Positions 1-64,000 of a DNA stretch of 64,000 nt are shown here, piece after piece. The stretch's first letter is position 1; the number at the start of each line of letters is the position of its first letter. This DNA is from Candidatus Kapaibacterium thiocyanatum (GTDB taxonomy: Bacteria > Bacteroidota > Ignavibacteria > Kapaibacteriales > Kapaibacteriaceae), in assembly GCA_001899175.1 (NCBI GenBank), contig MKVH01000021.1, positions 1 through 64,000 of the forward strand, written 5' to 3'. A model generated the notes under the pieces. The model worked only from the letters and a program-made list of their open reading frames with translations. It did no database searches and was not told the DNA's origin. Position numbers and translations under genes: made by a program.

Positions 1-245
1 CCCGTTGCACAGTTGCGCGCTTCAGGGACGACAAACTTACGGCACTTTCTCCTCTTCACCAAATGGTCATGTGAAAAACCATGCGTGACGTACTGAATCC
101 AGCCCTCCGGGAAGAGGATGCGGACAGCCTTCAAACCCGCATGAATACTGGGTTTTCGGGAACAGCTCTTCCATTCGAAAAAAATCTTTCCGATGACCGC
201 ATCGATGCGATGAACGATACCATCTACCGCCATTCAGGAACACCA

Positions 246-560
246 TCATATCGTTTTCATCGCCTTCCGGGCATCCGGAACACCAGGTGTTCCAGCGAAG
301 CGTCGAGCAGCGTTCGCTGCATTTCGCCGCATGGTTCCCCGTCCCACGAGCACCATCATCCCCGCACTCACGAATGCATACATGATGGATTGCGCACGTC
401 GTTCCAGCATGCACATGGCCACTATCGACAACAGGACATGCAACAGGTTCACCCATCTCCGATACCCGATCGATATCTGCGAAGGCATACGGGTACATGA
501 CGTCCGAACAGCATGGCGAGAAGCCCCGACTCCACCGAAGTCCGCAGGCATCAGAGACAT
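246..560 (-). CDS. Possible small membrane protein (weak call)
   Basis: This 104-codon frame is the best coding candidate in the first 626 bases. It has two hydrophobic stretches (about residues 37-53 and 58-75) separated by a charged ERRAQ turn, which would suit a two-helix inner-membrane protein. An AGGGG stretch lies a few bases before the ATG at 560, and third-position GC is high over the first half but falls in the second half. I recognise no family. It would be divergent from the glycogen synthase gene. The remaining upstream bases (1-245) show no convincing gene; other open frames there have poor codon bias. Confidence 0.3.
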   Translation of the reverse strand: MSLMPADFGGVGASRHAVRTSCTRMPSQISIGYRRWVNLLHVLLSIVAMCMLERRAQSIMYAFVSAGMMVLVGRGTMRRNAANAARRFAGTPGVPDARKAMKTI

Positions 561-577
561 ACTACCCCTTATTTCCC

Positions 578-585
578 TATTTTTG
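578..585 (+). promoter_or_regulatory. Candidate -7 box before glycogen synthase
   Basis: TATTTTTG matches the Bacteroidota -7 consensus TAnnTTTG exactly and lies 41 bases before the ATG at 627. No TTTG is found at the usual -33 distance, so only half of the promoter is supported. Confidence 0.5.
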
Positions 586-626
586 CACTTTGAGCGCAAC
601 CGTGTCGCACACTACGATCGAAAGTC

Positions 627-2102
627 ATGGCCAAACCGCTGAGCGTCTTGTTCGTGTCCAGTGAAGTCTATCCGTTCATCAAGACGACGGAATATGCGGA
701 CCTCTGCTACGCCCATTCACTGGGTGTACGTGAAGTGGGACACGACATCCGTGTGATGATGCCGAAGTATGGATTCATCTCCGAACGCAAGAACCGCATT
801 CATGAAATCAACCGCCTGCGTGACATCCCGATTCCCATCGGAGAAGAAGCCCACCCCGCGACGGTCAAATCCTCCTCGATCAACAACCCACGCGTAAAAG
901 TACAGGCCTACATCACGACGAACTCGAACTACCTCGACGTGAACAAGGGCATCATGCACGATATCGCATCGGGCAAGGAATTCCCGAACAACGACGAACG
1001 CTTCATCTTCTTCAATCGCACGGTACTGGAAACGTGCATGCTGCTCGGATGGTTCCCCGACGTGATCCATTGCATGGGCTGGCAGACGGCTCTGATCCCC
1101 GCCTATATCCGTACGATGTTCGCCCAGGAGTTCCGGAAGACGAAGATCGTGATGACGATCACCGACTTCAACGAACAAGGCGTCTTCCCCCTCAAGACGC
1201 TCGCGAAGACGGGACTTCCCGAAGAAGCGCTCGAAGCGGCCAAGTACAAGAACAAGACGAACTTCCTCCGCGCAGGCCTCGTCTATGCGGACCGCGTCAC
1301 GACGCTGTCGCCCGGCTACGCATCGGAACTGCTGGCTACGAAGGAATTCAAGGAGAACTGGCTTCCCCTTCTGCACAAGAAGCCGCTCACGGGTATTCCT
1401 CACGGCGTCGACCTGATGCAGTGGAATCCCAAGACGGACGTCAATCTGAAATCGAAGTTCGATTCGACCGACTTTTCCAACAAGGCGGCAGCACAGGAAT
1501 TCCTCCAGAAGGCTGCCGGTCTGGCCGTCAATCCCTCGGCGATGATCGCCGCCTTCGTCGGTCCGCTGACCGAAGCCATGGGCGCCGATATCGTCGCGGA
1601 CGCCATTCCTTCCCTGATCGCCGACGGTGTCCAGGTCGTCATCGCAACGGACATTCCTGCAGCGTTGTCCAAGAACTTCGAAGCGCTCGCCAAGAAGCAT
1701 CCTCAACAGGTATGCTATCGTCCGGCATTCGACGAGGAATTCCTCCACCACCTCATCGCCGGAGCTACGGTCATCATGAAGCCGTCGCGTACGGAAGCTT
1801 CGGGCCAGTTCCAGCGCGTGGCCCTCGTCTACGGCACGATTCCCGTCATCCGCACCACCGGAGGCATCACGGAAGGTCTCGTCGACATCGACGAAACCAA
1901 GGGTACGGGCAACGCCTTCCTCTTCAAGAAGGCCGATGCGGCGGATCTGGGCAAGGCAATGAAACGCGCCATCAAGGCCCACGGTCAACAAGAAACCTGG
2001 AATGCCATCGTCAGCAATGCCATGACGACACCCGTCGGCTGGGGTGCTTCGGCACTGCCCTACGACGAACTCTATCGCAACCTGATGAAGGAAACGAAAT
2101 AA
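627..2102 (+). CDS. glgA: Glycogen/starch synthase-like glycosyltransferase (GT5), divergent N-terminus
   Basis: The 491-residue protein has the length and two-domain plan of bacterial glycogen synthases, which transfer glucose from ADP-glucose to alpha-1,4-glucan in the cytoplasm. The N-terminal strand LFVSSEVYPFIK is typical, as are DVIHCMGWQTALIPAY and, near residue 235, the YADRVTTLSPGYASEL segment. The signature KTGGL loop that follows in classical GlgA is replaced by KTTEYADLC. From memory, Chlorobi GlgA proteins share this loss, so the gene may be functional with altered ADP-glucose contacts. It starts a three-gene run: the DUF4270 lipoprotein begins two bases after its stop. Glycogen synthase is my first choice; a related GT5 enzyme is possible. 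Confidence 0.85.
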   Translation: MAKPLSVLFVSSEVYPFIKTTEYADLCYAHSLGVREVGHDIRVMMPKYGFISERKNRIHEINRLRDIPIPIGEEAHPATVKSSSINNPRVKVQAYITTNSNYLDVNKGIMHDIASGKEFPNNDERFIFFNRTVLETCMLLGWFPDVIHCMGWQTALIPAYIRTMFAQEFRKTKIVMTITDFNEQGVFPLKTLAKTGLPEEALEAAKYKNKTNFLRAGLVYADRVTTLSPGYASELLATKEFKENWLPLLHKKPLTGIPHGVDLMQWNPKTDVNLKSKFDSTDFSNKAAAQEFLQKAAGLAVNPSAMIAAFVGPLTEAMGADIVADAIPSLIADGVQVVIATDIPAALSKNFEALAKKHPQQVCYRPAFDEEFLHHLIAGATVIMKPSRTEASGQFQRVALVYGTIPVIRTTGGITEGLVDIDETKGTGNAFLFKKADAADLGKAMKRAIKAHGQQETWNAIVSNAMTTPVGWGASALPYDELYRNLMKETK

Positions 2103-2104
2103 CC

Positions 2105-3322
2105 GTGGCGTTCCTCACCGCGCTCCGCCGTTCCGTTGGCATGTACGTCATCGGACTGACGGCCCTGTTCGTACTGGCTGCCTGCAACGACAAACCCACC
2201 GACCTCGGTACGGACATCATCCCGGGTACGGATTCACTGTATGCGCTGTCGTCCATCACGGTACCGCTCGTCGATTCCGTGGTCCTGACCCCGAAGCAGT
2301 CACCGATCTTCAACAACACGTACTTCCTCTTCGGAAAGACAGACGACTCCGAGGCACGCCTCTTCATCGAACTGGTCAACTATCCCTCGAATCTGCCACC
2401 GGCTACGGACTACGACGTCGTCGCCGCCGAGCTGATGATGCGTCCGCAATACTACATCTACGGCGATACCAACGATCGGACCCTGGCTGTGGAAGCCTAC
2501 GAACTGCAGAAGGAATGGGATCCGCAGGCGACATGGGACAGCATCTGGACGTCGAGCGGCGCCACGTCCTACTATTCCACGGGCACACCGCAGGTGTGTT
2601 CGTTCAGCAAGACGCTGGTGGATACCGCCGACAGCCTGGTCTACGTTCCCTTCGATCCCGTCGCGGCCAAGCGCTGGCTGACCAAGGGCGTCGATTCCAC
2701 CTTGAGGAAGGAGCTCCATGGCTTCGTCCTTCTACCCTCGTCCGGCTCCTCGATCCGTCAGTTCAGGAATCTGAACGGGCAGAACCAGATCATGGCCATG
2801 CGGTTCATCATCAGGCACAAGGACAGCACGGATAACGATACGACCTACATGGAATCCGTCGTGGCCTGTTTCACGAACACACCGGTACCCCAGCCGGGTG
2901 AACTGGTGCTGCAGGGCTCCCGCGTCTATCGTATATCCATGTACGTCGACCTCAACGCACTACCACGCAATGCCATCGTCCTCGGTGCCACCGCGCGCGT
3001 CAATGCCGATCCCGCGGCCAGCAAGGCGGGACGGGGCGGACTCGACGAACTGCTGAAATGCGAGTATGTCCCGCCATCCGGTACGGCGTTGTCCACGACG
3101 ACCAGACGGGACGACTCCTATGGCTATGCGTTCACCAACATGGGATTCATCTTCCAGTTGATCCTGCGTAATGCGGATCGCAAGGGTACCATCCTGATCT
3201 CCCCCGAAGGAAGCTCCGAATTCTGGCGCATGAACCGTATCCGTCTGCACGGTGCGAATGCCGATACCACCCTGCGGCCACGCGTCACCCTGATCTATAC
3301 GGTTCCGAAGGTATTGCAATGA
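2105..3322 (+). CDS. DUF4270-like lipoprotein
   Basis: A GTG at 2105, two bases after the glgA stop, gives a lipoprotein signal with two arginines, a hydrophobic core and the lipobox LAAC (Cys27). An alternative ATG at 2141 would leave only the core. The mature part opens with NDKPTDLGTDIIPGTDSL, which resembles DUF4270 proteins of Bacteroidota, and is otherwise beta-rich with no catalytic motif. It is probably anchored to the outer membrane or exposed at the surface. Its stop overlaps the next ATG (ATGA at 3319-3322), so it should be translated together with the outer-membrane protein. A glgA-DUF4270 neighbourhood is familiar from Bacteroidota, but the function is unknown. Confidence 0.75.
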   Translation: MAFLTALRRSVGMYVIGLTALFVLAACNDKPTDLGTDIIPGTDSLYALSSITVPLVDSVVLTPKQSPIFNNTYFLFGKTDDSEARLFIELVNYPSNLPPATDYDVVAAELMMRPQYYIYGDTNDRTLAVEAYELQKEWDPQATWDSIWTSSGATSYYSTGTPQVCSFSKTLVDTADSLVYVPFDPVAAKRWLTKGVDSTLRKELHGFVLLPSSGSSIRQFRNLNGQNQIMAMRFIIRHKDSTDNDTTYMESVVACFTNTPVPQPGELVLQGSRVYRISMYVDLNALPRNAIVLGATARVNADPAASKAGRGGLDELLKCEYVPPSGTALSTTTRRDDSYGYAFTNMGFIFQLILRNADRKGTILISPEGSSEFWRMNRIRLHGANADTTLRPRVTLIYTVPKVLQ

Positions 3323-4560
3323 TGCGCCGCATTCTCGTTCTCTCGATCGTTTCCATCGCGGTGTTGACGACGCAGAGCCATGCCCAGGGCGGCTCGAACT
3401 ATTCCATCTTCGGTCTCGGAGACCTTCGTCGTGGCGTAGGCGCATTGTACGACGCAATGGCCGGCACGTCCATCGCCATGCAGACCGACCACGGCATCAA
3501 CACGGTGAATCCGGCCCTGCTGGGAATGACACCCTATACCCGCCTGCAGACCGGCTACCACTTCAAGCAGAACCTGAACATACAGGGCGGCCGTAACAGT
3601 TATCAGAACAACGGCGAACTCGACGGCGTAATGAGCATGTTCTCCGTCGACACGTCCCTGGGCATCGGTATCAACTTCGGCCTCCTGCCCTATTCGTCCG
3701 TGAACTACAGCCTCTCCCGCCCCCTGTCGACGACGATCGAAGGACAGACGATAAGCGGCCACAGCCTGCAGATCGGCGACGGCGGTATCTCTGCCATCAT
3801 TCTGGGTGCTTCGACGAAGATCACCGATCGTCTCTACGTCGGTGCCAGCATGCAGGCCCTGTTCGGAACGATCACGCAGACGGATCAGGTCATCGTCGAT
3901 GCCGGCGGATACTATACATCCCAGTCCATCTCTTCCTACGACGTCCGCGGCCTGCTCTTCCGTGGCGGCATCTACTGGAACGTCGCCCAGAACATCTTCA
4001 TCGGCGCCATCATCGGCGGCGGAGGCAATGCCTCGGTAGAGCATACCGATCGTGCCGTCGGCGTCCGTCCCGGAGAGCTGTTCTTCGACAGTACGATGAC
4101 CTACAACAAGACATCGGCCCTGCCCTTCACGGCAGGACTCGGTGCGACGTGGAAGAACGGACGGACACAGATCGGTGCGGACCTTCAGTTCGAAGACTAT
4201 TCCGGCCTGAACGTCCAGCAGACCCCGAACGCCACCTACGGTACGGCCTTCCGCGCTACGGCTGCCGCGGCGCAGTCCGGTGCACACCACACCAACGCCA
4301 CCTTCGGCGAACGCGTCGGCTACAGTGCGGGTGTCGGTTATCAGCAGATGTACTACAAGGTACAGGGATCGACGCTCGCGGAATACTTCGTGAGCGGCGG
4401 CTTCAACTTCCCGCTTGGCGGTGCCGCGATGGTCGATGCCGCAGCGACGCTCGGCATCCGTACTCCGATGGGTGGGAGCGGCCAGCAGAACGTCTTCGGA
4501 CGGCTCTCCGTAGCCTTCAGCATCGGCGAGATATGGTTCAGACCGTTCGCGCGCGAGTGA
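3319..4560 (+). CDS. Outer-membrane beta-barrel protein, function unknown
   Basis: This 413-residue protein has a Sec signal peptide (MMRRILVLSIVSIAVLTTQSHAQ, cleaved after HAQ). It continues with YSIFGLGDLRRGVGALYDAMAGTSIAM, a start common in Bacteroidota outer-membrane barrels that resemble the FadL/PorV group. Alternating polar and aromatic strands run to the C-terminus, which ends in IWFRPFARE. It overlaps the DUF4270 gene by four bases and ends by overlapping the convergent rfaE2 gene by 23 bases. A role as a porin or as a partner for the lipoprotein is inference; no substrate can be read from the sequence. Confidence 0.7.
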   Translation: MMRRILVLSIVSIAVLTTQSHAQGGSNYSIFGLGDLRRGVGALYDAMAGTSIAMQTDHGINTVNPALLGMTPYTRLQTGYHFKQNLNIQGGRNSYQNNGELDGVMSMFSVDTSLGIGINFGLLPYSSVNYSLSRPLSTTIEGQTISGHSLQIGDGGISAIILGASTKITDRLYVGASMQALFGTITQTDQVIVDAGGYYTSQSISSYDVRGLLFRGGIYWNVAQNIFIGAIIGGGGNASVEHTDRAVGVRPGELFFDSTMTYNKTSALPFTAGLGATWKNGRTQIGADLQFEDYSGLNVQQTPNATYGTAFRATAAAAQSGAHHTNATFGERVGYSAGVGYQQMYYKVQGSTLAEYFVSGGFNFPLGGAAMVDAAATLGIRTPMGGSGQQNVFGRLSVAFSIGEIWFRPFARE

Positions 4561-5005
4561 TGATCGACGTCGTCGAACGTCCCTTCAGTAGCGGAATGAT
4601 CTCGACGCGTCCCCCATGCTCTTCCACGACGTCCGCGCCGATGACCGTATGGCGCGTATAGTCGCCCCCCTTCACGAGCACGTCCGGCAACAAGAGCGTG
4701 ATGACGTCCAGCGGCGTATCGTCCGTGAATTCCACGACATGATCGACGCAGCGCAATGCCGCCAGCACTCGGGCACGATCGTCGGCCGTATTGATGGGTC
4801 TCTCGGGTCCTTTCAGACGACGGACGGAATCGTCGCTGTTCAATCCCACGACGAGCACGTCGCCGAACTCCCGTGCGGCCTCGAGATACATGACGTGACC
4901 TGCATGCAGGATATCGAAACAGCCGTTCGTGAAGACGACACGGCGTCCCTGCCCGCGCAGGTCATCGCGCAGTGCGACGAGTTCTTCCTTGGTGGTGACG
5001 ATCAT
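4538..5005 (-). CDS. rfaE2: D-glycero-beta-D-manno-heptose 1-phosphate adenylyltransferase
   Basis: The 155-residue nucleotidyltransferase has the cytidylyltransferase-like motif FTNGCFDILHAGHVMYL with the HxGH nucleotide site, then VGLNSDDSVRRLKGPERPI and the C-terminal KGRSTTSII that is characteristic of RfaE/HldE adenylyltransferase domains. It transfers AMP from ATP to heptose 1-phosphate, making ADP-heptose for LPS core. In E. coli this domain is fused to the kinase as HldE; here it is a separate gene. Its ATG overlaps the stop of rfaE1 by four bases, so the two are translationally coupled. Confidence 0.92.
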   Translation of the reverse strand: MIVTTKEELVALRDDLRGQGRRVVFTNGCFDILHAGHVMYLEAAREFGDVLVVGLNSDDSVRRLKGPERPINTADDRARVLAALRCVDHVVEFTDDTPLDVITLLLPDVLVKGGDYTRHTVIGADVVEEHGGRVEIIPLLKGRSTTSIITRARTV

Positions 5006-6024
5006 CGATGTTCTCCTTGCAACGATGCCGGAACGTCGTCCTCGTCGGCGATAGCCTGAAGGAGCGTCGACGTCGTGATCGAGACGATGCCCGGTTCTTC
5101 GACGACGATTCCTGCGGCGACGTTGGCGAGGGCGGCGGCCTCACGTATGGAGGCACCTGCCGCCACCATGAAGGCCAGCGTGGCGATGGCCGTATCTCCG
5201 GCACCGGAAACATCGGCCACCTTCTTCGCGATCGTCGGTACGGAACTCACGTCGCCATTGCCTTCGAACAACATCATTCCGGCAGCACCGAGCGTGATGA
5301 GGACGTTCGTGCAGGCCAGGCGGTTCCGCAGTTCCTGTCCGGCACGCAGGATATCGGCATCGGAATGGAGTCCGTATCCAAGCGCTTCCTGCGCTTCCTT
5401 CCGATTGGGCTTGACGAGATAGGCACCCTTGTAGGCGAAGAAGTTCTGTCGTTTGGGATCGACGAAGACGGGAATGTTCCGTTCGTTGGCGAGGGCGATC
5501 ACCCGCGTGATGAGCTCGGTCGAAAGGAAGCCCTTGTTGTAGTCTTCGAGAATGATGCCCCGCAGCGCTTCGCGCGATCCGAGATGCTGCACGACACGTT
5601 CGATGACGCGGTCGGGGACGTCGGAACGCGTTTCGCGATCGAGGCGAACGATCTGCTGATTGTTACCGATCACGCGCGTCTTCACCGTCGTCGGGCGTCC
5701 TTCCGAGACCACGAACGACGAAGGGTCCAGGCCCGCATCTTCCGCGATCTGACACAGGAGGCGCCCGGACGTATCGTCGCCGATCACGCCGCAGAGTAAC
5801 GGCCTGGCACCGAGGGCGAGGAGATTGCCCGCGACGTTGGCCGCACCACCGAGATGAAACGTCTCGTTGTCGATGTCGACGACGGGCACGGGAGCTTCTG
5901 GCGACACCCTGCTCACCGAGCCCCAGAAATAACGGTCGAGCATCACGTCGCCGACGACGGCGATCTCCGCCCCACGGGCGGCTTCCAGCAAGGTACGCGT
6001 ACGCTGACGCGAGAGGTCGTACAT
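5002..6024 (-). CDS. rfaE1: D-glycero-beta-D-manno-heptose-7-phosphate kinase
   Basis: This is a 340-residue PfkB/ribokinase-family enzyme. The start VVGDVMLDRYFWGSVSRVSPE and FHLGGAANVAGNL are typical of the HldE kinase domain, and the PfkB signature near the C-terminus, DVSGAGDTAIATLAF, carries the catalytic Asp. It phosphorylates heptose 7-phosphate at C1 in the cytoplasm, the step before RfaE2, so this bacterium probably makes heptose-containing LPS. The gene follows ferritin by nine bases and precedes rfaE2 with a four-base overlap. Confidence 0.93.
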   Translation of the reverse strand: MYDLSRQRTRTLLEAARGAEIAVVGDVMLDRYFWGSVSRVSPEAPVPVVDIDNETFHLGGAANVAGNLLALGARPLLCGVIGDDTSGRLLCQIAEDAGLDPSSFVVSEGRPTTVKTRVIGNNQQIVRLDRETRSDVPDRVIERVVQHLGSREALRGIILEDYNKGFLSTELITRVIALANERNIPVFVDPKRQNFFAYKGAYLVKPNRKEAQEALGYGLHSDADILRAGQELRNRLACTNVLITLGAAGMMLFEGNGDVSSVPTIAKKVADVSGAGDTAIATLAFMVAAGASIREAAALANVAAGIVVEEPGIVSITTSTLLQAIADEDDVPASLQGEHR

Positions 6025-6033
6025 GGGTCGGAT

Positions 6034-6543
6034 TTATTCCTTTGTTGAAGAAGCCGTCGTGGCACGTCCGGCCAGTTGACGGTCGAACAGGTAGATGGAA
6101 GGACCGTCGGAGCCGATCAGCTTGAGGCGTTCGACGATTTCCATCACCTGGGATTCTTCTTCGACCTGTTCGTTGATGAACCACTGCAGAACGATCTGCA
6201 GGGGATAATCCTTCTCCTGAACGGCAAGTTCGTACAGTGCGTTGATACGCTCCGTGATCATGGTCTCGTGCTTGCGGACCTGCTCGAAGATCTCGAGAGG
6301 TGCCTTGAAATTCTTCTTCGGCGCGTCCATCGCCTGCAGCGTGACGGAAGCACCACGGCTGTGGAGAAAGTCGTAGAGCTTGATGGCATGCTGGGTCTCT
6401 TCCTGCCACTGCAGCTTCATCCAGTGGGCGAATCCAGGAAGGTTGTTCTCCGTGAACCAAGCGGCCATGGCCAGATACAGGTATGCCGACTTGAATTCGG
6501 CACAGATCTGGTCGTTGATGGCACCTACGAGTTTGGTTTTCAT
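6034..6543 (-). CDS. ftnA: Ferritin (non-haem iron storage)
   Basis: The protein is about 169 residues long and has the FtnA pattern: EFKSAYLYLAMAAWF with the first ferroxidase Glu, QEETQHAIKLYDFL with the Glu and His of helix B, and INEQVEEESQVMEIV on the later helix. Such proteins form a 24-subunit cytoplasmic shell that oxidises and stores iron. I chose the ATG at 6543 because GGAG lies eight bases upstream and family members begin here; a longer frame to 6567 exists. It leads the ferritin-rfaE1-rfaE2 run. No Fur-like box is evident. Confidence 0.92.
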   Translation of the reverse strand: MKTKLVGAINDQICAEFKSAYLYLAMAAWFTENNLPGFAHWMKLQWQEETQHAIKLYDFLHSRGASVTLQAMDAPKKNFKAPLEIFEQVRKHETMITERINALYELAVQEKDYPLQIVLQWFINEQVEEESQVMEIVERLKLIGSDGPSIYLFDRQLAGRATTASSTKE

Positions 6544-6664
6544 GGCTTGCTCCGGGGAAAATGGCACTACGTTGACGTTCGTCAGGGGACGATATTAGCA
6601 AAAGGCTGGGAATGCCCGTAGATTCGTCGTCCATACTTCACCATCGACATCATCGGATTCCGAC

Positions 6665-7048
6665 ATGGCCAGACACGTAGCGCTCACACGCCTCAGCATC
6701 TCGAACGCCGAATTCTATGCCTTCCACGGCGTCAGGAACGAAGAACAACAACTCGGTGGCCGCTACCAGGTCGATGTCGATCTGTTCTACAATGCCACGC
6801 AGGCGGTGGTGAGCGACAACCTGAACGATACGATCAATTACGAGGAAGTGCTCTTCATCGTGAACGAGCATATGAACGGTGAACCCTACGATCTCATCGA
6901 GACCATCGCCTATGACGTGGCGACGGCCATCCTCGACCGTTTCGGCACCATCCACCAGGCTACGGTCCGCGTACGTAAGATGAACGTGCCGATCCAGCAG
7001 ATCATCGACTACGTGGAAGCCGAGTACAGCGTCGTACGTGAAGGATGA
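6665..7048 (+). CDS. folB: Dihydroneopterin aldolase
   Basis: The 127-residue FolB-family protein has the conserved opening ISNAEFYAFHGVRNEEQQLGG, the substrate-region segment TINYEEV, and EPYDLIETIAYDVATAIL containing the LIE motif. It cleaves 7,8-dihydroneopterin to 6-hydroxymethyl-dihydropterin and glycolaldehyde in folate synthesis. The next gene, folK, acts on its product and starts ten bases after its stop, so the pair forms a pathway operon. Confidence 0.93.
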   Translation: MARHVALTRLSISNAEFYAFHGVRNEEQQLGGRYQVDVDLFYNATQAVVSDNLNDTINYEEVLFIVNEHMNGEPYDLIETIAYDVATAILDRFGTIHQATVRVRKMNVPIQQIIDYVEAEYSVVREG

Positions 7049-7058
7049 GGCCCCTGGC

Positions 7059-7514
7059 ATGATACGCATCCTCCTGGCTCTGGGCGCGAATCTGGAACCA
7101 CGGCGAGAGCGCATCGAAGAGGCCATGCGCCTTCTCGAACTGGAAGCACTGACGGATACCCGGCGTTCGTCGATGTATGCGACGGAGCCGGTGGGCTACA
7201 CCGACCAGCCCGACTTCCTGAATGCCGCCATCACCGGAACGACGTCGCTCGGCGCGGAAGAGTTGTTCAGCATCTGCAAGGACATCGAACGCCGGATCGG
7301 GCGGCAACATCGGGATCGGTGGAGGGAACGCGAAATCGATATCGACATCATCCTGTACGGAGTGCAGGTCATCGATACGCCCTTGCTCACGATTCCCCAT
7401 CCGAGGATGCATGAGCGCGCCTTCGTGCTCGATCCCGCTGCGGAAATCGCTCCCGACATGCTCCATCCCGTTCTCGGAACGACCATAGGCCAGCTTCGCT
7501 CCAGGCTCCGGTAG
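7059..7514 (+). CDS. folK: 6-hydroxymethyl-dihydropterin pyrophosphokinase
   Basis: About 151 residues long. The start IRILLALGANLEPRRERIEEA, the pterin-binding MYATEPVGYTDQPDFLNAA, and RWREREIDIDIILYG with the metal-binding DIDI are all diagnostic of HPPK. It transfers pyrophosphate from ATP to the FolB product. The ATG at 7059 has GAGG eight bases upstream and matches family starts; an in-frame ATG at 7038 would overlap folB. The product feeds FolP, encoded separately at 17975-18772. Confidence 0.93.
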   Translation: MIRILLALGANLEPRRERIEEAMRLLELEALTDTRRSSMYATEPVGYTDQPDFLNAAITGTTSLGAEELFSICKDIERRIGRQHRDRWREREIDIDIILYGVQVIDTPLLTIPHPRMHERAFVLDPAAEIAPDMLHPVLGTTIGQLRSRLR

Positions 7515-7541
7515 TACACCGGGGTAACGACCACCACTCCC

Positions 7542-9467
7542 ATGCGCATACCGGACCACATCATCGATGAAGTACGTGCGGCGTCGGACATCGTCGACGT
7601 CATCGGCGAGCACGTCCGTCTGAAGAAGATGGGGCGCAACTACCTCGGTCTGTGCCCGTTCCACAACGAGAAGACACCGTCCTTCAACGTCAATCCCGAG
7701 CGCGGCATCTACAAGTGCTTCGGTTGCGGCAAGGCCGGCAATGCCATCACCTTCGTCACCGAGTACCAGCACGTCGGCTTCGTCGATGCCATCAGGATCC
7801 TGGCCGCACGCGCGGGTATCGTCATTCCCGAAGAACGTCAGGACGATCCGACCGGTATCCATGGTCGCAAGGACGGAGCCTTCGCTGCACTGCGTACGGC
7901 GGCGGAATTCTACGCCCAGGTACTGACCAGTCCGGCCGGAGCCACGGCCACGGACTATTTCGCGAAACGCGGATTCACCGCGAAGACCATCACGGACTTC
8001 ACGCTCGGTGCCGCTCCCGCCGCATGGGACGCGACCATCCTGCATCTGCGCGGCAACGGATTCACCGACGAGCATATGGTCGATGCAGGCCTCGTCGTCG
8101 TCCGCGAGGACGGTCGCATGTACGACCGTTTCCGCGGACGGGCCGTCTTCACCATCCGCGACGACCAGGGCCGGGTCGTGGGCTTCAGCGCACGTATCCT
8201 GGCCGATGCCGAAGGGCAGCCCAAGTACATCAACTCACCGCAGGGCCTGCTGTTCGACAAGAGCCGCATCGTCTATGGTCTGGACAGGGCCAAGCGCAAG
8301 ATCAACGAACTGCGTACGGCCATCATCGTCGAAGGCCAGGCCGACGTCGTGTCGATGCATCAGGGCGGCTTCATCAATACCGTCGCCAGCAGCGGAACGT
8401 CTCTCACCCGCGAACATCTGCAACTGCTGCATCGCTACGCCGATACGGTCACCCTGCTGTTCGACGCGGACAATGCCGGACAACAGGCGATGACGCGGGC
8501 CATCGAGCTGGCACTGTCCATCGGCTTCGACGTTCGCGTCGTCGTCCTTCCCGCAGGCTCGGATCCCGACAGCATCATCCGTGACCAGGGTGCGGACAGC
8601 ATGCAGACGATGCTCGACGGTGCAGTGTCCTTCCTCGAATTCCAGGCCGAACGGTTCCGCGACCTCGGGTTGCTGGACGATCCCGCGCATCAGGCCAAGG
8701 CCGTACGGACCCTCCTTCAATGGATAGCCTCCGTCCCCGACAGGCTCCGGCATCCATTCCTCGTCCGCGAACTGGCCGAACGGTTCCGTCTCCAGGAGAA
8801 CTTCCTCCTGCGCGAACTCGCCACCGTCCTGTCCGCACCGAAGCCGACCTCCACCTCGCGATCTGCGCCTCCGGTGCCGCAGACGACGGAACCGCAGCAG
8901 CCTGCGGATGTCCTGTCGACCACACCCGTCATGTTGACGTCGGAACGCGAACTGATCCGTATCGCCCTTACCATGGATCACGGCCTCGCCATGCTGATGC
9001 ACAAGTATCAAGTGACGGACGAAACGTTCTGGAGTGAGGGCGGACGACGTATATTCCAGCGTATCGTCATCGCCGAGGACGAACATCATGATGCGCTCCA
9101 TCCCGTGCTCAACGACGAGGAGCTGTCGCCGACGGAACGTCAGGAAGTGGCGGACATCGCCTACAGCACGGTCAAGGTCAGTGCCCAGTGGGAGCGGTTC
9201 AACGTCGACATGCCTCCACAGGAAGTGTCGCTGCTGGTACGTGACGCACTCGTGAATCTCCATCTGCACCGCATCCAGCACGATCTCGCATCGTTGATGC
9301 GTGTGGTGGACGATGTCGGCGACGTCGATGCACGCGACCGGATCGTCTATCGCATCAACGATCTCGTCATCAAGCGGGAAACGGTCCGCAACTATCTCAA
9401 ACTCAGTCCGGACGATCCTACATGGCTGCACGCCGTCACTCCATCGGCGTCCTCATCTTCTGCATGA
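7542..9467 (+). CDS. dnaG: DNA primase
   Basis: This 641-residue primase makes RNA primers at the replication fork. The N-terminal zinc ribbon uses Cys38, His41, Cys59 and Cys62 (CPFHNEKTPSF, YKCFGCGKAG). The catalytic core and TOPRIM domain follow, including GFSARILAD and TLLFDADNAGQQA. The usual TOPRIM motif EGYMD reads EGQAD here; the acidic residues are kept. The last ~190 residues form the poorly conserved helicase-binding region. The gene lies downstream of folB-folK, and its end overlaps the ybbR-like gene by 46 bases. Confidence 0.95.
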   Translation: MRIPDHIIDEVRAASDIVDVIGEHVRLKKMGRNYLGLCPFHNEKTPSFNVNPERGIYKCFGCGKAGNAITFVTEYQHVGFVDAIRILAARAGIVIPEERQDDPTGIHGRKDGAFAALRTAAEFYAQVLTSPAGATATDYFAKRGFTAKTITDFTLGAAPAAWDATILHLRGNGFTDEHMVDAGLVVVREDGRMYDRFRGRAVFTIRDDQGRVVGFSARILADAEGQPKYINSPQGLLFDKSRIVYGLDRAKRKINELRTAIIVEGQADVVSMHQGGFINTVASSGTSLTREHLQLLHRYADTVTLLFDADNAGQQAMTRAIELALSIGFDVRVVVLPAGSDPDSIIRDQGADSMQTMLDGAVSFLEFQAERFRDLGLLDDPAHQAKAVRTLLQWIASVPDRLRHPFLVRELAERFRLQENFLLRELATVLSAPKPTSTSRSAPPVPQTTEPQQPADVLSTTPVMLTSERELIRIALTMDHGLAMLMHKYQVTDETFWSEGGRRIFQRIVIAEDEHHDALHPVLNDEELSPTERQEVADIAYSTVKVSAQWERFNVDMPPQEVSLLVRDALVNLHLHRIQHDLASLMRVVDDVGDVDARDRIVYRINDLVIKRETVRNYLKLSPDDPTWLHAVTPSASSSSA

Positions 9468-10360
9468 TGCTCGCCTCGCTGCTGTGGGGGTACGTATCAT
9501 TGAACAGGATGTATGAAGACGACGTCGAGCTACCGCTCACGGTGATACCACCGCCCAACCAGGCGCTGCTGTCCACCGTACCGCAGCGGATCGTCGTACG
9601 CGCGCGCGCAACGGGACTGCAACTGCTCAATCTCAAGCTGTTCTCGCGAACGTCGGCATGTACGCTCGATCTCGGGAAGATGAAGCCCGAAAGCCAGGCG
9701 ATGTATCGGATCACCAAGGACGATATCGTCCGGTCGATCACGACGACGCAGTCCATGACGACGCAGAGCGTCCGCCCGTCGACGATGATACTGGCAACGG
9801 GAGACCTCACGATCCGGTCCCTTCCCGTGAAACTGCGATACAGCGTCTCGACCCGTCAGGGATTCCTGATGGTAGGCGAACCTGTCGTGAGCCCTGCGAA
9901 CGTGGAAGTACGCGGCAGTGGGCCCATCCTTCAGTCGTTGAAGCGATGGTATACGGAGCGCGTGATATTGACCGACGTCCACGAGCCCGTGAATACGACC
10001 ATTCCCGTGAGCGATACGATGTCGACGATGCTGAACGTCGTCCCCAATACCGTCCATGTACGCGTCAACGTCCAGCAACTGGCCGATCAGATCGTCGCCG
10101 ACGTTCCTGTGACGATGCCGCCGTCGCTGAACAAGGAAACGTCGATGGTATTTCCTACGCACGTCAAGGTCATCCTGCGCGGCGGTGTGGAAGATCTGGC
10201 CAGGGTATCGATCAACGATATCCAGGTCGCGTTGCCTGAAGCCGACAAGCTATTGGACGGCTTCGTACGGCCTCGCGTCACGGTGCCCGCCGGTACGTGG
10301 TCCGTCGGTACCATTCCCCCCATCGTCCGCTACGTCGAACGCCTGCCGTCAGCGCAGTGA
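9422..10360 (+). CDS. YbbR-like domain membrane-anchored protein
   Basis: The 312-residue protein has one N-terminal membrane helix (about residues 8-28, ending LLWGYVSLNRM) followed by a tandem beta-rich extracytoplasmic region with the YbbR-like spacing, for example ELPLTVIPPPNQALLSTVPQRIVVRA. YbbR proteins often partner the diadenylate cyclase CdaA, but no cdaA is present here. The ATG at 9422 gives a complete helix preceded by positive charge. A second ATG at 9464 forms ATGA with the dnaG stop but would cut the helix. The end overlaps the convergent queA by 12 bases. Confidence 0.75.
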   Translation: MAARRHSIGVLIFCMMLASLLWGYVSLNRMYEDDVELPLTVIPPPNQALLSTVPQRIVVRARATGLQLLNLKLFSRTSACTLDLGKMKPESQAMYRITKDDIVRSITTTQSMTTQSVRPSTMILATGDLTIRSLPVKLRYSVSTRQGFLMVGEPVVSPANVEVRGSGPILQSLKRWYTERVILTDVHEPVNTTIPVSDTMSTMLNVVPNTVHVRVNVQQLADQIVADVPVTMPPSLNKETSMVFPTHVKVILRGGVEDLARVSINDIQVALPEADKLLDGFVRPRVTVPAGTWSVGTIPPIVRYVERLPSAQ

Positions 10361-11572
10361 TCGCCGCATGATCAGCGAACTATCACCGTAACTCAGGAAG
10401 CGGTAGCCATCGGCCAACGCCGTGCCGTAGATCGTCCGCCAGAACGGCTCACCACACAGTGCCGCCACGAGAAGAAGCAACGTGCTTCCGGGTTGATGGA
10501 AGTTCGTGACGAGAGCGTCGCAGGATCGTATCGCGGCCCCGGGCAACAGCATGACGGCCGTCGTCCCCCAGCACGTCTCCATATCGTTCGCCTTCATCCA
10601 TTCCAGTACGGCGTCGAATGCGTCATGACGCGACACGGACGTAAGCGTCGTATCGAGGGCATCCCACTGACCGATGTCGAGGCCATCCGTATCGAAGCCA
10701 TCACGCACGAGGCGTGCTCCGAACAGATAGACCGATTCCAGCGTGCGCAACGACGTCGTACCGACGACGGTGATCCATGCCTCGTCGTGGGCCGTATGTT
10801 CCACGATACGTTCCAGCTCCGTTCGTGCGATGCCGATCCGTTCACGGTGCATCACATGATCACGGACATCGGCGGCGCTGACCGGCTTGAACGTTCCCAT
10901 CCCCACGTGCAGCGTCACTGCAGCCGTCGCGACCCCTTTCTCTCCGAGTGCGTCCATCACGCGAGGTGTGAAGTGAAGCCCGGCCGTCGGTGCGGCCACC
11001 GATCCCTCTTCCCTGGCGAAGACGGTCTGATATCGTTCCTTGTCCGACTCTTCGGCATCGCGATGCAGATATGGGGGCAAGGGAACGCTGCCGTATTCTT
11101 CGAGGATGGCGGACAACGTTCCACCCGTCGACCACTGCAACCGTACCGTGGCTTCGCCATCCGTCTTCGACAGTACCACGGCGCGGAGATTCGCATCCCC
11201 GGAAATCCGGTCCACGAGAACCATGTCCTGCAGTACATGACGCCCGCCGATCAGACATTCCCAGTCACTGGGCTCTCTGGAAGCGAGAACGATGGCGGGA
11301 TCGGGTGACGGAGCGACGGGATTCACGAGGAACACTTCGACACGTCCACCCGTCGGTTTGAAGAGCTGCAGCCTCGCAGCGATGACGCGCGTCCTGTTCA
11401 CGACGAGCATCGATCCCTCTGGAAGGAGATCGGCGATATCGCTGAAGACACGATGCCGGATGGTTCCTTCCTCGACGTCCGCCACGAGCAGGCGGCTGGA
11501 GTCACGTTCTTCGAGAGGATGCCGGGCGATGCGTTGTTCGGGAAGGTCGTAGGTATAGCGGGAGAGATCCAT
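10349..11572 (-). CDS. queA: S-adenosylmethionine:tRNA ribosyltransferase-isomerase
   Basis: This 407-residue protein begins MDLSRYTYDLPEQRIARHPLEERDSSRLLV, the classic QueA start. It contains VVNRTRVIAARL, EVFLVNP, SVAAPTAGLHFT and the C-terminal TNFHQPGSTLLLLVAAL. QueA transfers and rearranges ribose from SAM onto preQ1 in tRNA to give epoxyqueuosine. The start at 11572 follows homology; the frame runs open further upstream. It is transcribed alone, divergently from sppA and convergently with the ybbR-like gene. Other queuosine genes lie at 13734, 14076 and 47954. Confidence 0.95.
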   Translation of the reverse strand: MDLSRYTYDLPEQRIARHPLEERDSSRLLVADVEEGTIRHRVFSDIADLLPEGSMLVVNRTRVIAARLQLFKPTGGRVEVFLVNPVAPSPDPAIVLASREPSDWECLIGGRHVLQDMVLVDRISGDANLRAVVLSKTDGEATVRLQWSTGGTLSAILEEYGSVPLPPYLHRDAEESDKERYQTVFAREEGSVAAPTAGLHFTPRVMDALGEKGVATAAVTLHVGMGTFKPVSAADVRDHVMHRERIGIARTELERIVEHTAHDEAWITVVGTTSLRTLESVYLFGARLVRDGFDTDGLDIGQWDALDTTLTSVSRHDAFDAVLEWMKANDMETCWGTTAVMLLPGAAIRSCDALVTNFHQPGSTLLLLVAALCGEPFWRTIYGTALADGYRFLSYGDSSLIMRRSLR

Positions 11573-11663
11573 GATGTAATTTCCAGTCGTATGCAACCTT
11601 TCGGAATGGGGAGCGTACCGCATCCCGTTCCTTTTCCCAGCCATTTGACCGGAGCCACGATAC

Positions 11664-13598
11664 ATGCAAGATAGCCATACCCCTCCGCCCGTACCGCCTC
11701 CACCCATGGCCTACCAACCCCGCCGCAGGACGCGGTGGTGGATTCCCGTGGCCATCATCGGAGGTATCCTCGTCGTCTTCATCGCCATCATCGGCATCTT
11801 CGTGAGCGCCGTCACCAGTGGCCTCGGAAGCAAGGACGAGCCCGTATCCGTGAGGAACAATTCCGTCCTGCTGCTCGATCTCTCGAACGGACTGCAGGAG
11901 TACGACGTTCCCGCACCTTTCAACTTCGGTAACAACAAACGCAGTGTGACGCTGTTCGACGTGCTTCTGGCGATCCGCCGCGCCAAGGAAGACACGAAGA
12001 TCAAGGGCATCTACTACCGAGCCGGCGGCGAAGGTATCGGCTATGCCAAGCTGTCCGAAGTACGCGACGCCCTCATCGACTTCAAGACGTCCGGCAAGTT
12101 CATCTATGCCTACATGGAAGGCGGCACCAAGGCCCACTACTTCCTCGCATCCGTCGCCGATTCGATCTTCATGCCGCAGGAAGCGCTCGTGACGATCAAC
12201 GCCTTCGGCGCGTCCGCTCCGTTCCTCAAGGGCGCCTTCGACAAGCTCGGCGTGGAATGGCACGTGGAGCAGTTCGAGGAATACAAGTCGGCCGCCGAAA
12301 CGATGAGCCGCAGCAACTGGACCGGACCAGCCAAGGAAGAACTGCGTGCCATCGTCGAACAACGTGAACGCACGTTCGTCGACGCCATCGCCGCAAGCCG
12401 CAAGCTCGATCCTGCCGCCGTTCGCGCGGCGCTGGACCGCGGCATCTTCACGACGGATACGGCCCTGGCGAACAAGTTCATCGATGGTGTCGCGATGGAA
12501 AGCGGCGTGCGGGACCGCATCCGCCTGCGCATCGATCCCAAGGATTCCAGTGAATCCGGAACCCTCCGCCTGCTCTCGATCAACAAGTACGTCAGCTCGG
12601 TCGACGCCAAGGCTGCCGAAGCCGCCACCGATCGCAACCATACCGTCGCGATCGTCTATGCGAGCGGCGCCATCCGCCCGGGCAAGAATGACAATGCCTT
12701 CGACAACGAAGGGATCTATGCCAAGAACCTGATCAAGGAACTGCGGGCCGCACGCGACAACGACGACATCTCGGCCATCATCCTCCGCATCGACAGCCCC
12801 GGGGGCTCGGCGATGGCGTCGGACGAGATCTGGGATGCCATCGTGGACATCCGCAAGACGAAGCCCGTCTATGCTTCGATGAGCGACGTGGCCGCGTCCG
12901 GCGGATACTACATGGCCATGGCCTGCGATACGATCATCGCCCATCCCAGCACGATCACGGGCTCCATCGGCGTAATCTCGGCCATCCCCAACCTCTCCGG
13001 CACCATGAGCAAGATCGGCGTCACCACCGACACCATCACGCTGGGACGCTCGGCTCACTTCCTGAACGTCACCATGCCGATGTCGGAGACGGACAAGAAG
13101 GTCTTCCACGAATTCGGTTCCGGCGTCTATCGCCGCTTCGTCCAGAAAGTCGCCGACAGCCGCAAGAAGTCCTTCGAGGAAACGCGCCTTCTCGCCCGTG
13201 GCCGCGTATGGACCGGTGAGGCGGCCAGAGCCAACGGTCTCGTGGACATCAACGGCGGCCTGCTCGAAACCATCAAGGTCGTCAAGAAACGCCTCGGTAT
13301 CGCGGAGGACGTGAAGGTGCGAATCCGGATGTATCCGGAGAAGACCAACAGCATCGACGCCCTGCTGCGCATGCTCGGCCTCAACGATAACGACGACACC
13401 GAAGAGAACCACACGAACACGTCGACCGTCCAGAACTTCCTGGCGGCCGTGACGGACAAGGGAACGCCCGTCGAACAGGTCTGGAAGACCCTTCCGGGAC
13501 CGATGAAGGAGCAGGTCAAGCACGCGGCCACGCTGACCGATCTCGGCCTGCACGAACACACCCTCGTCATGCTGCCCAGCCTCCTGACGAACGACTGA
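11664..13598 (+). CDS. sppA: Signal peptide peptidase SppA, 67-kDa type
   Basis: The 644-residue S49 peptidase has two tandem S49 domains like the E. coli enzyme. After a proline-rich start there is one membrane helix (about residues 25-50). The catalytic lysine is visible as Lys208 in EEYKSAAE and the nucleophile as Ser412 in DVAASGGYY, close to K209/S409 of E. coli SppA. The segment LRIDSPGGSAMASDEIW is also typical. It degrades cleaved signal peptides and membrane-associated peptides from the periplasmic side. The C-terminal ~90 residues are less conserved. A strong terminator follows at 13624. Confidence 0.93.
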   Translation: MQDSHTPPPVPPPPMAYQPRRRTRWWIPVAIIGGILVVFIAIIGIFVSAVTSGLGSKDEPVSVRNNSVLLLDLSNGLQEYDVPAPFNFGNNKRSVTLFDVLLAIRRAKEDTKIKGIYYRAGGEGIGYAKLSEVRDALIDFKTSGKFIYAYMEGGTKAHYFLASVADSIFMPQEALVTINAFGASAPFLKGAFDKLGVEWHVEQFEEYKSAAETMSRSNWTGPAKEELRAIVEQRERTFVDAIAASRKLDPAAVRAALDRGIFTTDTALANKFIDGVAMESGVRDRIRLRIDPKDSSESGTLRLLSINKYVSSVDAKAAEAATDRNHTVAIVYASGAIRPGKNDNAFDNEGIYAKNLIKELRAARDNDDISAIILRIDSPGGSAMASDEIWDAIVDIRKTKPVYASMSDVAASGGYYMAMACDTIIAHPSTITGSIGVISAIPNLSGTMSKIGVTTDTITLGRSAHFLNVTMPMSETDKKVFHEFGSGVYRRFVQKVADSRKKSFEETRLLARGRVWTGEAARANGLVDINGGLLETIKVVKKRLGIAEDVKVRIRMYPEKTNSIDALLRMLGLNDNDDTEENHTNTSTVQNFLAAVTDKGTPVEQVWKTLPGPMKEQVKHAATLTDLGLHEHTLVMLPSLLTND

Positions 13599-13623
13599 CG
13601 GAACCATATTCCGGCCATCTCCC

Positions 13624-13660
13624 GAAGCCCGGCTCCCTGGAGCCGGGCTTCTCTGTTTTA
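13624..13660 (+). terminator. Rho-independent terminator after sppA
   Basis: GAAGCCCGGCTCC (13624-13636) pairs perfectly with GGAGCCGGGCTTC (13639-13651) and is followed by TCTGTTTTA. It separates sppA from the queF operon. Confidence 0.9.
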
Positions 13661-13667
13661 TCTTCCG

Positions 13668-13675
13668 TAAATTTG
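13668..13675 (+). promoter_or_regulatory. Candidate -7 box before queF
   Basis: TAAATTTG matches TAnnTTTG and lies 58 bases before the queF ATG, just after the sppA terminator. No TTTG is seen 19-20 bases upstream, so the -33 element is weak or absent. I see no preQ1 riboswitch-like pseudoknot in the leader. Confidence 0.5.
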
Positions 13676-13733
13676 CCGTTCGCCGTGCCAGTGCGGTCCG
13701 GCCCCTTCTACGATCTAACCGCTGGAATCCGTC

Positions 13734-14072
13734 ATGACCATCGAAACGTTCCCCAATCCGCGCCCCGAGCGCCCGTACACCATCACGCACGTGAACCCCG
13801 AATTCACGTCGGTATGCCCGAAGACGGGCCTGCCCGACTTCGGCACGATGACCGTCGAGTACGTACCGGATGCGACGTGTATCGAACTGAAGGCCCTGAA
13901 ATACTACTATCTCGACTTCCGCAACAAGGGCATCTTCTACGAAGCCGTGACCAACCAGATCCTCGACGATCTCGTGGCATGCTGTGCACCGCGTTCGATG
14001 AAGGTCACCGCGGAATGGAAGGCACGCGGCGGCATCAACAGTATCATCGTCGCCGAATACGTCAAGAGCTGA
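13734..14072 (+). CDS. queF: NADPH-dependent 7-cyano-7-deazaguanine reductase
   Basis: The 112-residue protein is the short single-domain QueF form. Cys28 in [13 protein letters not shown] is the nucleophile that forms the thioimide with preQ0, the nearby Asp of PDFG is the acid, and [10 protein letters not shown] is the QueF motif for NADPH binding. It reduces the nitrile of preQ0 to the aminomethyl of preQ1 in queuosine synthesis. queD starts three bases after its stop, and gltX follows, forming a tRNA-related operon. Confidence 0.95.
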
Positions 14073-14075
14073 TCG

Positions 14076-14498
14076 ATGCGCACAACGATCTCCAAAACCT
14101 TCCGCTGGGAAATGGGCCATCGCCTGCCCACCCATCCTGGCCTCTGCCGGAACATCCACGGTCATTCGTACGAAGCTCTCGTCGTCCTCGCCGGCGAGCC
14201 TGCGGCCGACGGCATGGTCATGGACTACTTCGACGTCAAGACGATGGTGCAGCCGATCATCGATGAACTCGATCACTGCTTCCTTCTCGATACGTCCGAC
14301 ACCGTGCTCGGAGACTTCTTCGCAGCACATCCGATGAAGGTCGTCAGCGTCGGCTTCCCGACCACTGCCGAGAACATCGCACGCATGCTCCTCGAACGTA
14401 TCGTGGAACGCCTGCCCCACGACCACAGGCTCGACGCCGTCCGTGTGCGCGTCTACGAAACGGAGAAGACCTGGGCAGAAGTCGAAGCCGGACTGTGA
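14076..14498 (+). CDS. queD: 6-carboxy-5,6,7,8-tetrahydropterin synthase
   Basis: This 140-residue protein belongs to the PTPS/QueD family. Zinc ligands are His15, His28 and His30 (GHRL and the HGH of NIHGHSYE), and Cys24 is the catalytic cysteine. DYFDVK and LDHCFLLD are typical of the family. It converts dihydroneopterin triphosphate to CPH4 early in queuosine synthesis. QueE, the following enzyme, is not in this window; QueC is at 47954. The gene is tightly coupled to queF. Confidence 0.93.
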   Translation: MRTTISKTFRWEMGHRLPTHPGLCRNIHGHSYEALVVLAGEPAADGMVMDYFDVKTMVQPIIDELDHCFLLDTSDTVLGDFFAAHPMKVVSVGFPTTAENIARMLLERIVERLPHDHRLDAVRVRVYETEKTWAEVEAGL

Positions 14499-14554
14499 CG
14501 TCCGGAATACCGGGTGACGGAACGCCACCCATCATTCAAGAACACGAATCCGCC

Positions 14555-16012
14555 ATGCAAGCATCAACCAACAAGCCTCCACGCGTTCGCTTCGCACCGT
14601 CACCGACGGGTTTCCTCCATATCGGAAGCCTGCGCACAGCGCTCTATAACTTCCTGTTCGCCAAGCACAACGGCGGCTCGTGCATCCTTCGTATCGAGGA
14701 TACGGACCGTACACGCCTCGTCGAAGGCGCCATGGAGGAACAGATCGGATCGCTCGCATGGGCCGGTGTGATCTTCGACGAAGGTCCGCACGTCGGCGGA
14801 AACTTTGGTCCCTACGTCCAGAGCGAACGCTTCCCGCTCTACCGCGAATACGGTATGAAGCTCGTCGAAACGGGCCACGCCTACTATGCCTTCGATACAT
14901 CCGAGGAACTCGATGCCATGCGCGTACGCCAACAGGCCGCAGGCATCGCACCGAAGTACGATCGGTCGTCCATGCGTAACCAGTATACGCTCGGTGAGCA
15001 GGAGACACAACGCCTCCTGGGCGAAGGTGCCCATCACGTCATACGGCTCAAGGTTCCGCTTCAGGCGGACGTACGCTTTCACGACGAGATCCGCGGTGAT
15101 GTCGTCGTCAACGGCCGTGAGATCGACGACCAGATCCTGCTCAAGAGCGATGGCTTCCCGACCTATCACCTGGCCAACGTCGTCGACGACCATCTGATGG
15201 AGATCACGCACGTCATCCGCGCGGAAGAGTGGCTGCCGTCGACACCGAAGCACGTCCTGCTCTACGAAGCCTTCGGATGGGAGGCTCCCGTCTTCGCGCA
15301 CGTACCACTGCTCCTCAACCCCGACAGGTCGAAGATGAGCAAACGCCATGGCGACGTCATGGTACGCGACTTCGCTGCGAAGGGATACTTCCCGGATGCA
15401 CTCGTCAACTTCGTGGCCCTCTGCGGCTGGAATCCCGGAAGCGACCGCGAGATCTTCTCGATGACCGAACTCGTCGAGGCCTTCTCGCTCGAACGCGTGA
15501 ACAAGGCAGGCGCCGTCTTCGACTACAAGAAGCTCGAATGGATGAACGGCGAATACCTCAAGAGCAAGGACCCTGCGACGATGGTCCCCGGCATCATGCC
15601 GATGCTCGAAGAGGCAGGCTATACCTACGTCGATCCCGCCTACGTGGCGCGCGTCATCACCCTGCTGCGTGAGCGCATCACGTTCGTGAAGGACGTCGTC
15701 CAGTTCGCCGACTACCTGTTCTCGGACACCGTTACCATCGACGAAGAGTATCGCGCCAAGCACTGGAACGAAGGGACCGCTGCGATGATCGCCGATCTCT
15801 CCACGATATTCGACGCAGCTCCGTCGTTCGATCATGCCACGCTGCACGATCTCGCGTCGGCATATGCCAAGGAGCGCGGCCTCAAGATGGGTGCCCTGCT
15901 CCATCCGCTTCGTGCGGTCCTCACCGGCAAGAGCGTCGGTGCCGGACTGTTCGACACCATGGAACTCCTCGGCCGTGAACGTTCGCTCGCACGATTGAAG
16001 TCCAACGCATGA
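14555..16012 (+). CDS. gltX: Glutamyl-tRNA synthetase
   Basis: This 485-residue class I synthetase begins near RVRFAPSPTGFLHIGSLRTALYN with the HIGS ATP motif at residues 22-25. It has LRIEDTDRTR, the KMSKR loop (KMSKRHGDV), and an alpha-helical anticodon-binding C-terminus. It charges tRNA with glutamate. The ATG at 14555 is chosen from family starts; the frame is open back to 14495, overlapping queD. The downstream lipoprotein overlaps its stop by four bases. Confidence 0.96.
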   Translation: MQASTNKPPRVRFAPSPTGFLHIGSLRTALYNFLFAKHNGGSCILRIEDTDRTRLVEGAMEEQIGSLAWAGVIFDEGPHVGGNFGPYVQSERFPLYREYGMKLVETGHAYYAFDTSEELDAMRVRQQAAGIAPKYDRSSMRNQYTLGEQETQRLLGEGAHHVIRLKVPLQADVRFHDEIRGDVVVNGREIDDQILLKSDGFPTYHLANVVDDHLMEITHVIRAEEWLPSTPKHVLLYEAFGWEAPVFAHVPLLLNPDRSKMSKRHGDVMVRDFAAKGYFPDALVNFVALCGWNPGSDREIFSMTELVEAFSLERVNKAGAVFDYKKLEWMNGEYLKSKDPATMVPGIMPMLEEAGYTYVDPAYVARVITLLRERITFVKDVVQFADYLFSDTVTIDEEYRAKHWNEGTAAMIADLSTIFDAAPSFDHATLHDLASAYAKERGLKMGALLHPLRAVLTGKSVGAGLFDTMELLGRERSLARLKSNA

Positions 16013-16491
16013 AGCATTCCCTCGTCATCACCTGCATCGTCGCCACGACCTGCGCGGCATGGCTCGGCGGTTGCGGCTCATCCCGGCCGACGACGACTGC
16101 ACCATGCATCGGCGAATCCCTCAAGGAGCTGGTGATCCGCTGGGGCACGGAACATGATTCCATCTCGACCGTCGAAGGATACGAGCTTACGACCAAGGGT
16201 GAAGTGTTTCGGTTCGAGGGACCGAAATCGGCCGCGGACTCTCTTCCGCGCACGTATCTGGGCTTCGTTGATCAGGCGGCGTATTGCGAGGAAGCCGCAG
16301 CAACGAAGGATGCATTTCTCAAGACACAGGCATTGAACGTTCGGGGGATTCGCGGACGGTTCGTCGAATATGTGAATCCACGAACAGGCGTATATTTACG
16401 CGTGGTATGGAATCCCGATCTACAGACATTCCAAAGTCGGGACTTCCGTGCACAGTACGAGGCGCTCATGCAGCTCGTGCCCGCCAATTGA
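16009..16491 (+). CDS. Hypothetical lipoprotein
   Basis: The 160-residue protein has a signal peptide with lipobox LGGC (Cys22) and no recognised domain. The mature part is mixed alpha/beta, with a C-terminal segment YVNPRTGVYLRVVWNPDLQTFQSRDF and two further cysteines. The ATG overlaps the gltX stop (ATGA) and its own stop lies 11 bases before the sigma54-type regulator, so it sits inside that operon. Its role is unknown; a link to envelope sensing by the regulator is only a guess from position. Confidence 0.6.
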   Translation: MKHSLVITCIVATTCAAWLGGCGSSRPTTTAPCIGESLKELVIRWGTEHDSISTVEGYELTTKGEVFRFEGPKSAADSLPRTYLGFVDQAAYCEEAAATKDAFLKTQALNVRGIRGRFVEYVNPRTGVYLRVVWNPDLQTFQSRDFRAQYEALMQLVPAN

Positions 16492-16502
16492 CTCCGCATC
16501 CC

Positions 16503-17972
16503 ATGAAGATTCTCATCGTCGACGACAACCTGGATTTCTGTTCCACCATCGCTGATGTCGTCCAATCACAAGGTTGGAATACGGAAATCCGCAACAGCCC
16601 CGAAAGCGCACTGTCCTTCCTCGAAGGCAACAGCCGTGACGTAGGCCTCATGCTGCTTGACATCGAATTCGGCAGCCAGTCCTCGATGACGGGTATCGAC
16701 GTATTGGGACATTCCATCCGGCACTTTCCGTCCATTCCCGTCATCATGATTTCGGGCAAGGGAACGATCGAAACTGCCGTGAAGGCAACGAAGCTCGGTG
16801 CCCTCAACTTCATCGACAAGTCGTCCCTCAGCAACGATCGCCTCGTCGACGTACTGAAGAGTGCGATGGAACGCGTCCATAACGACCGTTCCAACGAGGA
16901 ACTCCGGCGCATGATCGAAACGCAGGGCATCATCGGACGCAGCACGGCCATGATGGACGTCGCCGACAAGATCCTGCGCTATGGCCGCACCGATCTCAAC
17001 GTTCTGATCACGGGTGAAACGGGCACCGGCAAGAAGCTCGTGGCCACGGCCCTGCACGGCGTGAGCAAGCGCTCGAAGTATCCCTTCATCACCGTCGACA
17101 TTCCGAATATCCCCCGCGACCTGTTCCAGAGCGAACTGTTCGGCCATGTCAAGGGTGCCTTCTCCGGCGCCATGGAGAACAAGCGCGGCCTCTTCCATCA
17201 GGCTCACCGGGGTACGCTGTTCATGGACGAGATCGGCGACATGCCGCTCGAGCTGCAGGCCAATCTTCTTCTGCCTACGGAGCAGAAGGCCGTACGCCGC
17301 GTCGGCTCCGTCGAAACCGAAGAAGTGGATCTCCGTTTCGTTTCGGCTACGGACCGCGACCTCGTATCGGCGATGCAGGACGGCCGTTTCCGCGAACAGC
17401 TCTACCATCGACTGCGGGAATGCGAGATCTACATCCCCTCGCTGCGTGAACGACGCGAGGACATCCCGCTGATCGTCGACTTCTACATCGCGAAGCACAA
17501 TCGTGAAATGGGCGATGCGAAGACCGTCGCACCTGCTGCGCTCGAATACCTGCAACAGTACGAATGGCCCGGCAACGTCCGCGAACTCGCCAGCGTCCTG
17601 CGCGTGGCCCTGCAGACGATCGCCACGGATCAGCTCGAAGTGACGGACCTGCACCGCATCATCCGCCGTTCGGCGAATGCGGCGCCTGCATCCCACGCCG
17701 TTGCAGCACACACGGCCGCACCGCAGAATCATACGACGCACCATCAGTCCTCGCCACAACAACCTGCGAACGGCGATACGCTGCTGTCCGCGGACCGTTC
17801 ACTCAAGGACGATCTGGCGATGGTGGACAAGATGAAGATCGAGAAGACGCTGGAACGTACGAACGGTAACGTCAGCAAGGCGGCGGCCATTCTCGGCGTC
17901 AGCCGCGAAACGCTCCACAACAAGATCCGCAAGTACGGTATCGATATCCAGGCCTTCAGGGTCCGCGGCTAG
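16503..17972 (+). CDS. Sigma54-interacting response regulator (NtrC-like, divergent)
   Basis: This 489-residue protein has three domains. A receiver (1-125) carries the acidic pocket VDDN and phospho-acceptor Asp53. An AAA+ domain (about 143-375) has Walker A GETGTGKK (171-178), the sigma54 loop GAFSGA (218-223) and Walker B LFMDEI (239-244). After a His/Ala/Gln-rich linker comes a Fis-type helix-turn-helix (NVSKAAAILGVSRETLHNKIRKYGID). The Thr of the GAFTGA loop is Ser here, and the segment after MPLELQANLL departs from the family consensus. It is last in the queF-queD-gltX-lipoprotein run; no sensor kinase is nearby. Confidence 0.88.
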   Translation: MKILIVDDNLDFCSTIADVVQSQGWNTEIRNSPESALSFLEGNSRDVGLMLLDIEFGSQSSMTGIDVLGHSIRHFPSIPVIMISGKGTIETAVKATKLGALNFIDKSSLSNDRLVDVLKSAMERVHNDRSNEELRRMIETQGIIGRSTAMMDVADKILRYGRTDLNVLITGETGTGKKLVATALHGVSKRSKYPFITVDIPNIPRDLFQSELFGHVKGAFSGAMENKRGLFHQAHRGTLFMDEIGDMPLELQANLLLPTEQKAVRRVGSVETEEVDLRFVSATDRDLVSAMQDGRFREQLYHRLRECEIYIPSLRERREDIPLIVDFYIAKHNREMGDAKTVAPAALEYLQQYEWPGNVRELASVLRVALQTIATDQLEVTDLHRIIRRSANAAPASHAVAAHTAAPQNHTTHHQSSPQQPANGDTLLSADRSLKDDLAMVDKMKIEKTLERTNGNVSKAAAILGVSRETLHNKIRKYGIDIQAFRVRG

Positions 17973-17974
17973 GC

Positions 17975-18772
17975 TCAGCCGTTCAGCGAGCGGACCAGCA
18001 ACCGCAGCCTTCCTATCAGTTCGACGTTGTGCACCCTGATCATGTAGACGGGAACGGCAGCCAGCAATGCATGCATGAGGGCCGTGGCCTCGTCCCGTTC
18101 CCTGGGCTCGGTGATTCCCGTGATGGCGCCGAGGAATCGTTTACGTGAAATGCCCAGCACCTGCCCGTCACCGAGATCGTTGAAACGCTGCAGGTTCCGC
18201 AGCAGGGACAGGTTGTGTTCGAGTGTCTTGCCGAATCCGATTCCGACATCGACATAGACCGTACCGATTCCCGCATTCCGTGCGGCTTCCACCCGCTCCC
18301 GAAGAAATTCGTGAACTTCGGCGACGACGTCCGCATACATCGGTGAATCCTGCATCGTGCCGGGTGTACCCTGCATATGCATGACGACGAACGGTACGTC
18401 GTGACGGGTGACAATGGCGAACATGGCCGGGTCATGACGGCCCGCCGTGACATCGTTCACCATCGTCGCTCCGGACTCCAGTGCGGCTTCCGCTACGATG
18501 GCCTTTCTGGTATCGATCGAGATCGGGATCCCTGCGTGGATGCGGCGTATACCCTCGATGACGGGAATGACGCGATGCATCTCTTCATCAACGGGAACGA
18601 TCCCTTCGGCCCCCGGCCGTGTACTTTCACCACCGATGTCGAGCTGATCGGCCCCTTGATCGATCAGGCGCAGCGCATGGTCGATGGCCTGCGCGGGTGA
18701 GATGAACTGCCCACCATCGGAAAACGAATCCGGTGTGACGTTCACCACACCCATGATGCGGGGAAAGTTCAT
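17975..18772 (-). CDS. folP: Dihydropteroate synthase
   Basis: The 265-residue TIM-barrel protein begins NFPRIMGVVNVTPDSFSDGG, the conserved pterin-site loop, and has GGESTRPGAE (loop 2), ISIDTRK, VNDVTAGRHD and the C-terminal VLGISRKRF. It condenses the FolK product with p-aminobenzoate. The start at 18772 follows the family; the frame runs further upstream. It lies ten bases after dapA, last in a response regulator-DUF58-dapA-folP run, and ends two bases from the convergent sigma54-type regulator. Confidence 0.94.
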   Translation of the reverse strand: MNFPRIMGVVNVTPDSFSDGGQFISPAQAIDHALRLIDQGADQLDIGGESTRPGAEGIVPVDEEMHRVIPVIEGIRRIHAGIPISIDTRKAIVAEAALESGATMVNDVTAGRHDPAMFAIVTRHDVPFVVMHMQGTPGTMQDSPMYADVVAEVHEFLRERVEAARNAGIGTVYVDVGIGFGKTLEHNLSLLRNLQRFNDLGDGQVLGISRKRFLGAITGITEPRERDEATALMHALLAAVPVYMIRVHNVELIGRLRLLVRSLNG

Positions 18773-18782
18773 GCCTGCGTCC

Positions 18783-19673
18783 TTAGTCGACGAGGGGATC
18801 GGAGATGCCCAGCAGCAACGCGTCCAGTGCGGCACGCGTCGACGCAAGCGGCGGGACGAGCGGCAGGCGGTAGTCGGGACCGATATACCCGAGCCTGTGC
18901 ATGATGTACTTGACAGGCACCGGATTGGATTCGATGAAGTTGGCCTTGTAATACGGCATCAACTGACGCTGACGCTTGCCGGCAGTAGCGACGTCGCCCT
19001 TCAGGGCTGCACCTACCAGGTCCGCGTACGTGACCGGGAGGTAGTTGGAGATCACGGCGATCACACCTGTGCCACCGCATGCGATCGTCGGCAGAGCCAG
19101 GACATCGTCCCCTGCCAGCACGCTGAAATGTGCAGGAGCGTTGCGGATGATTTCGCTGATCTGTTCGAGGTTGGCGGATGCTTCCTTCGTGGCCACGACG
19201 TTCGTGCTGGCCTCGGCGATGGCGATCTGCGTTTCGGCCAGGACGTTCGTTGCCGTACGTCCGGGAACGTTGTACATGATCTGGGGAAGGTCCACTGCAT
19301 CGGCGACGGCCTTGTGATGGGCGATGATGCCGGCCTGCGTGGGCTTGTTGTAATACGGTGTCACCAGCAGGGCAGCCTGGGCCCCGCAGCGCTTCGCGAG
19401 CGCGGTGAGCTCGATGGTGGAACGCGTGTCGTTGGTTCCCGTTCCGGCGATGACGGATACCCTGCCTGCCACATGTTCCACGGCCCAGGACCACAGTCGC
19501 TCCTTTTCGGCCGTCGTCGTCGTGGCGCCTTCGCCCGTCGATCCCGTCACCACGATACCGTTCACACCACCGGCGATCTGCATATCGATCAGACGCAGGA
19601 AGGCGGCCTGATCGAGCTCGCCGTCGGCATCGAACGGAGTCACTATCGCCGTATACAATCCTCTCAGCTTCAT
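18783..19673 (-). CDS. dapA: 4-hydroxy-tetrahydrodipicolinate synthase
   Basis: The 296-residue enzyme starts MKLRGLYTAIVTPFDADGELD. It contains VVTGSTGEGATTT, the Tyr motif VTPYYNKPTQ, MYNVPGRTA, and the Schiff-base lysine region NVVATKEASANLEQ. It condenses pyruvate with aspartate semialdehyde in the lysine and diaminopimelate route. Its ATG overlaps the stop of the DUF58 gene (TAATG), so the two are coupled; folP follows ten bases later. Confidence 0.94.
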   Translation of the reverse strand: MKLRGLYTAIVTPFDADGELDQAAFLRLIDMQIAGGVNGIVVTGSTGEGATTTTAEKERLWSWAVEHVAGRVSVIAGTGTNDTRSTIELTALAKRCGAQAALLVTPYYNKPTQAGIIAHHKAVADAVDLPQIMYNVPGRTATNVLAETQIAIAEASTNVVATKEASANLEQISEIIRNAPAHFSVLAGDDVLALPTIACGGTGVIAVISNYLPVTYADLVGAALKGDVATAGKRQRQLMPYYKANFIESNPVPVKYIMHRLGYIGPDYRLPLVPPLASTRAALDALLLGISDPLVD

Positions 19674-20569
19674 TACCGTACCCTTGCGCGTTTTACGAGA
19701 TACTCGCGCAGTGCCACGTCGAACGTGCGATCCGTCGTGATCCGCACGTAGTCGATGTTCTGCCCATAGCACCCGCGTTTGATCTCGGTACAGAACTCTT
19801 CCATCGCCATGCGATAGCTGCGCTGGAGATGGAGAGGCTGCGTTGTCAGTTCAAGCCCCGATTCCATGTCCTTGAACACGGCCGGGGACGAAAAATTGAA
19901 GTCGACTTCACGAGGATCGAGCACGTGCATCACGAGCACGTCATGACTGTCATGACGGAAGTGCCGCAATGCCTGCATGATCGATGCGGGATCGTCGAAC
20001 AGATCGCTGATGACGATGACGAGCCCCCGGCGCGAGAGCCGCTCCGCCAGACGATGCAATGCCGCTGCGGTCGAGGTCGACTGCGACGGCGTGGCCTGGT
20101 CGAGCGTCCTGATCAGTTCGGACACGTAGGACATCTTCGACCGTGGTGGCAGATACTGGAGCAGGTCCTCGTTGTACAGTGCGAGCCCTGCGGCGTCGCG
20201 CTGGTGCAGGACCAGGTACATGAGCGAAGCCGCCAGATACGTGGCGTACTGGAACTTCGAGATGTGTCCCTGCGACGCATACTTCATCGATGCACTGGCA
20301 TCGACGGCGATCACGCAGCGGAGATTCGTCTCGTCCTCGTACTGCTTGACGTAGAACCGGTTGGACCGGCCGTAGATCTTCCAGTCGATGTGCTTCAGTT
20401 CATCGCCATGACGGTACTGCCTGTGTTCGGAGAACTCGGCGCTGAAGCCATGGAAGGGCGAGCGGTGCAGTCCGGTGATGAAGCCCTCCACGACGAGCCG
20501 GGCACGCAGCTCCATGCTGCCTAGCCTGGCAACGACGTCGGGGTGCAGATATGATGTGGCCTGTTCCAT
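19673..20569 (-). CDS. DUF58 domain protein (von Willebrand-like)
   Basis: The 298-residue protein carries the DUF58 core EHRQYRHGDELKHIDWKIYGRSNRFYVKQYEDE. This is followed by a VWA-like fold with the metal-site pattern DASASM, VIVISDLFDD and VMHVLDPREV. DUF58 proteins commonly occur beside MoxR ATPases and Bat-type VWA proteins; none of these is here, which is unusual. There is no membrane segment. The start at 20569 lies 25 bases after the response-regulator stop. The biochemical role is unknown. Confidence 0.85.
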   Translation of the reverse strand: MEQATSYLHPDVVARLGSMELRARLVVEGFITGLHRSPFHGFSAEFSEHRQYRHGDELKHIDWKIYGRSNRFYVKQYEDETNLRCVIAVDASASMKYASQGHISKFQYATYLAASLMYLVLHQRDAAGLALYNEDLLQYLPPRSKMSYVSELIRTLDQATPSQSTSTAAALHRLAERLSRRGLVIVISDLFDDPASIMQALRHFRHDSHDVLVMHVLDPREVDFNFSSPAVFKDMESGLELTTQPLHLQRSYRMAMEEFCTEIKRGCYGQNIDYVRITTDRTFDVALREYLVKRARVR

Positions 20570-20594
20570 GTCGTCGGGTATGCGACACCGACGA

Positions 20595-21287
20595 TCATTG
20601 GTCGGAGGTGTTGTTCGAATTGAAGTAGGTCGAATGGAGCAGGGCGAAGCGGACGAGTCCTGCGGCATTATTGACGCCGAGCTTGTCCATGATTCTTGCA
20701 CGGTGCGTTTCCACCGTACGCGGCGAGATGAACAGCTTCTTGGCGATCTCCTGACTGGTGAGTCCCTTGGCCACGAGTCCCACGATTTCCTCTTCGCGCT
20801 TCGTCAGGCTGATGGGCATTTCGTTGCCCGGGCCAGCCTGCGACTTGCCTTCCAGCAGATTCAGGATCGAACGGCTGAAAACACGTTCACCGAGCATGAC
20901 GTTGTGGATGGCTTCGACCAGTTCCTGGGACGTCACTTCCTTGCTCAGATATCCGTCGGCACCGGCATACATGGCACGTTCGATGGACTTCTCGTCCTCC
21001 GAGGAGCTGAGCATGATGACGAGGGTATCCGGATTGTCCTGCTTGATGCGTTGAGCCGCCTCGATGCCGGAAAGACCAGGCATGAGAACGTCCATCAATA
21101 CCACGTTGGGGCGGAGGGAGCGAACAAGATCGACCGTCTGAGAACCATTCACAGCTTCAGCGACGATTTCGACGTCGGTAGCTATCGATAGGAGTCTGCG
21201 AATTCCGATACGAGATATTTCGTGATCATCGGAGATAATGACTCTGGTCGGTTGTTTGCTTCCATTGTTGAAGCTATCAGTAGCCAT
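20595..21287 (-). CDS. LuxR/NarL-family response regulator
   Basis: The 230-residue regulator has a receiver with the acidic pair in ISDDHE, phospho-acceptor Asp66 in VLMDVLMPGLSG, and the conserved Lys in YLSKEV. A LuxR-type helix-turn-helix follows (LTKREEEIVGLVAKGLTSQEIAKKL, then SPRTVETHRARIMDKLGV). No histidine kinase is adjacent, so its partner is elsewhere. It leads a run with DUF58, dapA and folP. A near-consensus -7 box (TATCTTTC on the minus strand, 21320-21327) lies upstream. Confidence 0.92.
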   Translation of the reverse strand: MATDSFNNGSKQPTRVIISDDHEISRIGIRRLLSIATDVEIVAEAVNGSQTVDLVRSLRPNVVLMDVLMPGLSGIEAAQRIKQDNPDTLVIMLSSSEDEKSIERAMYAGADGYLSKEVTSQELVEAIHNVMLGERVFSRSILNLLEGKSQAGPGNEMPISLTKREEEIVGLVAKGLTSQEIAKKLFISPRTVETHRARIMDKLGVNNAAGLVRFALLHSTYFNSNNTSDQ

Positions 21288-21335
21288 TGCATATCGTATG
21301 GTTGAATGAAACCGCGTCAGAAAGATACGAACTTC

Positions 21336-23309
21336 CTAGGCGTCACCGATCCCGTAGTGACGGCGAACCTCCTCCAGTTCGGCCCTCCATACGGCCGCGG
21401 AGGCATCGCTGGGCATCCTCCAGTCGGTCCGGGGAGACAGGGCCACGGACCCTACCTTGACCCCGTCCGGCATGCTCGAACGCTTGAACTGCTGTGATAT
21501 GAAGCGTCGGAGAAAGACATCCAGCCAATGGCATATCACGGCCGGGCTATAGATACCGTCGAATGCGGCGGCGGCCAGTACGGCGATTTTACGAACCGAC
21601 GCCTGGTGTCGTACGAGATGATAGAGGAAGAAATCGTGCAGTTCGTACGGACCGATCATGTCCTCGGTCTTCTGGGAAATGGCTCCGTCCTCGCCGGGGG
21701 GCAGGAGCTCCGGTGAAATCGGCGTGGCGAGCACGTCTCCCAGGATCGCTGCCGTCGGAACGGAAGCCATGCTGTCGGCATACCACTCGATGAGATGACG
21801 CACGAGCGTCTTGGGTACACCCGCATTGACGCCGTACATGGACATCTGGTCTGCGTTATAGGTACACCATCCGAGAGCCAGCTCGGACATATCTCCGGTA
21901 CCGACCACGATGCCGTTCTCTCCGTTGGCCACGTCCATCAGGATCTGCGTGCGTTCCCTGGCCTGGGCGTTCTCGAATACCACGTCGTGGGTCCTGCCGT
22001 CGTGCCCGATGTCGGTGAAATGCTTCCGCACGGCCTCGGCGATGGAAATCACACGCATCGGAATGCCCAGCGTGGCTGCGAGCTGTTCCGCATTGTTCCG
22101 GGTACGATCCGTAGTACCGAAGCCGGGCATCGAGATCGCCAGGATATCGTCCAGCGGACGCTTCAATCTCCTGCACGCTTCCACACAGACCAGCAGGGCC
22201 AGCGTGGAATCGAGCCCACCCGAAACACCGATGACCAGACGCCGGGCCGAAGCACGGGTCATCCGTACGGCGAGGCCCGCCACCTGAAGGTTGAATATCT
22301 CGTGGCAACGTTCGTTACGTTGACTGCCTTCTTCCGGTACGAAGGGATGCTTCGCGACCCGGCGTGCCACCGTCTCGTGCACGGCGGGAACGTGATCGAA
22401 CAGGACACGGCGATATGAGTCGACGGCCGGCTCCTGTTTGAAGGACGTCGCAAGACGTCGTTCGGCAACGAGACGATCGAGATCGATCTCTCCCATGACG
22501 ATGGAAGCGTCGAAGGAACACGGGCTGTTCTCCGCGAGCATCTCCCCTGCTTCGGCGATCATAAGATGGCCACCGAAGACCGTATCCGTGGTGCTCTCCC
22601 ATATCCCTGCCGACGCATAGGCATAGGCGGTATAGGTACGGGCGGACTGCTGGCGCACCAATGCACGACGATAGCCCGCCTTTCCTGCGAGATCGTTGCT
22701 CGCGGAAAGATTGGCGATGATGGTGGCACCTGCCAGCGACATCATCGAGCTCGGAGGGATGACGCTCCACAGATCTTCGCATATCTCGATGCCGAGCACG
22801 AAGCGTGCATCGTTCGCATCCTCGAAGAGCAGATCCGTACCGAACGGCACGACCGCCGAACCGATGCGTATATCGCAAACGGCTACATGATGCCCGCCGG
22901 TGAACCAGCGGGCATCGTAGAATTCCTGTGCATTGGGAAGCATGGTCTTCGGCACGATGCCGAGGATCCTTCCACCGTGAATCACGCATGCGACGTTGTA
23001 GAGCCTCGTCGCCACGACGAGTGGCAGACCGACGATCAGCATCGGACGATGCGTTTCCGTCCATGTCCGGATACTCTCCACCCCGTTCATCGCCGCTTCG
23101 AGCAGCGAATCCTGCATGATCAGATCTCCACACGTGTAACCGGTAAGCCCAAGCTCGGGGAAGACGATGACGTCCGCACCGAGTGCTTCGCCCGACGCTG
23201 CCATCGCGATGGTGTTGGCAACGTTTCCCATGACGTCGGCAGGCCGAACGACGGGAGACCCTACGACCATACGACGAAGACCGAGGGGGGCGATGAGCGA
23301 GGCTTGCAT
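21336..23309 (-). CDS. nadE: Glutamine-dependent NAD+ synthetase
   Basis: The 657-residue two-domain enzyme has an N-terminal nitrilase-type glutaminase domain (VFPELGLTGYTCGDL with the catalytic Glu, PNAQEFYDARWF, and GIEICEDLW with the nucleophilic Cys). Its C-terminal synthetase carries the ATP-pyrophosphatase P-loop GVSGGLDSTLALLV and GTGDMSELALGWCTY. It makes NAD+ from deamido-NAD using glutamine. It starts six bases after the MarR gene and is probably co-transcribed with it. Confidence 0.94.
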   Translation of the reverse strand: MQASLIAPLGLRRMVVGSPVVRPADVMGNVANTIAMAASGEALGADVIVFPELGLTGYTCGDLIMQDSLLEAAMNGVESIRTWTETHRPMLIVGLPLVVATRLYNVACVIHGGRILGIVPKTMLPNAQEFYDARWFTGGHHVAVCDIRIGSAVVPFGTDLLFEDANDARFVLGIEICEDLWSVIPPSSMMSLAGATIIANLSASNDLAGKAGYRRALVRQQSARTYTAYAYASAGIWESTTDTVFGGHLMIAEAGEMLAENSPCSFDASIVMGEIDLDRLVAERRLATSFKQEPAVDSYRRVLFDHVPAVHETVARRVAKHPFVPEEGSQRNERCHEIFNLQVAGLAVRMTRASARRLVIGVSGGLDSTLALLVCVEACRRLKRPLDDILAISMPGFGTTDRTRNNAEQLAATLGIPMRVISIAEAVRKHFTDIGHDGRTHDVVFENAQARERTQILMDVANGENGIVVGTGDMSELALGWCTYNADQMSMYGVNAGVPKTLVRHLIEWYADSMASVPTAAILGDVLATPISPELLPPGEDGAISQKTEDMIGPYELHDFFLYHLVRHQASVRKIAVLAAAAFDGIYSPAVICHWLDVFLRRFISQQFKRSSMPDGVKVGSVALSPRTDWRMPSDASAAVWRAELEEVRRHYGIGDA

Positions 23310-23315
23310 TGCGGT

Positions 23316-23762
23316 TTACTGTTCGAGGGTGGCGAGCAGACTCTTCCGAAGCCTATCCTTTGCAGGAACGGCTTCGAAGAAGTCCTGGTCGATCTTCCCC
23401 ACAACCTTCTGCGCACGCTTGAGGAGTGAGGCGCCTTCCTTCGTGAGGACGAGGGAACGGGCGCGCGTATCGTGCGGATGAGGTTGACGATCGACAAGGC
23501 CGCGTTCTTCGAGAGAACGCAGCGTCTTCGACGTGAGCATGACGTCGGCATAGACGAAGGATGCCAGCCGTGTCTGCGTGAGTGGTTCGGGTTCTGCGGA
23601 CGTAAGTTCCGAGATACCCCACATGAGGGACAATTGCACCGTACTCAACTCGAGGTCGGTCAGTGCATCATTCATGAGTTTTTGCCAACGTATGGCGACG
23701 CCATTGAATAGATATCCGAGGCCCATAACGTCAGCAGGCGGTGTGCGCTTGCTTTTGTTCAT
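23316..23762 (-). CDS. MarR-family transcriptional regulator
   Basis: The 148-residue protein has the MarR winged helix: LTQTRLASFVYADVMLTSKTLRSLEERGLV as recognition helix and RQPHPHDTRARSLVLTKEGASLL as the wing. Members bind operators as dimers and are often released by small ligands. It is directly upstream of nadE and overlaps the ROK gene stop by four bases. A consensus -7 box sits only 5 bases before its ATG. Control of nadE or of itself is inference. Confidence 0.9.
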   Translation of the reverse strand: MNKSKRTPPADVMGLGYLFNGVAIRWQKLMNDALTDLELSTVQLSLMWGISELTSAEPEPLTQTRLASFVYADVMLTSKTLRSLEERGLVDRQPHPHDTRARSLVLTKEGASLLKRAQKVVGKIDQDFFEAVPAKDRLRKSLLATLEQ

Positions 23763-24733
23763 GCTGCAAAGATACGACCATATTTCCCTATCATCGCTGC
23801 TCCCACCAATCCCGATGTGGTTCCGAATGTAGCAGGACGGATAGTAATCCTTCTTGAAATCGTCGGTATCGCCCTTCGACGAATCGTCTCCAGCGTGGCT
23901 TCCAGCAGGATCGGATGCGCCTGTGCGATGCCTCCGCCGATGACCACCTCAACCATGCCCAGAACAGCCAGGGCACTGGCGAGACCCGTCCCGAGTACGG
24001 TTCCCACATGGCCCAGACAACGAAGGGCGGTCTCGTCCCCATTCCTCGCAAATGCCGATATATCCTCGACATCGTCACCCGTCCGACCGCTCAGTCGGGT
24101 CCATGAAGCGAGCACTCCATGCCTGCCGATCATCTCTTCCATCGTTCCGGCACGGAACGACAGTCCCTTGTCGATCTGCTCCGGTGTAGGCCTTTCATGG
24201 ATGTCGACGATGATATGCCCTATCTCTCCGGCATCGCCGAATGGCCCTGTATGCAGGCGATGGTTCATGATCACACCGCCACCGATGCCCGTGCCCAATG
24301 TTACGTAAAGGAAATCGGCGAGCTCCCTGCCCGCACCGGCCATAGCCTCGGCTATGGCGGCCGCGTTGGCGTCGTTTGCGATACTGACGGGGACGGGTAC
24401 GGCCTGCTGGACGATATCGCGAAGGGGTACTATATCCCATCCCGGAAGGTTCGGTGGATTCTGCACGACATAGGTTTCCGGATGGACCACACCGGGCACC
24501 CCTATTCCCAGCGAAGCGACGCGTGGTGTGGAGGAGCACAAGGCCTGGGCCACGTCGACGATCGATGCTACCGTTGCTTCCACACCGAGTTCCGCCTTCG
24601 TCGGAATCGTGCCCTGGCGGACGATCTGGCCATGCGCATCGACGATACCATACTTGATCGCGGTACCGCCGACGTCGATACCGGCGAACAGCTCGTTCGC
24701 GGCCGACAATCCCATCGTATCCATATCAGTCAT
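23759..24733 (-). CDS. ROK-family sugar kinase lacking the usual zinc motif
   Basis: The 324-residue protein has the ROK signature: ATP loop GIDVGGTAIKYGIVD, IGVPGVVHPE, catalytic Asp in SIANDANAAAIAEA, and TLGTGIGGGVI. The GEIGH motif is present. However, the CxCGxxGC zinc site that normally follows within about 20 residues is absent; the stretch reads ERPTPEQIDKGLSFRAG with no cysteine. It is probably a cytoplasmic glucose or other hexose kinase; substrate cannot be assigned. The stop overlaps the MarR ATG. Confidence 0.88.
   Translation of the reverse strand: MTDMDTMGLSAANELFAGIDVGGTAIKYGIVDAHGQIVRQGTIPTKAELGVEATVASIVDVAQALCSSTPRVASLGIGVPGVVHPETYVVQNPPNLPGWDIVPLRDIVQQAVPVPVSIANDANAAAIAEAMAGAGRELADFLYVTLGTGIGGGVIMNHRLHTGPFGDAGEIGHIIVDIHERPTPEQIDKGLSFRAGTMEEMIGRHGVLASWTRLSGRTGDDVEDISAFARNGDETALRCLGHVGTVLGTGLASALAVLGMVEVVIGGGIAQAHPILLEATLETIRRRAIPTISRRITIRPATFGTTSGLVGAAMIGKYGRIFAA
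23767..23774 (-). promoter_or_regulatory. Candidate -7 box inside the ROK gene end
   Basis: On the minus strand the bases read TATCTTTG, a perfect TAnnTTTG, a few bases before the MarR ATG. A transcript starting here would be nearly leaderless. No -33 TTTG is visible at the usual distance. Confidence 0.45.
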
Positions 24734-24796
24734 ATCGGATCGCCGTTACTGGAATGACGGCAATATCGCCAAGGTATGGGGATCGATAAGGATAGG

Positions 24797-24804
24797 TAAT
24801 TTTG
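24797..24804 (+). promoter_or_regulatory. Candidate -7 box before the DUF3817 gene
   Basis: TAATTTTG matches TAnnTTTG and lies 35 bases before the ATG at 24840. The -33 element is not recognisable. Confidence 0.45.
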
Positions 24805-24839
24805 CAGGCTAGCTTCGTCAACATTCGCCGCAATCCATC

Positions 24840-25148
24840 ATGTCACTCCTCTCCTCGGCCGTTGGACGTCTGCGTGTCGTTGCCTTCGTCGAAGGCATCT
24901 CCTTCCTGGTGCTGCTCTTCATCGCCATGCCCCTCAAGTATTTCGCAGACAGCCCGCAGGCAGTGCGCGGCGTCGGACTGATTCACGGTCTGCTCTTCGT
25001 CCTCTACATCCTCGCCATGTTCTATGCCCATATGGAACGCAAGTGGCCTGCAGCAACGCTCCTGAAGGTCTTCCTCGGTTCCCTCCTGCCGTTCGGGACG
25101 TTCTGGGTCGACAAACGCTTCCTCGCCACGAGCGAACGAAACGGATGA
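24840..25148 (+). CDS. DUF3817 small membrane protein
   Basis: This 102-residue protein has three hydrophobic helices (about residues 10-32, 43-62 and 70-88). The motif FVEGISFLVLLFIAMPLKYF and later IHGLLFVLYILAMF with a final FGTFWVDKRFL fit DUF3817 (YdzA-like) membrane proteins. The function is unknown. Its stop overlaps the ATG of the next gene (ATGA at 25145), implying co-translation. Confidence 0.8.
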   Translation: MSLLSSAVGRLRVVAFVEGISFLVLLFIAMPLKYFADSPQAVRGVGLIHGLLFVLYILAMFYAHMERKWPAATLLKVFLGSLLPFGTFWVDKRFLATSERNG

Positions 25149-25480
25149 CGATCATCACCGGTCTCGTTCCCCACGCACAGGACGGACGTTCGTTCCGGCT
25201 CGAATGCATCGATCTGCCGGACGACGTACGCTATATCTCCGTCTGGCTTCGCCATCGTATCACGATGATACGGATCGGTCCCGTTCTCGTCGATCATCGT
25301 GCGGATAACGACACGGTCCGTGCCGTACGAACAGGGCCGGGAAGCATCGACGTGACATGCAGGGAAGAGCTGATGCTCGGCGCATGGGATGTATGGCTCG
25401 ATATCGTCGACTCCGACGATAACATCGAGCATTCGACGTGCATACGTCATACGATCGCTGCACGGCAGGTAGTGCGCTAG
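25145..25480 (+). CDS. Hypothetical small protein
   Basis: This 111-residue protein has no signal peptide or membrane segment. It is predicted mostly beta (ISVWLRHRITMIRIGPVLVD; ELMLGAWDVWLDIVD), perhaps a small sandwich domain. I recognise no family. The four-base overlap with the DUF3817 gene supports it as a real, coupled gene. Its end overlaps the convergent glycosyltransferase by four bases. Confidence 0.6.
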   Translation: MTIITGLVPHAQDGRSFRLECIDLPDDVRYISVWLRHRITMIRIGPVLVDHRADNDTVRAVRTGPGSIDVTCREELMLGAWDVWLDIVDSDDNIEHSTCIRHTIAARQVVR

Positions 25481-26616
25481 GATGCGAGGCAGGTAGTCAT
25501 GATGGAATGTATCGCACATGCGACGTTACTCCATGAGTAATGGCTCTGGACGGACATCGCTTGCTCTTCAGCTCGCCTCTTCATCTCGTCATCCATACAA
25601 ACCGTGATCATAGTATCGGCCAGACGGTATGCGTCATGATGATCGATGAGGACGCCGTTGTCACCGTTTCGAATTATTTCGGGCATCGCATACGCGTTCC
25701 GCGCAATGACAGGCAGACCTGCCGACAATGCCTCTACGAAGACAATGCCAAAGGCCTCGAAGGTCGACGGCATGATGAACACATCGGCCTGATTCATCAG
25801 CATCCCAACGACGTCGGGCAACACCTTTCCGGCAAAAATGATCCCATCCGGAATCGGACCAGGCAGAGGCCATGTGGACGGACCTGCCACGATCAACCGA
25901 AGTGGTATTGTGGCGTTCTTCCTGGCATGGACGAACGCCTCCACGACGAGCCTCCCGCCCTTCCGCTCGAAATCCTTGCCTACGAACAGTAACGTCCTGG
26001 CCTGGTTATTCCCGCTCCGCATCGTACGAGGTAATGACACATGACTGTTGATGGCCGGTGGCACCACGAAGACGCGGTCTGATGGAATGACCCCTGACTT
26101 CCTGATGAAGATCGCATCCCATTCCGACATCGTGATAATACCGTATGTTCGACGATAACGCCCCTCCTGTTGACGCATACGGCGAAGGAGGCGTGATCGC
26201 GTATAGGTAGCGAACTGCGAAGCGGCAACCCCACCTGGCCCCATCTCCTCCATGATGTGGGCCATGCTCGCATCCTGATAGATGAAGGTATGTGGATGCA
26301 CGAGACCGACGTCACCAATAGCCAGGACGGCGTCGCATGGCACCGCATTTCGGATTCGACGCCTCAATGACAGATCGAACATGGCGAACGTTGCTGGATC
26401 GACACGCCATTGGCTTACCCAACGCCCATGGTGCCTACGCAATGTTCCGTATCGAAGCACCATCCGGGTCAAGGGTGAAAGGACGGCAGGCAGGTCGACA
26501 ACCTCGAGTGCCGATATCCCACACAAAGCACCGTAGAGGTTCCACGGTACATGAGACCAGGTCGCGACCCTGTCTTCCGCCCAGGCGCAGGCATAACCCA
26601 ATCGAAACATATTCAC
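25477..26616 (-). CDS. GT4-family glycosyltransferase
   Basis: The 379-residue protein has a C-terminal GT-B donor domain. It shows VFVVPPAINS, RTLLFVGKDFERKGGRLVVEAF (KGG nucleotide region), and MPSTFEAFGIVFVEALSAGLPVIA containing the E-x7-E motif. The N-terminal half is poorly conserved and suggests an unusual acceptor. It would transfer a sugar from a nucleotide-sugar donor in the cytoplasm; the substrate is unknown. No other polysaccharide genes flank it. Base composition is visibly less GC-rich here and upstream than in the surrounding housekeeping genes, which may point to transfer. Confidence 0.85.
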   Translation of the reverse strand: MNMFRLGYACAWAEDRVATWSHVPWNLYGALCGISALEVVDLPAVLSPLTRMVLRYGTLRRHHGRWVSQWRVDPATFAMFDLSLRRRIRNAVPCDAVLAIGDVGLVHPHTFIYQDASMAHIMEEMGPGGVAASQFATYTRSRLLRRMRQQEGRYRRTYGIITMSEWDAIFIRKSGVIPSDRVFVVPPAINSHVSLPRTMRSGNNQARTLLFVGKDFERKGGRLVVEAFVHARKNATIPLRLIVAGPSTWPLPGPIPDGIIFAGKVLPDVVGMLMNQADVFIMPSTFEAFGIVFVEALSAGLPVIARNAYAMPEIIRNGDNGVLIDHHDAYRLADTMITVCMDDEMKRRAEEQAMSVQSHYSWSNVACAIHSIMTTCLAS

Positions 26617-26906
26617 GCCATCGATAGTGATTGCGTAATCAATCTATCCTACGATGATCTACGGCGAACCTTTACAGAACCTTGTATAGCGTATTGCGTG
26701 AGATCCTATCCATTGCGAGAACCATCGGAATCGGTCTACACGATCAATGACAATGTAACTACTAACGAGACATAGTCCTCCGCTACCGGTAGCAACCGAT
26801 GGTCAGGTACTCCAGAGGAGGATAACAGTGGTAATCTTGATATTCTTGTACACCGGAATGGGGTCCGGTATGTAGTGCTTCCATATATCATGTACTGAGG
26901 TTTCCG
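26617..26906. other. AT-richer intergenic region
   Basis: These 290 bases separate the divergent glycosyltransferase from the cysteine-rich genes. I see no gene. A small hairpin, ACCGGA/TCCGGT (26852-26869), lies before the cysteine-rich gene, and TATTCTTG (26841-26848) is a one-mismatch -7 box on the plus strand. Composition is visibly lower in GC than flanking regions. Confidence 0.4.
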
Positions 26907-27530
26907 ATGTCACGAAGACCTTTTCTTGCACGCCTGTTGACAGGCGTGTCCATAGTTCTCGTATTCCTCGGAGTCGCCGCACAACGTTCTACCGCACAGC
27001 CCTGTATGTGCTTCGGACCGGACGTGGTGCAACGCATCTCCATCTGCACCGAAGGTCAGACACGTGCGATCGATCTCACGTTCTGCATCGACAGCTACTG
27101 CCCGGCCCAGCCGTATCCGAGTCCCTGTGGTGGGCAGCCCGTCAACGCGCGCGTCATCATCAAGAAGATATGCCCGGTAGGTTGGACGGCAACGAACATC
27201 AACACTCTTCTGATCTCGACCATCGCGGGACTCGGCGCATGCTGTTCCGGCAACACTTATCTCCCTGCTTGTACGCTGAACACCGACTACGTACTGCTCG
27301 TGAGTTCCAACAAGTGCTGGACGATGGATCCCGTCACCAACTGTTGGGCAGAATGCACCACCTTGGGGCCATGCTGCTCGTTCTTCGTCCGCTATCAACC
27401 CGGTGTTCCGACGGCCGGCGAATGCCTGACCACCATTCTTGGCGGCTGCACCGATCCCGGCACATGCTCCTCACCGGGGTGCGAGACGCAGATATGTACG
27501 CTGCCGGGTGGACCTATCTGCTGCTTCTGA
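26907..27530 (+). CDS. Secreted cysteine-rich protein A, family unknown
   Basis: This 207-residue protein has a clear Sec signal (positive start, hydrophobic core VSIVLVFLGVAA, cleavage near STAQ). The mature part of about 175 residues carries 22 cysteines, including CxC at its start, ACC, PCC and a terminal CC. There is no lipobox, membrane helix or T9SS sorting domain. The cysteine number and spacing match protein B (27588-28214) almost exactly, so they are tandem duplicates, probably with many disulfides in the periplasm or outside the cell. I recognise no domain; toxin-like, adhesive and matrix roles are all open. Confidence 0.75.
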   Translation: MSRRPFLARLLTGVSIVLVFLGVAAQRSTAQPCMCFGPDVVQRISICTEGQTRAIDLTFCIDSYCPAQPYPSPCGGQPVNARVIIKKICPVGWTATNINTLLISTIAGLGACCSGNTYLPACTLNTDYVLLVSSNKCWTMDPVTNCWAECTTLGPCCSFFVRYQPGVPTAGECLTTILGGCTDPGTCSSPGCETQICTLPGGPICCF

Positions 27531-27576
27531 TGCACATTCCTATCCGTTTCGACTACCATTCCCGTCATAGTATCCA

Positions 27577-27594
27577 TGAGGTTTCCGATGTCAC
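27577..27594 (+). repeat. 18-bp repeat at the start of both cysteine-rich genes
   Basis: TGAGGTTTCCGATGTCAC spans the ribosome-binding region and first codons of gene B here, and occurs identically at 26896-26913 for gene A. The shared GAGG and ATGTC identify 27588 as the true start of gene B. Confidence 0.8.
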
Positions 27595-28214
27595 ACGTTC
27601 CTGCACATATGCGTGCATTGATCGTTCTGATGCTCGCTATCGCATGCACGTTCACGACGACTACGCGTATCAACGCGCAGCAGTCGTGCGAATGCTCGGC
27701 TCCTGAACAACTCCTGCAGGTCCTGATCTGCTTCGAGAACGAGATACGGCTCGTTCACGTTACCGTATGCACGGAAGGCTTCTGCCCTGCCGTTGCATAT
27801 CCTCATCCCTGTGCGACTCAACCGATCAATGCCCGAACGGTCATCAAGAGTATCTGTCCCATCAGTTGGTCCACTACGAACATCCAGGCGCTCGTGCAGG
27901 CCACGATCACGGGCATCGGCATATGCTGCAGCAGCGGTGCGCAGCTTCCTGGATGCACGATCGGACCGGACTACATATGGCTCGTCAGCTATGGAAGGTG
28001 CTGGTCGCAGAATCCCGTCACCGATTGCTGGACTACGTGCGCCGGCTCTCCATGCTGCTCGCATCTGATCAGGTATCAGCCCAACTTCCCCGTTCCGGGC
28101 CAATGTACGACGACGTTACTCGGTTCCTGCGATGATGGCGCCACATGTCCTCCCGGAACCGGTTGCGTCTCGATCGACTGCGACTATCGCGTCGGCCCCG
28201 ACTGCTGCCACTGA
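27588..28214 (+). CDS. Secreted cysteine-rich protein B, paralog of A
   Basis: This 208-residue protein has a signal peptide (core ALIVLMLAIACTFT, cleavage near NAQ) and a mature part with 22 cysteines. All align with those of protein A, with only one- or two-residue length differences near the C-terminus. Conserved blocks include PINARTVIKSICP, TTNIQAL, WSQNPVTDCW and LIRYQP. Sequence outside the cysteines has diverged to roughly half identity, so the duplication is old and both copies seem maintained. Start chosen from the shared 18-bp context; a longer frame begins at 27576. A 15-bp inverted repeat follows. Confidence 0.75.
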   Translation: MSHVPAHMRALIVLMLAIACTFTTTTRINAQQSCECSAPEQLLQVLICFENEIRLVHVTVCTEGFCPAVAYPHPCATQPINARTVIKSICPISWSTTNIQALVQATITGIGICCSSGAQLPGCTIGPDYIWLVSYGRCWSQNPVTDCWTTCAGSPCCSHLIRYQPNFPVPGQCTTTLLGSCDDGATCPPGTGCVSIDCDYRVGPDCCH

Positions 28215-28227
28215 TCCCGTCACCAAT

Positions 28228-28269
28228 ATCGATGATCGACGGTTGCCCCATCATCCGTCGATCATCGAT
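28228..28269. terminator. 15-bp perfect inverted repeat, possible terminator
   Basis: ATCGATGATCGACGG (28228-28242) is exactly complementary to 28255-28269, with a 12-base loop. It lies between the cysteine-rich gene and the convergent DUF1572 gene. There is no T-run on either side, so it may be a bidirectional terminator, an mRNA-end stabiliser or a protein site. Confidence 0.45.
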
Positions 28270-28341
28270 GTCGGATCGTGATACTATCCATCGTGAGTGA
28301 TGAACACCGTTATGTTTGTGCGTCGTTCCATACGACGCAGC

Positions 28342-28878
28342 TTATCGTTTCGATGGTGGACGTTCCAGCGTCGGATTCTGGTTGTAGCTCTTCGACTGTC
28401 CCGGGGGAATGCTGAGATACGTCCATTCCGCACCACGGAGCCCTTTCGCGAGAAAGACGATCTGGCCTACATGATAGGCCACATGGGCGACCGATCGCTG
28501 CAATGCTTCGATGACGGATAACTGCTGCCCGCGAATGACGACGTTACGGAAGAGATCCTCGTCGGTCAATCCATCGAGCGCATCCAGGAGAACACTCCAT
28601 CCCTCGTTCCATACATCCAGCAATTCACCTTGCGTCGTCGTACGCTGAAGGAATTCGCTGTCGCGATCGCGCCAGGGCTTCTCGCCGTCCGTCGTAAGAA
28701 AATCCGTGAAGCGTGATCGCAGGTTGCCGCCGATATGCCAGACGATGGTGGCGACCGAATTGTCGTTGGCCGCCGTCGTCGCACTCAACTGATCGTCCTG
28801 CAATTGCCTGATCGCACCTTCACCAAGATGCTTGTAGCGGAGATACTCATCGCGTACGGCTTCGACGACGGAAGGCAT
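28342..28878 (-). CDS. DinB-like / DUF1572 protein
   Basis: The 178-residue protein resembles the DinB four-helix-bundle superfamily, DUF1572 group: YLRYKHLGEGAIRQL, TIVWHIGGNLRSRF, then ALQRSVAHVAYHVGQIVFLAK. The histidines in the last two segments fit the metal site of these enzymes, some of which act as thiol-dependent transferases. The ATG at 28878 has GGAG nine bases upstream; the frame continues open to 29145 without family similarity. It is likely cytoplasmic; the reaction is unknown. Confidence 0.85.
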   Translation of the reverse strand: MPSVVEAVRDEYLRYKHLGEGAIRQLQDDQLSATTAANDNSVATIVWHIGGNLRSRFTDFLTTDGEKPWRDRDSEFLQRTTTQGELLDVWNEGWSVLLDALDGLTDEDLFRNVVIRGQQLSVIEALQRSVAHVAYHVGQIVFLAKGLRGAEWTYLSIPPGQSKSYNQNPTLERPPSKR

Positions 28879-28973
28879 GACAACTCCAGTATGAGGATGA
28901 TCGAAGATTCCGGACGCAATATTACGACGTTCCCGTCGGGTCGATAGCACGATCCCCGATGCCCGAAACGACG

Positions 28974-28999
28974 GCGCCCCTCCGGTAGTGGAGAGGCGC
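28974..28999 (-). terminator. Hairpin after the GyrI-like gene
   Basis: GCGCCCCTCC (28974-28983) pairs with GGAGAGGCGC (28990-28999), including one G-U pair on the minus transcript. The following minus-strand sequence CGTCGTTTCGG has only a short T-run. Confidence 0.5.
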
Positions 29000-29021
29000 G
29001 GTATTCTTCGACGGGAATCGA

Positions 29022-29486
29022 TCACTTGTTCAGCGGTCTGTTCAGCTCCGTACGCCATTTCGTCGGATCCGGCTGCGTTCCCGGACCTTCGACGTAGGAC
29101 TCCCACAGACTCTGCTGCGTGTCGTATCCATGCGACGCGAGCCATTCGCCGAACTCGCCCCAGGCCGGCCCAAGACCTTCGTAGGGTCCTTGATAGTACG
29201 TACGCGCTACCGTTGCCGCCGGAAGTTCACCGGGTACGACACGTCCTGAAGCCTGCACCGGAGCCGATACCGGGACACCGACCTCGAAATCGAAGACGTC
29301 GGGATCGAACCGGAAATGATGGGAATAAGCAGCACCCGTGGGCGCGATTCCCTGGGCGGCGATCGTACCCATCAGTTCCTGGAAGGCGGGCCCCATCGAG
29401 TTCTGGATCTCCGAACGCGGAATGGTAAGACGGATGACGGCCGATGCCTGGGCCGACGTCTCGACGATGGTGGGTTCGGTGAGCAT
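29022..29486 (-). CDS. GyrI-like effector-binding domain protein
   Basis: This 154-residue protein matches the stand-alone GyrI-like/AraC effector-binding fold: FQELMGTIAAQGIAPTGAAYSHHF, FDFEVGVPV, ATVARTYYQGPYEGLGPAWGEFGEWL and, near the end, ESYVEGP. Such domains bind small hydrophobic or cationic ligands, and some hydrolyse or sequester toxic compounds. No DNA-binding domain is attached. Its nearest minus-strand neighbour is the DUF1572 gene, with a hairpin between them. Confidence 0.85.
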   Translation of the reverse strand: MLTEPTIVETSAQASAVIRLTIPRSEIQNSMGPAFQELMGTIAAQGIAPTGAAYSHHFRFDPDVFDFEVGVPVSAPVQASGRVVPGELPAATVARTYYQGPYEGLGPAWGEFGEWLASHGYDTQQSLWESYVEGPGTQPDPTKWRTELNRPLNK

Positions 29487-29708
29487 GGATACATCTCCTG
29501 CATTGAATGATAGGAACGGAAATTCGATCAGGTGAAGACTACCGACTCAAAGGTGATACTGTTTCGCTAAATACGACTCGCGCTCGGCGACTCCTATCGG
29601 TCGACGTATCGTGATTCAACGGATACGGCACGAACGGATCGTAAAGATAGAGATAAAACGAAGCGCACAGCTCCTGCATTCCGACGAAGAGAACCGCCTC
29701 ATTAACGA

Positions 29709-29739
29709 CAAAGCCGTGCCAACCTAAGCTGACACGGCT
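29709..29739 (-). terminator. Likely terminator after tRNA-Pro
   Basis: AGCCGTG (29712-29718) pairs with CACGGCT (29733-29739); on the minus strand the stem is followed by TTGTCG. It lies ten bases beyond the tRNA 3' end. Confidence 0.5.
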
Positions 29740-29748
29740 CATCGTCCG

Positions 29749-29822
29749 TCGGCGTGGCGGGATTTGAACCCACGACCCCCACTACCCCAAAGTGGTGCGC
29801 TACCGGGCTGCGCTACACGCCG
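29749..29822 (-). tRNA. tRNA-Pro (anticodon GGG)
   Basis: The minus strand folds as a 74-base tRNA without encoded CCA. The acceptor CGGCGTG pairs with CACGCCG, the D arm contains GCGCAGCCCGGTAGCGC, the anticodon stem CCACT/AGTGG encloses TTGGGGT with anticodon GGG, and the T arm contains GGTTCAAATCC. It decodes CCC and CCU. A -7 box is found at 29851, and the palindrome CCGATTC-GA-GAATCGG (29831-29846) lies between the two. Confidence 0.95.
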
Positions 29823-29850
29823 TTACCTTTCCGATTCGAGAATCGGATGA

Positions 29851-29858
29851 CAAAAATA
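29851..29858 (-). promoter_or_regulatory. Candidate -7 box for tRNA-Pro
   Basis: The minus strand reads TATTTTTG, matching TAnnTTTG, 29 bases before the tRNA 5' end. The downstream palindrome (29831-29846) would fall at or just after the transcription start. Confidence 0.5.
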
Positions 29859-29983
29859 CGAAAAGCGCCGTGATTCACTTCGTAAAAGATGGTTCGTCGC
29901 AGCAGATATTCTGCCTGACATCCGGCTATCGACGCGCTCATCGTCGGGAGCGTGAGGCCCATCCGGATACGGCGGAAACGGCT

Positions 29984-30820
29984 CTAGTCCTTGATCCTGA
30001 TCCGCTTCGTGACCTTGCGGGCGCCGAAAAAGGCACCGATGGCATCGCCCGTGACGTTGAACTTCGGATTGCGGCCGCTGAATCCGAAAGGATTGAACCC
30101 CTCTTCCTTGCTCTCCACGAAGTCGAGGAAGGGACGCTCGGCGACCCAGATCGATACATCGAGGGAATCGGGTCCGGATATGCTGACGTTGGTATAGATG
30201 GACCGGGATCGGAGCTCGACGATACCGCCGGGCTGCTGCCCCGTGGTATCGGCAAGGTCGTTGTCGTCGACGAGGAACGGCGTGGTAGGCACCGGCTCGA
30301 TGTACCGGGCCGTGCTCTTCGTCGTCATCCACGCGACCGTCGACGGCTGGAGACGCAGACGTGCCACGATCCGCTTGCCACGCATGCTCCCAAACGTGGT
30401 ATCGACGGCTTCGACGGAGACGAGATCGACGGGCGACGGAATGGTCGTCACGGACGACGCACGCATGGAACCGGCCTGGACGTCGATCGAGATCGGAACG
30501 TGATCCGGAAGGGACACGGACTCGAGCATGTGGAAGCCAGTCGTTCTGTCCTCGGTCAGAGTGACCGTCTGTCCATTCCATGAAAGCGTTATGCGGCCCC
30601 CGAATACGATGGAATTATCGAACGTCGGCTGTACGCCGGTAGGAAGGGTACGCTGGATCTGGATACGCGTCGTATCGTCCTGTCCGATGAAGGTATTGAT
30701 GACGAGCTGCTCACGATACGGTATGTCGATGGTGATGACCTGTTCGCAACCCGTCAGCCAGGGAACGATGAACAATGCTGCTATCAAGGCCAGCGCCCGG
30801 ATCTCCGTCGACATGGACAT
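29984..30820 (-). CDS. DUF4249-like lipoprotein
   Basis: This protein of about 278 residues has a lipoprotein signal ending LTGC. The opening EQVITIDIPYREQLVINTFIGQDDTTRIQI and the following immunoglobulin-like strands match DUF4249, a Bacteroidota family found beside TonB-dependent receptors. I chose the ATG at 30820 because it gives a normal-length signal; the frame extends to 30907, overlapping the receptor gene by 13 bases. It is probably an outer-membrane accessory of the receptor upstream, analogous to SusD-like partners but unrelated in sequence. Confidence 0.78.
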   Translation of the reverse strand: MSMSTEIRALALIAALFIVPWLTGCEQVITIDIPYREQLVINTFIGQDDTTRIQIQRTLPTGVQPTFDNSIVFGGRITLSWNGQTVTLTEDRTTGFHMLESVSLPDHVPISIDVQAGSMRASSVTTIPSPVDLVSVEAVDTTFGSMRGKRIVARLRLQPSTVAWMTTKSTARYIEPVPTTPFLVDDNDLADTTGQQPGGIVELRSRSIYTNVSISGPDSLDVSIWVAERPFLDFVESKEEGFNPFGFSGRNPKFNVTGDAIGAFFGARKVTKRIRIKD

Positions 30821-30894
30821 GACACGTGCCGCGGCGTCAAGTGATCCGTTCGGGATACGACGGATTCCGTTCCTCGCGAGCGATATGATCTGTC

Positions 30895-33207
30895 TCAGAA
30901 TGTGCATCGCAGCCCCAGCGTAGGGATGATGGGAAACAGCGTCAATTGCTTGATCACGTTCTCGAACTCACCCTTCGACGGATTGTAGACTTCATCGGCA
31001 TAGAGCGCGAAGGGATTACGCCTGTTGTAGACGTTGTAGATGTTGAGCGACAACTGGAACGGCAGTCCGAACCATTCGTACGAATAGGTGGCCTGAAGAT
31101 CGAGCTTGTGGAACGGTGCGATGCGATAGCCGTTGCGTTCCGTGTATAACTGGCCGACATCGCTCCGCCCATACGTCGTCGGATACCACGCGACGGGTAC
31201 GGTATAGGCCTGTCCGGTACCGTACGTCCACGTAGCGCCGAAGCTCCATGTGTCGTTCAGCTTGTAGTTGCCGACGACGGAGACGTCATGGCGGCGATCG
31301 TATCGCGGATAGAATGGCCGCCCGCCATTGAGTTCGGCGAACGTGCGCGTCGTCCATGCGAGCGTATAGCCGATCCATCCCGTGAACTTGCCTGCACGCT
31401 TGTTGAGGAACATCTCCACACCGTAGGCGATGCCCTTACCACGCGTGAACTGCGATTCGAGAGGTAGACCGAGCGTGAACTGCGCATTCTCCTTGTACTC
31501 GTAGAGATTCTGCATGTCCTTGATGTAGCCTTCCGCCGTGAAGAGTACATCGCCGTCGAACAGTTGCTGCTGGAGACCGAGAATGGCCTGGATACTTCTT
31601 CCCGGGAGGATCGACGGTGTGGACGGGAACCAGAGATCGGTCGGCAGGGCGATGTCGTTGCGGATGATGAGATGGAGGAACTGATGGGCCATCGCTGCCG
31701 ATGCCGTGAGCGTCGTCGTCGGAGAGACGGTCCATGCCAGCGAGACACGCGGTTCGAGGCGCAGATAGTTCCCGGTCTGGAACCAGTACAGTCGGGCGCC
31801 GACGTTGGCCGACAGTGCGTCGGTGATCGTCCATTCGTCCTGGATGAATGCCGCTGCATCCAGAGCCTCGATCGTCCCGGTACGGCCGATACGTTCGAGA
31901 TTCTGCACACGATCCGTGTAGGCATTGGCGATGAACCTGTGATGCGTCGCCTCGACGCCTGCCTTGACGAGGTGATCCGCCTCTGCCGTCCATTGAAGCT
32001 CGGTCCGGAGCATGATGTCCCGTATGCGGGAATCGGTATTGAAGTTGTAGGTAATGCCGGTGGAGCGCCGGGTATCGATCAGGCCCGTACCGAAGACGTA
32101 GTCCGTGTAGATGAACGACGATGACGCGAACAGTCCCGGCGAAATGAGATGCGTCCATCTCAGATTGGCCGTAGCGTTACCCCAGTCGACCTTGATCTCG
32201 TCTCCCTTGTCGGGCGAAGCCGCCAGGACGTCACGACCGAAGTAGGCGCTGGCATAGATCCGGTCCCGCTCGTTGATCTTCCAGTTGAGCTTGGCGTTCA
32301 GGTCGTAGAAGTAGTACGATGGTGCGGGAAGCGTGTCGGTGACGAACAACGGTGCGAAGATATCGGCATAGAACCTGCGTCCCGATATCATGAAGGTCAC
32401 GTCTTCCGTGATCGGGCCGTCCACGGTCGCTCCTGCGGCGATCATGCTGATGTGCGCCGATCCCTTGATGCGCTCGGCATTGCCCTCCTTCATCGTGAGG
32501 TCGAGAACGCTCGACAGACGTCCTCCGTACTCCGCCGGAAACGCACCCTTGATCAGCTTGATATCACGCAAGGCATCCGCATGGAACGAGCTGAGGAAGC
32601 CACCGAGGTGCGATGGATTGTAAACGACGACACCATCGAGAAGAATAAGGTTCTGGTCGGGCGATCCCCCACGTACATAGAGTCCGCTGGACAGCTCCGT
32701 AGACGCCTTGACACCGGGAAGAAGCTGCAGGGCCCTGAAGACGTCGACTTCACCACCGAACGACGGCATGTTCGAGATGAACTCGGGTGAGACGGATATC
32801 GTTCCGATGCGTTCGAGTGCCGACCCTTCCCGCTCGGCATTGACGACGATCTCGCGACCTGCGACATCGGCCGACGACATCTCCACGTCGATCGTCAGCG
32901 ACGTCGTCGTGTCGCCGATGGTGATGGCCTTCATCCACGGACTGTATCCGACGGCCGTCACGACGATGGTATATCTGCCTTCGCGGAGTCCCTTCAGGGC
33001 ATAGTAGCCGTATCTGTTCGAATACGTACCGCGTTCCGGCCGTCTGTCCGCACGGAGACTGTCGCGATGCAGCGCTATGGTAGCTCCTATGACGACCTCG
33101 GCGGACCCACGTTCGCGTACGACGCCGTTGATCGTGGCATCCGCACCACGCAACTGACCGAACATCACCAGCAACAGGATGGATATCGAGGAAAGCAAAC
33201 GGATCAT
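30895..33207 (-). CDS. TonB-dependent receptor with carboxypeptidase-like N-domain
   Basis: The 770-residue protein has a signal peptide and then a carboxypeptidase-regulatory-like domain (about 25-110: INGVVRERGSAEVVIGATIAL, GYYALKGLREGRYTIVVTAVGYSPW). A plug follows (DVFRALQLLPGVK, GLYVRGGSPDQNLILLDGVVVYNPSH), then a barrel of 500-plus residues ending PTLGLRCTF. It imports an unknown ligand across the outer membrane using TonB energy. The adjacent DUF4249 lipoprotein is the likely partner. Confidence 0.92.
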   Translation of the reverse strand: MIRLLSSISILLLVMFGQLRGADATINGVVRERGSAEVVIGATIALHRDSLRADRRPERGTYSNRYGYYALKGLREGRYTIVVTAVGYSPWMKAITIGDTTTSLTIDVEMSSADVAGREIVVNAEREGSALERIGTISVSPEFISNMPSFGGEVDVFRALQLLPGVKASTELSSGLYVRGGSPDQNLILLDGVVVYNPSHLGGFLSSFHADALRDIKLIKGAFPAEYGGRLSSVLDLTMKEGNAERIKGSAHISMIAAGATVDGPITEDVTFMISGRRFYADIFAPLFVTDTLPAPSYYFYDLNAKLNWKINERDRIYASAYFGRDVLAASPDKGDEIKVDWGNATANLRWTHLISPGLFASSSFIYTDYVFGTGLIDTRRSTGITYNFNTDSRIRDIMLRTELQWTAEADHLVKAGVEATHHRFIANAYTDRVQNLERIGRTGTIEALDAAAFIQDEWTITDALSANVGARLYWFQTGNYLRLEPRVSLAWTVSPTTTLTASAAMAHQFLHLIIRNDIALPTDLWFPSTPSILPGRSIQAILGLQQQLFDGDVLFTAEGYIKDMQNLYEYKENAQFTLGLPLESQFTRGKGIAYGVEMFLNKRAGKFTGWIGYTLAWTTRTFAELNGGRPFYPRYDRRHDVSVVGNYKLNDTWSFGATWTYGTGQAYTVPVAWYPTTYGRSDVGQLYTERNGYRIAPFHKLDLQATYSYEWFGLPFQLSLNIYNVYNRRNPFALYADEVYNPSKGEFENVIKQLTLFPIIPTLGLRCTF

Positions 33208-33244
33208 ACGGGCATGACACCTGACGAAGCATTTTGTTTTCCGA

Positions 33245-34498
33245 TCACGGCGATCCTTCCTCTTCCGCCCGGGGCTCGGGAAGGCCGCGTACGAGCATGA
33301 GGGACGATGCCATGACGACGGCGCTCACGACGAACGTCCACTTCAAGGGCAGGGCCATCGTGATCGCACTGCACACGAGTGGTCCGATCAGATTCCCCAT
33401 CAGCGTCGCACTGCTGGCCAGCCCCATGATGCCGCCTCGACGCCCCTGCGGCGACCTCCGCGTCAGCTCTCCGTACAACAGCGGCAGGATGGCGCCGACT
33501 GCGAGACCGATGACGACGCGAACGGGAAAGAGCCATTGATACGAAGGAACGAAGGCCTGGGCGAACATCCCCGCCCCGACGATGCTTCCGGCGATCATCA
33601 TGGTACTCCGGAAACCCATCGTATCGCTCCGTACGCCCCACCATTGCGCACTGACGATACTGCACAGACCGACCATCGAAACGATGGCACCTGCCAGCGT
33701 ACTGAGGATGGCACGTGGCGCGCCAAGTTCGGCGATGTAGTACGGGAAGATCGGCGATGGCAGGACGATGGCCGTCTGCGAGATGAGCATGATGACGAGA
33801 AGCGTCCGCAATGACGGGTTCCTCACGGCAAGACTGATGTTGCCGAGAACGCGTCCCGGACGCGGAGCCCGGACGGTACGATCCTCATGTACACGGCGCA
33901 CGACGATGAAGAGACTCACGGCACACATCACGCCGACGAACCAGAAGACCGTCCTCATACCGAAGGCATCGGAAATGGTTCCACCCACGAGTGGACCGAT
34001 GATGTTGCCTGCTGCGATGGATGTCTGCAGCGTGGCCAGCGAATAGCCGACCCGTTCGGGCGGCGACTGGGCGCTGACGAAGGAATTGTTCGATGCGACG
34101 AAGCCGCTCGCCGCACCCTGTATGACGCGGAGAACGAAGAGCATCCATACGTTCGTCGAGAATCCCATCAACGTCATGGTGATGCCGAGACCGAAGATCG
34201 CCCGCACGACCATGCTCTTCTGCCCGTATTTGTCCCCCATCGCTCCCCAGACCGGGGTGAGCATGGAGGACATGATGAAGGGTGCGGCGGTGATGAGACC
34301 GCTCCAGAGATTCGCGTCCTTGTCGGCGACACCGAGTTCGTGAATGAAGAGCGGCAGGAACGGAATGCAGGCACTCATTCCCACCATGGCGATGAACTGG
34401 GCGAACCACAGGACCAGGAGATTGCGTCGCCAGGGCTCGCGAGGGGTCTGTCGTCGCCCGCGTCCTTCGGTCAGCAGTTCCAGGAATGGATGTGCCAT
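33245..34498 (-). CDS. MFS transporter (DHA-type)
   Basis: This major facilitator protein of 417 residues has about 12 hydrophobic helices. The motif GALMGDKYGQKSMVV after helix 2 corresponds to the MFS loop 2-3 signature, and GAASGFVASNNSFVSAQSPPERVGY resembles multidrug-type exporters. Substrate unknown. The ATG at 34498 avoids overlap with the rhomboid gene, ending five bases from its stop; an alternative ATG at 34528 would overlap. Confidence 0.88.
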   Translation of the reverse strand: MAHPFLELLTEGRGRRQTPREPWRRNLLVLWFAQFIAMVGMSACIPFLPLFIHELGVADKDANLWSGLITAAPFIMSSMLTPVWGAMGDKYGQKSMVVRAIFGLGITMTLMGFSTNVWMLFVLRVIQGAASGFVASNNSFVSAQSPPERVGYSLATLQTSIAAGNIIGPLVGGTISDAFGMRTVFWFVGVMCAVSLFIVVRRVHEDRTVRAPRPGRVLGNISLAVRNPSLRTLLVIMLISQTAIVLPSPIFPYYIAELGAPRAILSTLAGAIVSMVGLCSIVSAQWWGVRSDTMGFRSTMMIAGSIVGAGMFAQAFVPSYQWLFPVRVVIGLAVGAILPLLYGELTRRSPQGRRGGIMGLASSATLMGNLIGPLVCSAITMALPLKWTFVVSAVVMASSLMLVRGLPEPRAEEEGSP

Positions 34499-34503
34499 GG
34501 CGA

Positions 34504-35166
34504 TCAGGATGGACGGCGTTGCATCCACATATAGGCGATACCACCCGCCACTGCGATCGCAGCGATGTATGGCCAGTGCTGCAGGGCGAGCGCAGGATAG
34601 AAGGCGGCGATCAATCCCATACCGACGAGCGTTCCGCCCAGATGGGCGTCATGGCCGACGTTGTCCCAACGTCCGCGCATGCCTGCGATCGAATAGACGA
34701 TGAAGAGAACGCCGACGATCCACGACGAGATCGGAATCGGCAGCGGGAAGATGATCATCGGAAGGTCGGGATACAGGACCGTCGCGCCGCCGACGACGGC
34801 GCAGACCCCGCCGGACGCTCCGACGGCTCTGTACGATGCGTCATGGCGATGCTTGATGACGCCGGTGAAGGAGCCGATCAGGATGCCCAGCACGTAGAGC
34901 ATGAGAAAGCGCCAGGGCTCGATGACGTGTTCCATCCACGAGCCGAAGGCGAAGAGCGAAACCATATTGGCGAAGAGGTGCATCCAGTCCGCGTGAACGA
35001 GACCGGACGTCAGCATGCGCCAGAACTGTCCTCCATGCAGGACGTCGTCGACGTCGAGCATGAGGGCACGATAGATGGCTTCATTCCTAAACGCGACGAT
35101 CGTGACCGCCGCAGTGGCGATCACGATCGTCAACGTCATCGGTATCAGGGACAGGTCGGTGCCCAC
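34504..35166 (-). CDS. Rhomboid-family intramembrane serine protease
   Basis: The 220-residue protein has about six membrane helices, with the catalytic dyad visible as Ser118 in GASGG and His175 in GHDAHLGGTLVG. LVHADWMHLFANMVSLFAFGSWMEH is the typical HxxxxHxxxN region. Rhomboids cleave transmembrane substrates within the bilayer. It lies four bases after the stop of the DUF2723 gene and just before the MFS gene, in one minus-strand run. Confidence 0.93.
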   Translation of the reverse strand: MGTDLSLIPMTLTIVIATAAVTIVAFRNEAIYRALMLDVDDVLHGGQFWRMLTSGLVHADWMHLFANMVSLFAFGSWMEHVIEPWRFLMLYVLGILIGSFTGVIKHRHDASYRAVGASGGVCAVVGGATVLYPDLPMIIFPLPIPISSWIVGVLFIVYSIAGMRGRWDNVGHDAHLGGTLVGMGLIAAFYPALALQHWPYIAAIAVAGGIAYMWMQRRPS

Positions 35167-35170
35167 GTCG

Positions 35171-38100
35171 TTACTGCACGGCGGTGATCATCTGCGGTGC
35201 CCTGCCCAGACGGACCTGCAGTTGCATGATCCTGCGTTGCAGTTCCATAGCGGCCTGCTGCATGCGCTGGTCGGGGGCATTGACGGGATACCTGGATTCG
35301 AGCGCCTGTGCGGCTCTCAGGGCACCTTCGTAATCCTTCGCACGTTCGAGCTTCTGGATCTGCAGTTCGTCGATCATGAAGTTGAGCAGCGGATCCTGTG
35401 TGCTTCCGCGGGCGAACTGACGATAGTAATTCGCAGCGTCGTCGTAGCGGCCGAGAACGGCGGATACTTCACCAGCCATGCGTTCGGGCACGATGTTGTT
35501 GTTCATCTGCGGTTCCCATGCACGCAGCGCAGGCTTCTTGATGAGGACTTCGCACGTCTTCAGGAGTCGCGCTGCCGTCTCTTCCGCATCCTTCTGCGCT
35601 CCGGCGGATTCCAGCATCTTCATCATGTTGTATTCGAGGGAGATCGGCATGCTGAAGAGTTCGGGCGAGATGAGCTCGTTCATACGACGGATCATCGCGA
35701 CCGCACGAGCGGAGTCCTTCTTCTCGTACAGAAGCCACGTGGCGTAACGATAGAAGATGTTACGATAGTTGCTGAGATAGCCGCGGTGTACGTCGTCGTA
35801 GTAGACCGTCGGTGTATTCAGGTTACGGAACTTCAGACCGTAGGCCGGTTCCGTCGAGAAGTCGTCACCGTCACGAGTCTTCACCAGACACGCCGTCATG
35901 ACTTCGTCGTTGACGCCTTCCCCGATCGCCGATGTCTGTGGCGAAGGGCAGACGCGATAGGCCATACCTTCGAGACGAAGGTAGTTGTCGAGACCGATGT
36001 ATTCGTCGGCCCACGACGGATCGCCTACCGACGTGCTGAAGTAGATCGGGCGCTTCATCTTCGTCTGGTTGATGATATCGAAGACGAGCTTGTGCTGCAC
36101 TCCGAACAGATACATCGGATTGCCGCGTTCGTCCTGGCGCATCATCCGTCCCTTGTACGTCCACGTCATGACGGGATTGCGCAACAGTGCGGAATCGGAC
36201 GTGAACTTCGCCATCACGGCAGGGTCGATGTCGATGCTGACGACGCGAGCGGGGGCGAAGTCATAGGTAAGGGCCTTCGGATCGTTCTCCTTCACCGTGA
36301 GCGATTCATCGCTGAAGGAAAGCGGCAGGCGCTTGGCTCCGTACGGCTCCTGGTTCTTGAGCTGCTCGATGTACCATTGCGTCTGGCCGAGCGACAGGTT
36401 CACGACGCGAACGTCGCGTCGGACACCGGCCACGTCCTGCAGATACCATACCGGGAACGTATCGTTATCGCCGTTCGTGAAGACGATGGCGTCCTTCTCG
36501 AGCGACTGCAGGATGTTGTACGCATAGTCGAAGGCCAGGTAGTTACCCGCACGACTATGGATGAACCATCCCTGATAGGCCATGTTGACGGGGACGACGA
36601 GAACGAGAGCGGCGAGGACGCCACCCACCGCCGGAGCGTTCTTGCGGAGGCGTTCGAGGATGGCGAACGATCCGAGACCGACCCACATCGCCCAGATCAT
36701 GAAGGAGCCTACGTAGAAGTAGTCTCGCTCGCGAGGCTGGGGATCCTGCTGGTTCTGCTGGATGGCGGCGAGAACGCCGGTCATCAGGAAGAGAACGAGA
36801 TAGACCCAGGCCATCTTCTTGTCGCGCATGAACTGGAAGACCAGCCCGACGCAGCCGAGAAGGAAGGGCAGGGCCCAGAAGTTGACCGGGAAATGGCTGG
36901 CATAGCCATTCTTGTGATTCCACTGTTCGACGTCGGTCTTCGACGTGACGGGGCTGTACGAGGGAGAATCCTGCACGTCGCTGATGCGACCGATGAAGTT
37001 CCAGGCGAAGTAGCGCAGATACATGTGCTTCACCTGATAGCCCCACAGATAGGCCAACTCGGCACCGGTATCGGTCTTCCATGCACCGTAATCGGGCTCC
37101 TGGAATTGCGTACCGTCCTTCTTGGTCAGCACCTTGTACGGCGGACGCGTCCACTTGCCGAACTTCTGATAGCGTTCCACGAAGCGCTGTTCGGTCTGAT
37201 ACCGCCGCGGCCAGCTGGGAGCCTTGCCGTACTGTTCACGGCCAAGGTAGGATACGAGCTTGTCGAAGTTCTCCGGCTTGTTCTCGTTCATCGGAGGATT
37301 CGAATTCGCACGGATCATGATGTGCGTATACGACGAATAGCCGAGAACGATCAGGAGGAAGGACGAACAGAGCAGTCCGAGAACATGATGTTGCGTCTTG
37401 CGGCCGTAGTATACGCCGTAGCCTGCGAGGATCAGGACACCGATGCCCAGCAGGGTGAAGAACATGCTGTCTTCGACCATCCATTCGTCGGCATCCGTCT
37501 TGAAGGGCAGGTTCCCTGCGAACAGGGCCGGCAGCTTCATGATGATCAGGTTGTAGACGACGAAGAACGTCGCAAGCCCGATGAGCAGCGTCAGGATGAA
37601 CGTTCCCACGCCGAACTTGTACTTGCGGAGATAGATGAGCAGGACGAGGGAGAAGATCGTGAGGATGGACAGCAGGTGGACGCCGATGGACAGACCGATG
37701 ATATAGGCGATGAGAAGCAGGTACTTCTCGTGCCCCGGCTCATCGGCCTTCTCCGTCCATACCATCATCAACCATACGATGAGGGCCACGAAGACCTGCG
37801 ATGCGGCATAGACTTCGGACTCGACGGCATTGAACCAGAACGTATCGGAGAAGGCGAAGGTGAGGGCGGCGATGAAGCCCGACCCGTAGACGAGCAGTGC
37901 GTTGCCGAACTCGTTGAGGTCGCCATCGAAGAAATTGCGTATCACCTTGACGGTGATGAGGTAGAGCAGCAGAATCGTTACGGCACTGGCTACGACCGAG
38001 ACCAGGTTCACTCTCCATCCCGGATCGCCGAAGGGCAGGAGGTGGAAGAGCTTGCCCAGCATGAGGAACAAGGGAGCACCGGGCGGGTGCGGGACCTGTT

Positions 38101-38239
38101 GTCCAACGGCTGCGGCCGTGAATTCACCGCAGTCCCAGAAGGGAACCGTGGGCTGCACCGTCATCAAGTATGTAACGAACGAGATGACGAGGGCCAGGAC
38201 GCCAAGGGCGGTATGGAGGGCCTTGTTGTTGTTCTGCAT
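35171..38239 (-). CDS. DUF2723 polytopic membrane protein (TMEM260-like)
   Basis: This 1022-residue protein has a multi-helix N-terminal half starting with PTVPFWDCGEFTAAAVGQQVPHPPGAPLF, the DUF2723 hallmark. A periplasmic/soluble region follows, and the C-terminal ~250 residues are helical and resemble tetratricopeptide-like repeats (YDDAANYYRQFARGSTQ). The family is related to the eukaryotic protein O-mannosyltransferase TMEM260 and to GT-C glycosyltransferases, so lipid-linked sugar transfer to secreted proteins is plausible. Start chosen at 38239 from the family; a -7 box lies about 30 bases upstream. Confidence 0.88.
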   Translation of the reverse strand: MQNNNKALHTALGVLALVISFVTYLMTVQPTVPFWDCGEFTAAAVGQQVPHPPGAPLFLMLGKLFHLLPFGDPGWRVNLVSVVASAVTILLLYLITVKVIRNFFDGDLNEFGNALLVYGSGFIAALTFAFSDTFWFNAVESEVYAASQVFVALIVWLMMVWTEKADEPGHEKYLLLIAYIIGLSIGVHLLSILTIFSLVLLIYLRKYKFGVGTFILTLLIGLATFFVVYNLIIMKLPALFAGNLPFKTDADEWMVEDSMFFTLLGIGVLILAGYGVYYGRKTQHHVLGLLCSSFLLIVLGYSSYTHIMIRANSNPPMNENKPENFDKLVSYLGREQYGKAPSWPRRYQTEQRFVERYQKFGKWTRPPYKVLTKKDGTQFQEPDYGAWKTDTGAELAYLWGYQVKHMYLRYFAWNFIGRISDVQDSPSYSPVTSKTDVEQWNHKNGYASHFPVNFWALPFLLGCVGLVFQFMRDKKMAWVYLVLFLMTGVLAAIQQNQQDPQPRERDYFYVGSFMIWAMWVGLGSFAILERLRKNAPAVGGVLAALVLVVPVNMAYQGWFIHSRAGNYLAFDYAYNILQSLEKDAIVFTNGDNDTFPVWYLQDVAGVRRDVRVVNLSLGQTQWYIEQLKNQEPYGAKRLPLSFSDESLTVKENDPKALTYDFAPARVVSIDIDPAVMAKFTSDSALLRNPVMTWTYKGRMMRQDERGNPMYLFGVQHKLVFDIINQTKMKRPIYFSTSVGDPSWADEYIGLDNYLRLEGMAYRVCPSPQTSAIGEGVNDEVMTACLVKTRDGDDFSTEPAYGLKFRNLNTPTVYYDDVHRGYLSNYRNIFYRYATWLLYEKKDSARAVAMIRRMNELISPELFSMPISLEYNMMKMLESAGAQKDAEETAARLLKTCEVLIKKPALRAWEPQMNNNIVPERMAGEVSAVLGRYDDAANYYRQFARGSTQDPLLNFMIDELQIQKLERAKDYEGALRAAQALESRYPVNAPDQRMQQAAMELQRRIMQLQVRLGRAPQMITAVQ

Positions 38240-38269
38240 GACCTCGAAACGCAAATGAGAGATAACCCG

Positions 38270-38277
38270 CAAAAGTA
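38270..38277 (-). promoter_or_regulatory. Candidate -7 box for the DUF2723 gene
   Basis: TACTTTTG on the minus strand matches TAnnTTTG, 30 bases before the ATG and immediately after the rpsD terminator. No -33 element is visible, because that position is taken by the terminator stem. Confidence 0.5.
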
Positions 38278-38280
38278 ACG

Positions 38281-38310
38281 AAAAAGCCCCGGCTGGTATT
38301 GCCGGGGCTT
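38281..38310 (-). terminator. Rho-independent terminator of rpsD
   Basis: On the minus strand AAGCCCCGGC and GCCGGGGCTT pair over 10 bases around an 8-9 base loop, followed by a run of T. It lies 43 bases beyond the rpsD stop. Confidence 0.9.
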
Positions 38311-38353
38311 GCTTCGTAAACGGAGTTTTTTTGCGCTTCGGTCGAGTGTCGGA

Positions 38354-38956
38354 TTACCGCGAGTAGTACTCGATGACGAGGGGTACTTCGCAGACGACAG
38401 GGACTTCTTCCCGCGGCGGTTGATAGAGGAACTTCGCGGAGAAGTCGGCCTTCGACACGTCCAGATAAGGAGGTGCGCCGGACGAGCGGATGGCTTCCTG
38501 GAAGCATTCGAGCTTGCGGCTCTTTTCCTTCACGGAGATGACGTCATTGGGCTGTACGGCATAGGCCGGCATGTCGACCTTCTTGCCATTGACCAGAACG
38601 TGGCCGTGGCGGACATACTGGCGTGCGGCGTACATCGAGCGGGCGAAGCCCGAACGGAAGACGAGCGAGTCCAGACGCGATTCGAGCAGTTGGACGAGCA
38701 GATCACCGGTATTACCGACGAGGCGGGATGCCTTCGCCATGTAATTCGTCATCTGACGTTCGTGCACGTTGTACTGAAGACGCAGACGCTGCTTCTCGAT
38801 GAGCTGCTTCGCGTAGTCGGAAAGTTTGGCGCGCTTCTTCGAAGCGCCATGTTGACCGGGCGCGTTAGGCTTGCGGTCCATGTACTTGCGAGCCTTCGGC
38901 GTCATGGCGAAGCCGAGCTTGCGCGACAGCTTTACCTTGGGGCCATTGTATTTCAT
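38354..38956 (-). CDS. rpsD: 30S ribosomal protein S4
   Basis: The 200-residue S4 begins MKYNGPKVKLSRKLGFAMTPKARKYMDRK. It contains PGQHGASKKRAKLSDYAKQLIEKQRLRLQYNVHERQ and an S4 RNA-binding domain (RLDSLVFRSGFARSMYAARQYVRHGHVLVNGKKVDMP), ending VPLVIEYYSR. It nucleates 30S assembly. No zinc cysteines are present at the N-terminus. The gene stands alone between its own promoter and terminator rather than in an rpsM-rpsK-rpsD-rpoA cluster. The start at 38956 follows the family and is preceded by GAGG. Confidence 0.96.
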   Translation of the reverse strand: MKYNGPKVKLSRKLGFAMTPKARKYMDRKPNAPGQHGASKKRAKLSDYAKQLIEKQRLRLQYNVHERQMTNYMAKASRLVGNTGDLLVQLLESRLDSLVFRSGFARSMYAARQYVRHGHVLVNGKKVDMPAYAVQPNDVISVKEKSRKLECFQEAIRSSGAPPYLDVSKADFSAKFLYQPPREEVPVVCEVPLVIEYYSR

Positions 38957-38968
38957 GTGTACCTCGCT

Positions 38969-38985
38969 ACCGGATGATATCCGGT
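38969..38985 (-). promoter_or_regulatory. Hairpin in the rpsD leader
   Basis: ACCGGAT and ATCCGGT pair over seven bases just before the GAGG/ATG of rpsD. Further up the ~80-base leader, CCACCC and GGGTGG can also pair. S4 is a translational autoregulator in other bacteria, so a leader structure here is a candidate control site; this is inference. Confidence 0.4.
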
Positions 38986-39045
38986 GCAACATTGGGTTGA
39001 ACAATCCACCCCTGGGGTACAATCCGGGAGGGTGGCGGAGAACCA

Positions 39046-39076
39046 CAAAGATACGGTATTTGGGTTTCCCACCAAA
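39046..39076 (-). promoter_or_regulatory. Bacteroidota-type promoter of rpsD
   Basis: Minus-strand TTTG (39076-39073), a 19-base spacer and TATCTTTG (39053-39046) match the Bacteroidota consensus TTTG-N19-TAnnTTTG exactly. The predicted transcript starts near 39040 and has a leader of about 80 bases. Confidence 0.8.
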
Positions 39077-39411
39077 CCCGATCCTGCTGATATCGTCCCT
39101 CCGGGGATTCCTGCGATCCTCTTCCACACCCGGATTCCGGGTGACTCATGATTTCCTTTTCGAGCTCCGCTCGAATGGTGTTCGTCAGCATATCACCATA
39201 TCCCTCTGCCGGCGAGGTGCAGGCCACTATATCGACGATCGGATCACCCATGCCCCTATTCCCTTTCAATGGGCCTGGATGGAACCACACACGTCGTGGA
39301 CGCACATTGTCCTGTCACTCACCAATGTCATACGCGAACCTTGCGGGCAGACAGATCGGGATAGATGACCTAGTTCCGTGGTAGATGGACATGGCGATGA
39401 CCATCCACAAA
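39077..39411. other. Intergenic region without recognised gene
   Basis: About 335 bases lie between the rpsD promoter and the terminator of the fibre-like gene. Short open frames exist on both strands but lack codon bias, family similarity or start signals. I see nothing definite here. Confidence 0.5.
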
Positions 39412-39438
39412 ACGACGAAGGGGCCCGCAGGCCCCTTC
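39412..39438 (-). terminator. Rho-independent terminator of the fibre-like gene
   Basis: GAAGGGGCC (39417-39425) pairs perfectly with GGCCCCTTC (39430-39438) around CGCA. On the minus strand GTCGTTTTG follows. It lies 26 bases beyond the stop at 39465. Confidence 0.85.
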
Positions 39439-39464
39439 ATGCTATTCATATTTCATCATCGTGT

Positions 39465-42400
39465 TTACGGCGCCATGGGCGTCTTCATCACCATCCAGTA
39501 GAAGCCACCGCCTTCGGTGGGAGCGTCGGACAGCGTGACCGTGAATTCGTTGTCGGCGGCATTGACGGCCGAGATGGCGAACTGCATCGGTGCACCGGAA
39601 CGCGGGGTGATGATGATGACATCCCCGTCCTCCAGGTCGTAGGCACCCGGAATGGCAACCGTGTATTCCACGACGTTTCCGGCGCCGGCCTGGAAGCCGC
39701 GTGCGATACCGACGGCGGCATCGGGCTTCTTCCACGTCGTGACACCCGCACCATCGGTCACGAGTACATCGCCGCTGTTCCCCGCATCGGGCGGGAGCGA
39801 GAGTTGCCATGAACCCGTAGGAACGATGCGCGTCGTGACATCCCTGCCCAGTTCCATCCAGGGAGAGGTGAAGTAGGTGCCACTGACACCACCGACGTAG
39901 AGGTAGTTCTCGGCGAACAGTTCCATCGTGCCCTTCGTCGTCAGGTAGACGGATGCGCCTTCACGTCCTGCGCCGCCGAGAGTCAGACGGGAGTAGTCGG
40001 ATACGCTCTGGGGACCGTTCTGCTCGGAATCGTCGCGGAAGCTCAGCTCCAGTTCGTAGTCGTCCATGTCGATGGACGCACTGCGATAGCCGTAGGCATT
40101 GCTTTCGTAGTTGAGGAACATTCCGTACGGGAGCATGCGGAACGAACCGTTGGCATAGCCGACGGGTTCTTCGTCGCAACCGCAGCCGATCGGCGAGTTC
40201 GTGTTGACGTCGAAGCTCGACGTGAACTGACCCGACCACGTCTCACCGTCGAACGTCGCACACTCCGCATCGACGTCCAGGGATTTACTATCGATCTTTA
40301 CCATGTCCTCGACGTTCATGGTCAGGGCGCCGGTACCACCGAACGTCAAGGTCGTCGTCGTATCGTTCCTGTCGTTGATGGTCACATAGTGATCGCGCGT
40401 GATCGGATTCATGTCGGGTGTGATGCCGCCGAGTTCGAACGTCGCGTTCGACGAGTTATAGACGATGCCCTGATCCGCCGTTGCTACCAGGAGCGAGGCA
40501 TTCAGCCACGAGAGTTCGTTGGTTTCCGTATCGAGCTGCAGGATGCCGCCCTTGCGCGATTCCGTCGGCGACGTCGTGGACGGCAACCGATACGTGATGT
40601 CGTCCGCCTGTTCGGATGCCGCCTTGAAGGTCGTGGACCGTTCGTTGCCGACGGTAAAGAGCTTCAGGCCGCGCGTCGATTCGACGTCGGCGAGAATTTC
40701 GAGATGATCGTCGATCTGTACCGCATGTTCCGGATTGGAGAGCCTGCCGTCCTCGGCGACGTTCAGACCTGCAGGGGACGTGACGGTGAACAGTCCTTCG
40801 ACGTCCACGCCACTACCCGCATCGACGTTGCCGGAAAAGCGGACCTGTGATCCGTTCATCTGGACCATCTCGCCGTTCGGACCGAATTCGAGACGCGTCG
40901 TATCGTTGGTCTTGATGCCGACGGCCTGCGGATTGACGGAACCGATGGTGGTCGGCTCCATGAGGTAGTTGCCGCCGAGCAGCCAGTTGAGTTCACCGAT
41001 CCGGCGACGGCTGACCACATTCGACTCACTGTCGATCAGGAGAATATCACTGTAGGTACCGCCGTGGTGCCCGAGTCCCCTGATGCTGAGACTGCCATTG
41101 CCCTCTTCACCGGAGACGTCGATCCTTACGTCATCCGCATCGCCATCTCCGAGCATCGTCGAACCGTCGACGGTCGTGTTGCCCTGGGCATCGGAACGCA
41201 GCTTGAGGTTCTCTGTCCACTGTGCGGTTTCGACGTCCCAGAAGATCGTCGATCCTTGCGTGGTACCGTGGCGAAGCCCAGGTGCCGTGATGGTGATGGT
41301 TCCGTCACCGTTGGTGATGGTGACGCCTTCGCCAGCCGTCAGCGTCGCGACCTGATAGGAACTGTCGGTCTTGCCGATCAGCAGACTGCCCGGCATCGGC
41401 TTCGTGCCCGTTCCCGTACCGCCATGAACGATGGGCAGGATACCACTGGATACGGCACCGGCATTGAGGTCGGTAAGATCCGGACCCGAGATTCCGACCG
41501 ATCCTGCCGCCGTCAGGCGTCCTTGCGGATCCACCGTGAACGTCGGAATCATGGTCGGCGAACCGTAGGAACCGGTTGTGACGGTCGTATTCGCGAGCTT
41601 CGACGACGTCACGGATCCATCGGCGAGTTTCGGAGTGGTCACGGCACTGTCGGCAAGACGCGACGTCACCACCGCGCCGTTCCTGATGAGAGGATCGGGA
41701 TAGGTACCCGCGAGATCGCCACCTGCATTGCCACCGGGAACCGTACCCGATATCGTGACGTTTCCTGCCGATGTGATACGGCCCTTGGGATCGACGGTGA
41801 TCGTCGCGACCTGTGTCGACGATCCGTAGGACCCGGTCGTGACACCCGTGTTCGCGAGTTTCGGCGACGTCACGGATCCATCGACGAGCTTGGGCGTCGT
41901 GATGGAGGCATCGCCGATCTTCGGTGTCGTGACGGAACCGTCGGCAAGCTTCGACGTAGCGATCGCACCGTCGAGAACCTTCGGCGTCGTGACTGCATTC
42001 GCAGCGATGGAGGGGTTGGGATAGGTGCCCGTCAGATCACCACCGGCTGGCCCCACAGGACGCATACCGGTAAGCAGATAGTTGTTGACGCCGAGGATAC
42101 GGCCGGCCGAATCGACTTCGAAGACGGGAATCCTGTCCGTACCGCCATAGACGCCGGGAGCGACACCAGTCTTCGACATCTGGTCGGACGTCACCTGGTC
42201 GCGCCCGATCTTCGACGTCGTGACCGCACCATCGGCAAGCTTCGGCGTCGTGACCGCGCCGTTCCTGATCAGAGGATCGGGATAGTTGCCCGTGAGATCG
42301 CCTCCCGCAGGGCCGTCGAGTTCGGGCACCTTGACGGGGATGGTGACGGCACCCGTCACACGGCCCTGTGCATCGATGGCCACGACGGGAATTTCCGTCG

Positions 42401-43187
42401 AAGAACCGTAGGTGCCTTGCACGACACCGGTGCGCGAGAGCTTCGGGCTCGTCACCGCTCCATCCGCAAGCTTGGGCGTGGTGATGCCGTCATCGGCTAC
42501 GTCGACGATGACGTCGGGACCCGATCCGTTCCGTACATGGATGGAACGATCCTGGCTGGCGACACTTCGCACTCCTGCCTGGACGATGGCACCGGTGATA
42601 CGGATCGTATCGCCGATCACTTCGACGTCGATGCCTTGCCCACCCTTGATGACGACGGCACCTTCGAGATCGTTGAGACTGGATACCACGCCGTCGGCGC
42701 CAGGTGCCACGCTCAGCGTACGTTCCGACGTCTCCGCGTGAATGGCATATGGCACCTGCGCCAGAGCCGTACGCGGCCGGAAGGGAGCCTGCCCCGTGAT
42801 CCCGACTTCGAGCCAGAGCGGCCGCGAGAAGTCCACGTTCGTCATGGCGACCTGCGTACCGATGAGCACGGTGAAGAGACCGCGTTCGACCGTGACGACG
42901 TGAGCTTCGGTATAGACCTGCGCTCCAGCCGTAGCATCGTCGTAGAGGGAGAGATTCAGGGTATAGGTACCGTCCGGCACAGGCAGACCGTTGGCCCCGG
43001 CCAGAAGCCCCTGATAGCTGATGATGCGGGGAATCTGGGCGTTCGCCACAGGGCCGCACATGCAGGACAATGCGAGAGCCGCCGGCAGTACGATGCGCAT
43101 ACCGATGCGCCCTGCCATGCCCCCGCGCATTCCGTTGAAGGAGGAAGAATTCGACATGATGAAGCCCGCCCGTATAGTATGTTTCAT
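39465..43187 (-). CDS. Giant secreted repeat protein, phage-fibre-like
   Basis: This 1240-residue protein has a signal peptide (core IVLPAALALSCM, cleavage near NAQ). An N-terminal domain (about 52-150) contains ISYQGLLAGANGLPVPDGTYTLNLSLYDDA. A low-complexity repeat zone (231-570) has AGGDLTGTYPNP and TTPKLADGAVT units like those of phage tail fibres. A long beta-rich region follows, ending with SGDVLVTDGAGVTTWKKP and a small C-terminal domain. It has no T9SS sorting tail. Its ATG overlaps the stop of the small T9SS protein (TAATG at 43187), so they are co-translated. A second ATG at 43157 also gives a signal peptide. A surface filament or adhesin is my guess. Confidence 0.72.
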   Translation of the reverse strand: MKHTIRAGFIMSNSSSFNGMRGGMAGRIGMRIVLPAALALSCMCGPVANAQIPRIISYQGLLAGANGLPVPDGTYTLNLSLYDDATAGAQVYTEAHVVTVERGLFTVLIGTQVAMTNVDFSRPLWLEVGITGQAPFRPRTALAQVPYAIHAETSERTLSVAPGADGVVSSLNDLEGAVVIKGGQGIDVEVIGDTIRITGAIVQAGVRSVASQDRSIHVRNGSGPDVIVDVADDGITTPKLADGAVTSPKLSRTGVVQGTYGSSTEIPVVAIDAQGRVTGAVTIPVKVPELDGPAGGDLTGNYPDPLIRNGAVTTPKLADGAVTTSKIGRDQVTSDQMSKTGVAPGVYGGTDRIPVFEVDSAGRILGVNNYLLTGMRPVGPAGGDLTGTYPNPSIAANAVTTPKVLDGAIATSKLADGSVTTPKIGDASITTPKLVDGSVTSPKLANTGVTTGSYGSSTQVATITVDPKGRITSAGNVTISGTVPGGNAGGDLAGTYPDPLIRNGAVVTSRLADSAVTTPKLADGSVTSSKLANTTVTTGSYGSPTMIPTFTVDPQGRLTAAGSVGISGPDLTDLNAGAVSSGILPIVHGGTGTGTKPMPGSLLIGKTDSSYQVATLTAGEGVTITNGDGTITITAPGLRHGTTQGSTIFWDVETAQWTENLKLRSDAQGNTTVDGSTMLGDGDADDVRIDVSGEEGNGSLSIRGLGHHGGTYSDILLIDSESNVVSRRRIGELNWLLGGNYLMEPTTIGSVNPQAVGIKTNDTTRLEFGPNGEMVQMNGSQVRFSGNVDAGSGVDVEGLFTVTSPAGLNVAEDGRLSNPEHAVQIDDHLEILADVESTRGLKLFTVGNERSTTFKAASEQADDITYRLPSTTSPTESRKGGILQLDTETNELSWLNASLLVATADQGIVYNSSNATFELGGITPDMNPITRDHYVTINDRNDTTTTLTFGGTGALTMNVEDMVKIDSKSLDVDAECATFDGETWSGQFTSSFDVNTNSPIGCGCDEEPVGYANGSFRMLPYGMFLNYESNAYGYRSASIDMDDYELELSFRDDSEQNGPQSVSDYSRLTLGGAGREGASVYLTTKGTMELFAENYLYVGGVSGTYFTSPWMELGRDVTTRIVPTGSWQLSLPPDAGNSGDVLVTDGAGVTTWKKPDAAVGIARGFQAGAGNVVEYTVAIPGAYDLEDGDVIIITPRSGAPMQFAISAVNAADNEFTVTLSDAPTEGGGFYWMVMKTPMAP
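41478..42497 (-). repeat. Coding repeat zone of the fibre-like protein
   Basis: It encodes residues 231-570. AGGDL(T/A)G(T/N)YP(D/N)P occurs three times, LADGAVTTPKL-like decapeptides occur many times, and a GSYGS...VDPxGRxT unit occurs about four times. The periodic sequence suggests a trimeric beta-helical or fibrous fold. Confidence 0.8.
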
Positions 43188-43777
43188 TATCGTATCAATT
43201 GAACCGAACCGGAGCTGCGCACACGCTCACCCGTCGTCATGCTGCGTCCACGTACCTGGATGATGTAGGTCCCCGTCGCGACCGGACGCGCGTCGGCATC
43301 GGTGCCATCCCACGTGAATCGTTGCGGCACGGATGTCGTCACGCTCGTCTTCATCGTGCGGATCATACGGCCCGACATGTCGAACACGAGCACGTCGACA
43401 TCGCCGCCGAGCTGTTCGCCGACGTCGATGGTCGTATGCTCCGTGAACGGATTCGGATACGTCGAGATGCGCAGCCATTTGCCGGAGAGATCGTCGTCCA
43501 CGGACGTGATGATCGGAATCGGAGCCCAGAACCCCTGATAGATCTTCAAGGCGCCGTTCGTCGTGACCTGCGTGATGGGTTGGCCGATCGTAGCGACCAT
43601 GATATTCGAAAGGCTTACGGATGGCGTCGCTCCACCGGAGGCGACCACCTCCCTGACCTTGACGGCATCCTGCGCCCGGAGTACGGATGCGCACATGAAC
43701 GACGTCGCGAATGCGATGCCGACGATGCGGATGATACGTGACTGCAGCACCGTAACTGGTACCATGTTCTGCCCCAT
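43187..43777 (-). CDS. Small secreted protein with T9SS type A sorting domain
   Basis: This 196-residue protein has a signal peptide (IRIVGIAFATSFMCASVLRAQ). A short domain (about 38-92) carries ASGGATPSVSLSNIMVATIGQPIT and YQGFWAPIP, a pattern common in Bacteroidota secreted proteins. The C-terminal T9SS sorting domain (100-196) includes YPNPFTEHTTIDV, VFDMSGRMIRT, FTWDGTDADARPVATGTYIIQV and a final GSVQLIR. It should be exported through the outer membrane by the Por system. It is coupled by TAATG to the giant repeat protein and may act as its anchor or partner. Start at 43777; an ATG at 43765 is possible. Confidence 0.82.
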   Translation of the reverse strand: MGQNMVPVTVLQSRIIRIVGIAFATSFMCASVLRAQDAVKVREVVASGGATPSVSLSNIMVATIGQPITQVTTNGALKIYQGFWAPIPIITSVDDDLSGKWLRISTYPNPFTEHTTIDVGEQLGGDVDVLVFDMSGRMIRTMKTSVTTSVPQRFTWDGTDADARPVATGTYIIQVRGRSMTTGERVRSSGSVQLIR

Positions 43778-43801
43778 GCGACTATCGATCAAATTGCCGC
43801 G

Positions 43802-43809
43802 CAAAAGTA
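43802..43809 (-). promoter_or_regulatory. Candidate -7 box for the T9SS/fibre operon
   Basis: TACTTTTG on the minus strand matches TAnnTTTG, 24 bases before the ATG at 43777. The -33 element is not evident. It would separate this operon from the sigma-factor cassette upstream. Confidence 0.5.
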
Positions 43810-43860
43810 TGAAATGCGGCAGCGCAGTATCTCTACGGAATCCGGTATTTGATATCGATT

Positions 43861-44439
43861 TCAGTATTGCAGTAGAAACACGGACGCGACCTCGGATACC
43901 ACCGTCGCAAGAGGATAGAGATCGTCGGGATGATACCTGATGGATACCCTGCACTCGCGCTCGGCATTGTTCGGTTCCGCTCGCAGGAACAACGTGTCCC
44001 CTCCTCCGTTGACGGCAGGAATACGGAAGACCGTGCCGCTGCCCTGCATCGAGAATCCCATCTGCGACGCCGTCTCCGCATCCATATCGCTCGGTGCGCC
44101 CACGACGGGATGCCATTCGCCATCCGCTGCGAGGGCCTTGCATCGGATATAGAGGCTCGACGGTGCAGGCACGGATGCCTGCCGTTCGGCCTGCACCTCC
44201 ATACGGAGATCGATCGTGACACGATCACCATCGACGTGTATCTCCCCGGACCACGAACCCGGCATGTGCGCCATGACATAGGACCGTCCTTCATAGTCCA
44301 GCGCGATGTCGGGAGTACGGATGATCCTGCTGCCTACGATGACGGTCTCCCTTCTCTCCGTACTCAACGATGCCGCATTGTCGCATGCGCAGAACACGGA
44401 CGTCATACCTAGAACCGATGCGACGACGAGATGCTTCAT
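43861..44439 (-). CDS. Hypothetical lipoprotein of the sigma cassette
   Basis: This protein of about 192 residues has a signal peptide and lipobox FCAC. The mature domain is beta-rich (YVMAHMPGSWSGEIHVDGDRVTIDLRMEV) and has two further cysteines in IRCKAL and ERECRVSI. No family is recognised. Its ATG overlaps the stop of the anti-sigma/beta-barrel gene, so it completes the cassette. A role as a ligand or modulator of the barrel is only positional inference. Confidence 0.62.
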   Translation of the reverse strand: MKHLVVASVLGMTSVFCACDNAASLSTERRETVIVGSRIIRTPDIALDYEGRSYVMAHMPGSWSGEIHVDGDRVTIDLRMEVQAERQASVPAPSSLYIRCKALAADGEWHPVVGAPSDMDAETASQMGFSMQGSGTVFRIPAVNGGGDTLFLRAEPNNAERECRVSIRYHPDDLYPLATVVSEVASVFLLQY

Positions 44440-45623
44440 AGCGACCATATCCTCGACCGTATTCCGAAGGTCCAGCCGATCCGGTCCGTCAAACGCAAGG
44501 TACCATCATGTGAATAGAGCCATGCCGACGCATCGGCGCCACCATAGATGTCGATACCTTGCAGGACGTTGACGGACAGCCCCAGGGCCCCTCTGCCCGC
44601 AGGACCGACTCTCGTTCCACCGACCGTCACCTGGGCATATGGTGCGAAGCGATCGAACATCGTGTACTCCGTCGCATCGTAACGCACGCTCACGCCACCC
44701 CAAAGGAGATTGGGCTGCTGGTCGATCCGGAGGCGATCGCTGCCCTGTGCGCTTTCCCACGACATCAGCACGGATTCATATCCGAGATCGACACCGATAC
44801 TGAGTGACGGCGTGATGTTCCACATCGCACTGAGCACGATGCGTTCGGCGAGATCCGGTGCATGCAGCGGTTGAATCGTACCACCGAAGGCACCGACGGT
44901 CGTCCGTAGCGAAACGGCATCCGGCCATCCACCCGGTCGTTGCCGGGCGCTCTCTTCGAGCGTCATCGTCGTGGCTTCGTACAACGATGATGCCGTTTCG
45001 TATCGTTCGACGTCCGGCGTTCCGACCGCATCCATCGGTGACGGGGTGATATCCGCATAGGTCATGGACTTGTCCGGCATCGCCGTCCCTACCGGATTCC
45101 CGTCCGGGATCCGTGTGTCGGCCACAGGCCGGTCCCGATAGCGATCGACATAGCGCACGGACTCCCTCGTACGCTGGCTTTCCGTCGGGACCGTCACCGC
45201 CGACGTCCCATGCGTCGATACCGACGGTGTTGCGGGTTCCATTCGCCGTTCGGTTCGTGCGGCACCCTGCGCGATCATGTCCTCCTTCCTCGCATCTCCC
45301 AGCCACCAGCCGATGGCGAACGAGGTCAGGACCACCCCTCCCGTGGTCAGCAGGATGATCAGCCACGAGAGTCCGCCGAAGCCGGCCGCTGCGCCGACCG
45401 TAGCGGGTGACGGTGCGATGGTACCGAGGACACCTGTGGCGAGTGCGGGCGGAATCGGCGTGGCTGCGGCCGAGTCGCGTGCCATGCGCCGAAGGAGCAT
45501 GTGCTCGCCGAGTTCGGCGGCAAGGGAAGGATCGCTTCCTGCCATCTCGAACAACCGGCGACGCGACTCGGTATCCGTTACCTCGCCGTCCAGGAATCGC
45601 TGTATCAGTTCACGTTGTTTCAT
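44436..45623 (-). CDS. Anti-sigma-like protein fused to a beta-barrel-like domain
   Basis: This 395-residue protein starts with a charged helical cytoplasmic segment (1-60: LIQRFLDGEVTDTESRRRLFEM) resembling anti-sigma N-termini but lacking the zinc HxxxCxxC site. One membrane helix follows (about 85-108, LSWLIILLTTGGVVLTSFAIGWW), then a Pro/Thr/Arg-rich linker of about 125 residues. The C-terminal 160 residues form alternating strands (SLSIGVDLGYESVLMSWES, LLWGGVSVRYDAT, RFAPYAQVTVGGTRV, IGWTFGIRSRIWSL) like small outer-membrane barrels. Its start overlaps the ECF sigma gene by 14 bases. The layout suggests one protein linking outer membrane, inner membrane and sigma factor. Confidence 0.65.
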   Translation of the reverse strand: MKQRELIQRFLDGEVTDTESRRRLFEMAGSDPSLAAELGEHMLLRRMARDSAAATPIPPALATGVLGTIAPSPATVGAAAGFGGLSWLIILLTTGGVVLTSFAIGWWLGDARKEDMIAQGAARTERRMEPATPSVSTHGTSAVTVPTESQRTRESVRYVDRYRDRPVADTRIPDGNPVGTAMPDKSMTYADITPSPMDAVGTPDVERYETASSLYEATTMTLEESARQRPGGWPDAVSLRTTVGAFGGTIQPLHAPDLAERIVLSAMWNITPSLSIGVDLGYESVLMSWESAQGSDRLRIDQQPNLLWGGVSVRYDATEYTMFDRFAPYAQVTVGGTRVGPAGRGALGLSVNVLQGIDIYGGADASAWLYSHDGTLRLTDRIGWTFGIRSRIWSL

Positions 45624-46230
45624 CGTCGTTCTTCGCCTTGGTGATTGGTGTCGGCGCATCGTCGTGACCGAACATCTCACGAACGTCGCCAAGTACCGGG
45701 CGCAGGATCTCGCGCAGACGTGTGCGAGCGCGCCATACCCTCGTCTTGAGCGTGGACATCGTCTCGCCCGTGATCGCCATCATCTCGTCGTAGGTCAGGC
45801 CTTCCATCTCATACAGAACGAAGGCTTCGCGAAGGGTAGTATCCAGTAGCTCGAGAGCCCCGTCGAGCAGCACGAGGGCTTCGCGCTGCTCGTACGGTCT
45901 GTCCCGCATGAGCAGTTCCACGTCTTCGAGTGTCACGTGCCGGACGTCCGACCGCTTCGCATTCAGGATCTGGTTGCGCGCCACGCGCAGGAGATAGGCA
46001 CCGACATGATCCGGTACGACGTCCTTCCGTTCGAGTACCTGCAGGAGCTTCAACCATGCATCCTGGAAAAGATCCGATGCCTCGTGTTCCCCGCCCGTCA
46101 TCTTGCGGCAGTATGTGTACAATCGCTGTGCATGCCGACGATACAGCTCGTTCATCACATCCGAACGCAGCTCTGCATGTTCTCGCCAGAGAACACACAG
46201 AACTGCATCGGCATGGTGAGCGACGTTCAC
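45610..46230 (-). CDS. ECF-type RNA polymerase sigma factor
   Basis: The 206-residue sigma-70-family protein has region 2 (ELYRRHAQRLYTYCRKMTGGEHEASDLFQDAWLKLLQ) and region 4 (LLDTTLREAFVLYEMEGLTYDEMMAITGETMSTLKTRVWRARTRLREIL). Both are typical of extracytoplasmic-function sigmas. There is no region 3 and no regulatory extension apart from a charged tail. The next gene overlaps it and has an anti-sigma-like N-terminus. The lipoprotein upstream stops two bases before its ATG. The usual arrangement is release of sigma from the anti-sigma on an envelope signal. Confidence 0.92.
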   Translation of the reverse strand: MNVAHHADAVLCVLWREHAELRSDVMNELYRRHAQRLYTYCRKMTGGEHEASDLFQDAWLKLLQVLERKDVVPDHVGAYLLRVARNQILNAKRSDVRHVTLEDVELLMRDRPYEQREALVLLDGALELLDTTLREAFVLYEMEGLTYDEMMAITGETMSTLKTRVWRARTRLREILRPVLGDVREMFGHDDAPTPITKAKNDDETT

Positions 46231-46232
46231 GA

Positions 46233-47048
46233 TCAGTGTACCGAGCTGCGGACGAGTGTACGTGTAAAGGTCACGACGGACTTCTTTGGCTTCGTCGGGT
46301 GCTCTTCGAAATCGGTGACCTGTTCACCGGACCATGAGATGATACCGACGTTCTTCACGACCTGGATATCCTGACGACTGGTCCTGACATACGACCTGCT
46401 TCCACTTTCGATGAAGACGGCATTATCGGGAGTGACGACGTATGTGGAATCCGCATCCCAGAGCTGGAACAGCTTCACGTCCGGATAGTTGGGTGCGGAC
46501 GTATTCGACGTCGCATTGTCGACGGTAATCTTGTGTCCAACGACCAGCTCGACGAGATTCCCGTCCTTGTCGATGGACGGTAGTCGCTCATCCTCCCTGG
46601 TCAGGCGTTCGACGGTGCTGCGCCCACGGCTCGGGCAGGTGCCTCCGCTGATCATCTTCGAATACAGGCATGTGCAATCGATGTTGTAGAACACGTTCCC
46701 GCTCCACAGGATGGAATCGCCTTCCATGGCTACGAACAGGCTGTCGAACGGAGTGCCGTTACGGTAGACATGCAGTTCGTAACTCGAATGACCATCGAAG
46801 ATCGTCGAGCCCACCACCACGATCGAATCGCGGAAGGTCTCGATCCCTCGCAGCTCGGGCTCGCCGACAGGATAGGTCGTGACGAACTTCTGCTCACCGG
46901 TATAGACCCACCAGTTACCCGTATGCAGGGCAAAATATTCATCGAGATTACAATTCTCGTCGTGAGGGCTGACCCCCCTGTCGGTACAGCCCCACAGGAT
47001 CGATGCACACAACAGGGTGAAGACGAACGCTTTCATCGGATTCTCCAT
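46233..47048 (-). CDS. Lipoprotein of the GNWWVY pair, copy 1
   Basis: This 271-residue protein has lipobox LWGC (Cys21). The mature N-terminus CNLDEYFALHTGNWWVYTGEQ closely matches copy 2 (CSIVESFALRTGNWWVYSCEE). Both continue with TFRDSIVVVGSTIFDG-like, cysteine-containing C-x-C and TGIL/IISW segments, so they are tandem paralogs about 270 residues long. The fold appears beta-rich. The stop is two bases before the sigma gene, which implies co-transcription. Function unknown; envelope sensing is inference. Confidence 0.68.
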   Translation of the reverse strand: MENPMKAFVFTLLCASILWGCTDRGVSPHDENCNLDEYFALHTGNWWVYTGEQKFVTTYPVGEPELRGIETFRDSIVVVGSTIFDGHSSYELHVYRNGTPFDSLFVAMEGDSILWSGNVFYNIDCTCLYSKMISGGTCPSRGRSTVERLTREDERLPSIDKDGNLVELVVGHKITVDNATSNTSAPNYPDVKLFQLWDADSTYVVTPDNAVFIESGSRSYVRTSRQDIQVVKNVGIISWSGEQVTDFEEHPTKPKKSVVTFTRTLVRSSVH

Positions 47049-47066
47049 ATTGATGATGTCATATCG

Positions 47067-47876
47067 TTATCGTACGGAACTTGCGACGAGGCTTCGTATC
47101 CGGCGCCTGGACTTGAACGGCACGATATCGAGGATTCCCGTCATGGCCATTTCGAGCTCATTCCATACGATGATGCCTCTGCCCGGTGCCACCACGAAAT
47201 CGTGCGTGAACGTCGTCGTCAAGTACTGTTTTCCGTCAGCGAAGGTAACGTTCTTCGGTCCGGCGATCGAGACGGAGTCGACCGTCCGTACGGCATACTT
47301 CCTGCCCTGGACCACGGCGCCGGGAATGGCCACCGTCGTATCGGCACTATGGCGCCAGGCCACGAAATCGTGATGCATGTGAACGTTCACGATCTCGCCG
47401 TTGCTGTCCAATGCGGGCAGGAGGGTCGGGTCGTCCGTCTGCATGCGATCCGTTCCATCTTCCTTCTCTCCGCACACGCCGCTGACGAGCCATACCACGT
47501 CGAAACATGCGCACGGCAGCTTGGTGAAGGTCGTTCCGTGCATGATCAGCTTCGTACCGTCCGCGATCATATGCATGGTGTCGAGGATCGCACCATCCCT
47601 GAACCGCTGGACTTCATGACACAACCGTCCCCCGAGAATGGCCGTCCCCATCACGATGATGGAGTCGCGGTAGGTGGTGATGCGAACGTCGTCACGCGCT
47701 CCGTCGTCGACCGATTCCTCGCAGGAATAGACCCACCAGTTACCGGTGCGCAGAGCGAAGGATTCCACGATCGAACAGTCGCCCGTCGGATGGACGACGC
47801 CACCGCACGATACCAGAAGCATCGATATCGCTGCGAGGCTCAGGATGAAACGGACCATCTGTCTTCTCCGGCGCAA
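47067..47876 (-). CDS. Lipoprotein of the GNWWVY pair, copy 2
   Basis: This 269-residue protein has a very basic start (MRRRRQ) and lipobox LVSC. It shares the FALRTGNWWVYS motif, ITTYRDSIIVMGTAILGG and the paired cysteines LPCACF with copy 1 and lies 18 bases upstream of it. It is the first gene of the cassette; 77 bases separate it from queC, in which I see no consensus -7 box. An alternative start at 47858 would shorten the basic segment. Confidence 0.68.
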   Translation of the reverse strand: MRRRRQMVRFILSLAAISMLLVSCGGVVHPTGDCSIVESFALRTGNWWVYSCEESVDDGARDDVRITTYRDSIIVMGTAILGGRLCHEVQRFRDGAILDTMHMIADGTKLIMHGTTFTKLPCACFDVVWLVSGVCGEKEDGTDRMQTDDPTLLPALDSNGEIVNVHMHHDFVAWRHSADTTVAIPGAVVQGRKYAVRTVDSVSIAGPKNVTFADGKQYLTTTFTHDFVVAPGRGIIVWNELEMAMTGILDIVPFKSRRRIRSLVASSVR

Positions 47877-47953
47877 TTGTTGAGTGATCTACTGTACCAG
47901 ACACAGTTCCTGTGCTTCGGTCTCAGAAAATCGGCGGCCGGATGGAAATAATC

Positions 47954-48667
47954 TCAGTAGGCTGGTCTGACGAGGTAGTCGATGGGGTCGGTGACGCCGG
48001 CTTGCTGGAAGCCCCGGAGTCGCAAGGCGCAGGAATCGCAGGTACCGCAGGCAATGTCGTTGTCACGATAGCAGGACCACGTGTGTTCGAGAGGTGCCCC
48101 CAGGCGGATGCCTTCCTCGACGATGCGCCGTTTCGTGAAATGGATGACCGGCGTCTCGATGCTGATGCTGAATCCGGGCTTCGTCCCGGTTTCGATGACC
48201 TGTTCGAAGGCACGGAAGAAGACGTCGCGGCAGTCGGGATAGCCGCTCGAATCCTCTTCGACCGCACCGATGTAGATGGCTCGGGCGGAGAGCACTTCGG
48301 CCCAACTCGTAGCGATGGCGAGGATGTTGGCGTTGCGGAACGGCACATACGACGAAGGTACGGCGTCCGCATCATCACCGGCGCCGGCGCCGTTCTTCGC
48401 CAGCGTCGTATCGTCGACGGAAATCAGGTCGTCCGTCAGGCTGCTGCCACCGATCGCTGCCAGGTGGGAGATGTCGACGACCAACCTTCGCACGATGCCG
48501 TAGTGATCGCAGATCGCATGGAAGCTGCGCAGCTCACGCTCCTGCGTACGCTGACCGTAGTTCACGTGAAGGGCGGCCACGTCGTATCCATCCTCGATGG
48601 CCCGGGCACAGGTGACGCATGAATCCATGCCACCGGAGAGCAGGACGACGGCGAGTGTCGACTTCAT
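47954..48667 (-). CDS. queC: 7-cyano-7-deazaguanine synthase
   Basis: The 237-residue protein has the ATP-pyrophosphatase loop [11 protein letters not shown] near the N-terminus, [32 protein letters not shown] and the zinc-site cysteines [14 protein letters not shown]. It converts CDG to preQ0 with ammonia and ATP. It lies alone downstream of the frr terminator. Together with queD, queF and queA it gives most of the queuosine route in this window, missing queE and the tRNA transglycosylase. Confidence 0.95.
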
Positions 48668-48693
48668 TGACGTTCCATCGAATCGGGTACGAA

Positions 48694-48723
48694 TAAAAAA
48701 GGCCCGACCAGCGGTCGAGCCGA
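48694..48723 (-). terminator. Terminator of the rpsB-tsf-pyrH-frr operon
   Basis: On the minus strand GGCTCGACC and GGTCGGGCC pair over nine bases around GCT, followed by TTTTTT. It lies 40 bases beyond the frr stop. Confidence 0.88.
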
Positions 48724-48762
48724 CATCATCATGCGGGAATCAGGCACAGGGTGAGCATCACC

Positions 48763-49323
48763 TCACTCTTCCATGACTTCCACTTCCTTGGCGGCCAGGA
48801 TCGTATCGATCTCCTTGATGTACTTGTCCGTCTGCTTCTGTACATCGTCCTCGCCACGCTTGCGTTCGTCTTCGCTGTAATGTTCGGTCTTCTCGTTCTT
48901 CTTCAGTTCTTCGTTGGCATCGCGGCGGATGTTGCGCACTGCAAGCTTGCCGTCTTCTGCGATCTTCTTGCACATCTTGACGATGTCCTTGCGGCGCTCT
49001 TCCGTCAGCGGGGGTACGTTGATGCGGATCACCTGCCCGTCGTTCTGGGGCGTGATACCGAGATTGGCGGCCAGGATGGCCCTCTCGATACCACTCAATG
49101 CGGAGCGATCCCACGGCTGGATCAGGATGGAACGTGCGTCGGGCGTACTGATGCTGCCTACCTGGCCTACGGGCGTCTGCTCGCCGTAGTATTCGACCTT
49201 CACGTTATCGAGAAGGGAGGCCGAAGCGCGGCCGGTGCGGACCTTGGCGAGCTGGTGCTGTACGTGCTCGACGGCTTTTTTCATGTGCGACGAGGATTCG
49301 TCGACGATGGTTTTCACTGGCAT
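48763..49323 (-). CDS. frr: Ribosome recycling factor
   Basis: The 186-residue protein has the RRF pattern: MKKAVEHVQHQLAKVRTGRASASLLDNVKVEYYG, VGSISTPDARSILIQPWD and VPPLTEERRKDIVKMCKKIAEDGKLAVRNIRRDANEEL. With EF-G it splits post-termination ribosomes. The start at 49323 follows the family. It follows pyrH by 56 bases and is last in the rpsB operon. Confidence 0.96.
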   Translation of the reverse strand: MPVKTIVDESSSHMKKAVEHVQHQLAKVRTGRASASLLDNVKVEYYGEQTPVGQVGSISTPDARSILIQPWDRSALSGIERAILAANLGITPQNDGQVIRINVPPLTEERRKDIVKMCKKIAEDGKLAVRNIRRDANEELKKNEKTEHYSEDERKRGEDDVQKQTDKYIKEIDTILAAKEVEVMEE

Positions 49324-49379
49324 GCGAAGTTTCTCCTGTAATGTGAGGGTTCGCGTGGAACGACGCAGCAACGGGGAAC

Positions 49380-50093
49380 TTATTCGGAGACGATCGTGCC
49401 CACCGGTTCGCCGGTCATCAGGCGTCTGAGATTACCGCGCTCGTTCATGTTGAAGACCAGGAGAGGAATGTTGTTCTCCTGCGCCATCGTGATGGCGGTC
49501 ATGTCCATGACGCGCAGGTCGCGTTCGAGGACTTCGCGATAGGTCAGCGTGTCGAAGCGTTTCGCCGTCGGATCCTTTTCCGGATCGGCCGTGTAGACGC
49601 CATCGACGCGCGTTCCCTTGATCACGACTTCGGCCTCGACTTCGATGGCCCTGAGCACTGCGGCCGTATCGGTGGTAAAATACGGATTCCCCGTACCCGC
49701 GCCGAAGAGAACCACCCGTCCCTTTTCGAGGTGACGGATCGCGCGACGCCGGATGAACCCTTCCGCGACTTGTTCCATGCGGATCGCAGTCTGGAGGCGC
49801 GTGGGTACTCCCAGCGCCTCCAGTGCGTTCTGAAAAGCTATGCAGTTGATCACGGTGGCGAGCATTCCCATATGGTCGCCCGACACCTTGTCGATCCCCT
49901 TCTGCGAGGCCTGGATGCCGCGAAAGATGTTGCCTCCGCCAAAGACGACGCCGATCTGGATTCCCAGATCGAATGCCTCTTTCACATCTTCCGCGAATGC
50001 ACGCAATGCATCCGGGTCGATGCCGAATTGCTGACTTCCCATCAGCGATTCACCGCTGAGCTTCAGCAGTATACGGCGGTAGCGTGCGGCCAT
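49380..50093 (-). CDS. pyrH: UMP kinase
   Basis: This 237-residue amino-acid-kinase-family enzyme contains [47 protein letters not shown] and [20 protein letters not shown], all typical of bacterial UMP kinase. It makes UDP from UMP with ATP. It lies between tsf and frr as in most bacteria. Confidence 0.96.
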
Positions 50094-50121
50094 CGTCGCC
50101 TCCGATAGTTAAAAGCTGGCC

Positions 50122-50982
50122 TCAGGCCTTGTCGCCGAGGTTGTAGCGGCGGAAGGAAAGAACCTTCACATCGCCACCGGCATGCGTTCCGATTTCCGTG
50201 AGGACGTCGGAGATCTTCTTGCTGGGATCCTTGACGAAGGTCTGCTCGATGAGGCATTGCTCTTCGTAGAACTTCGAGAGGCGGCCCTGGGCGATGCGTT
50301 CGGCGATGTCTTCCTTCTTGCCTTCCTCGATGGCCTGCTGCTTGTAGATCTCGATTTCCTTGTCGATGGCGGTCTGATCCACACCAGAGCGGTCGATATA
50401 CATCGGCTGCATGGCGGCGATCTGCATCGCTACGTCGCGGGCGAGGGGCTTCGCACCATTGTTGATGGCGGCGGCATCGAATTCGACGAGTACGCCGAGG
50501 CGGTTACCGGCATGGACGTAGTCCGTGATATGACCGCTCGTCGTGATACGCTCGAAGCGGCGGAGTTCGATCTTCTCGCTGAACTTGGCGAGGATTTCGT
50601 CACGCAGGTTGCCCAGCGTCTTGTCTCCGACCGAATGATTCCACAGTTCTTCTTCGGAGCCGAAACCGTGATTCAGGACTGCGTCGGCGATGGCATTGGC
50701 GAACTGGACGAATTCGTCGTTACGTGCGACGAAGTCCGTTTCGCAATTCAGTTCGATGATGGCAGCGGTCTTGCCGTCGGCCGACGTACGGGCGATCACG
50801 ATACCTTCGTTGGCATCACGGTCGGCACGCTTCGCGACGGAGGCGGCACCGCGCTTGCGCAGCCATTCGATGGCTGCCTGCATGTCGCCGTTCGCTTCTT
50901 CAAGGGCCTTCTTGCAGTCGGCCATACCTGCGCCGGTCTTCTCGCGCAGTTCTTTTACGAGGGATGCACTGATTGCGGACAT
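50122..50982 (-). CDS. tsf: Elongation factor Ts
   Basis: This 286-residue protein begins ISASLVKELREKTGAGMADCKKALEEANGDMQAAIEWLRKRG and has ELNCETDFVARNDEF, the EF-Tu contact motif (TDFV), and a C-terminal region with QVA-like AMQIAAMQPMYIDR. It exchanges GDP for GTP on EF-Tu. The start at 50982 follows the family. It lies 31 bases after rpsB. Confidence 0.96.
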   Translation of the reverse strand: MSAISASLVKELREKTGAGMADCKKALEEANGDMQAAIEWLRKRGAASVAKRADRDANEGIVIARTSADGKTAAIIELNCETDFVARNDEFVQFANAIADAVLNHGFGSEEELWNHSVGDKTLGNLRDEILAKFSEKIELRRFERITTSGHITDYVHAGNRLGVLVEFDAAAINNGAKPLARDVAMQIAAMQPMYIDRSGVDQTAIDKEIEIYKQQAIEEGKKEDIAERIAQGRLSKFYEEQCLIEQTFVKDPSKKISDVLTEIGTHAGGDVKVLSFRRYNLGDKA

Positions 50983-51013
50983 GGCGTTTGTTGTTCCAGT
51001 TGAGTTAATGGGA

Positions 51014-51823
51014 TCAGTTGTTGTCGCGGCCACCGGTCTTGCGACCACGGAGCTGACGACGGACCTGCGAGGCATCACCGCTTTCGGCTTCCTTCGCTAC
51101 CTGCTCGCCTGCTGCAGCCATTTCGGCGGTCTTGGCCTTGGATACTTCACGGCCTTCGATGGCGGCGTCGGCGATGACCTTCGTGATGATTTCGATCGTG
51201 CGGATCGAATCGTCGTTCGCCGGAATCGGGAAGTCCACTTCCTGGGGATCGCTGTTCGTATCGACGATGCCGATCACGGGAATGCCGAGGATCTTGGCTT
51301 CCTTGATGGCGAGGTGTTCCTTCTTGATGTCGACGACGAAGAGCATGCCGGGCAGGCGCGTCATGTCTTCGATACCGCCGAAGACCTTGCGCAGACGATC
51401 ACGCTCACGGCCGAGCATGAGACGCTCCTTCTTGGTCATCTTCTCGAACGTGCCGTCGATCTCCATCTTGTCGATGGTATTCAGGCGCTTGATCGACTTG
51501 CGGATCGTGGAGAAGTTCGTGAGCATGCCACCGAGCCAACGCTCGCAGACATAGTTGGAGTGCGAACGCTTCGCTTCCGTTTCCATGGTACCCTTGGCCT
51601 GGTTCTTCGTGCCGATGAACAGCACGCCACGGCCTTGCGATGCCACGTCGAGGGCGGCGTCACGGGCGATGTCCAGCAGGAGCTGGGTCTTGCGAAGGTC
51701 GATGATGTGGATCCCGTTGCGCTCCATGAAAATGAAGTTGCGCATCTTGGGATTCCAGCGGCGGGTGAGGTGTCCGAAGTGCGCTCCGGACTCGAGCAGC
51801 GCTTCTACGCTTACTGCGGGCAT
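51014..51823 (-). CDS. rpsB: 30S ribosomal protein S2
   Basis: The 269-residue S2 contains [81 protein letters not shown] and GIVDTNSDP. The start at 51823 follows the family. It leads rpsB-tsf-pyrH-frr, separated from rpsI by a terminator; no clean TAnnTTTG box is visible before it. Confidence 0.96.
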
Positions 51824-51935
51824 GGCGATACCTTGAAATGATGTGTTGGGAACCTCTGCATGGATCAACCTCCGTAGACGAGGACCGGAATCGGATCGAT
51901 GCCGGCACACCCTCGCGGAGTCCCCACGCATGTGT

Positions 51936-51971
51936 AGTAAAATGAACGTGTCCGCCGGAGCGGACACGTTC
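51936..51971 (-). terminator. Rho-independent terminator of rplM-rpsI
   Basis: GAACGTGTCCG (51944-51954) pairs perfectly with CGGACACGTTC (51961-51971); on the minus strand ATTTTACT follows. It lies 20 bases beyond the rpsI stop and separates the two ribosomal operons. Confidence 0.88.
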
Positions 51972-51991
51972 GCTGTCGTTCGATGTCGGTA

Positions 51992-52378
51992 TTAACGCTT
52001 CGAGAACTGGAAGCGCTTGCGGGCCTTCTTCTGACCGTACTTCTTACGCTCGACCATACGCGGGTCACGCGTGAGCAGCCCCGCAGGACGCAGTACGGCA
52101 CGAAGCTCCTCGCTGTATTCCAGCAGGGCACGTGCGACACCCAGGCGTACGGCTCCGGCCTGACCGGCCTTGCCACCGCCACGGACGTTGACGACGACGT
52201 CGAACTGGCCGTCGACCTTGGCTACTTCGAGAGCCAGCATCGCGTCACGACGATACGTCTCGATCGGGAAGTATTCAGTGATCGGCAACTTGTTCACGAC
52301 GACATTGCCATTGCCACCGACAAGGCGGACTTGTGCAACGCTCGTTTTGCGTCGACCGGTACCGGTATAGGTCTTCAT
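51992..52378 (-). CDS. rpsI: 30S ribosomal protein S9
   Basis: This 128-residue S9 contains [37 protein letters not shown], and the basic tail [27 protein letters not shown] with the invariant C-terminal KR. It is translated after rplM with a 25-base gap. Confidence 0.96.
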
Positions 52379-52403
52379 CAGTGCTCCGACTGCGATTCAG
52401 TGC

Positions 52404-52874
52404 TTAGTTGTTCGTAGGATAGGGCAGGTTCAACGGCTTCGGCTGTTGTGCCTCGTGCGGATGCTCGCTGCCAGTGTAGATCTTCACCTTCTTGCCGATG
52501 ACGCGTCCGAGACGGTTCTTCGGAAGCATGCCCTTGATGGCCCACTCCAGAACGTCCGTCGGCTTGTCCTTGATCACGTCCTTGAACTTGCGGTGACGAC
52601 CACCACCCGGATATCCGGTGTTGTGGAAGTACTCCTTCTGTTCCGAACGCTTGCCTTCGAGGACGACCTTCTCGGCATTGATCACCACGACGAAATCGCC
52701 ACAGTCGACATGGGGGGTGAATGACGGCTTGTGCTTGCCGCGAAGAATCGTGGCGACCTGGGAAGCGATACGGCCTACGGTTTGACCCGTGGCATCGACA
52801 ACCCACCAGTCGTGCTGCACGTCTTCCTTGCGGAGCGACTTCGTGATGTATGCGGACTGTTGCATGGTTTTCAT
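52404..52874 (-). CDS. rplM: 50S ribosomal protein L13
   Basis: This L13 protein of about 156 residues contains WWVVDATGQTVGRIASQVATILRGKHKPSFTPHVDCGDFVVVINAEKV, then GYPGGGRHRKFKDVI and AIKGMLPKNRLGR. Three in-frame ATGs (52883, 52874, 52865) are possible starts; none has a clear ribosome-binding site, and I take the middle one. The promoter at 52921 is the best Bacteroidota-type match in the window. Confidence 0.95.
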   Translation of the reverse strand: MKTMQQSAYITKSLRKEDVQHDWWVVDATGQTVGRIASQVATILRGKHKPSFTPHVDCGDFVVVINAEKVVLEGKRSEQKEYFHNTGYPGGGRHRKFKDVIKDKPTDVLEWAIKGMLPKNRLGRVIGKKVKIYTGSEHPHEAQQPKPLNLPYPTNN

Positions 52875-52920
52875 GGGGTCCATTTGGACCGAAATGTCAC
52901 ACAGCTTCTTTTAGAGCTTG

Positions 52921-52952
52921 CAAAGATACTTCATGGTGATGTTTTCACCAAA
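52921..52952 (-). promoter_or_regulatory. Bacteroidota-type promoter of rplM-rpsI
   Basis: Minus-strand TTTG (52952-52949), a 20-base spacer and TATCTTTG (52928-52921) fit TTTG-N19/20-TAnnTTTG. The -33 region reads TTTGGTGAAAAC, similar to TTTGGTGGGAAAC of the rpsD promoter. The leader would be about 40 bases. Confidence 0.82.
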
Positions 52953-52961
52953 TGCCTTCGT

Positions 52962-54170
52962 TCAAAAGGCTACCGAGGCGTACGTAACGCCGCTTCCTGT
53001 CTCGGAATCGTCCCACTGATCGTAGGAGAGGAGGGTGCCCGGCCGAGGTCCGGCAGCGGCCAGTGCCATGACCGTGGGAGCAAGGCCGCAGATGCGCCGC
53101 CGGTCCCCTACCCTTCTGACTTCCTCGTAATAGCCTTCCACGTCGCCTTCCACGAGGCGTTCCAGCAGCCGCTCGTCTTCCATCCGTACGAGATCGAAGA
53201 GCTCTGCAGCCGGCCGGGAATCGCCGAAACGGGTGCCGATATGGGCGAGATCGCCGCTGATGAGCCAGCAGACCTTGCGTCCGTCGGCAGCCACGACGTC
53301 GTGCAGCGCCTTCGCCACGTCCGCGACGTCAGGCTGCGATACGATGCTCCCCGGCTCCATGAAGAGATGCTGGATACCCGTCACGAGAACGGGGAGAACG
53401 GCGAACGGCCTGTTCCCGACGGCGTGCTGGAGCAGGGCGACGTGATATTCGATGGAGTGTTCGGGACGATGGGCCAGATCGGTCGGCGCCACCCGGCCCG
53501 GAATGCCTTCGAGCCGTGCGCGCACGGCACCGACGAGATCCCGATCGGTATGGACCGTTCCCAGTGGCGTTTCGAAGTGCTTTTCCGTGAGAATGACCTG
53601 ATGATCCGACCAGTGATGGGCCGTACCCACGATGACGTACAGATCCGCATCCGTCGTCCGGAGTGCGGCCAGAGGCGCGGCATAGGCATCGGCGCCCACC
53701 CGGAAATCGATGTGCGGCATGAGCAGGACGGATGGATTGACGACACCGACCGTCCCCGCCTGCCGTTCGATCGCTCCGAACATCTCCCTCAGCTCGATGG
53801 CGTCCGCCGGATAGGACGAACCGGCGCAGACCGCCGGACGTACGTCGAGACCGGCGAAGGCTTCTTCGGACGCATGGAGCATCGCATCGTAGGCAGGTCC
53901 TTCGAGGAAGCCCATCCGGGCCAGTTGTGCCACGAAGGCCCGCGCATGCAGGAGTTCCGGGCCGTCGGGGCTGACGCCCGATGACGATGCCAGCTCTTCC
54001 CACGTCGTATGCCCGTCGCATACTTCAAGGATCTCGACCATATCGGGATGCAGCAGGATCGGTCCGTCGGCGATGTTCATCGGATCGTGGAGCAGAAGCA
54101 TGTCCTCTCCGCCATCCTGGACGACGGAGACATGGACATCGGCACGGAATCTCGGCAGGACGTTCGTCAT
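52962..54170 (-). CDS. MEMO1-family protein (AmmeMemoRadiSam system B) with extra N-domain
   Basis: In this 402-residue protein, residues ~110-402 form a MEMO domain (VCAGSSYPADAIELREMF, VLLMPHIDFRVGADAYAAPL, VIVGTAHHW, HSIEYHVALLQ, CWLISGDLAHIGTRFG), related to class III dioxygenases. Residues 1-105 form an added domain (MVEILEVCDGHTTWEELA, AQLARMGFLEGP) resembling PqqD/RRE winged-helix folds. The AMMECR1 and radical-SAM partners are not in this window. It closes the cca-gamma-CA-small membrane protein operon, five bases after the previous stop. Its biochemical role is unknown. Confidence 0.85.
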   Translation of the reverse strand: MTNVLPRFRADVHVSVVQDGGEDMLLLHDPMNIADGPILLHPDMVEILEVCDGHTTWEELASSSGVSPDGPELLHARAFVAQLARMGFLEGPAYDAMLHASEEAFAGLDVRPAVCAGSSYPADAIELREMFGAIERQAGTVGVVNPSVLLMPHIDFRVGADAYAAPLAALRTTDADLYVIVGTAHHWSDHQVILTEKHFETPLGTVHTDRDLVGAVRARLEGIPGRVAPTDLAHRPEHSIEYHVALLQHAVGNRPFAVLPVLVTGIQHLFMEPGSIVSQPDVADVAKALHDVVAADGRKVCWLISGDLAHIGTRFGDSRPAAELFDLVRMEDERLLERLVEGDVEGYYEEVRRVGDRRRICGLAPTVMALAAAGPRPGTLLSYDQWDDSETGSGVTYASVAF

Positions 54171-54175
54171 CGGAA

Positions 54176-54379
54176 TCAGGCCCTGGGTCCGTTGATCTTC
54201 CGGTCGAGGTTACGCACCACCCAGATACCCGATACACCGGAGATCAGGAAGAGGAGCGCGGCGACGAGATACAGCATTTCACCGGTGATGATGGCGGCGG
54301 CGACGGTGAGCAGCACGCACAGGACACTGGAAATGAGGATGACGACGAGCGCAGAGCCCAGACTTTTCTTCTTGGCCAT
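54176..54379 (-). CDS. Small two-helix membrane protein
   Basis: This 67-residue protein has a basic start (MAKKKS) and two hydrophobic helices (about 9-31 and 36-55, ALVVILISSVLCVLLTVAAA and LYLVAALLFLISGVSGIWVV), then a charged tail. No family is recognised. It sits two bases after the gamma-carbonic anhydrase stop and five before the MEMO gene, so it is a genuine operon member. Confidence 0.65.
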   Translation of the reverse strand: MAKKKSLGSALVVILISSVLCVLLTVAAAIITGEMLYLVAALLFLISGVSGIWVVRNLDRKINGPRA

Positions 54380-54381
54380 GA

Positions 54382-54930
54382 TTACCGCACCGGTTTGTTT
54401 GTTCTGTAGGAATCCCTGTAGTCGATGTAGTTCTGCGCACTCTGTTCGAGCTTGCGCCGCTCTTCGTCCGACAGTTCACGGACGACCTTGGCCGGGACTC
54501 CGGCTACGAGCGTGCCCTCGGGTACCTCGAAGCCTTCGCGCACGACGGCACCGGCAGCGATCATGGAATACGGCCGGACGACGGCACGGTCCAGAACCGT
54601 GCACTGCATGCCGACCAGGACGTAGTCCTCGATGGTACAGCCGTGCAGCATGGCGCTGTGCCCGACCGTCACGTTGTTGCCGATGGAGAGCGGATGCTTC
54701 CTGAACGTCGTGTGCAGCATGCACAGATCCTGGATGTTGGTACGCTCGCCGATCCGGATCCAGTGCACGTCCCCCCGGATGACGCAGTTGAACCATACCG
54801 TGGAATCCTTGCCGATCTCCACGTCACCCAGGATGACGGCACCATGGGCCACGAAGACGCTTTCGTGCAGCTTCGGCTCGTACTGGCCATAGGACAGGAT
54901 CGTGCCGTTCATTCCCGTTTCATGTCGCAT
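54382..54930 (-). CDS. Gamma-carbonic anhydrase family protein
   Basis: This protein of about 182 residues has a left-handed beta-helix of hexapeptide repeats: VFVAHGAVILGDVEIGKDSTVWFNCVIRGD, IGERTNIQDLCMLHTT, IGNNVTVGHSAMLHGCTI. The spaced histidines of the Zn site (LHTT, VGHSAMLHG) are present. Bacterial members are YrdA/CaiE-like or true gamma-CAs; catalytic activity cannot be decided. The ATG at 54930 overlaps the cca stop (TGATG). Confidence 0.88.
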   Translation of the reverse strand: MRHETGMNGTILSYGQYEPKLHESVFVAHGAVILGDVEIGKDSTVWFNCVIRGDVHWIRIGERTNIQDLCMLHTTFRKHPLSIGNNVTVGHSAMLHGCTIEDYVLVGMQCTVLDRAVVRPYSMIAAGAVVREGFEVPEGTLVAGVPAKVVRELSDEERRKLEQSAQNYIDYRDSYRTNKPVR

Positions 54931-56405
54931 CATACATCTTCCCTTTCGGCGGACGTACCGCCGCGGCGTTCGAAATGCGCCGTATCGGCTGCGGCAACCC
55001 ATTCGTCGAGGTGCACGACAAGATAGGCCCTCGCAGCATCATAGTCGTTCGGAATGTATCCGTCGAGAATGGCTTCCTCGATCATGTACTTGAGATAGCC
55101 GACCGTACGGGAAGGACCGATACCGGCGATCTCCATGATGTCCTCGCCACGTACGGGCGACTGGAATTCGCGCAGACGGTCCCGCTCCTGGACGTCGAGC
55201 ACCTTCGTGCGCACGATGTCGTAGTTCCGCACGTACTTCTCCGCGAGCCGCGGATTCCGTGTGGTGACGTCCGCCTTGCAGAGGATGAAGAGATCTTCGA
55301 TGGCCCCGCCGGCTTGGACGGCCAGACGCCTGATAGCCGAGTCCGTCACTCCGTCATCCACGAGCTTCATCGGCCTCTGATGCAGCCGCACCAGCGTCTG
55401 CACGTAGGGCAGATGATGCAGGGGCAGCTTCATGCGGCGGAATATCTTGTCCTGCCACCGCGCGCCGACTTCTTCATGGCCATGGAAGGTCCATCCCGTT
55501 CCCTCGACGAACCGCTTCGTGCGTGGCTTGGCCACGTCGTGCATGAGCGTGGCGAAGCGCAGCCATACGTCGGCGCTCATCGCGGCGACGTTGTCGACGA
55601 CCTGAAGCGTGTGCAGGAAGACGTCCTTGTGGCGGTATTCCCTGCCACCGGTCGTCACCAGATCGACGCCGGAGAGCCGTTCGACTTCGGGGAAGACATG
55701 GGCCAGCAGGCCCGTATCGTGCAGGATGTGCAGTCCGACGCTCGGCTTCGGCGAAGCCATGATCTTCATGAATTCGTCGGAGATGCGTTCCTGCGAGATG
55801 ATCCGGATGCGATCGGCCATGGATCGAATGGCTTCGAGGACCGCAGGTTCGACGTCGAACTGCAATTGCGAGGCGAACCGTGCGGCACGCATCATGCGAA
55901 GCGGATCGTCGTTCATCGTGACGACCGGATCCAGCGGTGTGCGCAGTATGCGTCGGTCGATGTCGCCCGCACCGTCGAACATGTCGACAAGCGCGCCGAG
56001 TCGATCGGGATGCAGCGATGCCGCGAGTGCGTTCACCGTGAAGTCCCTGCGCCGCAGATCGTCTTCCAGGCTTCCTTCCGTCACGACGGGATTACGGGAA
56101 CCCGGCTCGTAGACCTCCGCGCGCGTGCCCACGAACTCCAGGTGCTGTTCGCCTACGGGCACGAGTGCCGTACGGAAACGCTCGTAGTGCACGGCCTTGG
56201 AATTGAAGAGCGATGCGACGGCATCGGCGAAGTCCAGCGCATCGCCGACGACGGTGATGTCGATATCCGTACGGATGCGTCCCATCAACGAGTCGCGGAC
56301 GTAGCCACCGACCACGTAGGCGTCGATGCCCCGCTCCGCGGCGAAGGCCGAGATACGGAGAAGGATCGGATCGGAGATGTCGATCGCGGGCGTGTTGGTC
56401 GTCAT
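54930..56405 (-). CDS. cca: CCA tRNA nucleotidyltransferase / poly(A) polymerase family, HD domain
   Basis: This 491-residue class II nucleotidyltransferase contains the helix-cap motif YVVGGYVRDSLMG, the metal site TDIDITVVG, EDDLRRRDFTVNAL and DDPLRMMRAARFASQL. An HD domain follows (TLMHDVAKP). It adds or repairs the 3' CCA of tRNAs, needed here because tRNA-Pro has no encoded CCA. Poly(A) polymerase is an alternative. It leads a four-gene run and is separated from the transketolase genes by a terminator. Confidence 0.92.
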   Translation of the reverse strand: MTTNTPAIDISDPILLRISAFAAERGIDAYVVGGYVRDSLMGRIRTDIDITVVGDALDFADAVASLFNSKAVHYERFRTALVPVGEQHLEFVGTRAEVYEPGSRNPVVTEGSLEDDLRRRDFTVNALAASLHPDRLGALVDMFDGAGDIDRRILRTPLDPVVTMNDDPLRMMRAARFASQLQFDVEPAVLEAIRSMADRIRIISQERISDEFMKIMASPKPSVGLHILHDTGLLAHVFPEVERLSGVDLVTTGGREYRHKDVFLHTLQVVDNVAAMSADVWLRFATLMHDVAKPRTKRFVEGTGWTFHGHEEVGARWQDKIFRRMKLPLHHLPYVQTLVRLHQRPMKLVDDGVTDSAIRRLAVQAGGAIEDLFILCKADVTTRNPRLAEKYVRNYDIVRTKVLDVQERDRLREFQSPVRGEDIMEIAGIGPSRTVGYLKYMIEEAILDGYIPNDYDAARAYLVVHLDEWVAAADTAHFERRGGTSAEREDV

Positions 56406-56436
56406 AAAACGTCAGCGCCGGTCTGGGACCGGCGCT
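56406..56436 (-). terminator. Rho-independent terminator of the transketolase operon
   Basis: AGCGCCGGTC (56414-56423) pairs perfectly with GACCGGCGCT (56427-56436) around a three-base loop; on the minus strand GACGTTTTA follows. Confidence 0.88.
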
Positions 56437-56470
56437 CATTGTTCTTCGTTACTGGTGCAGAAGGCATCGG

Positions 56471-57457
56471 TCAATCCACGATACGGCGGATGCCCGAACT
56501 GCCCTTGTCCCGTCGTTCCATCGCGACCAGGGCAGCGGCGGCGATTTCCTTCGACGTGAGGCCGAACTTGACCATCAGTTCTTCGGGCTCTCCCGAACCA
56601 CCGAAGGAGTCCTTGACGCCGACGAATTCGATGGGAACGGGGGCGTTCTTGGCCGTGCATTCGGCGACGGCTCCACCGAGACCACCGTGCACCTGATGCT
56701 CTTCGGCCGTGACGATGGCGCCGCATTCGCGGGCTGCCTTCGTGACCGTTTCGAAGTCGAAGGGCTTGATGGTATGGACATTGATGACCCGCGCCTTGAT
56801 TCCCTTTTCGGCCAGTTGCGATGCGGCCTGGATGGACTCCCATACCATGGCGCCGCACGCGATGATGGCGACGTCGTCGCCGTCCGTCAACTGATTGGCC
56901 TTGCCGAGTTCGAACCGGGATTCTTCCGTGGTGAACATCGGAACGGGCGAACGACCGAAGCGGATATAAGCCGGACCGACCATCTCACCCATGGCGATCG
57001 TCGCCTTGCGGGCTTCTTCATAGTCCGCCGGTACGATCATCGTCATATGAGGCAGCGTACGCAGGAAGGCCACTTCCTCGAGAACCTGGTGCGTGGCGCC
57101 GTCGGGACCGACGCTGATGCCTGCGTGGCCGCCGCCGATCTTCACGTTCGCCTCGTTGTAGGCCACGGAGATGCGGAGCTGGTCGGCATTCCGCAGTGCG
57201 CAGAATGCGCCGTAGGAAGCGAAGAACGGGATCTTGCCGGACAGGGCGAGGCCTGCGGCGATCGTCGTGGCATTCTGTTCGGCGATACCGATGGAGAAGA
57301 ACCGATCGGGGAATTTGTCGCGGAAGAGCGACGTCATGACCGAGCCGGTGATGTCGCCACCGAGCACGATGACGTTGCTGTGACGTTCACCGAGGCTGAC
57401 GAGGCCGTCGCCGAAACCGAAGCGCGTGGGTTTTGATCCGAGAAGCTGAATTGACAT
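56471..57457 (-). CDS. Transketolase, C-terminal subunit
   Basis: The 328-residue protein corresponds to the pyrimidine-binding and C-terminal domains of transketolase: VIVLGGDITGSVMTSLFRDKFPDRFFSIGIAEQNATTIAAGLALSG (with the catalytic Glu in IAEQN), FASYGAFCALRNADQLRISVAY, and HQVHGGLGGAVAE. It works with the subunit encoded 63 bases upstream in the non-oxidative pentose phosphate pathway. DXS is an alternative, but split-transketolase pairs look like this. Confidence 0.93.
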   Translation of the reverse strand: MSIQLLGSKPTRFGFGDGLVSLGERHSNVIVLGGDITGSVMTSLFRDKFPDRFFSIGIAEQNATTIAAGLALSGKIPFFASYGAFCALRNADQLRISVAYNEANVKIGGGHAGISVGPDGATHQVLEEVAFLRTLPHMTMIVPADYEEARKATIAMGEMVGPAYIRFGRSPVPMFTTEESRFELGKANQLTDGDDVAIIACGAMVWESIQAASQLAEKGIKARVINVHTIKPFDFETVTKAARECGAIVTAEEHQVHGGLGGAVAECTAKNAPVPIEFVGVKDSFGGSGEPEELMVKFGLTSKEIAAAALVAMERRDKGSSGIRRIVD

Positions 57458-57520
57458 GGCGATGTTAGAATGAGCGATGGACGAAGGACGGTAAACGGTG
57501 AATCCGGACGGGAACCGGAA

Positions 57521-58420
57521 TTACGGCATCGTGGCCAGTTCTTCCAATGCGGTTGCAGCCTGTTCCTTGGACGGCGGCTTGCCGTGCCATTCGAACTTGT
57601 CGTTCATGAAGGAGACGCCGTGGCCCATGTAGGTACGTGCGATGATTGCCGTGGGAAGGCCCGTGCCCTTGCTCTGGTTCTCCAGGAAGACGTCGAAACC
57701 GCGCATGAGGTCGGCGTGGTTATGACCGTCGACGACGACGGTATCGAAGCCGAAGGCACGGCACTTGTCGACGATGGGATAGACGTTCATGACGTCCGGG
57801 ACGCGGCCATCGATCTGGCAGTCATTGTTGTCGATGATCCAGCAGAAGTTGTCGAGCTTGAAGTGCGAGGCGGACATGGCGGCTTCCCATACGGAACCTT
57901 CCTGCAACTCGCCGTCACCGGTAAGGGAGAACACGCGGCGGTCGTTCTTGTCCACGAGCTTGTCGCTCATGGCCATACCGACGGCGATGGAAATCCCCTG
58001 ACCGAGCGAACCGCTCGACGTCTCGACACCGGGAAGGTGCATGTCGCGTCCGGGGTGCCCCTGGAGGCGCGTACCGAACTTCCGCAGCGTCGCCTGCTCG
58101 TCCTTCGGGAAGCAGCCGGCATTGGCCAGTGCGGCATACATGACGGGAGCCATGTGACCGGCACTCAGCACGAAACGGTCGCGACCACTCCACTGCATGT
58201 CTTCGGGCTTGTAGCGCATGTAGCCCCCGAAGTACAGCATGGCGAAGATGTCGGCCGATCCCAGCGGACCGCCGCTATGTCCCGATCCTGCGCGTACCAG
58301 CATGCGGATGATATCGCGACGGATCTCGTTCGAGATCGGTGCGAATTCCTCCGGTGCACGGCGCACATTCGGGAACGTGGTTGTATTGAATTCCAACGAC
58401 TGCTTGACAGAGACGTCCAT
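57521..58420 (-). CDS. Transketolase, N-terminal subunit
   Basis: The 299-residue protein is the thiamine-diphosphate-binding half. It contains GSGHSGGPLGSADIFAMLYF, RDRFVLSAGHMAPVMYAALA, the ThDP motif TGDGELQEGSVWEAAM...IDNNDCQIDG, and TYMGHGVSFM. It is the first gene of the pair. A -7 box (TAACTTTG, 58469-58462) lies about 40 bases upstream within a palindrome shared with the divergent secreted-protein gene. Confidence 0.94.
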   Translation of the reverse strand: MDVSVKQSLEFNTTTFPNVRRAPEEFAPISNEIRRDIIRMLVRAGSGHSGGPLGSADIFAMLYFGGYMRYKPEDMQWSGRDRFVLSAGHMAPVMYAALANAGCFPKDEQATLRKFGTRLQGHPGRDMHLPGVETSSGSLGQGISIAVGMAMSDKLVDKNDRRVFSLTGDGELQEGSVWEAAMSASHFKLDNFCWIIDNNDCQIDGRVPDVMNVYPIVDKCRAFGFDTVVVDGHNHADLMRGFDVFLENQSKGTGLPTAIIARTYMGHGVSFMNDKFEWHGKPPSKEQAATALEELATMP

Positions 58421-58461
58421 GATGCCTCGTGCGTGATATCGACGGTGACTAGGTAGAACTG

Positions 58462-58489
58462 CAAAGTTACGAAGCTTGCCGTAACTTTA
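58462..58489. promoter_or_regulatory. Divergent promoter palindrome between transketolase and IgGFc-like gene
   Basis: AAAGTTACG (58463-58471) and CGTAACTTT (58480-58488) are perfect inverted repeats around AAGCTTGC. On the minus strand this yields TAACTTTG (58469-58462), a consensus -7 box; on the plus strand TAACTTTA (58482-58489), one mismatch. The two -7 boxes therefore face apart only 12 bases from each other. Confidence 0.6.
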
Positions 58490-58617
58490 TGGCCTTTCGG
58501 GAGGCGTGTGTCACGCCGTGGTACTTTCCCCGCTCGAATCATGAGCGTGAGCCCGGTGGACCATTGCCCAGGCAGCACGATCCGCCGGAACTACTCCAAC
58601 CTGTCCATCGAAGGATC

Positions 58618-61398
58618 ATGAAGCACGTCCTCCACTTTTGTGTGGCTCTCTTCGCTCTCACCTGTTCGATTAACGCACAGGATGCCAACACCGGTTCCGT
58701 CGGAACCGATTTCCGCATAGCGATTCCACCCAATGAAATCGAGGAGTATCCCGCCAAGACCCTCGCGATCTTCATTTCTTCGGCATTCGATACGGAAATC
58801 AGTCTGATCGGTCCCGGAATGGCGGAACCGATCAGGCGGCAGATCAAGGCAGGAACCACGTTGACGCTCGACGACAAGAACAGCCCGGTTTCTTGGAGCT
58901 GGGAAATACGAGGAATGGAGATCGTCGAGAACAAGGGCATCCATATCACCTCGGAGAAACCTGTCACCGTGTCGGTTCTATCGTCGAAGCAGTTCACATC
59001 GGATGGCTTTACGGCGATTCCGACGGTCTCTTGGGACAACGAATACATTGCCGCGTCCTACTACGATTTCAACGAGATCAGGAGATGGGCGGGAGGCTTC
59101 ATGGTCCTCGCCGGCGAAGACGACACACGCGTCACGATCATGTTGCGTGGAACCGGCTCCGACACCATGAGAACTGCGGGTGGACGCCATATTAATACCG
59201 GTGAATCATACACCGTAACGCTGAATGCAGGCGATGTATACGCGGTCAAAGGGGATGCCTCCACACGAGGTGAGTTCGATCTCACCGGCTCGTTGATCAG
59301 AAGTACGAAGGCCATCGGCGTCATCGGGTTCCACGAACGTACCACGATGCCGAACAGCGTACGTTACGTCGACGGCTACTGGTACGATGGACGGAACCAT
59401 CTCTCGGAGATGCTTCCTCCGTTGTCCGACTGGGACACGATCTACGTGACTCAAAGCTTATTGCGTATCCCCTTCGAAGACCGCGATAGCTCCAGCACGC
59501 TCTATGGTTCGGGCGACTTCTATCGTGTCGTCGCTTCCGAAGCGAATACGAACGTCGTATGCCGTTACTACGATCCCGTCACCAAACGACAACGTGGCAC
59601 CTATACGCGAACCATCGACAGAGCGGGTGGCTTCATCGATGTGGAACAGGTCGCGGACCCGAGGGATCTACCCTCCGGTCAGGTGGTGTGGACCTCGGAC
59701 AAACCGATCCTCGTCTTGCTGCATTCGTGCTCATGGCGCTGGGATCTATCCCGTTATCTCGATCCATTTTCGATCGTTCTCATCTCTCCGTCGAAGCATG
59801 CCCCGCTGGCCATGTTCCAGACGGCGCCCATTCTCGACTTCACCAGACACTTCGTCAATATCGTCGTCGGCCCGCTCGGAACGGATAGTATCGCCGTCGA
59901 AGACCTGAAGTCCATTACGCTTGACGGCGTTCCTCTCCATAAGCATACCGGGGTCCAGGCCCCTGGCCTACTCGACGGCAAGGTGCCGGGTACGCGGTAC
60001 TATACGGTAGCGGTCAACCTGGACAGTATCGGCAGGTCATATCGTCTTGCCAGCAATGGCAAGGTGGCGCTTGGCGGACACATCTACGGACATGGCGAGT
60101 CCGACGCCTATGGGTGGCCCATCGGCGGTCGCCCTTACTCCCTCATCGGCATCGACACGATGCCGCCCGTTCTCGTCAAGACGCCGGGCTGCGCCTCGTG
60201 GGACTTCACGGCAACGGAACTGCGCGATCACCCCAGCCCTCGTGCCCCTCGACCGAAGGCGACGGACCAAGTGGAGTCGGGTATCGCCAGCGTCATGTGG
60301 GACGATAACGGCGGCACCAATCTCGCCCTCCTCAACGTCGGCTCCGGCCAGTTCTCCCGTGATTCGGCGCTGAAGGAACGTTCCTTCACCGTACGTGTCG
60401 TCGACCCGGCGCAGACGGCGGCGGGCATCGTCGTCGTGCGGGATTTCGCCGGAAACCAGGTCCGCGATACGCTCGTATGGAAGGGGCTTCCCCTGACGCA
60501 GCGCACCACGCCGTTCGGCATCACGAGGCCGGGCAGCGTGCGGACATCGACGATCACGATCCGTAACGGCAGCCCACAGCCTCTCGCCTTCACGTCCACG
60601 TCGCTCAGAAAGGGCAGCCCGTTCTCCCTGAGGGCACCGATGCTGCCCATCACCATTGCGGCGAACGACAGTATCGTCTGCACCATCGCCTTCGCACCGA
60701 AGACGGAGGACGGACCGGGCATCAGCATCGACACCATGACCGTTACGGTCGGCTGCTATCGCATTCCTCACGTCCTCATGGCGACGGCTGGCGAACCCGA
60801 GATCGCGGTCGACGAAGTACGTCTCGTCCGTACGTCCGATGCCCCGAACGAGGTATGTATGGCGAATGGTGGCCGCATCGTGAATACCGGTACCGACACA
60901 CTCGTCGTCCATTCTATCAACGGTGTATCCGGCGGCTTCTCGTACAAGCCCGGAGATCAGTTCACGTTGCCGGTCCGCATACTGCCGGGCGCTCATGTCC
61001 TCATCGGCGAGATATGCTACCAGGGTACCGATACCGATATGCATTCCATCGATATCACGGTACGTTCCAATGCCGTACGAGGAGACAGTCTGGCCGTGTG
61101 GAGCGTCGTCCGCGATTCCGTTCTGTCCGTCCATGACGACCGTGAACCGGCTACGCGACTGATGCTTCATCCTACTCCGTCGATGGACCGTGTCACGGTG
61201 ACGACTCAGACGGCATTCCCGACGGCGGAACCTATCGAAATCATCGACGGTAAGGGAATGCGTGTGGGTACGTTCGCACTGCCTGCAGGAACGACGACCA
61301 TCGAGTTGGATCTTTCAGCCTTTGCATCGGGCAGTTATACCGTTCGTGTCGGGAGTACGTCGGCGGTCCTTTCGGGAAGACTCGTCATCGCTCGATAA
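58618..61398 (+). CDS. Giant secreted protein with IgGFc-binding-like N-domain and T9SS tail
   Basis: The 926-residue protein starts at ATG 58618 with a signal peptide (core FCVALFALTCS, cleavage near NAQ). The N-terminal ~500 residues resemble the IgGFc-binding N-terminal domain: FRIAIPPNEIEEYP, VLSSKQFTSDGFTAIPT, GFHERTTMPNSVRYVDG, SCSWRWD and HIYGHGESDAYGWP. A choice-of-anchor-D-like region follows (~690-830). A T9SS sorting domain ends the protein (TPSMDRVTVTTQTAFP, GTFALPAGTTTIELDLSAF, YTVRVGS). It is probably exported and attached to the cell surface. It is paralogous to the next gene. Confidence 0.82.
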   Translation: MKHVLHFCVALFALTCSINAQDANTGSVGTDFRIAIPPNEIEEYPAKTLAIFISSAFDTEISLIGPGMAEPIRRQIKAGTTLTLDDKNSPVSWSWEIRGMEIVENKGIHITSEKPVTVSVLSSKQFTSDGFTAIPTVSWDNEYIAASYYDFNEIRRWAGGFMVLAGEDDTRVTIMLRGTGSDTMRTAGGRHINTGESYTVTLNAGDVYAVKGDASTRGEFDLTGSLIRSTKAIGVIGFHERTTMPNSVRYVDGYWYDGRNHLSEMLPPLSDWDTIYVTQSLLRIPFEDRDSSSTLYGSGDFYRVVASEANTNVVCRYYDPVTKRQRGTYTRTIDRAGGFIDVEQVADPRDLPSGQVVWTSDKPILVLLHSCSWRWDLSRYLDPFSIVLISPSKHAPLAMFQTAPILDFTRHFVNIVVGPLGTDSIAVEDLKSITLDGVPLHKHTGVQAPGLLDGKVPGTRYYTVAVNLDSIGRSYRLASNGKVALGGHIYGHGESDAYGWPIGGRPYSLIGIDTMPPVLVKTPGCASWDFTATELRDHPSPRAPRPKATDQVESGIASVMWDDNGGTNLALLNVGSGQFSRDSALKERSFTVRVVDPAQTAAGIVVVRDFAGNQVRDTLVWKGLPLTQRTTPFGITRPGSVRTSTITIRNGSPQPLAFTSTSLRKGSPFSLRAPMLPITIAANDSIVCTIAFAPKTEDGPGISIDTMTVTVGCYRIPHVLMATAGEPEIAVDEVRLVRTSDAPNEVCMANGGRIVNTGTDTLVVHSINGVSGGFSYKPGDQFTLPVRILPGAHVLIGEICYQGTDTDMHSIDITVRSNAVRGDSLAVWSVVRDSVLSVHDDREPATRLMLHPTPSMDRVTVTTQTAFPTAEPIEIIDGKGMRVGTFALPAGTTTIELDLSAFASGSYTVRVGSTSAVLSGRLVIAR

Positions 61399-61841
61399 TG
61401 CCATCCGCCCGAACATGCCGGGACTGTCAGGCAACCGACACGGTCGGGTCAGCCGGTGCTCTCGGGAACATGCCTTGAACGTGCATTCCGCATCGCGACG
61501 GTTGGAATGAATCCGGCGTATCCACATATCGTGGCGGACAGAGAGAATGACATCAAGCATTCTCCTGCGCTCCGAGGTTGAAGAATGTCACATTTTCCCG
61601 GATGAAATGTCGATCGTGGAACACCGTACGAGGTAAGCGGACCATGTTCCCTGCCCCCCGACCCGCAGTCCGGATCGTAGCGTGAAATCGACCCGTATCC
61701 ACTCCATGGATGTACGGTAAGATATTGCGTTACTTTTTCTTAAATATGCGGAGGGATACTCGGATTCGCCAGGTAACGTATCACCCCGAATCGGGTTGTT
61801 AATGGTGTCACATGCGGACGTTTCTAGACTTGGAGGCCTTT
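61399..61841. other. Intergenic region between the two giant secreted genes
   Basis: These 443 bases contain no convincing gene. The part nearer the downstream gene is AT-richer and includes TACTTTTT near 61730, one mismatch from a -7 box, and TTGGAGG just before the ATG at 61842 as ribosome-binding site. Confidence 0.5.
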
Positions 61842-64000
61842 ATGGTTAGACCTGTACGAATTTTCTCCCTCCTGGTGTGCCTGGTATCGTTACTGGCCAC
61901 GCTTCCCGTCAGCGCGCAGAAGAAAATCCCGACGACTGCGGAAATGCTGAGTGTGAACGGTGCGCAAGGGAAGGAGTTCTGGATTGCGATTCCGCCTAAC
62001 GAAATTCAAGCGTATCCGACGAAGTACCTCGAAATCTATGTCGCTTCCGCATACGACACCGAGATCGAAGTGTATTCTCCCGGGGACGGAACGCGTTACC
62101 GCAGGACCATCCAGGCCAACGGCATCCGTACGTTGAGCGACAAGAATGGCAGTACGAACTGGGGTTGGGAAGTCCGCGATCCCGAAGTTCCCGTTACCAA
62201 GGCCATCCGGATCACGGGAACGCAACCGATCTCCGTCTACGTCCTGTCGTCGAAGCAATTCACATCGGACGGCTATCTCGCACTTCCCACATCCGTGTGG
62301 GGTACGGACTACATCGCCACCACCTACTACGACTTCAGTGAAATCAGGAACTGGGGCGGTGGCTTCATCGTGATTTCCCGTGAAAACGGTACGGAGATCG
62401 ATATCGACCTCCGTGGGTCGGGTGCCGGTGCGGGGCGAACGAAGGGTGGACGGCAGATCAACACCGGCGTCCCCGTTCGTGTCACGCTCGACGAAGGCGC
62501 AGTCTACATGGTCCAGGGCGACGGGTTGACGAGAAACACCTTCGACCTCTCGGGCTCCCGGGTCCGCTCGAACAAACCCATCGGTATGATCTCGTTCCAT
62601 GAACGAACGACGATGCCGAATAGCGTCACCAACGTCAACGGCCAGCTCTACGATGGCCGGAACTGTCTGATGGAGATGACTCCCCCCGTCTCGACATGGG
62701 GGAAGAAATACGTCACGATAGGCTATTCGCGTACCAGTAACGGCAAGGGGAAGGGCGATTTCTTCCGCGTATTCGCCTCGCAGCCTAACACGCAGGTGAA
62801 GTGGGAGTACTTCGACAACACCTCCTTCGCCAAGCTCGGTGGAGGCGGCGCGGTACTCGCCCAGGCCAGCGATTTCACGGACATCTACCAGGCATCTGCG
62901 CCGACCGTCCTGCCTAACGGCATTTCCGTATGGACAGCAGACAAGCCGATCTTCGTCATGCAGTATTCCTGCTCGTGGCTCTGGGACGAGTACAGAATCC
63001 TCGACCCGTTCATGATCAACGTCGTCCCGACGGAACAGTTCATCCCGAACACGATCTTCCAGACGCCGACGAATCCCGACTTCCTGGACAACCTGCTGAA
63101 CCTGGTCGTTCAGGCCGACACGACCGATCCCAACTATCCGGATCTGAAGACATTGGAGATCGACGGTATTCCCGTCTTCGAACATCCCCAGGCAGTGGCA
63201 CCGCTGCTGTTGCTGAGCCGTCTGCCCGGTACCGACCTCTTCTTCGCCCGTATCCGGTTCAAGACCGAAGCAACGGCGCACAGGATCACGTCGAACGGCA
63301 AGGTGAAGTTCGGTGGCTACATCTACGGCTACGGCGATGCCGATGCATACGGCTGGCCGGCCGCAACGGGATTCCGCCCGACGAGTATCCTGGATACACT
63401 GCCGCCCCAGTTCACACGAACGTCGGTCTGCGGCGATTACAGCTACGAAGTCACGGAACTCCGCAACATCCCCGATCCGCCCCGCACGCCGTCGCATGAC
63501 TCGGACCAGGTCGAAACCGGTATTTCCGAAATCGACTTCAACCCCGATCCTGCAGCCGTCAGCACGAACTATCGTATCGTTCTCGAAACGGATACGCAGT
63601 TCCCGCGCTCCCCTTCCTACAAGCGCTTCCGCTTTCGCCTGGAAGTCATCGACAAGAGCAAGGATGCCGTCGCATATCTCTACTTCCGGGACTATGCCGA
63701 CAACCTGTCCTACGACACCGTCTACTACTATGCGGACAAGATTTCGATCACGCCCAATCCCGTCGATATGGGTCGTATCCGCGTCGGTACCTCGCAGCAA
63801 CAGAACATCGTGATCAAGAACACCAGCAGCGGTCCGGTTACGCTGACCAGTGCCATCCTGAAGTCGGCCACGGACTTCGTGATCACGGCCGGTGCCATCA
63901 CGGGTGCTCCCGTCGTTCTCCAGGCCGGAGAGGAACACACGCTTACGGTGACCTATACGGCCAACACGGAAACGACGAAGTACGATGAGCCCAATGCCGA
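61842..64000 (+). CDS. Second IgGFc-binding-like giant secreted protein (partial, 3' end outside window)
   Basis: The frame is open from ATG 61842 to the window end (719 codons seen, no stop). GGAGG precedes the start. A signal peptide (IFSLLVCLVSLLATLPVSAQ) is followed by FWIAIPPNEIQAYPTKYLEIYVASAYDTEIEVYSPG, VLSSKQFTSDGYLALPT, SFHERTTMPNSVTNVNG, SCSWLWDEYRILDPF and YIYGYGDADAYGWP, closely paralogous to the upstream gene. From about residue 640 a choice-of-anchor-D-like domain begins (NPVDMGRIRVGTSQQQNIVIKNTSSGPVTL). A T9SS tail beyond the window is likely but not seen. Confidence 0.82.
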   Translation, partial: MVRPVRIFSLLVCLVSLLATLPVSAQKKIPTTAEMLSVNGAQGKEFWIAIPPNEIQAYPTKYLEIYVASAYDTEIEVYSPGDGTRYRRTIQANGIRTLSDKNGSTNWGWEVRDPEVPVTKAIRITGTQPISVYVLSSKQFTSDGYLALPTSVWGTDYIATTYYDFSEIRNWGGGFIVISRENGTEIDIDLRGSGAGAGRTKGGRQINTGVPVRVTLDEGAVYMVQGDGLTRNTFDLSGSRVRSNKPIGMISFHERTTMPNSVTNVNGQLYDGRNCLMEMTPPVSTWGKKYVTIGYSRTSNGKGKGDFFRVFASQPNTQVKWEYFDNTSFAKLGGGGAVLAQASDFTDIYQASAPTVLPNGISVWTADKPIFVMQYSCSWLWDEYRILDPFMINVVPTEQFIPNTIFQTPTNPDFLDNLLNLVVQADTTDPNYPDLKTLEIDGIPVFEHPQAVAPLLLLSRLPGTDLFFARIRFKTEATAHRITSNGKVKFGGYIYGYGDADAYGWPAATGFRPTSILDTLPPQFTRTSVCGDYSYEVTELRNIPDPPRTPSHDSDQVETGISEIDFNPDPAAVSTNYRIVLETDTQFPRSPSYKRFRFRLEVIDKSKDAVAYLYFRDYADNLSYDTVYYYADKISITPNPVDMGRIRVGTSQQQNIVIKNTSSGPVTLTSAILKSATDFVITAGAITGAPVVLQAGEEHTLTVTYTANTETTKYDEPNA

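Follow-up and report, generated by a model that had tools for sequence, protein, structure and literature searches.

A lipoprotein-led ECF sigma factor operon with a Dma-like anti-sigma/barrel protein in Candidatus Kapaibacterium thiocyanatum, a candidate autoregulated envelope circuit

Introduction

In known systems that connect the cell envelope to an ECF sigma factor, the barrel and the anti-sigma factor are not always combined. RseA is an anti-sigma factor without an outer-membrane barrel, and RseB is a soluble periplasmic protein; in FecI/FecR/FecA, a 22-strand TonB receptor, FecA, supplies the barrel as a protein of its own. The Dma (dual membrane-spanning anti-sigma) proteins of Bacteroides have an anti-sigma domain, a transmembrane helix, a tether, and a barrel (PMC13088901). 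Such proteins would relay information from the outer membrane to the sigma factor through one polypeptide. Deletion of Dma2 in B. thetaiotaomicron raises expression of its own operon most strongly (PMC13088901).

A literature search for sigma factor systems of the Kapabacteria found none. Here a cassette from this group is described in which lipoprotein genes, an ECF sigma factor gene, and the gene of a Dma-like protein are joined. The genomes compared are largely metagenome-assembled, and the functional statements made below are all inferences from sequence.

Organization of the cassette

The window, meaning the whole stretch of 64,000 nucleotides analysed (positions 1 to 64,000 of MKVH01000021.1), is from contig C21 of a 3.27 Mb genome that is 99% complete. 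The original prediction had five minus-strand genes between 43861 and 47876, and all five are present, following queC in the order lipo1, lipo2, ECF sigma factor, anti-sigma/barrel, lipo3. The features of the region, on the minus strand throughout, are:

47900..47925, minus strand: candidate autoregulatory promoter of the ECF type, TGAGAC-N15-GTGTC, lying some 41 bp 5' of where lipo1 starts
47067..47858, minus strand: lipo1, GNWWVY-family lipoprotein, 263 aa, lipobox LVSC
46233..47036, minus strand: lipo2, GNWWVY-family lipoprotein, 267 aa, lipobox LWGC
45610..46230, minus strand: ECF sigma factor, 206 aa, GTG start
44436..45623, minus strand: Dma-like anti-sigma/barrel protein, so named from its AlphaFold2 model, its barrel matches, and its N-domain profile
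residues 3-49 of that protein, minus strand: helical N-domain, from the AlphaFold2 model
45303..45374, minus strand (residues 84-107): predicted inner-membrane helix, from the model and a hydrophobic stretch
44451..44918, minus strand (residues 236-391): predicted 8-strand outer-membrane beta-barrel, pLDDT about 70-89
43861..44439, minus strand: lipo3, lipoprotein, 192 aa, directly 3' of the anti-sigma gene, with a family member at that position in genomes UBA2333, UBA7675, IP29b_bin.46, and SSF3

The start of lipo1, which had been placed at the TTG at 47876, is corrected to the ATG at 47858, and lipo3 has an alternative start, the ATG at 44448. The junctions are as tight as had been described: 30 bp lie between lipo1 and lipo2 and 2 bp between lipo2 and the sigma factor gene, which overlaps the anti-sigma gene by 14 bp, while the anti-sigma gene and lipo3 share 4 bp (ATGA), or 13 bp with the earlier ATG. 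The proposed paralogy of lipo1 and lipo2 is borne out by 28% identity over ~240 residues (E 8e-27). Only the sigma factor has a Pfam match among the cassette genes, and no significant match to Pfam or NCBIfam was found for lipo1, lipo2, or lipo3. Between frr and queC, at 48701-48723 of the window, there is a minus-strand terminator-like hairpin with a T tract.

Sigma factor and anti-sigma/barrel protein

With regions 2 and 4 only in its 206 aa, the sigma factor is of the ECF type (Pfam Sigma70_r2, 3.7e-15, and Sigma70_r4_2, 5.2e-8; NCBIfam TIGR02937, 4.5e-21). It does not belong to the FecI-type Bacteroides sigma factors as defined by TIGR02985 (Sig70_bacteroi1), where it scores 56 bits against a curated cut-off of 126.

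The alignments used for structure prediction were of 6-7 sequences only, and from six of these AlphaFold2 gives the anti-sigma/barrel protein three N-terminal helices, a transmembrane helix, a disordered tether, and a barrel. The helix at residues 84-107 falls in a low-confidence region of the model, where the sequence is hydrophobic, consistent with the single helix of Dma. The tether, at ~110-228 (~120 residues), has a pLDDT mostly below 35 and no secondary structure, as is expected of a disordered segment. The C-terminal barrel matches those of NspA, OmpA, OprF, and OmpW (Foldseek; VIA-align Z 12-14, rmsd 2.3-3.9 Å), the best being NspA and OmpA (VIA-align Z 13.4-13.6, Foldseek E about 1e-4). 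Like Dma, the protein is encoded beside an ECF sigma factor, whose gene it overlaps.

Pfam and NCBIfam have nothing significant for the anti-sigma protein. The weakest link of the Dma-like reading is the N-domain. The top two matches of its profile in the PDB are anti-sigma factors, DdvA with E 0.36 and E. coli RseA with E 0.62, both sub-threshold and both aligned at the expected position. Weak matches to zf-HC2 and RseA_N are also seen, in at most 10 of 23 relatives. On present evidence, from sequence and model, the cassette anti-sigma may work like Dma. The fusion of a barrel to an anti-sigma factor, which the original prediction took to be an unfamiliar arrangement, is in kind already known, since this is the published Dma architecture (PMC13088901).

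The anti-sigma/barrel protein has a match in 59 of the 60 relatives searched, which suggests that the Dma-type layout occurs widely across the Kapaibacteria order and is not confined to Bacteroides. There are seven matches to the Dma profile in the genome of the window. Another sigma/Dma-like pair in this genome (L189; G000:C21 near 361 kb) is followed by a 754-aa protein, carboxypeptidase-regulatory/TonB-receptor-like by eye, and then by a lipoprotein. Judging from this locus, Dma-type pairs may drive transport genes too.

Conservation and mobility of the cassette

The anti-sigma protein and lipo2 were searched for in 60 relatives, and the lipoprotein profile in 123 genomes of the order. The six best lipoprotein matches (E <1e-84, the next being about 1e-29) all directly precede a sigma/anti-sigma pair: two in the window, two in UBA7675 (G031, f10), one in Ca. 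Kapaibacterium IP29b_bin.46 (G037, f8), and one in UBA2333 (G004, f1), where the contig starts just upstream. Conservation of the gene order in relatives had been set as a check on the cassette, and the order of one to two lipoproteins, sigma factor, anti-sigma/barrel, and lipo3 is found in these three further genomes, which belong to three families, making 4 of the 123, a recurrence beyond what chance would give. UBA2333 and UBA7675 are labelled Ignavibacteria, and NCBI puts Kapaibacterium in Bacteroidota. In SSF3, a genome-wide scan finds the sigma factor, the anti-sigma protein, and lipo3 kept and both lipo1 and lipo2 absent, which would make the upstream lipoproteins dispensable for the switch.

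The cassette sits in different genomic neighbourhoods across the genomes that carry it. In a genome of the same genus (G001) there is no cassette after queC, and in one of the same family (G005) the genes immediately after queC are homologous to two of the window, the type IX secretion system (T9SS) gene at 43187 and that of the large protein at 39465. That these flanks adjoin without the cassette supports its gain or loss as a unit, and it behaves as a movable one. The large protein (39465-43187) is an exported protein of 1240 aa with repeats of the type 'GGDLTGTYPNP...DGSVTTPKLA', and its neighbour (43187-43786) ends in a C-terminal domain of the type IX secretion kind. Its counterpart in G005, of at least 2652 aa, is preceded by queC and a small T9SS gene.

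In a tree of 31 rows, the sigma factors of the cassettes are one another's nearest rows, the window pairing with UBA2333 (support 100/99) and UBA7675 with SSF3 (97/63), with these four together at 83/85 and IP29b_bin.46 unresolved. The cassette could also be an ECF21/Dma member by descent, simply a divergent form of the Bacteroides-type system. The identical domain order would fit such an origin, as would the order of sigma factor, Dma, and lipoprotein in L178 and L179, the Dma2-type operons taken from two Bacteroides-like genomes via the DUF4943 gene. However, profile comparison with the Dma2-type proteins detects no homology (hhalign probability 4%, the Bacteroides profile being of two sequences), the best relatives of das2 in the genome of the window are other sigma factors, and the window sigma factor shows no preference for das2 in the Bacteroides-like genomes. 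Common descent with the Bacteroides system is on balance unlikely.

A conserved promoter-like dyad

The sequence TG(A/C)GAC-N14-16-GTGTC is present 5' of the first gene in all four testable operons (the window, UBA7675, IP29b_bin.46, and SSF3), one of the four reading TGCGAC; the contig of UBA2333 is too short for inclusion. The dyad was noticed after the sequences had been viewed. A de novo dyad search of the four 150-bp regions has 43 of 44 bases matching, against 36.5 in dinucleotide shuffles (sd 0.64, maximum 38), with 0 of 100 shuffles reaching the observed value, and the background is 3.2e-4 per 220 bp. In its exact TGAGAC form, the dyad is found at two sites of the 3.27-Mb genome of the window, this one and another inside a coding region, at one site in UBA7675, and at three in IP29b_bin.46. 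At two loci of IP29b_bin.46 (L201 and L206), TGAGAC-N15-GTGTC is intergenic, ahead of two genes for apparently exported proteins, a possible wider regulon in that genome.

A looser form, TGHRAC-N14-16-GYGTY, precedes 7 of the 19 further sigma-Dma operons, against a background of 0.4% per 220 bp, although the pattern was relaxed after the sequences had been viewed and its p-value is optimistic. As a genome-wide regulon signal, TGCAAC-N14-16-GTGTC is not above its reversed control. An E. coli-type promoter scan of the cassette gave nothing above chance, and the Bacteroidota-type TAnnTTTG was not found upstream of the cassette in the window, but is present in SSF3.

By its sequence, the dyad is a candidate ECF autoregulatory promoter ahead of the lipoproteins, and its conservation before lipo1 supports a single autoregulated transcript. 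It might otherwise be that the lipoproteins adjoin the sigma factor gene incidentally and are separately transcribed, as the patchy distribution, in 4 of 123 genomes, would allow. The recurrence of the same order in different neighbourhoods, the 2-bp junction, and the dyad conserved before lipo1 make this most improbable.

The lipoproteins

The GNWWVY family is found in 83 of the 123 genomes of the order, mostly unlinked to a sigma factor. Among the best-scoring 30 GNWWVY loci, chosen regardless of their neighbours, 7 adjoin a sigma factor or Dma gene, upstream of the sigma factor in four genomes and downstream of the anti-sigma gene in G115, G114, and G078. The two copies in UBA7675 are sisters (97/92), which led to the rejection of an ancestral lipoprotein pair, and those in G115 belong to a different clade, so the tandem duplicates have separate origins in the lineages of the window, UBA7675, and G115. 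The original prediction regarded the placing of lipoproteins before the sigma factor as unfamiliar; the arrangement is indeed unusual, but it is restricted to certain lineages and its tandem duplications are separate. Tandem GNWWVY lipoproteins leading a sigma factor operon, seen here in several lineages and neighbourhoods, were not found in the literature searched, and it is they that set the cassette apart from the known Dma arrangement.

A lipoprotein gene is also the usual neighbour 3' of the pair. It is present directly 3' of 18 of 32 distinct sigma-Dma pairs, compared with 26 among 325 control genes (p 2e-10, Fisher), where the pairs are those of the fetched loci and the downstream lipoproteins were called by a strict lipobox rule. 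In the window, this is lipo3. The lipoproteins behind the sigma-Dma pairs of L185 (G271, outside the order) and L135 (SKW166) carry a degenerate FFPLNNG / YFPNTVGTKWVY motif and are perhaps distant GNWWVY relatives.

There is about an even chance that the lipoproteins are simply the output of the circuit, a surface or periplasmic cargo that is produced while the sigma factor is active and has no role in signalling. They come first behind the shared promoter-like dyad, the GNWWVY family is common without a sigma factor, and its separate tandem duplications are as in an expanding surface protein, but this reading leaves the frequency of a lipoprotein beside the anti-sigma gene unexplained.

A more tentative possibility is that they are parts of the sensor, the GNWWVY proteins binding the barrel or tether at the outer membrane and setting the hold on the sigma factor, as in RseB-RseA or RcsF-OmpA. 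The occurrence of GNWWVY genes in more than one position beside sigma-Dma pairs would be in keeping with this, as would Cys29 and Cys134 of lipo2, which are invariant in the alignment of the six cassette members. The lipo2 model is beta-rich and resembles lipid-binding sheets: VIA-align places it with the Parabacteroides lipoprotein BDI_3050 (Z 9.6), the YmcC-like BF2203 (9.2), and LolA and LolB (about 7), and Foldseek has weak matches to MTP/lipovitellin, RseB, and nitrobindin. However, the model has a pLDDT of 58, which is poor, and the matches found with it are barely above noise, a hint too weak for a fold assignment. At the sequence level, the lipoprotein profile matched nothing in the PDB. 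Against a sensor role there are also SSF3, which has the switch without the GNWWVY genes, and the distance of most family members from any sigma factor.

A proposed circuit and its relation to known systems

The gene order, its conservation, the domain layout, and the conserved dyad, all of them computed, are probably best explained by a self-contained autoregulated ECF circuit with a trans-envelope anti-sigma factor, of which the operon, including the lipoproteins, is the main product. Binding of the sigma factor, insertion of the barrel, the signal, use of the promoter, and the location and role of the lipoproteins are inferred. The N-terminal domain of the Dma-like protein would hold the sigma factor at the inner membrane, the tether would cross the periplasm, and the C-terminal barrel, of OmpA size, would sit in the outer membrane. 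A change there would release the sigma factor, perhaps by proteolysis, for transcription from TGAGAC-N15-GTGTC before lipo1, inducing the whole operon in a feedback loop whose main envelope product would be the lipoproteins. The raised expression of its own operon on deletion of Dma2 offers an analogy for this autoregulation.

The suggestion that the cassette is a self-contained unit fits the near-uniqueness of the dyad in the genome and the absence of the block between the same flanks in G005; its envelope-sensing role is putative. A stronger version, that it is a movable three-part switch, independent of Bacteroides ECF21/Dma, in which outer-membrane GNWWVY lipoproteins are made first, from the promoter of the circuit itself, and act as ligands or sensors gating the anti-sigma factor, is decidedly unlikely. 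With a Dma-like protein and lipoproteins behind a near-unique promoter-like signal, the cassette would be a minimal system in which to ask what the barrel senses.

Like RseA-type anti-sigma factors, the cassette protein is predicted to sequester its sigma factor from a membrane anchor, and RseA is the second-best PDB match of its N-domain, but it carries an outer-membrane barrel that RseA does not, and its neighbours are lipoproteins rather than the soluble RseB. As in FecI/FecR/FecA, an outer-membrane barrel is proposed to signal to an ECF sigma factor, although here the barrel is small and fused to the anti-sigma factor. The closest likeness is to the Dma proteins of Bacteroides, shared in one predicted transmembrane helix, a long disordered tether, the C-terminal barrel, and a sigma factor gene directly upstream, and extended in the Dma2-type operons of L178 and L179 by the DUF4943 protein with a lipoprotein-like signal that follows the barrel anti-sigma. 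The helical N-domain is a candidate counterpart of the sigma-binding domain of Dma. Unlike Dma, the cassette has a sigma factor that is not das2-like, neither being nearest to the other in either direction, and two lipoprotein genes ahead of the sigma factor in the same operon.
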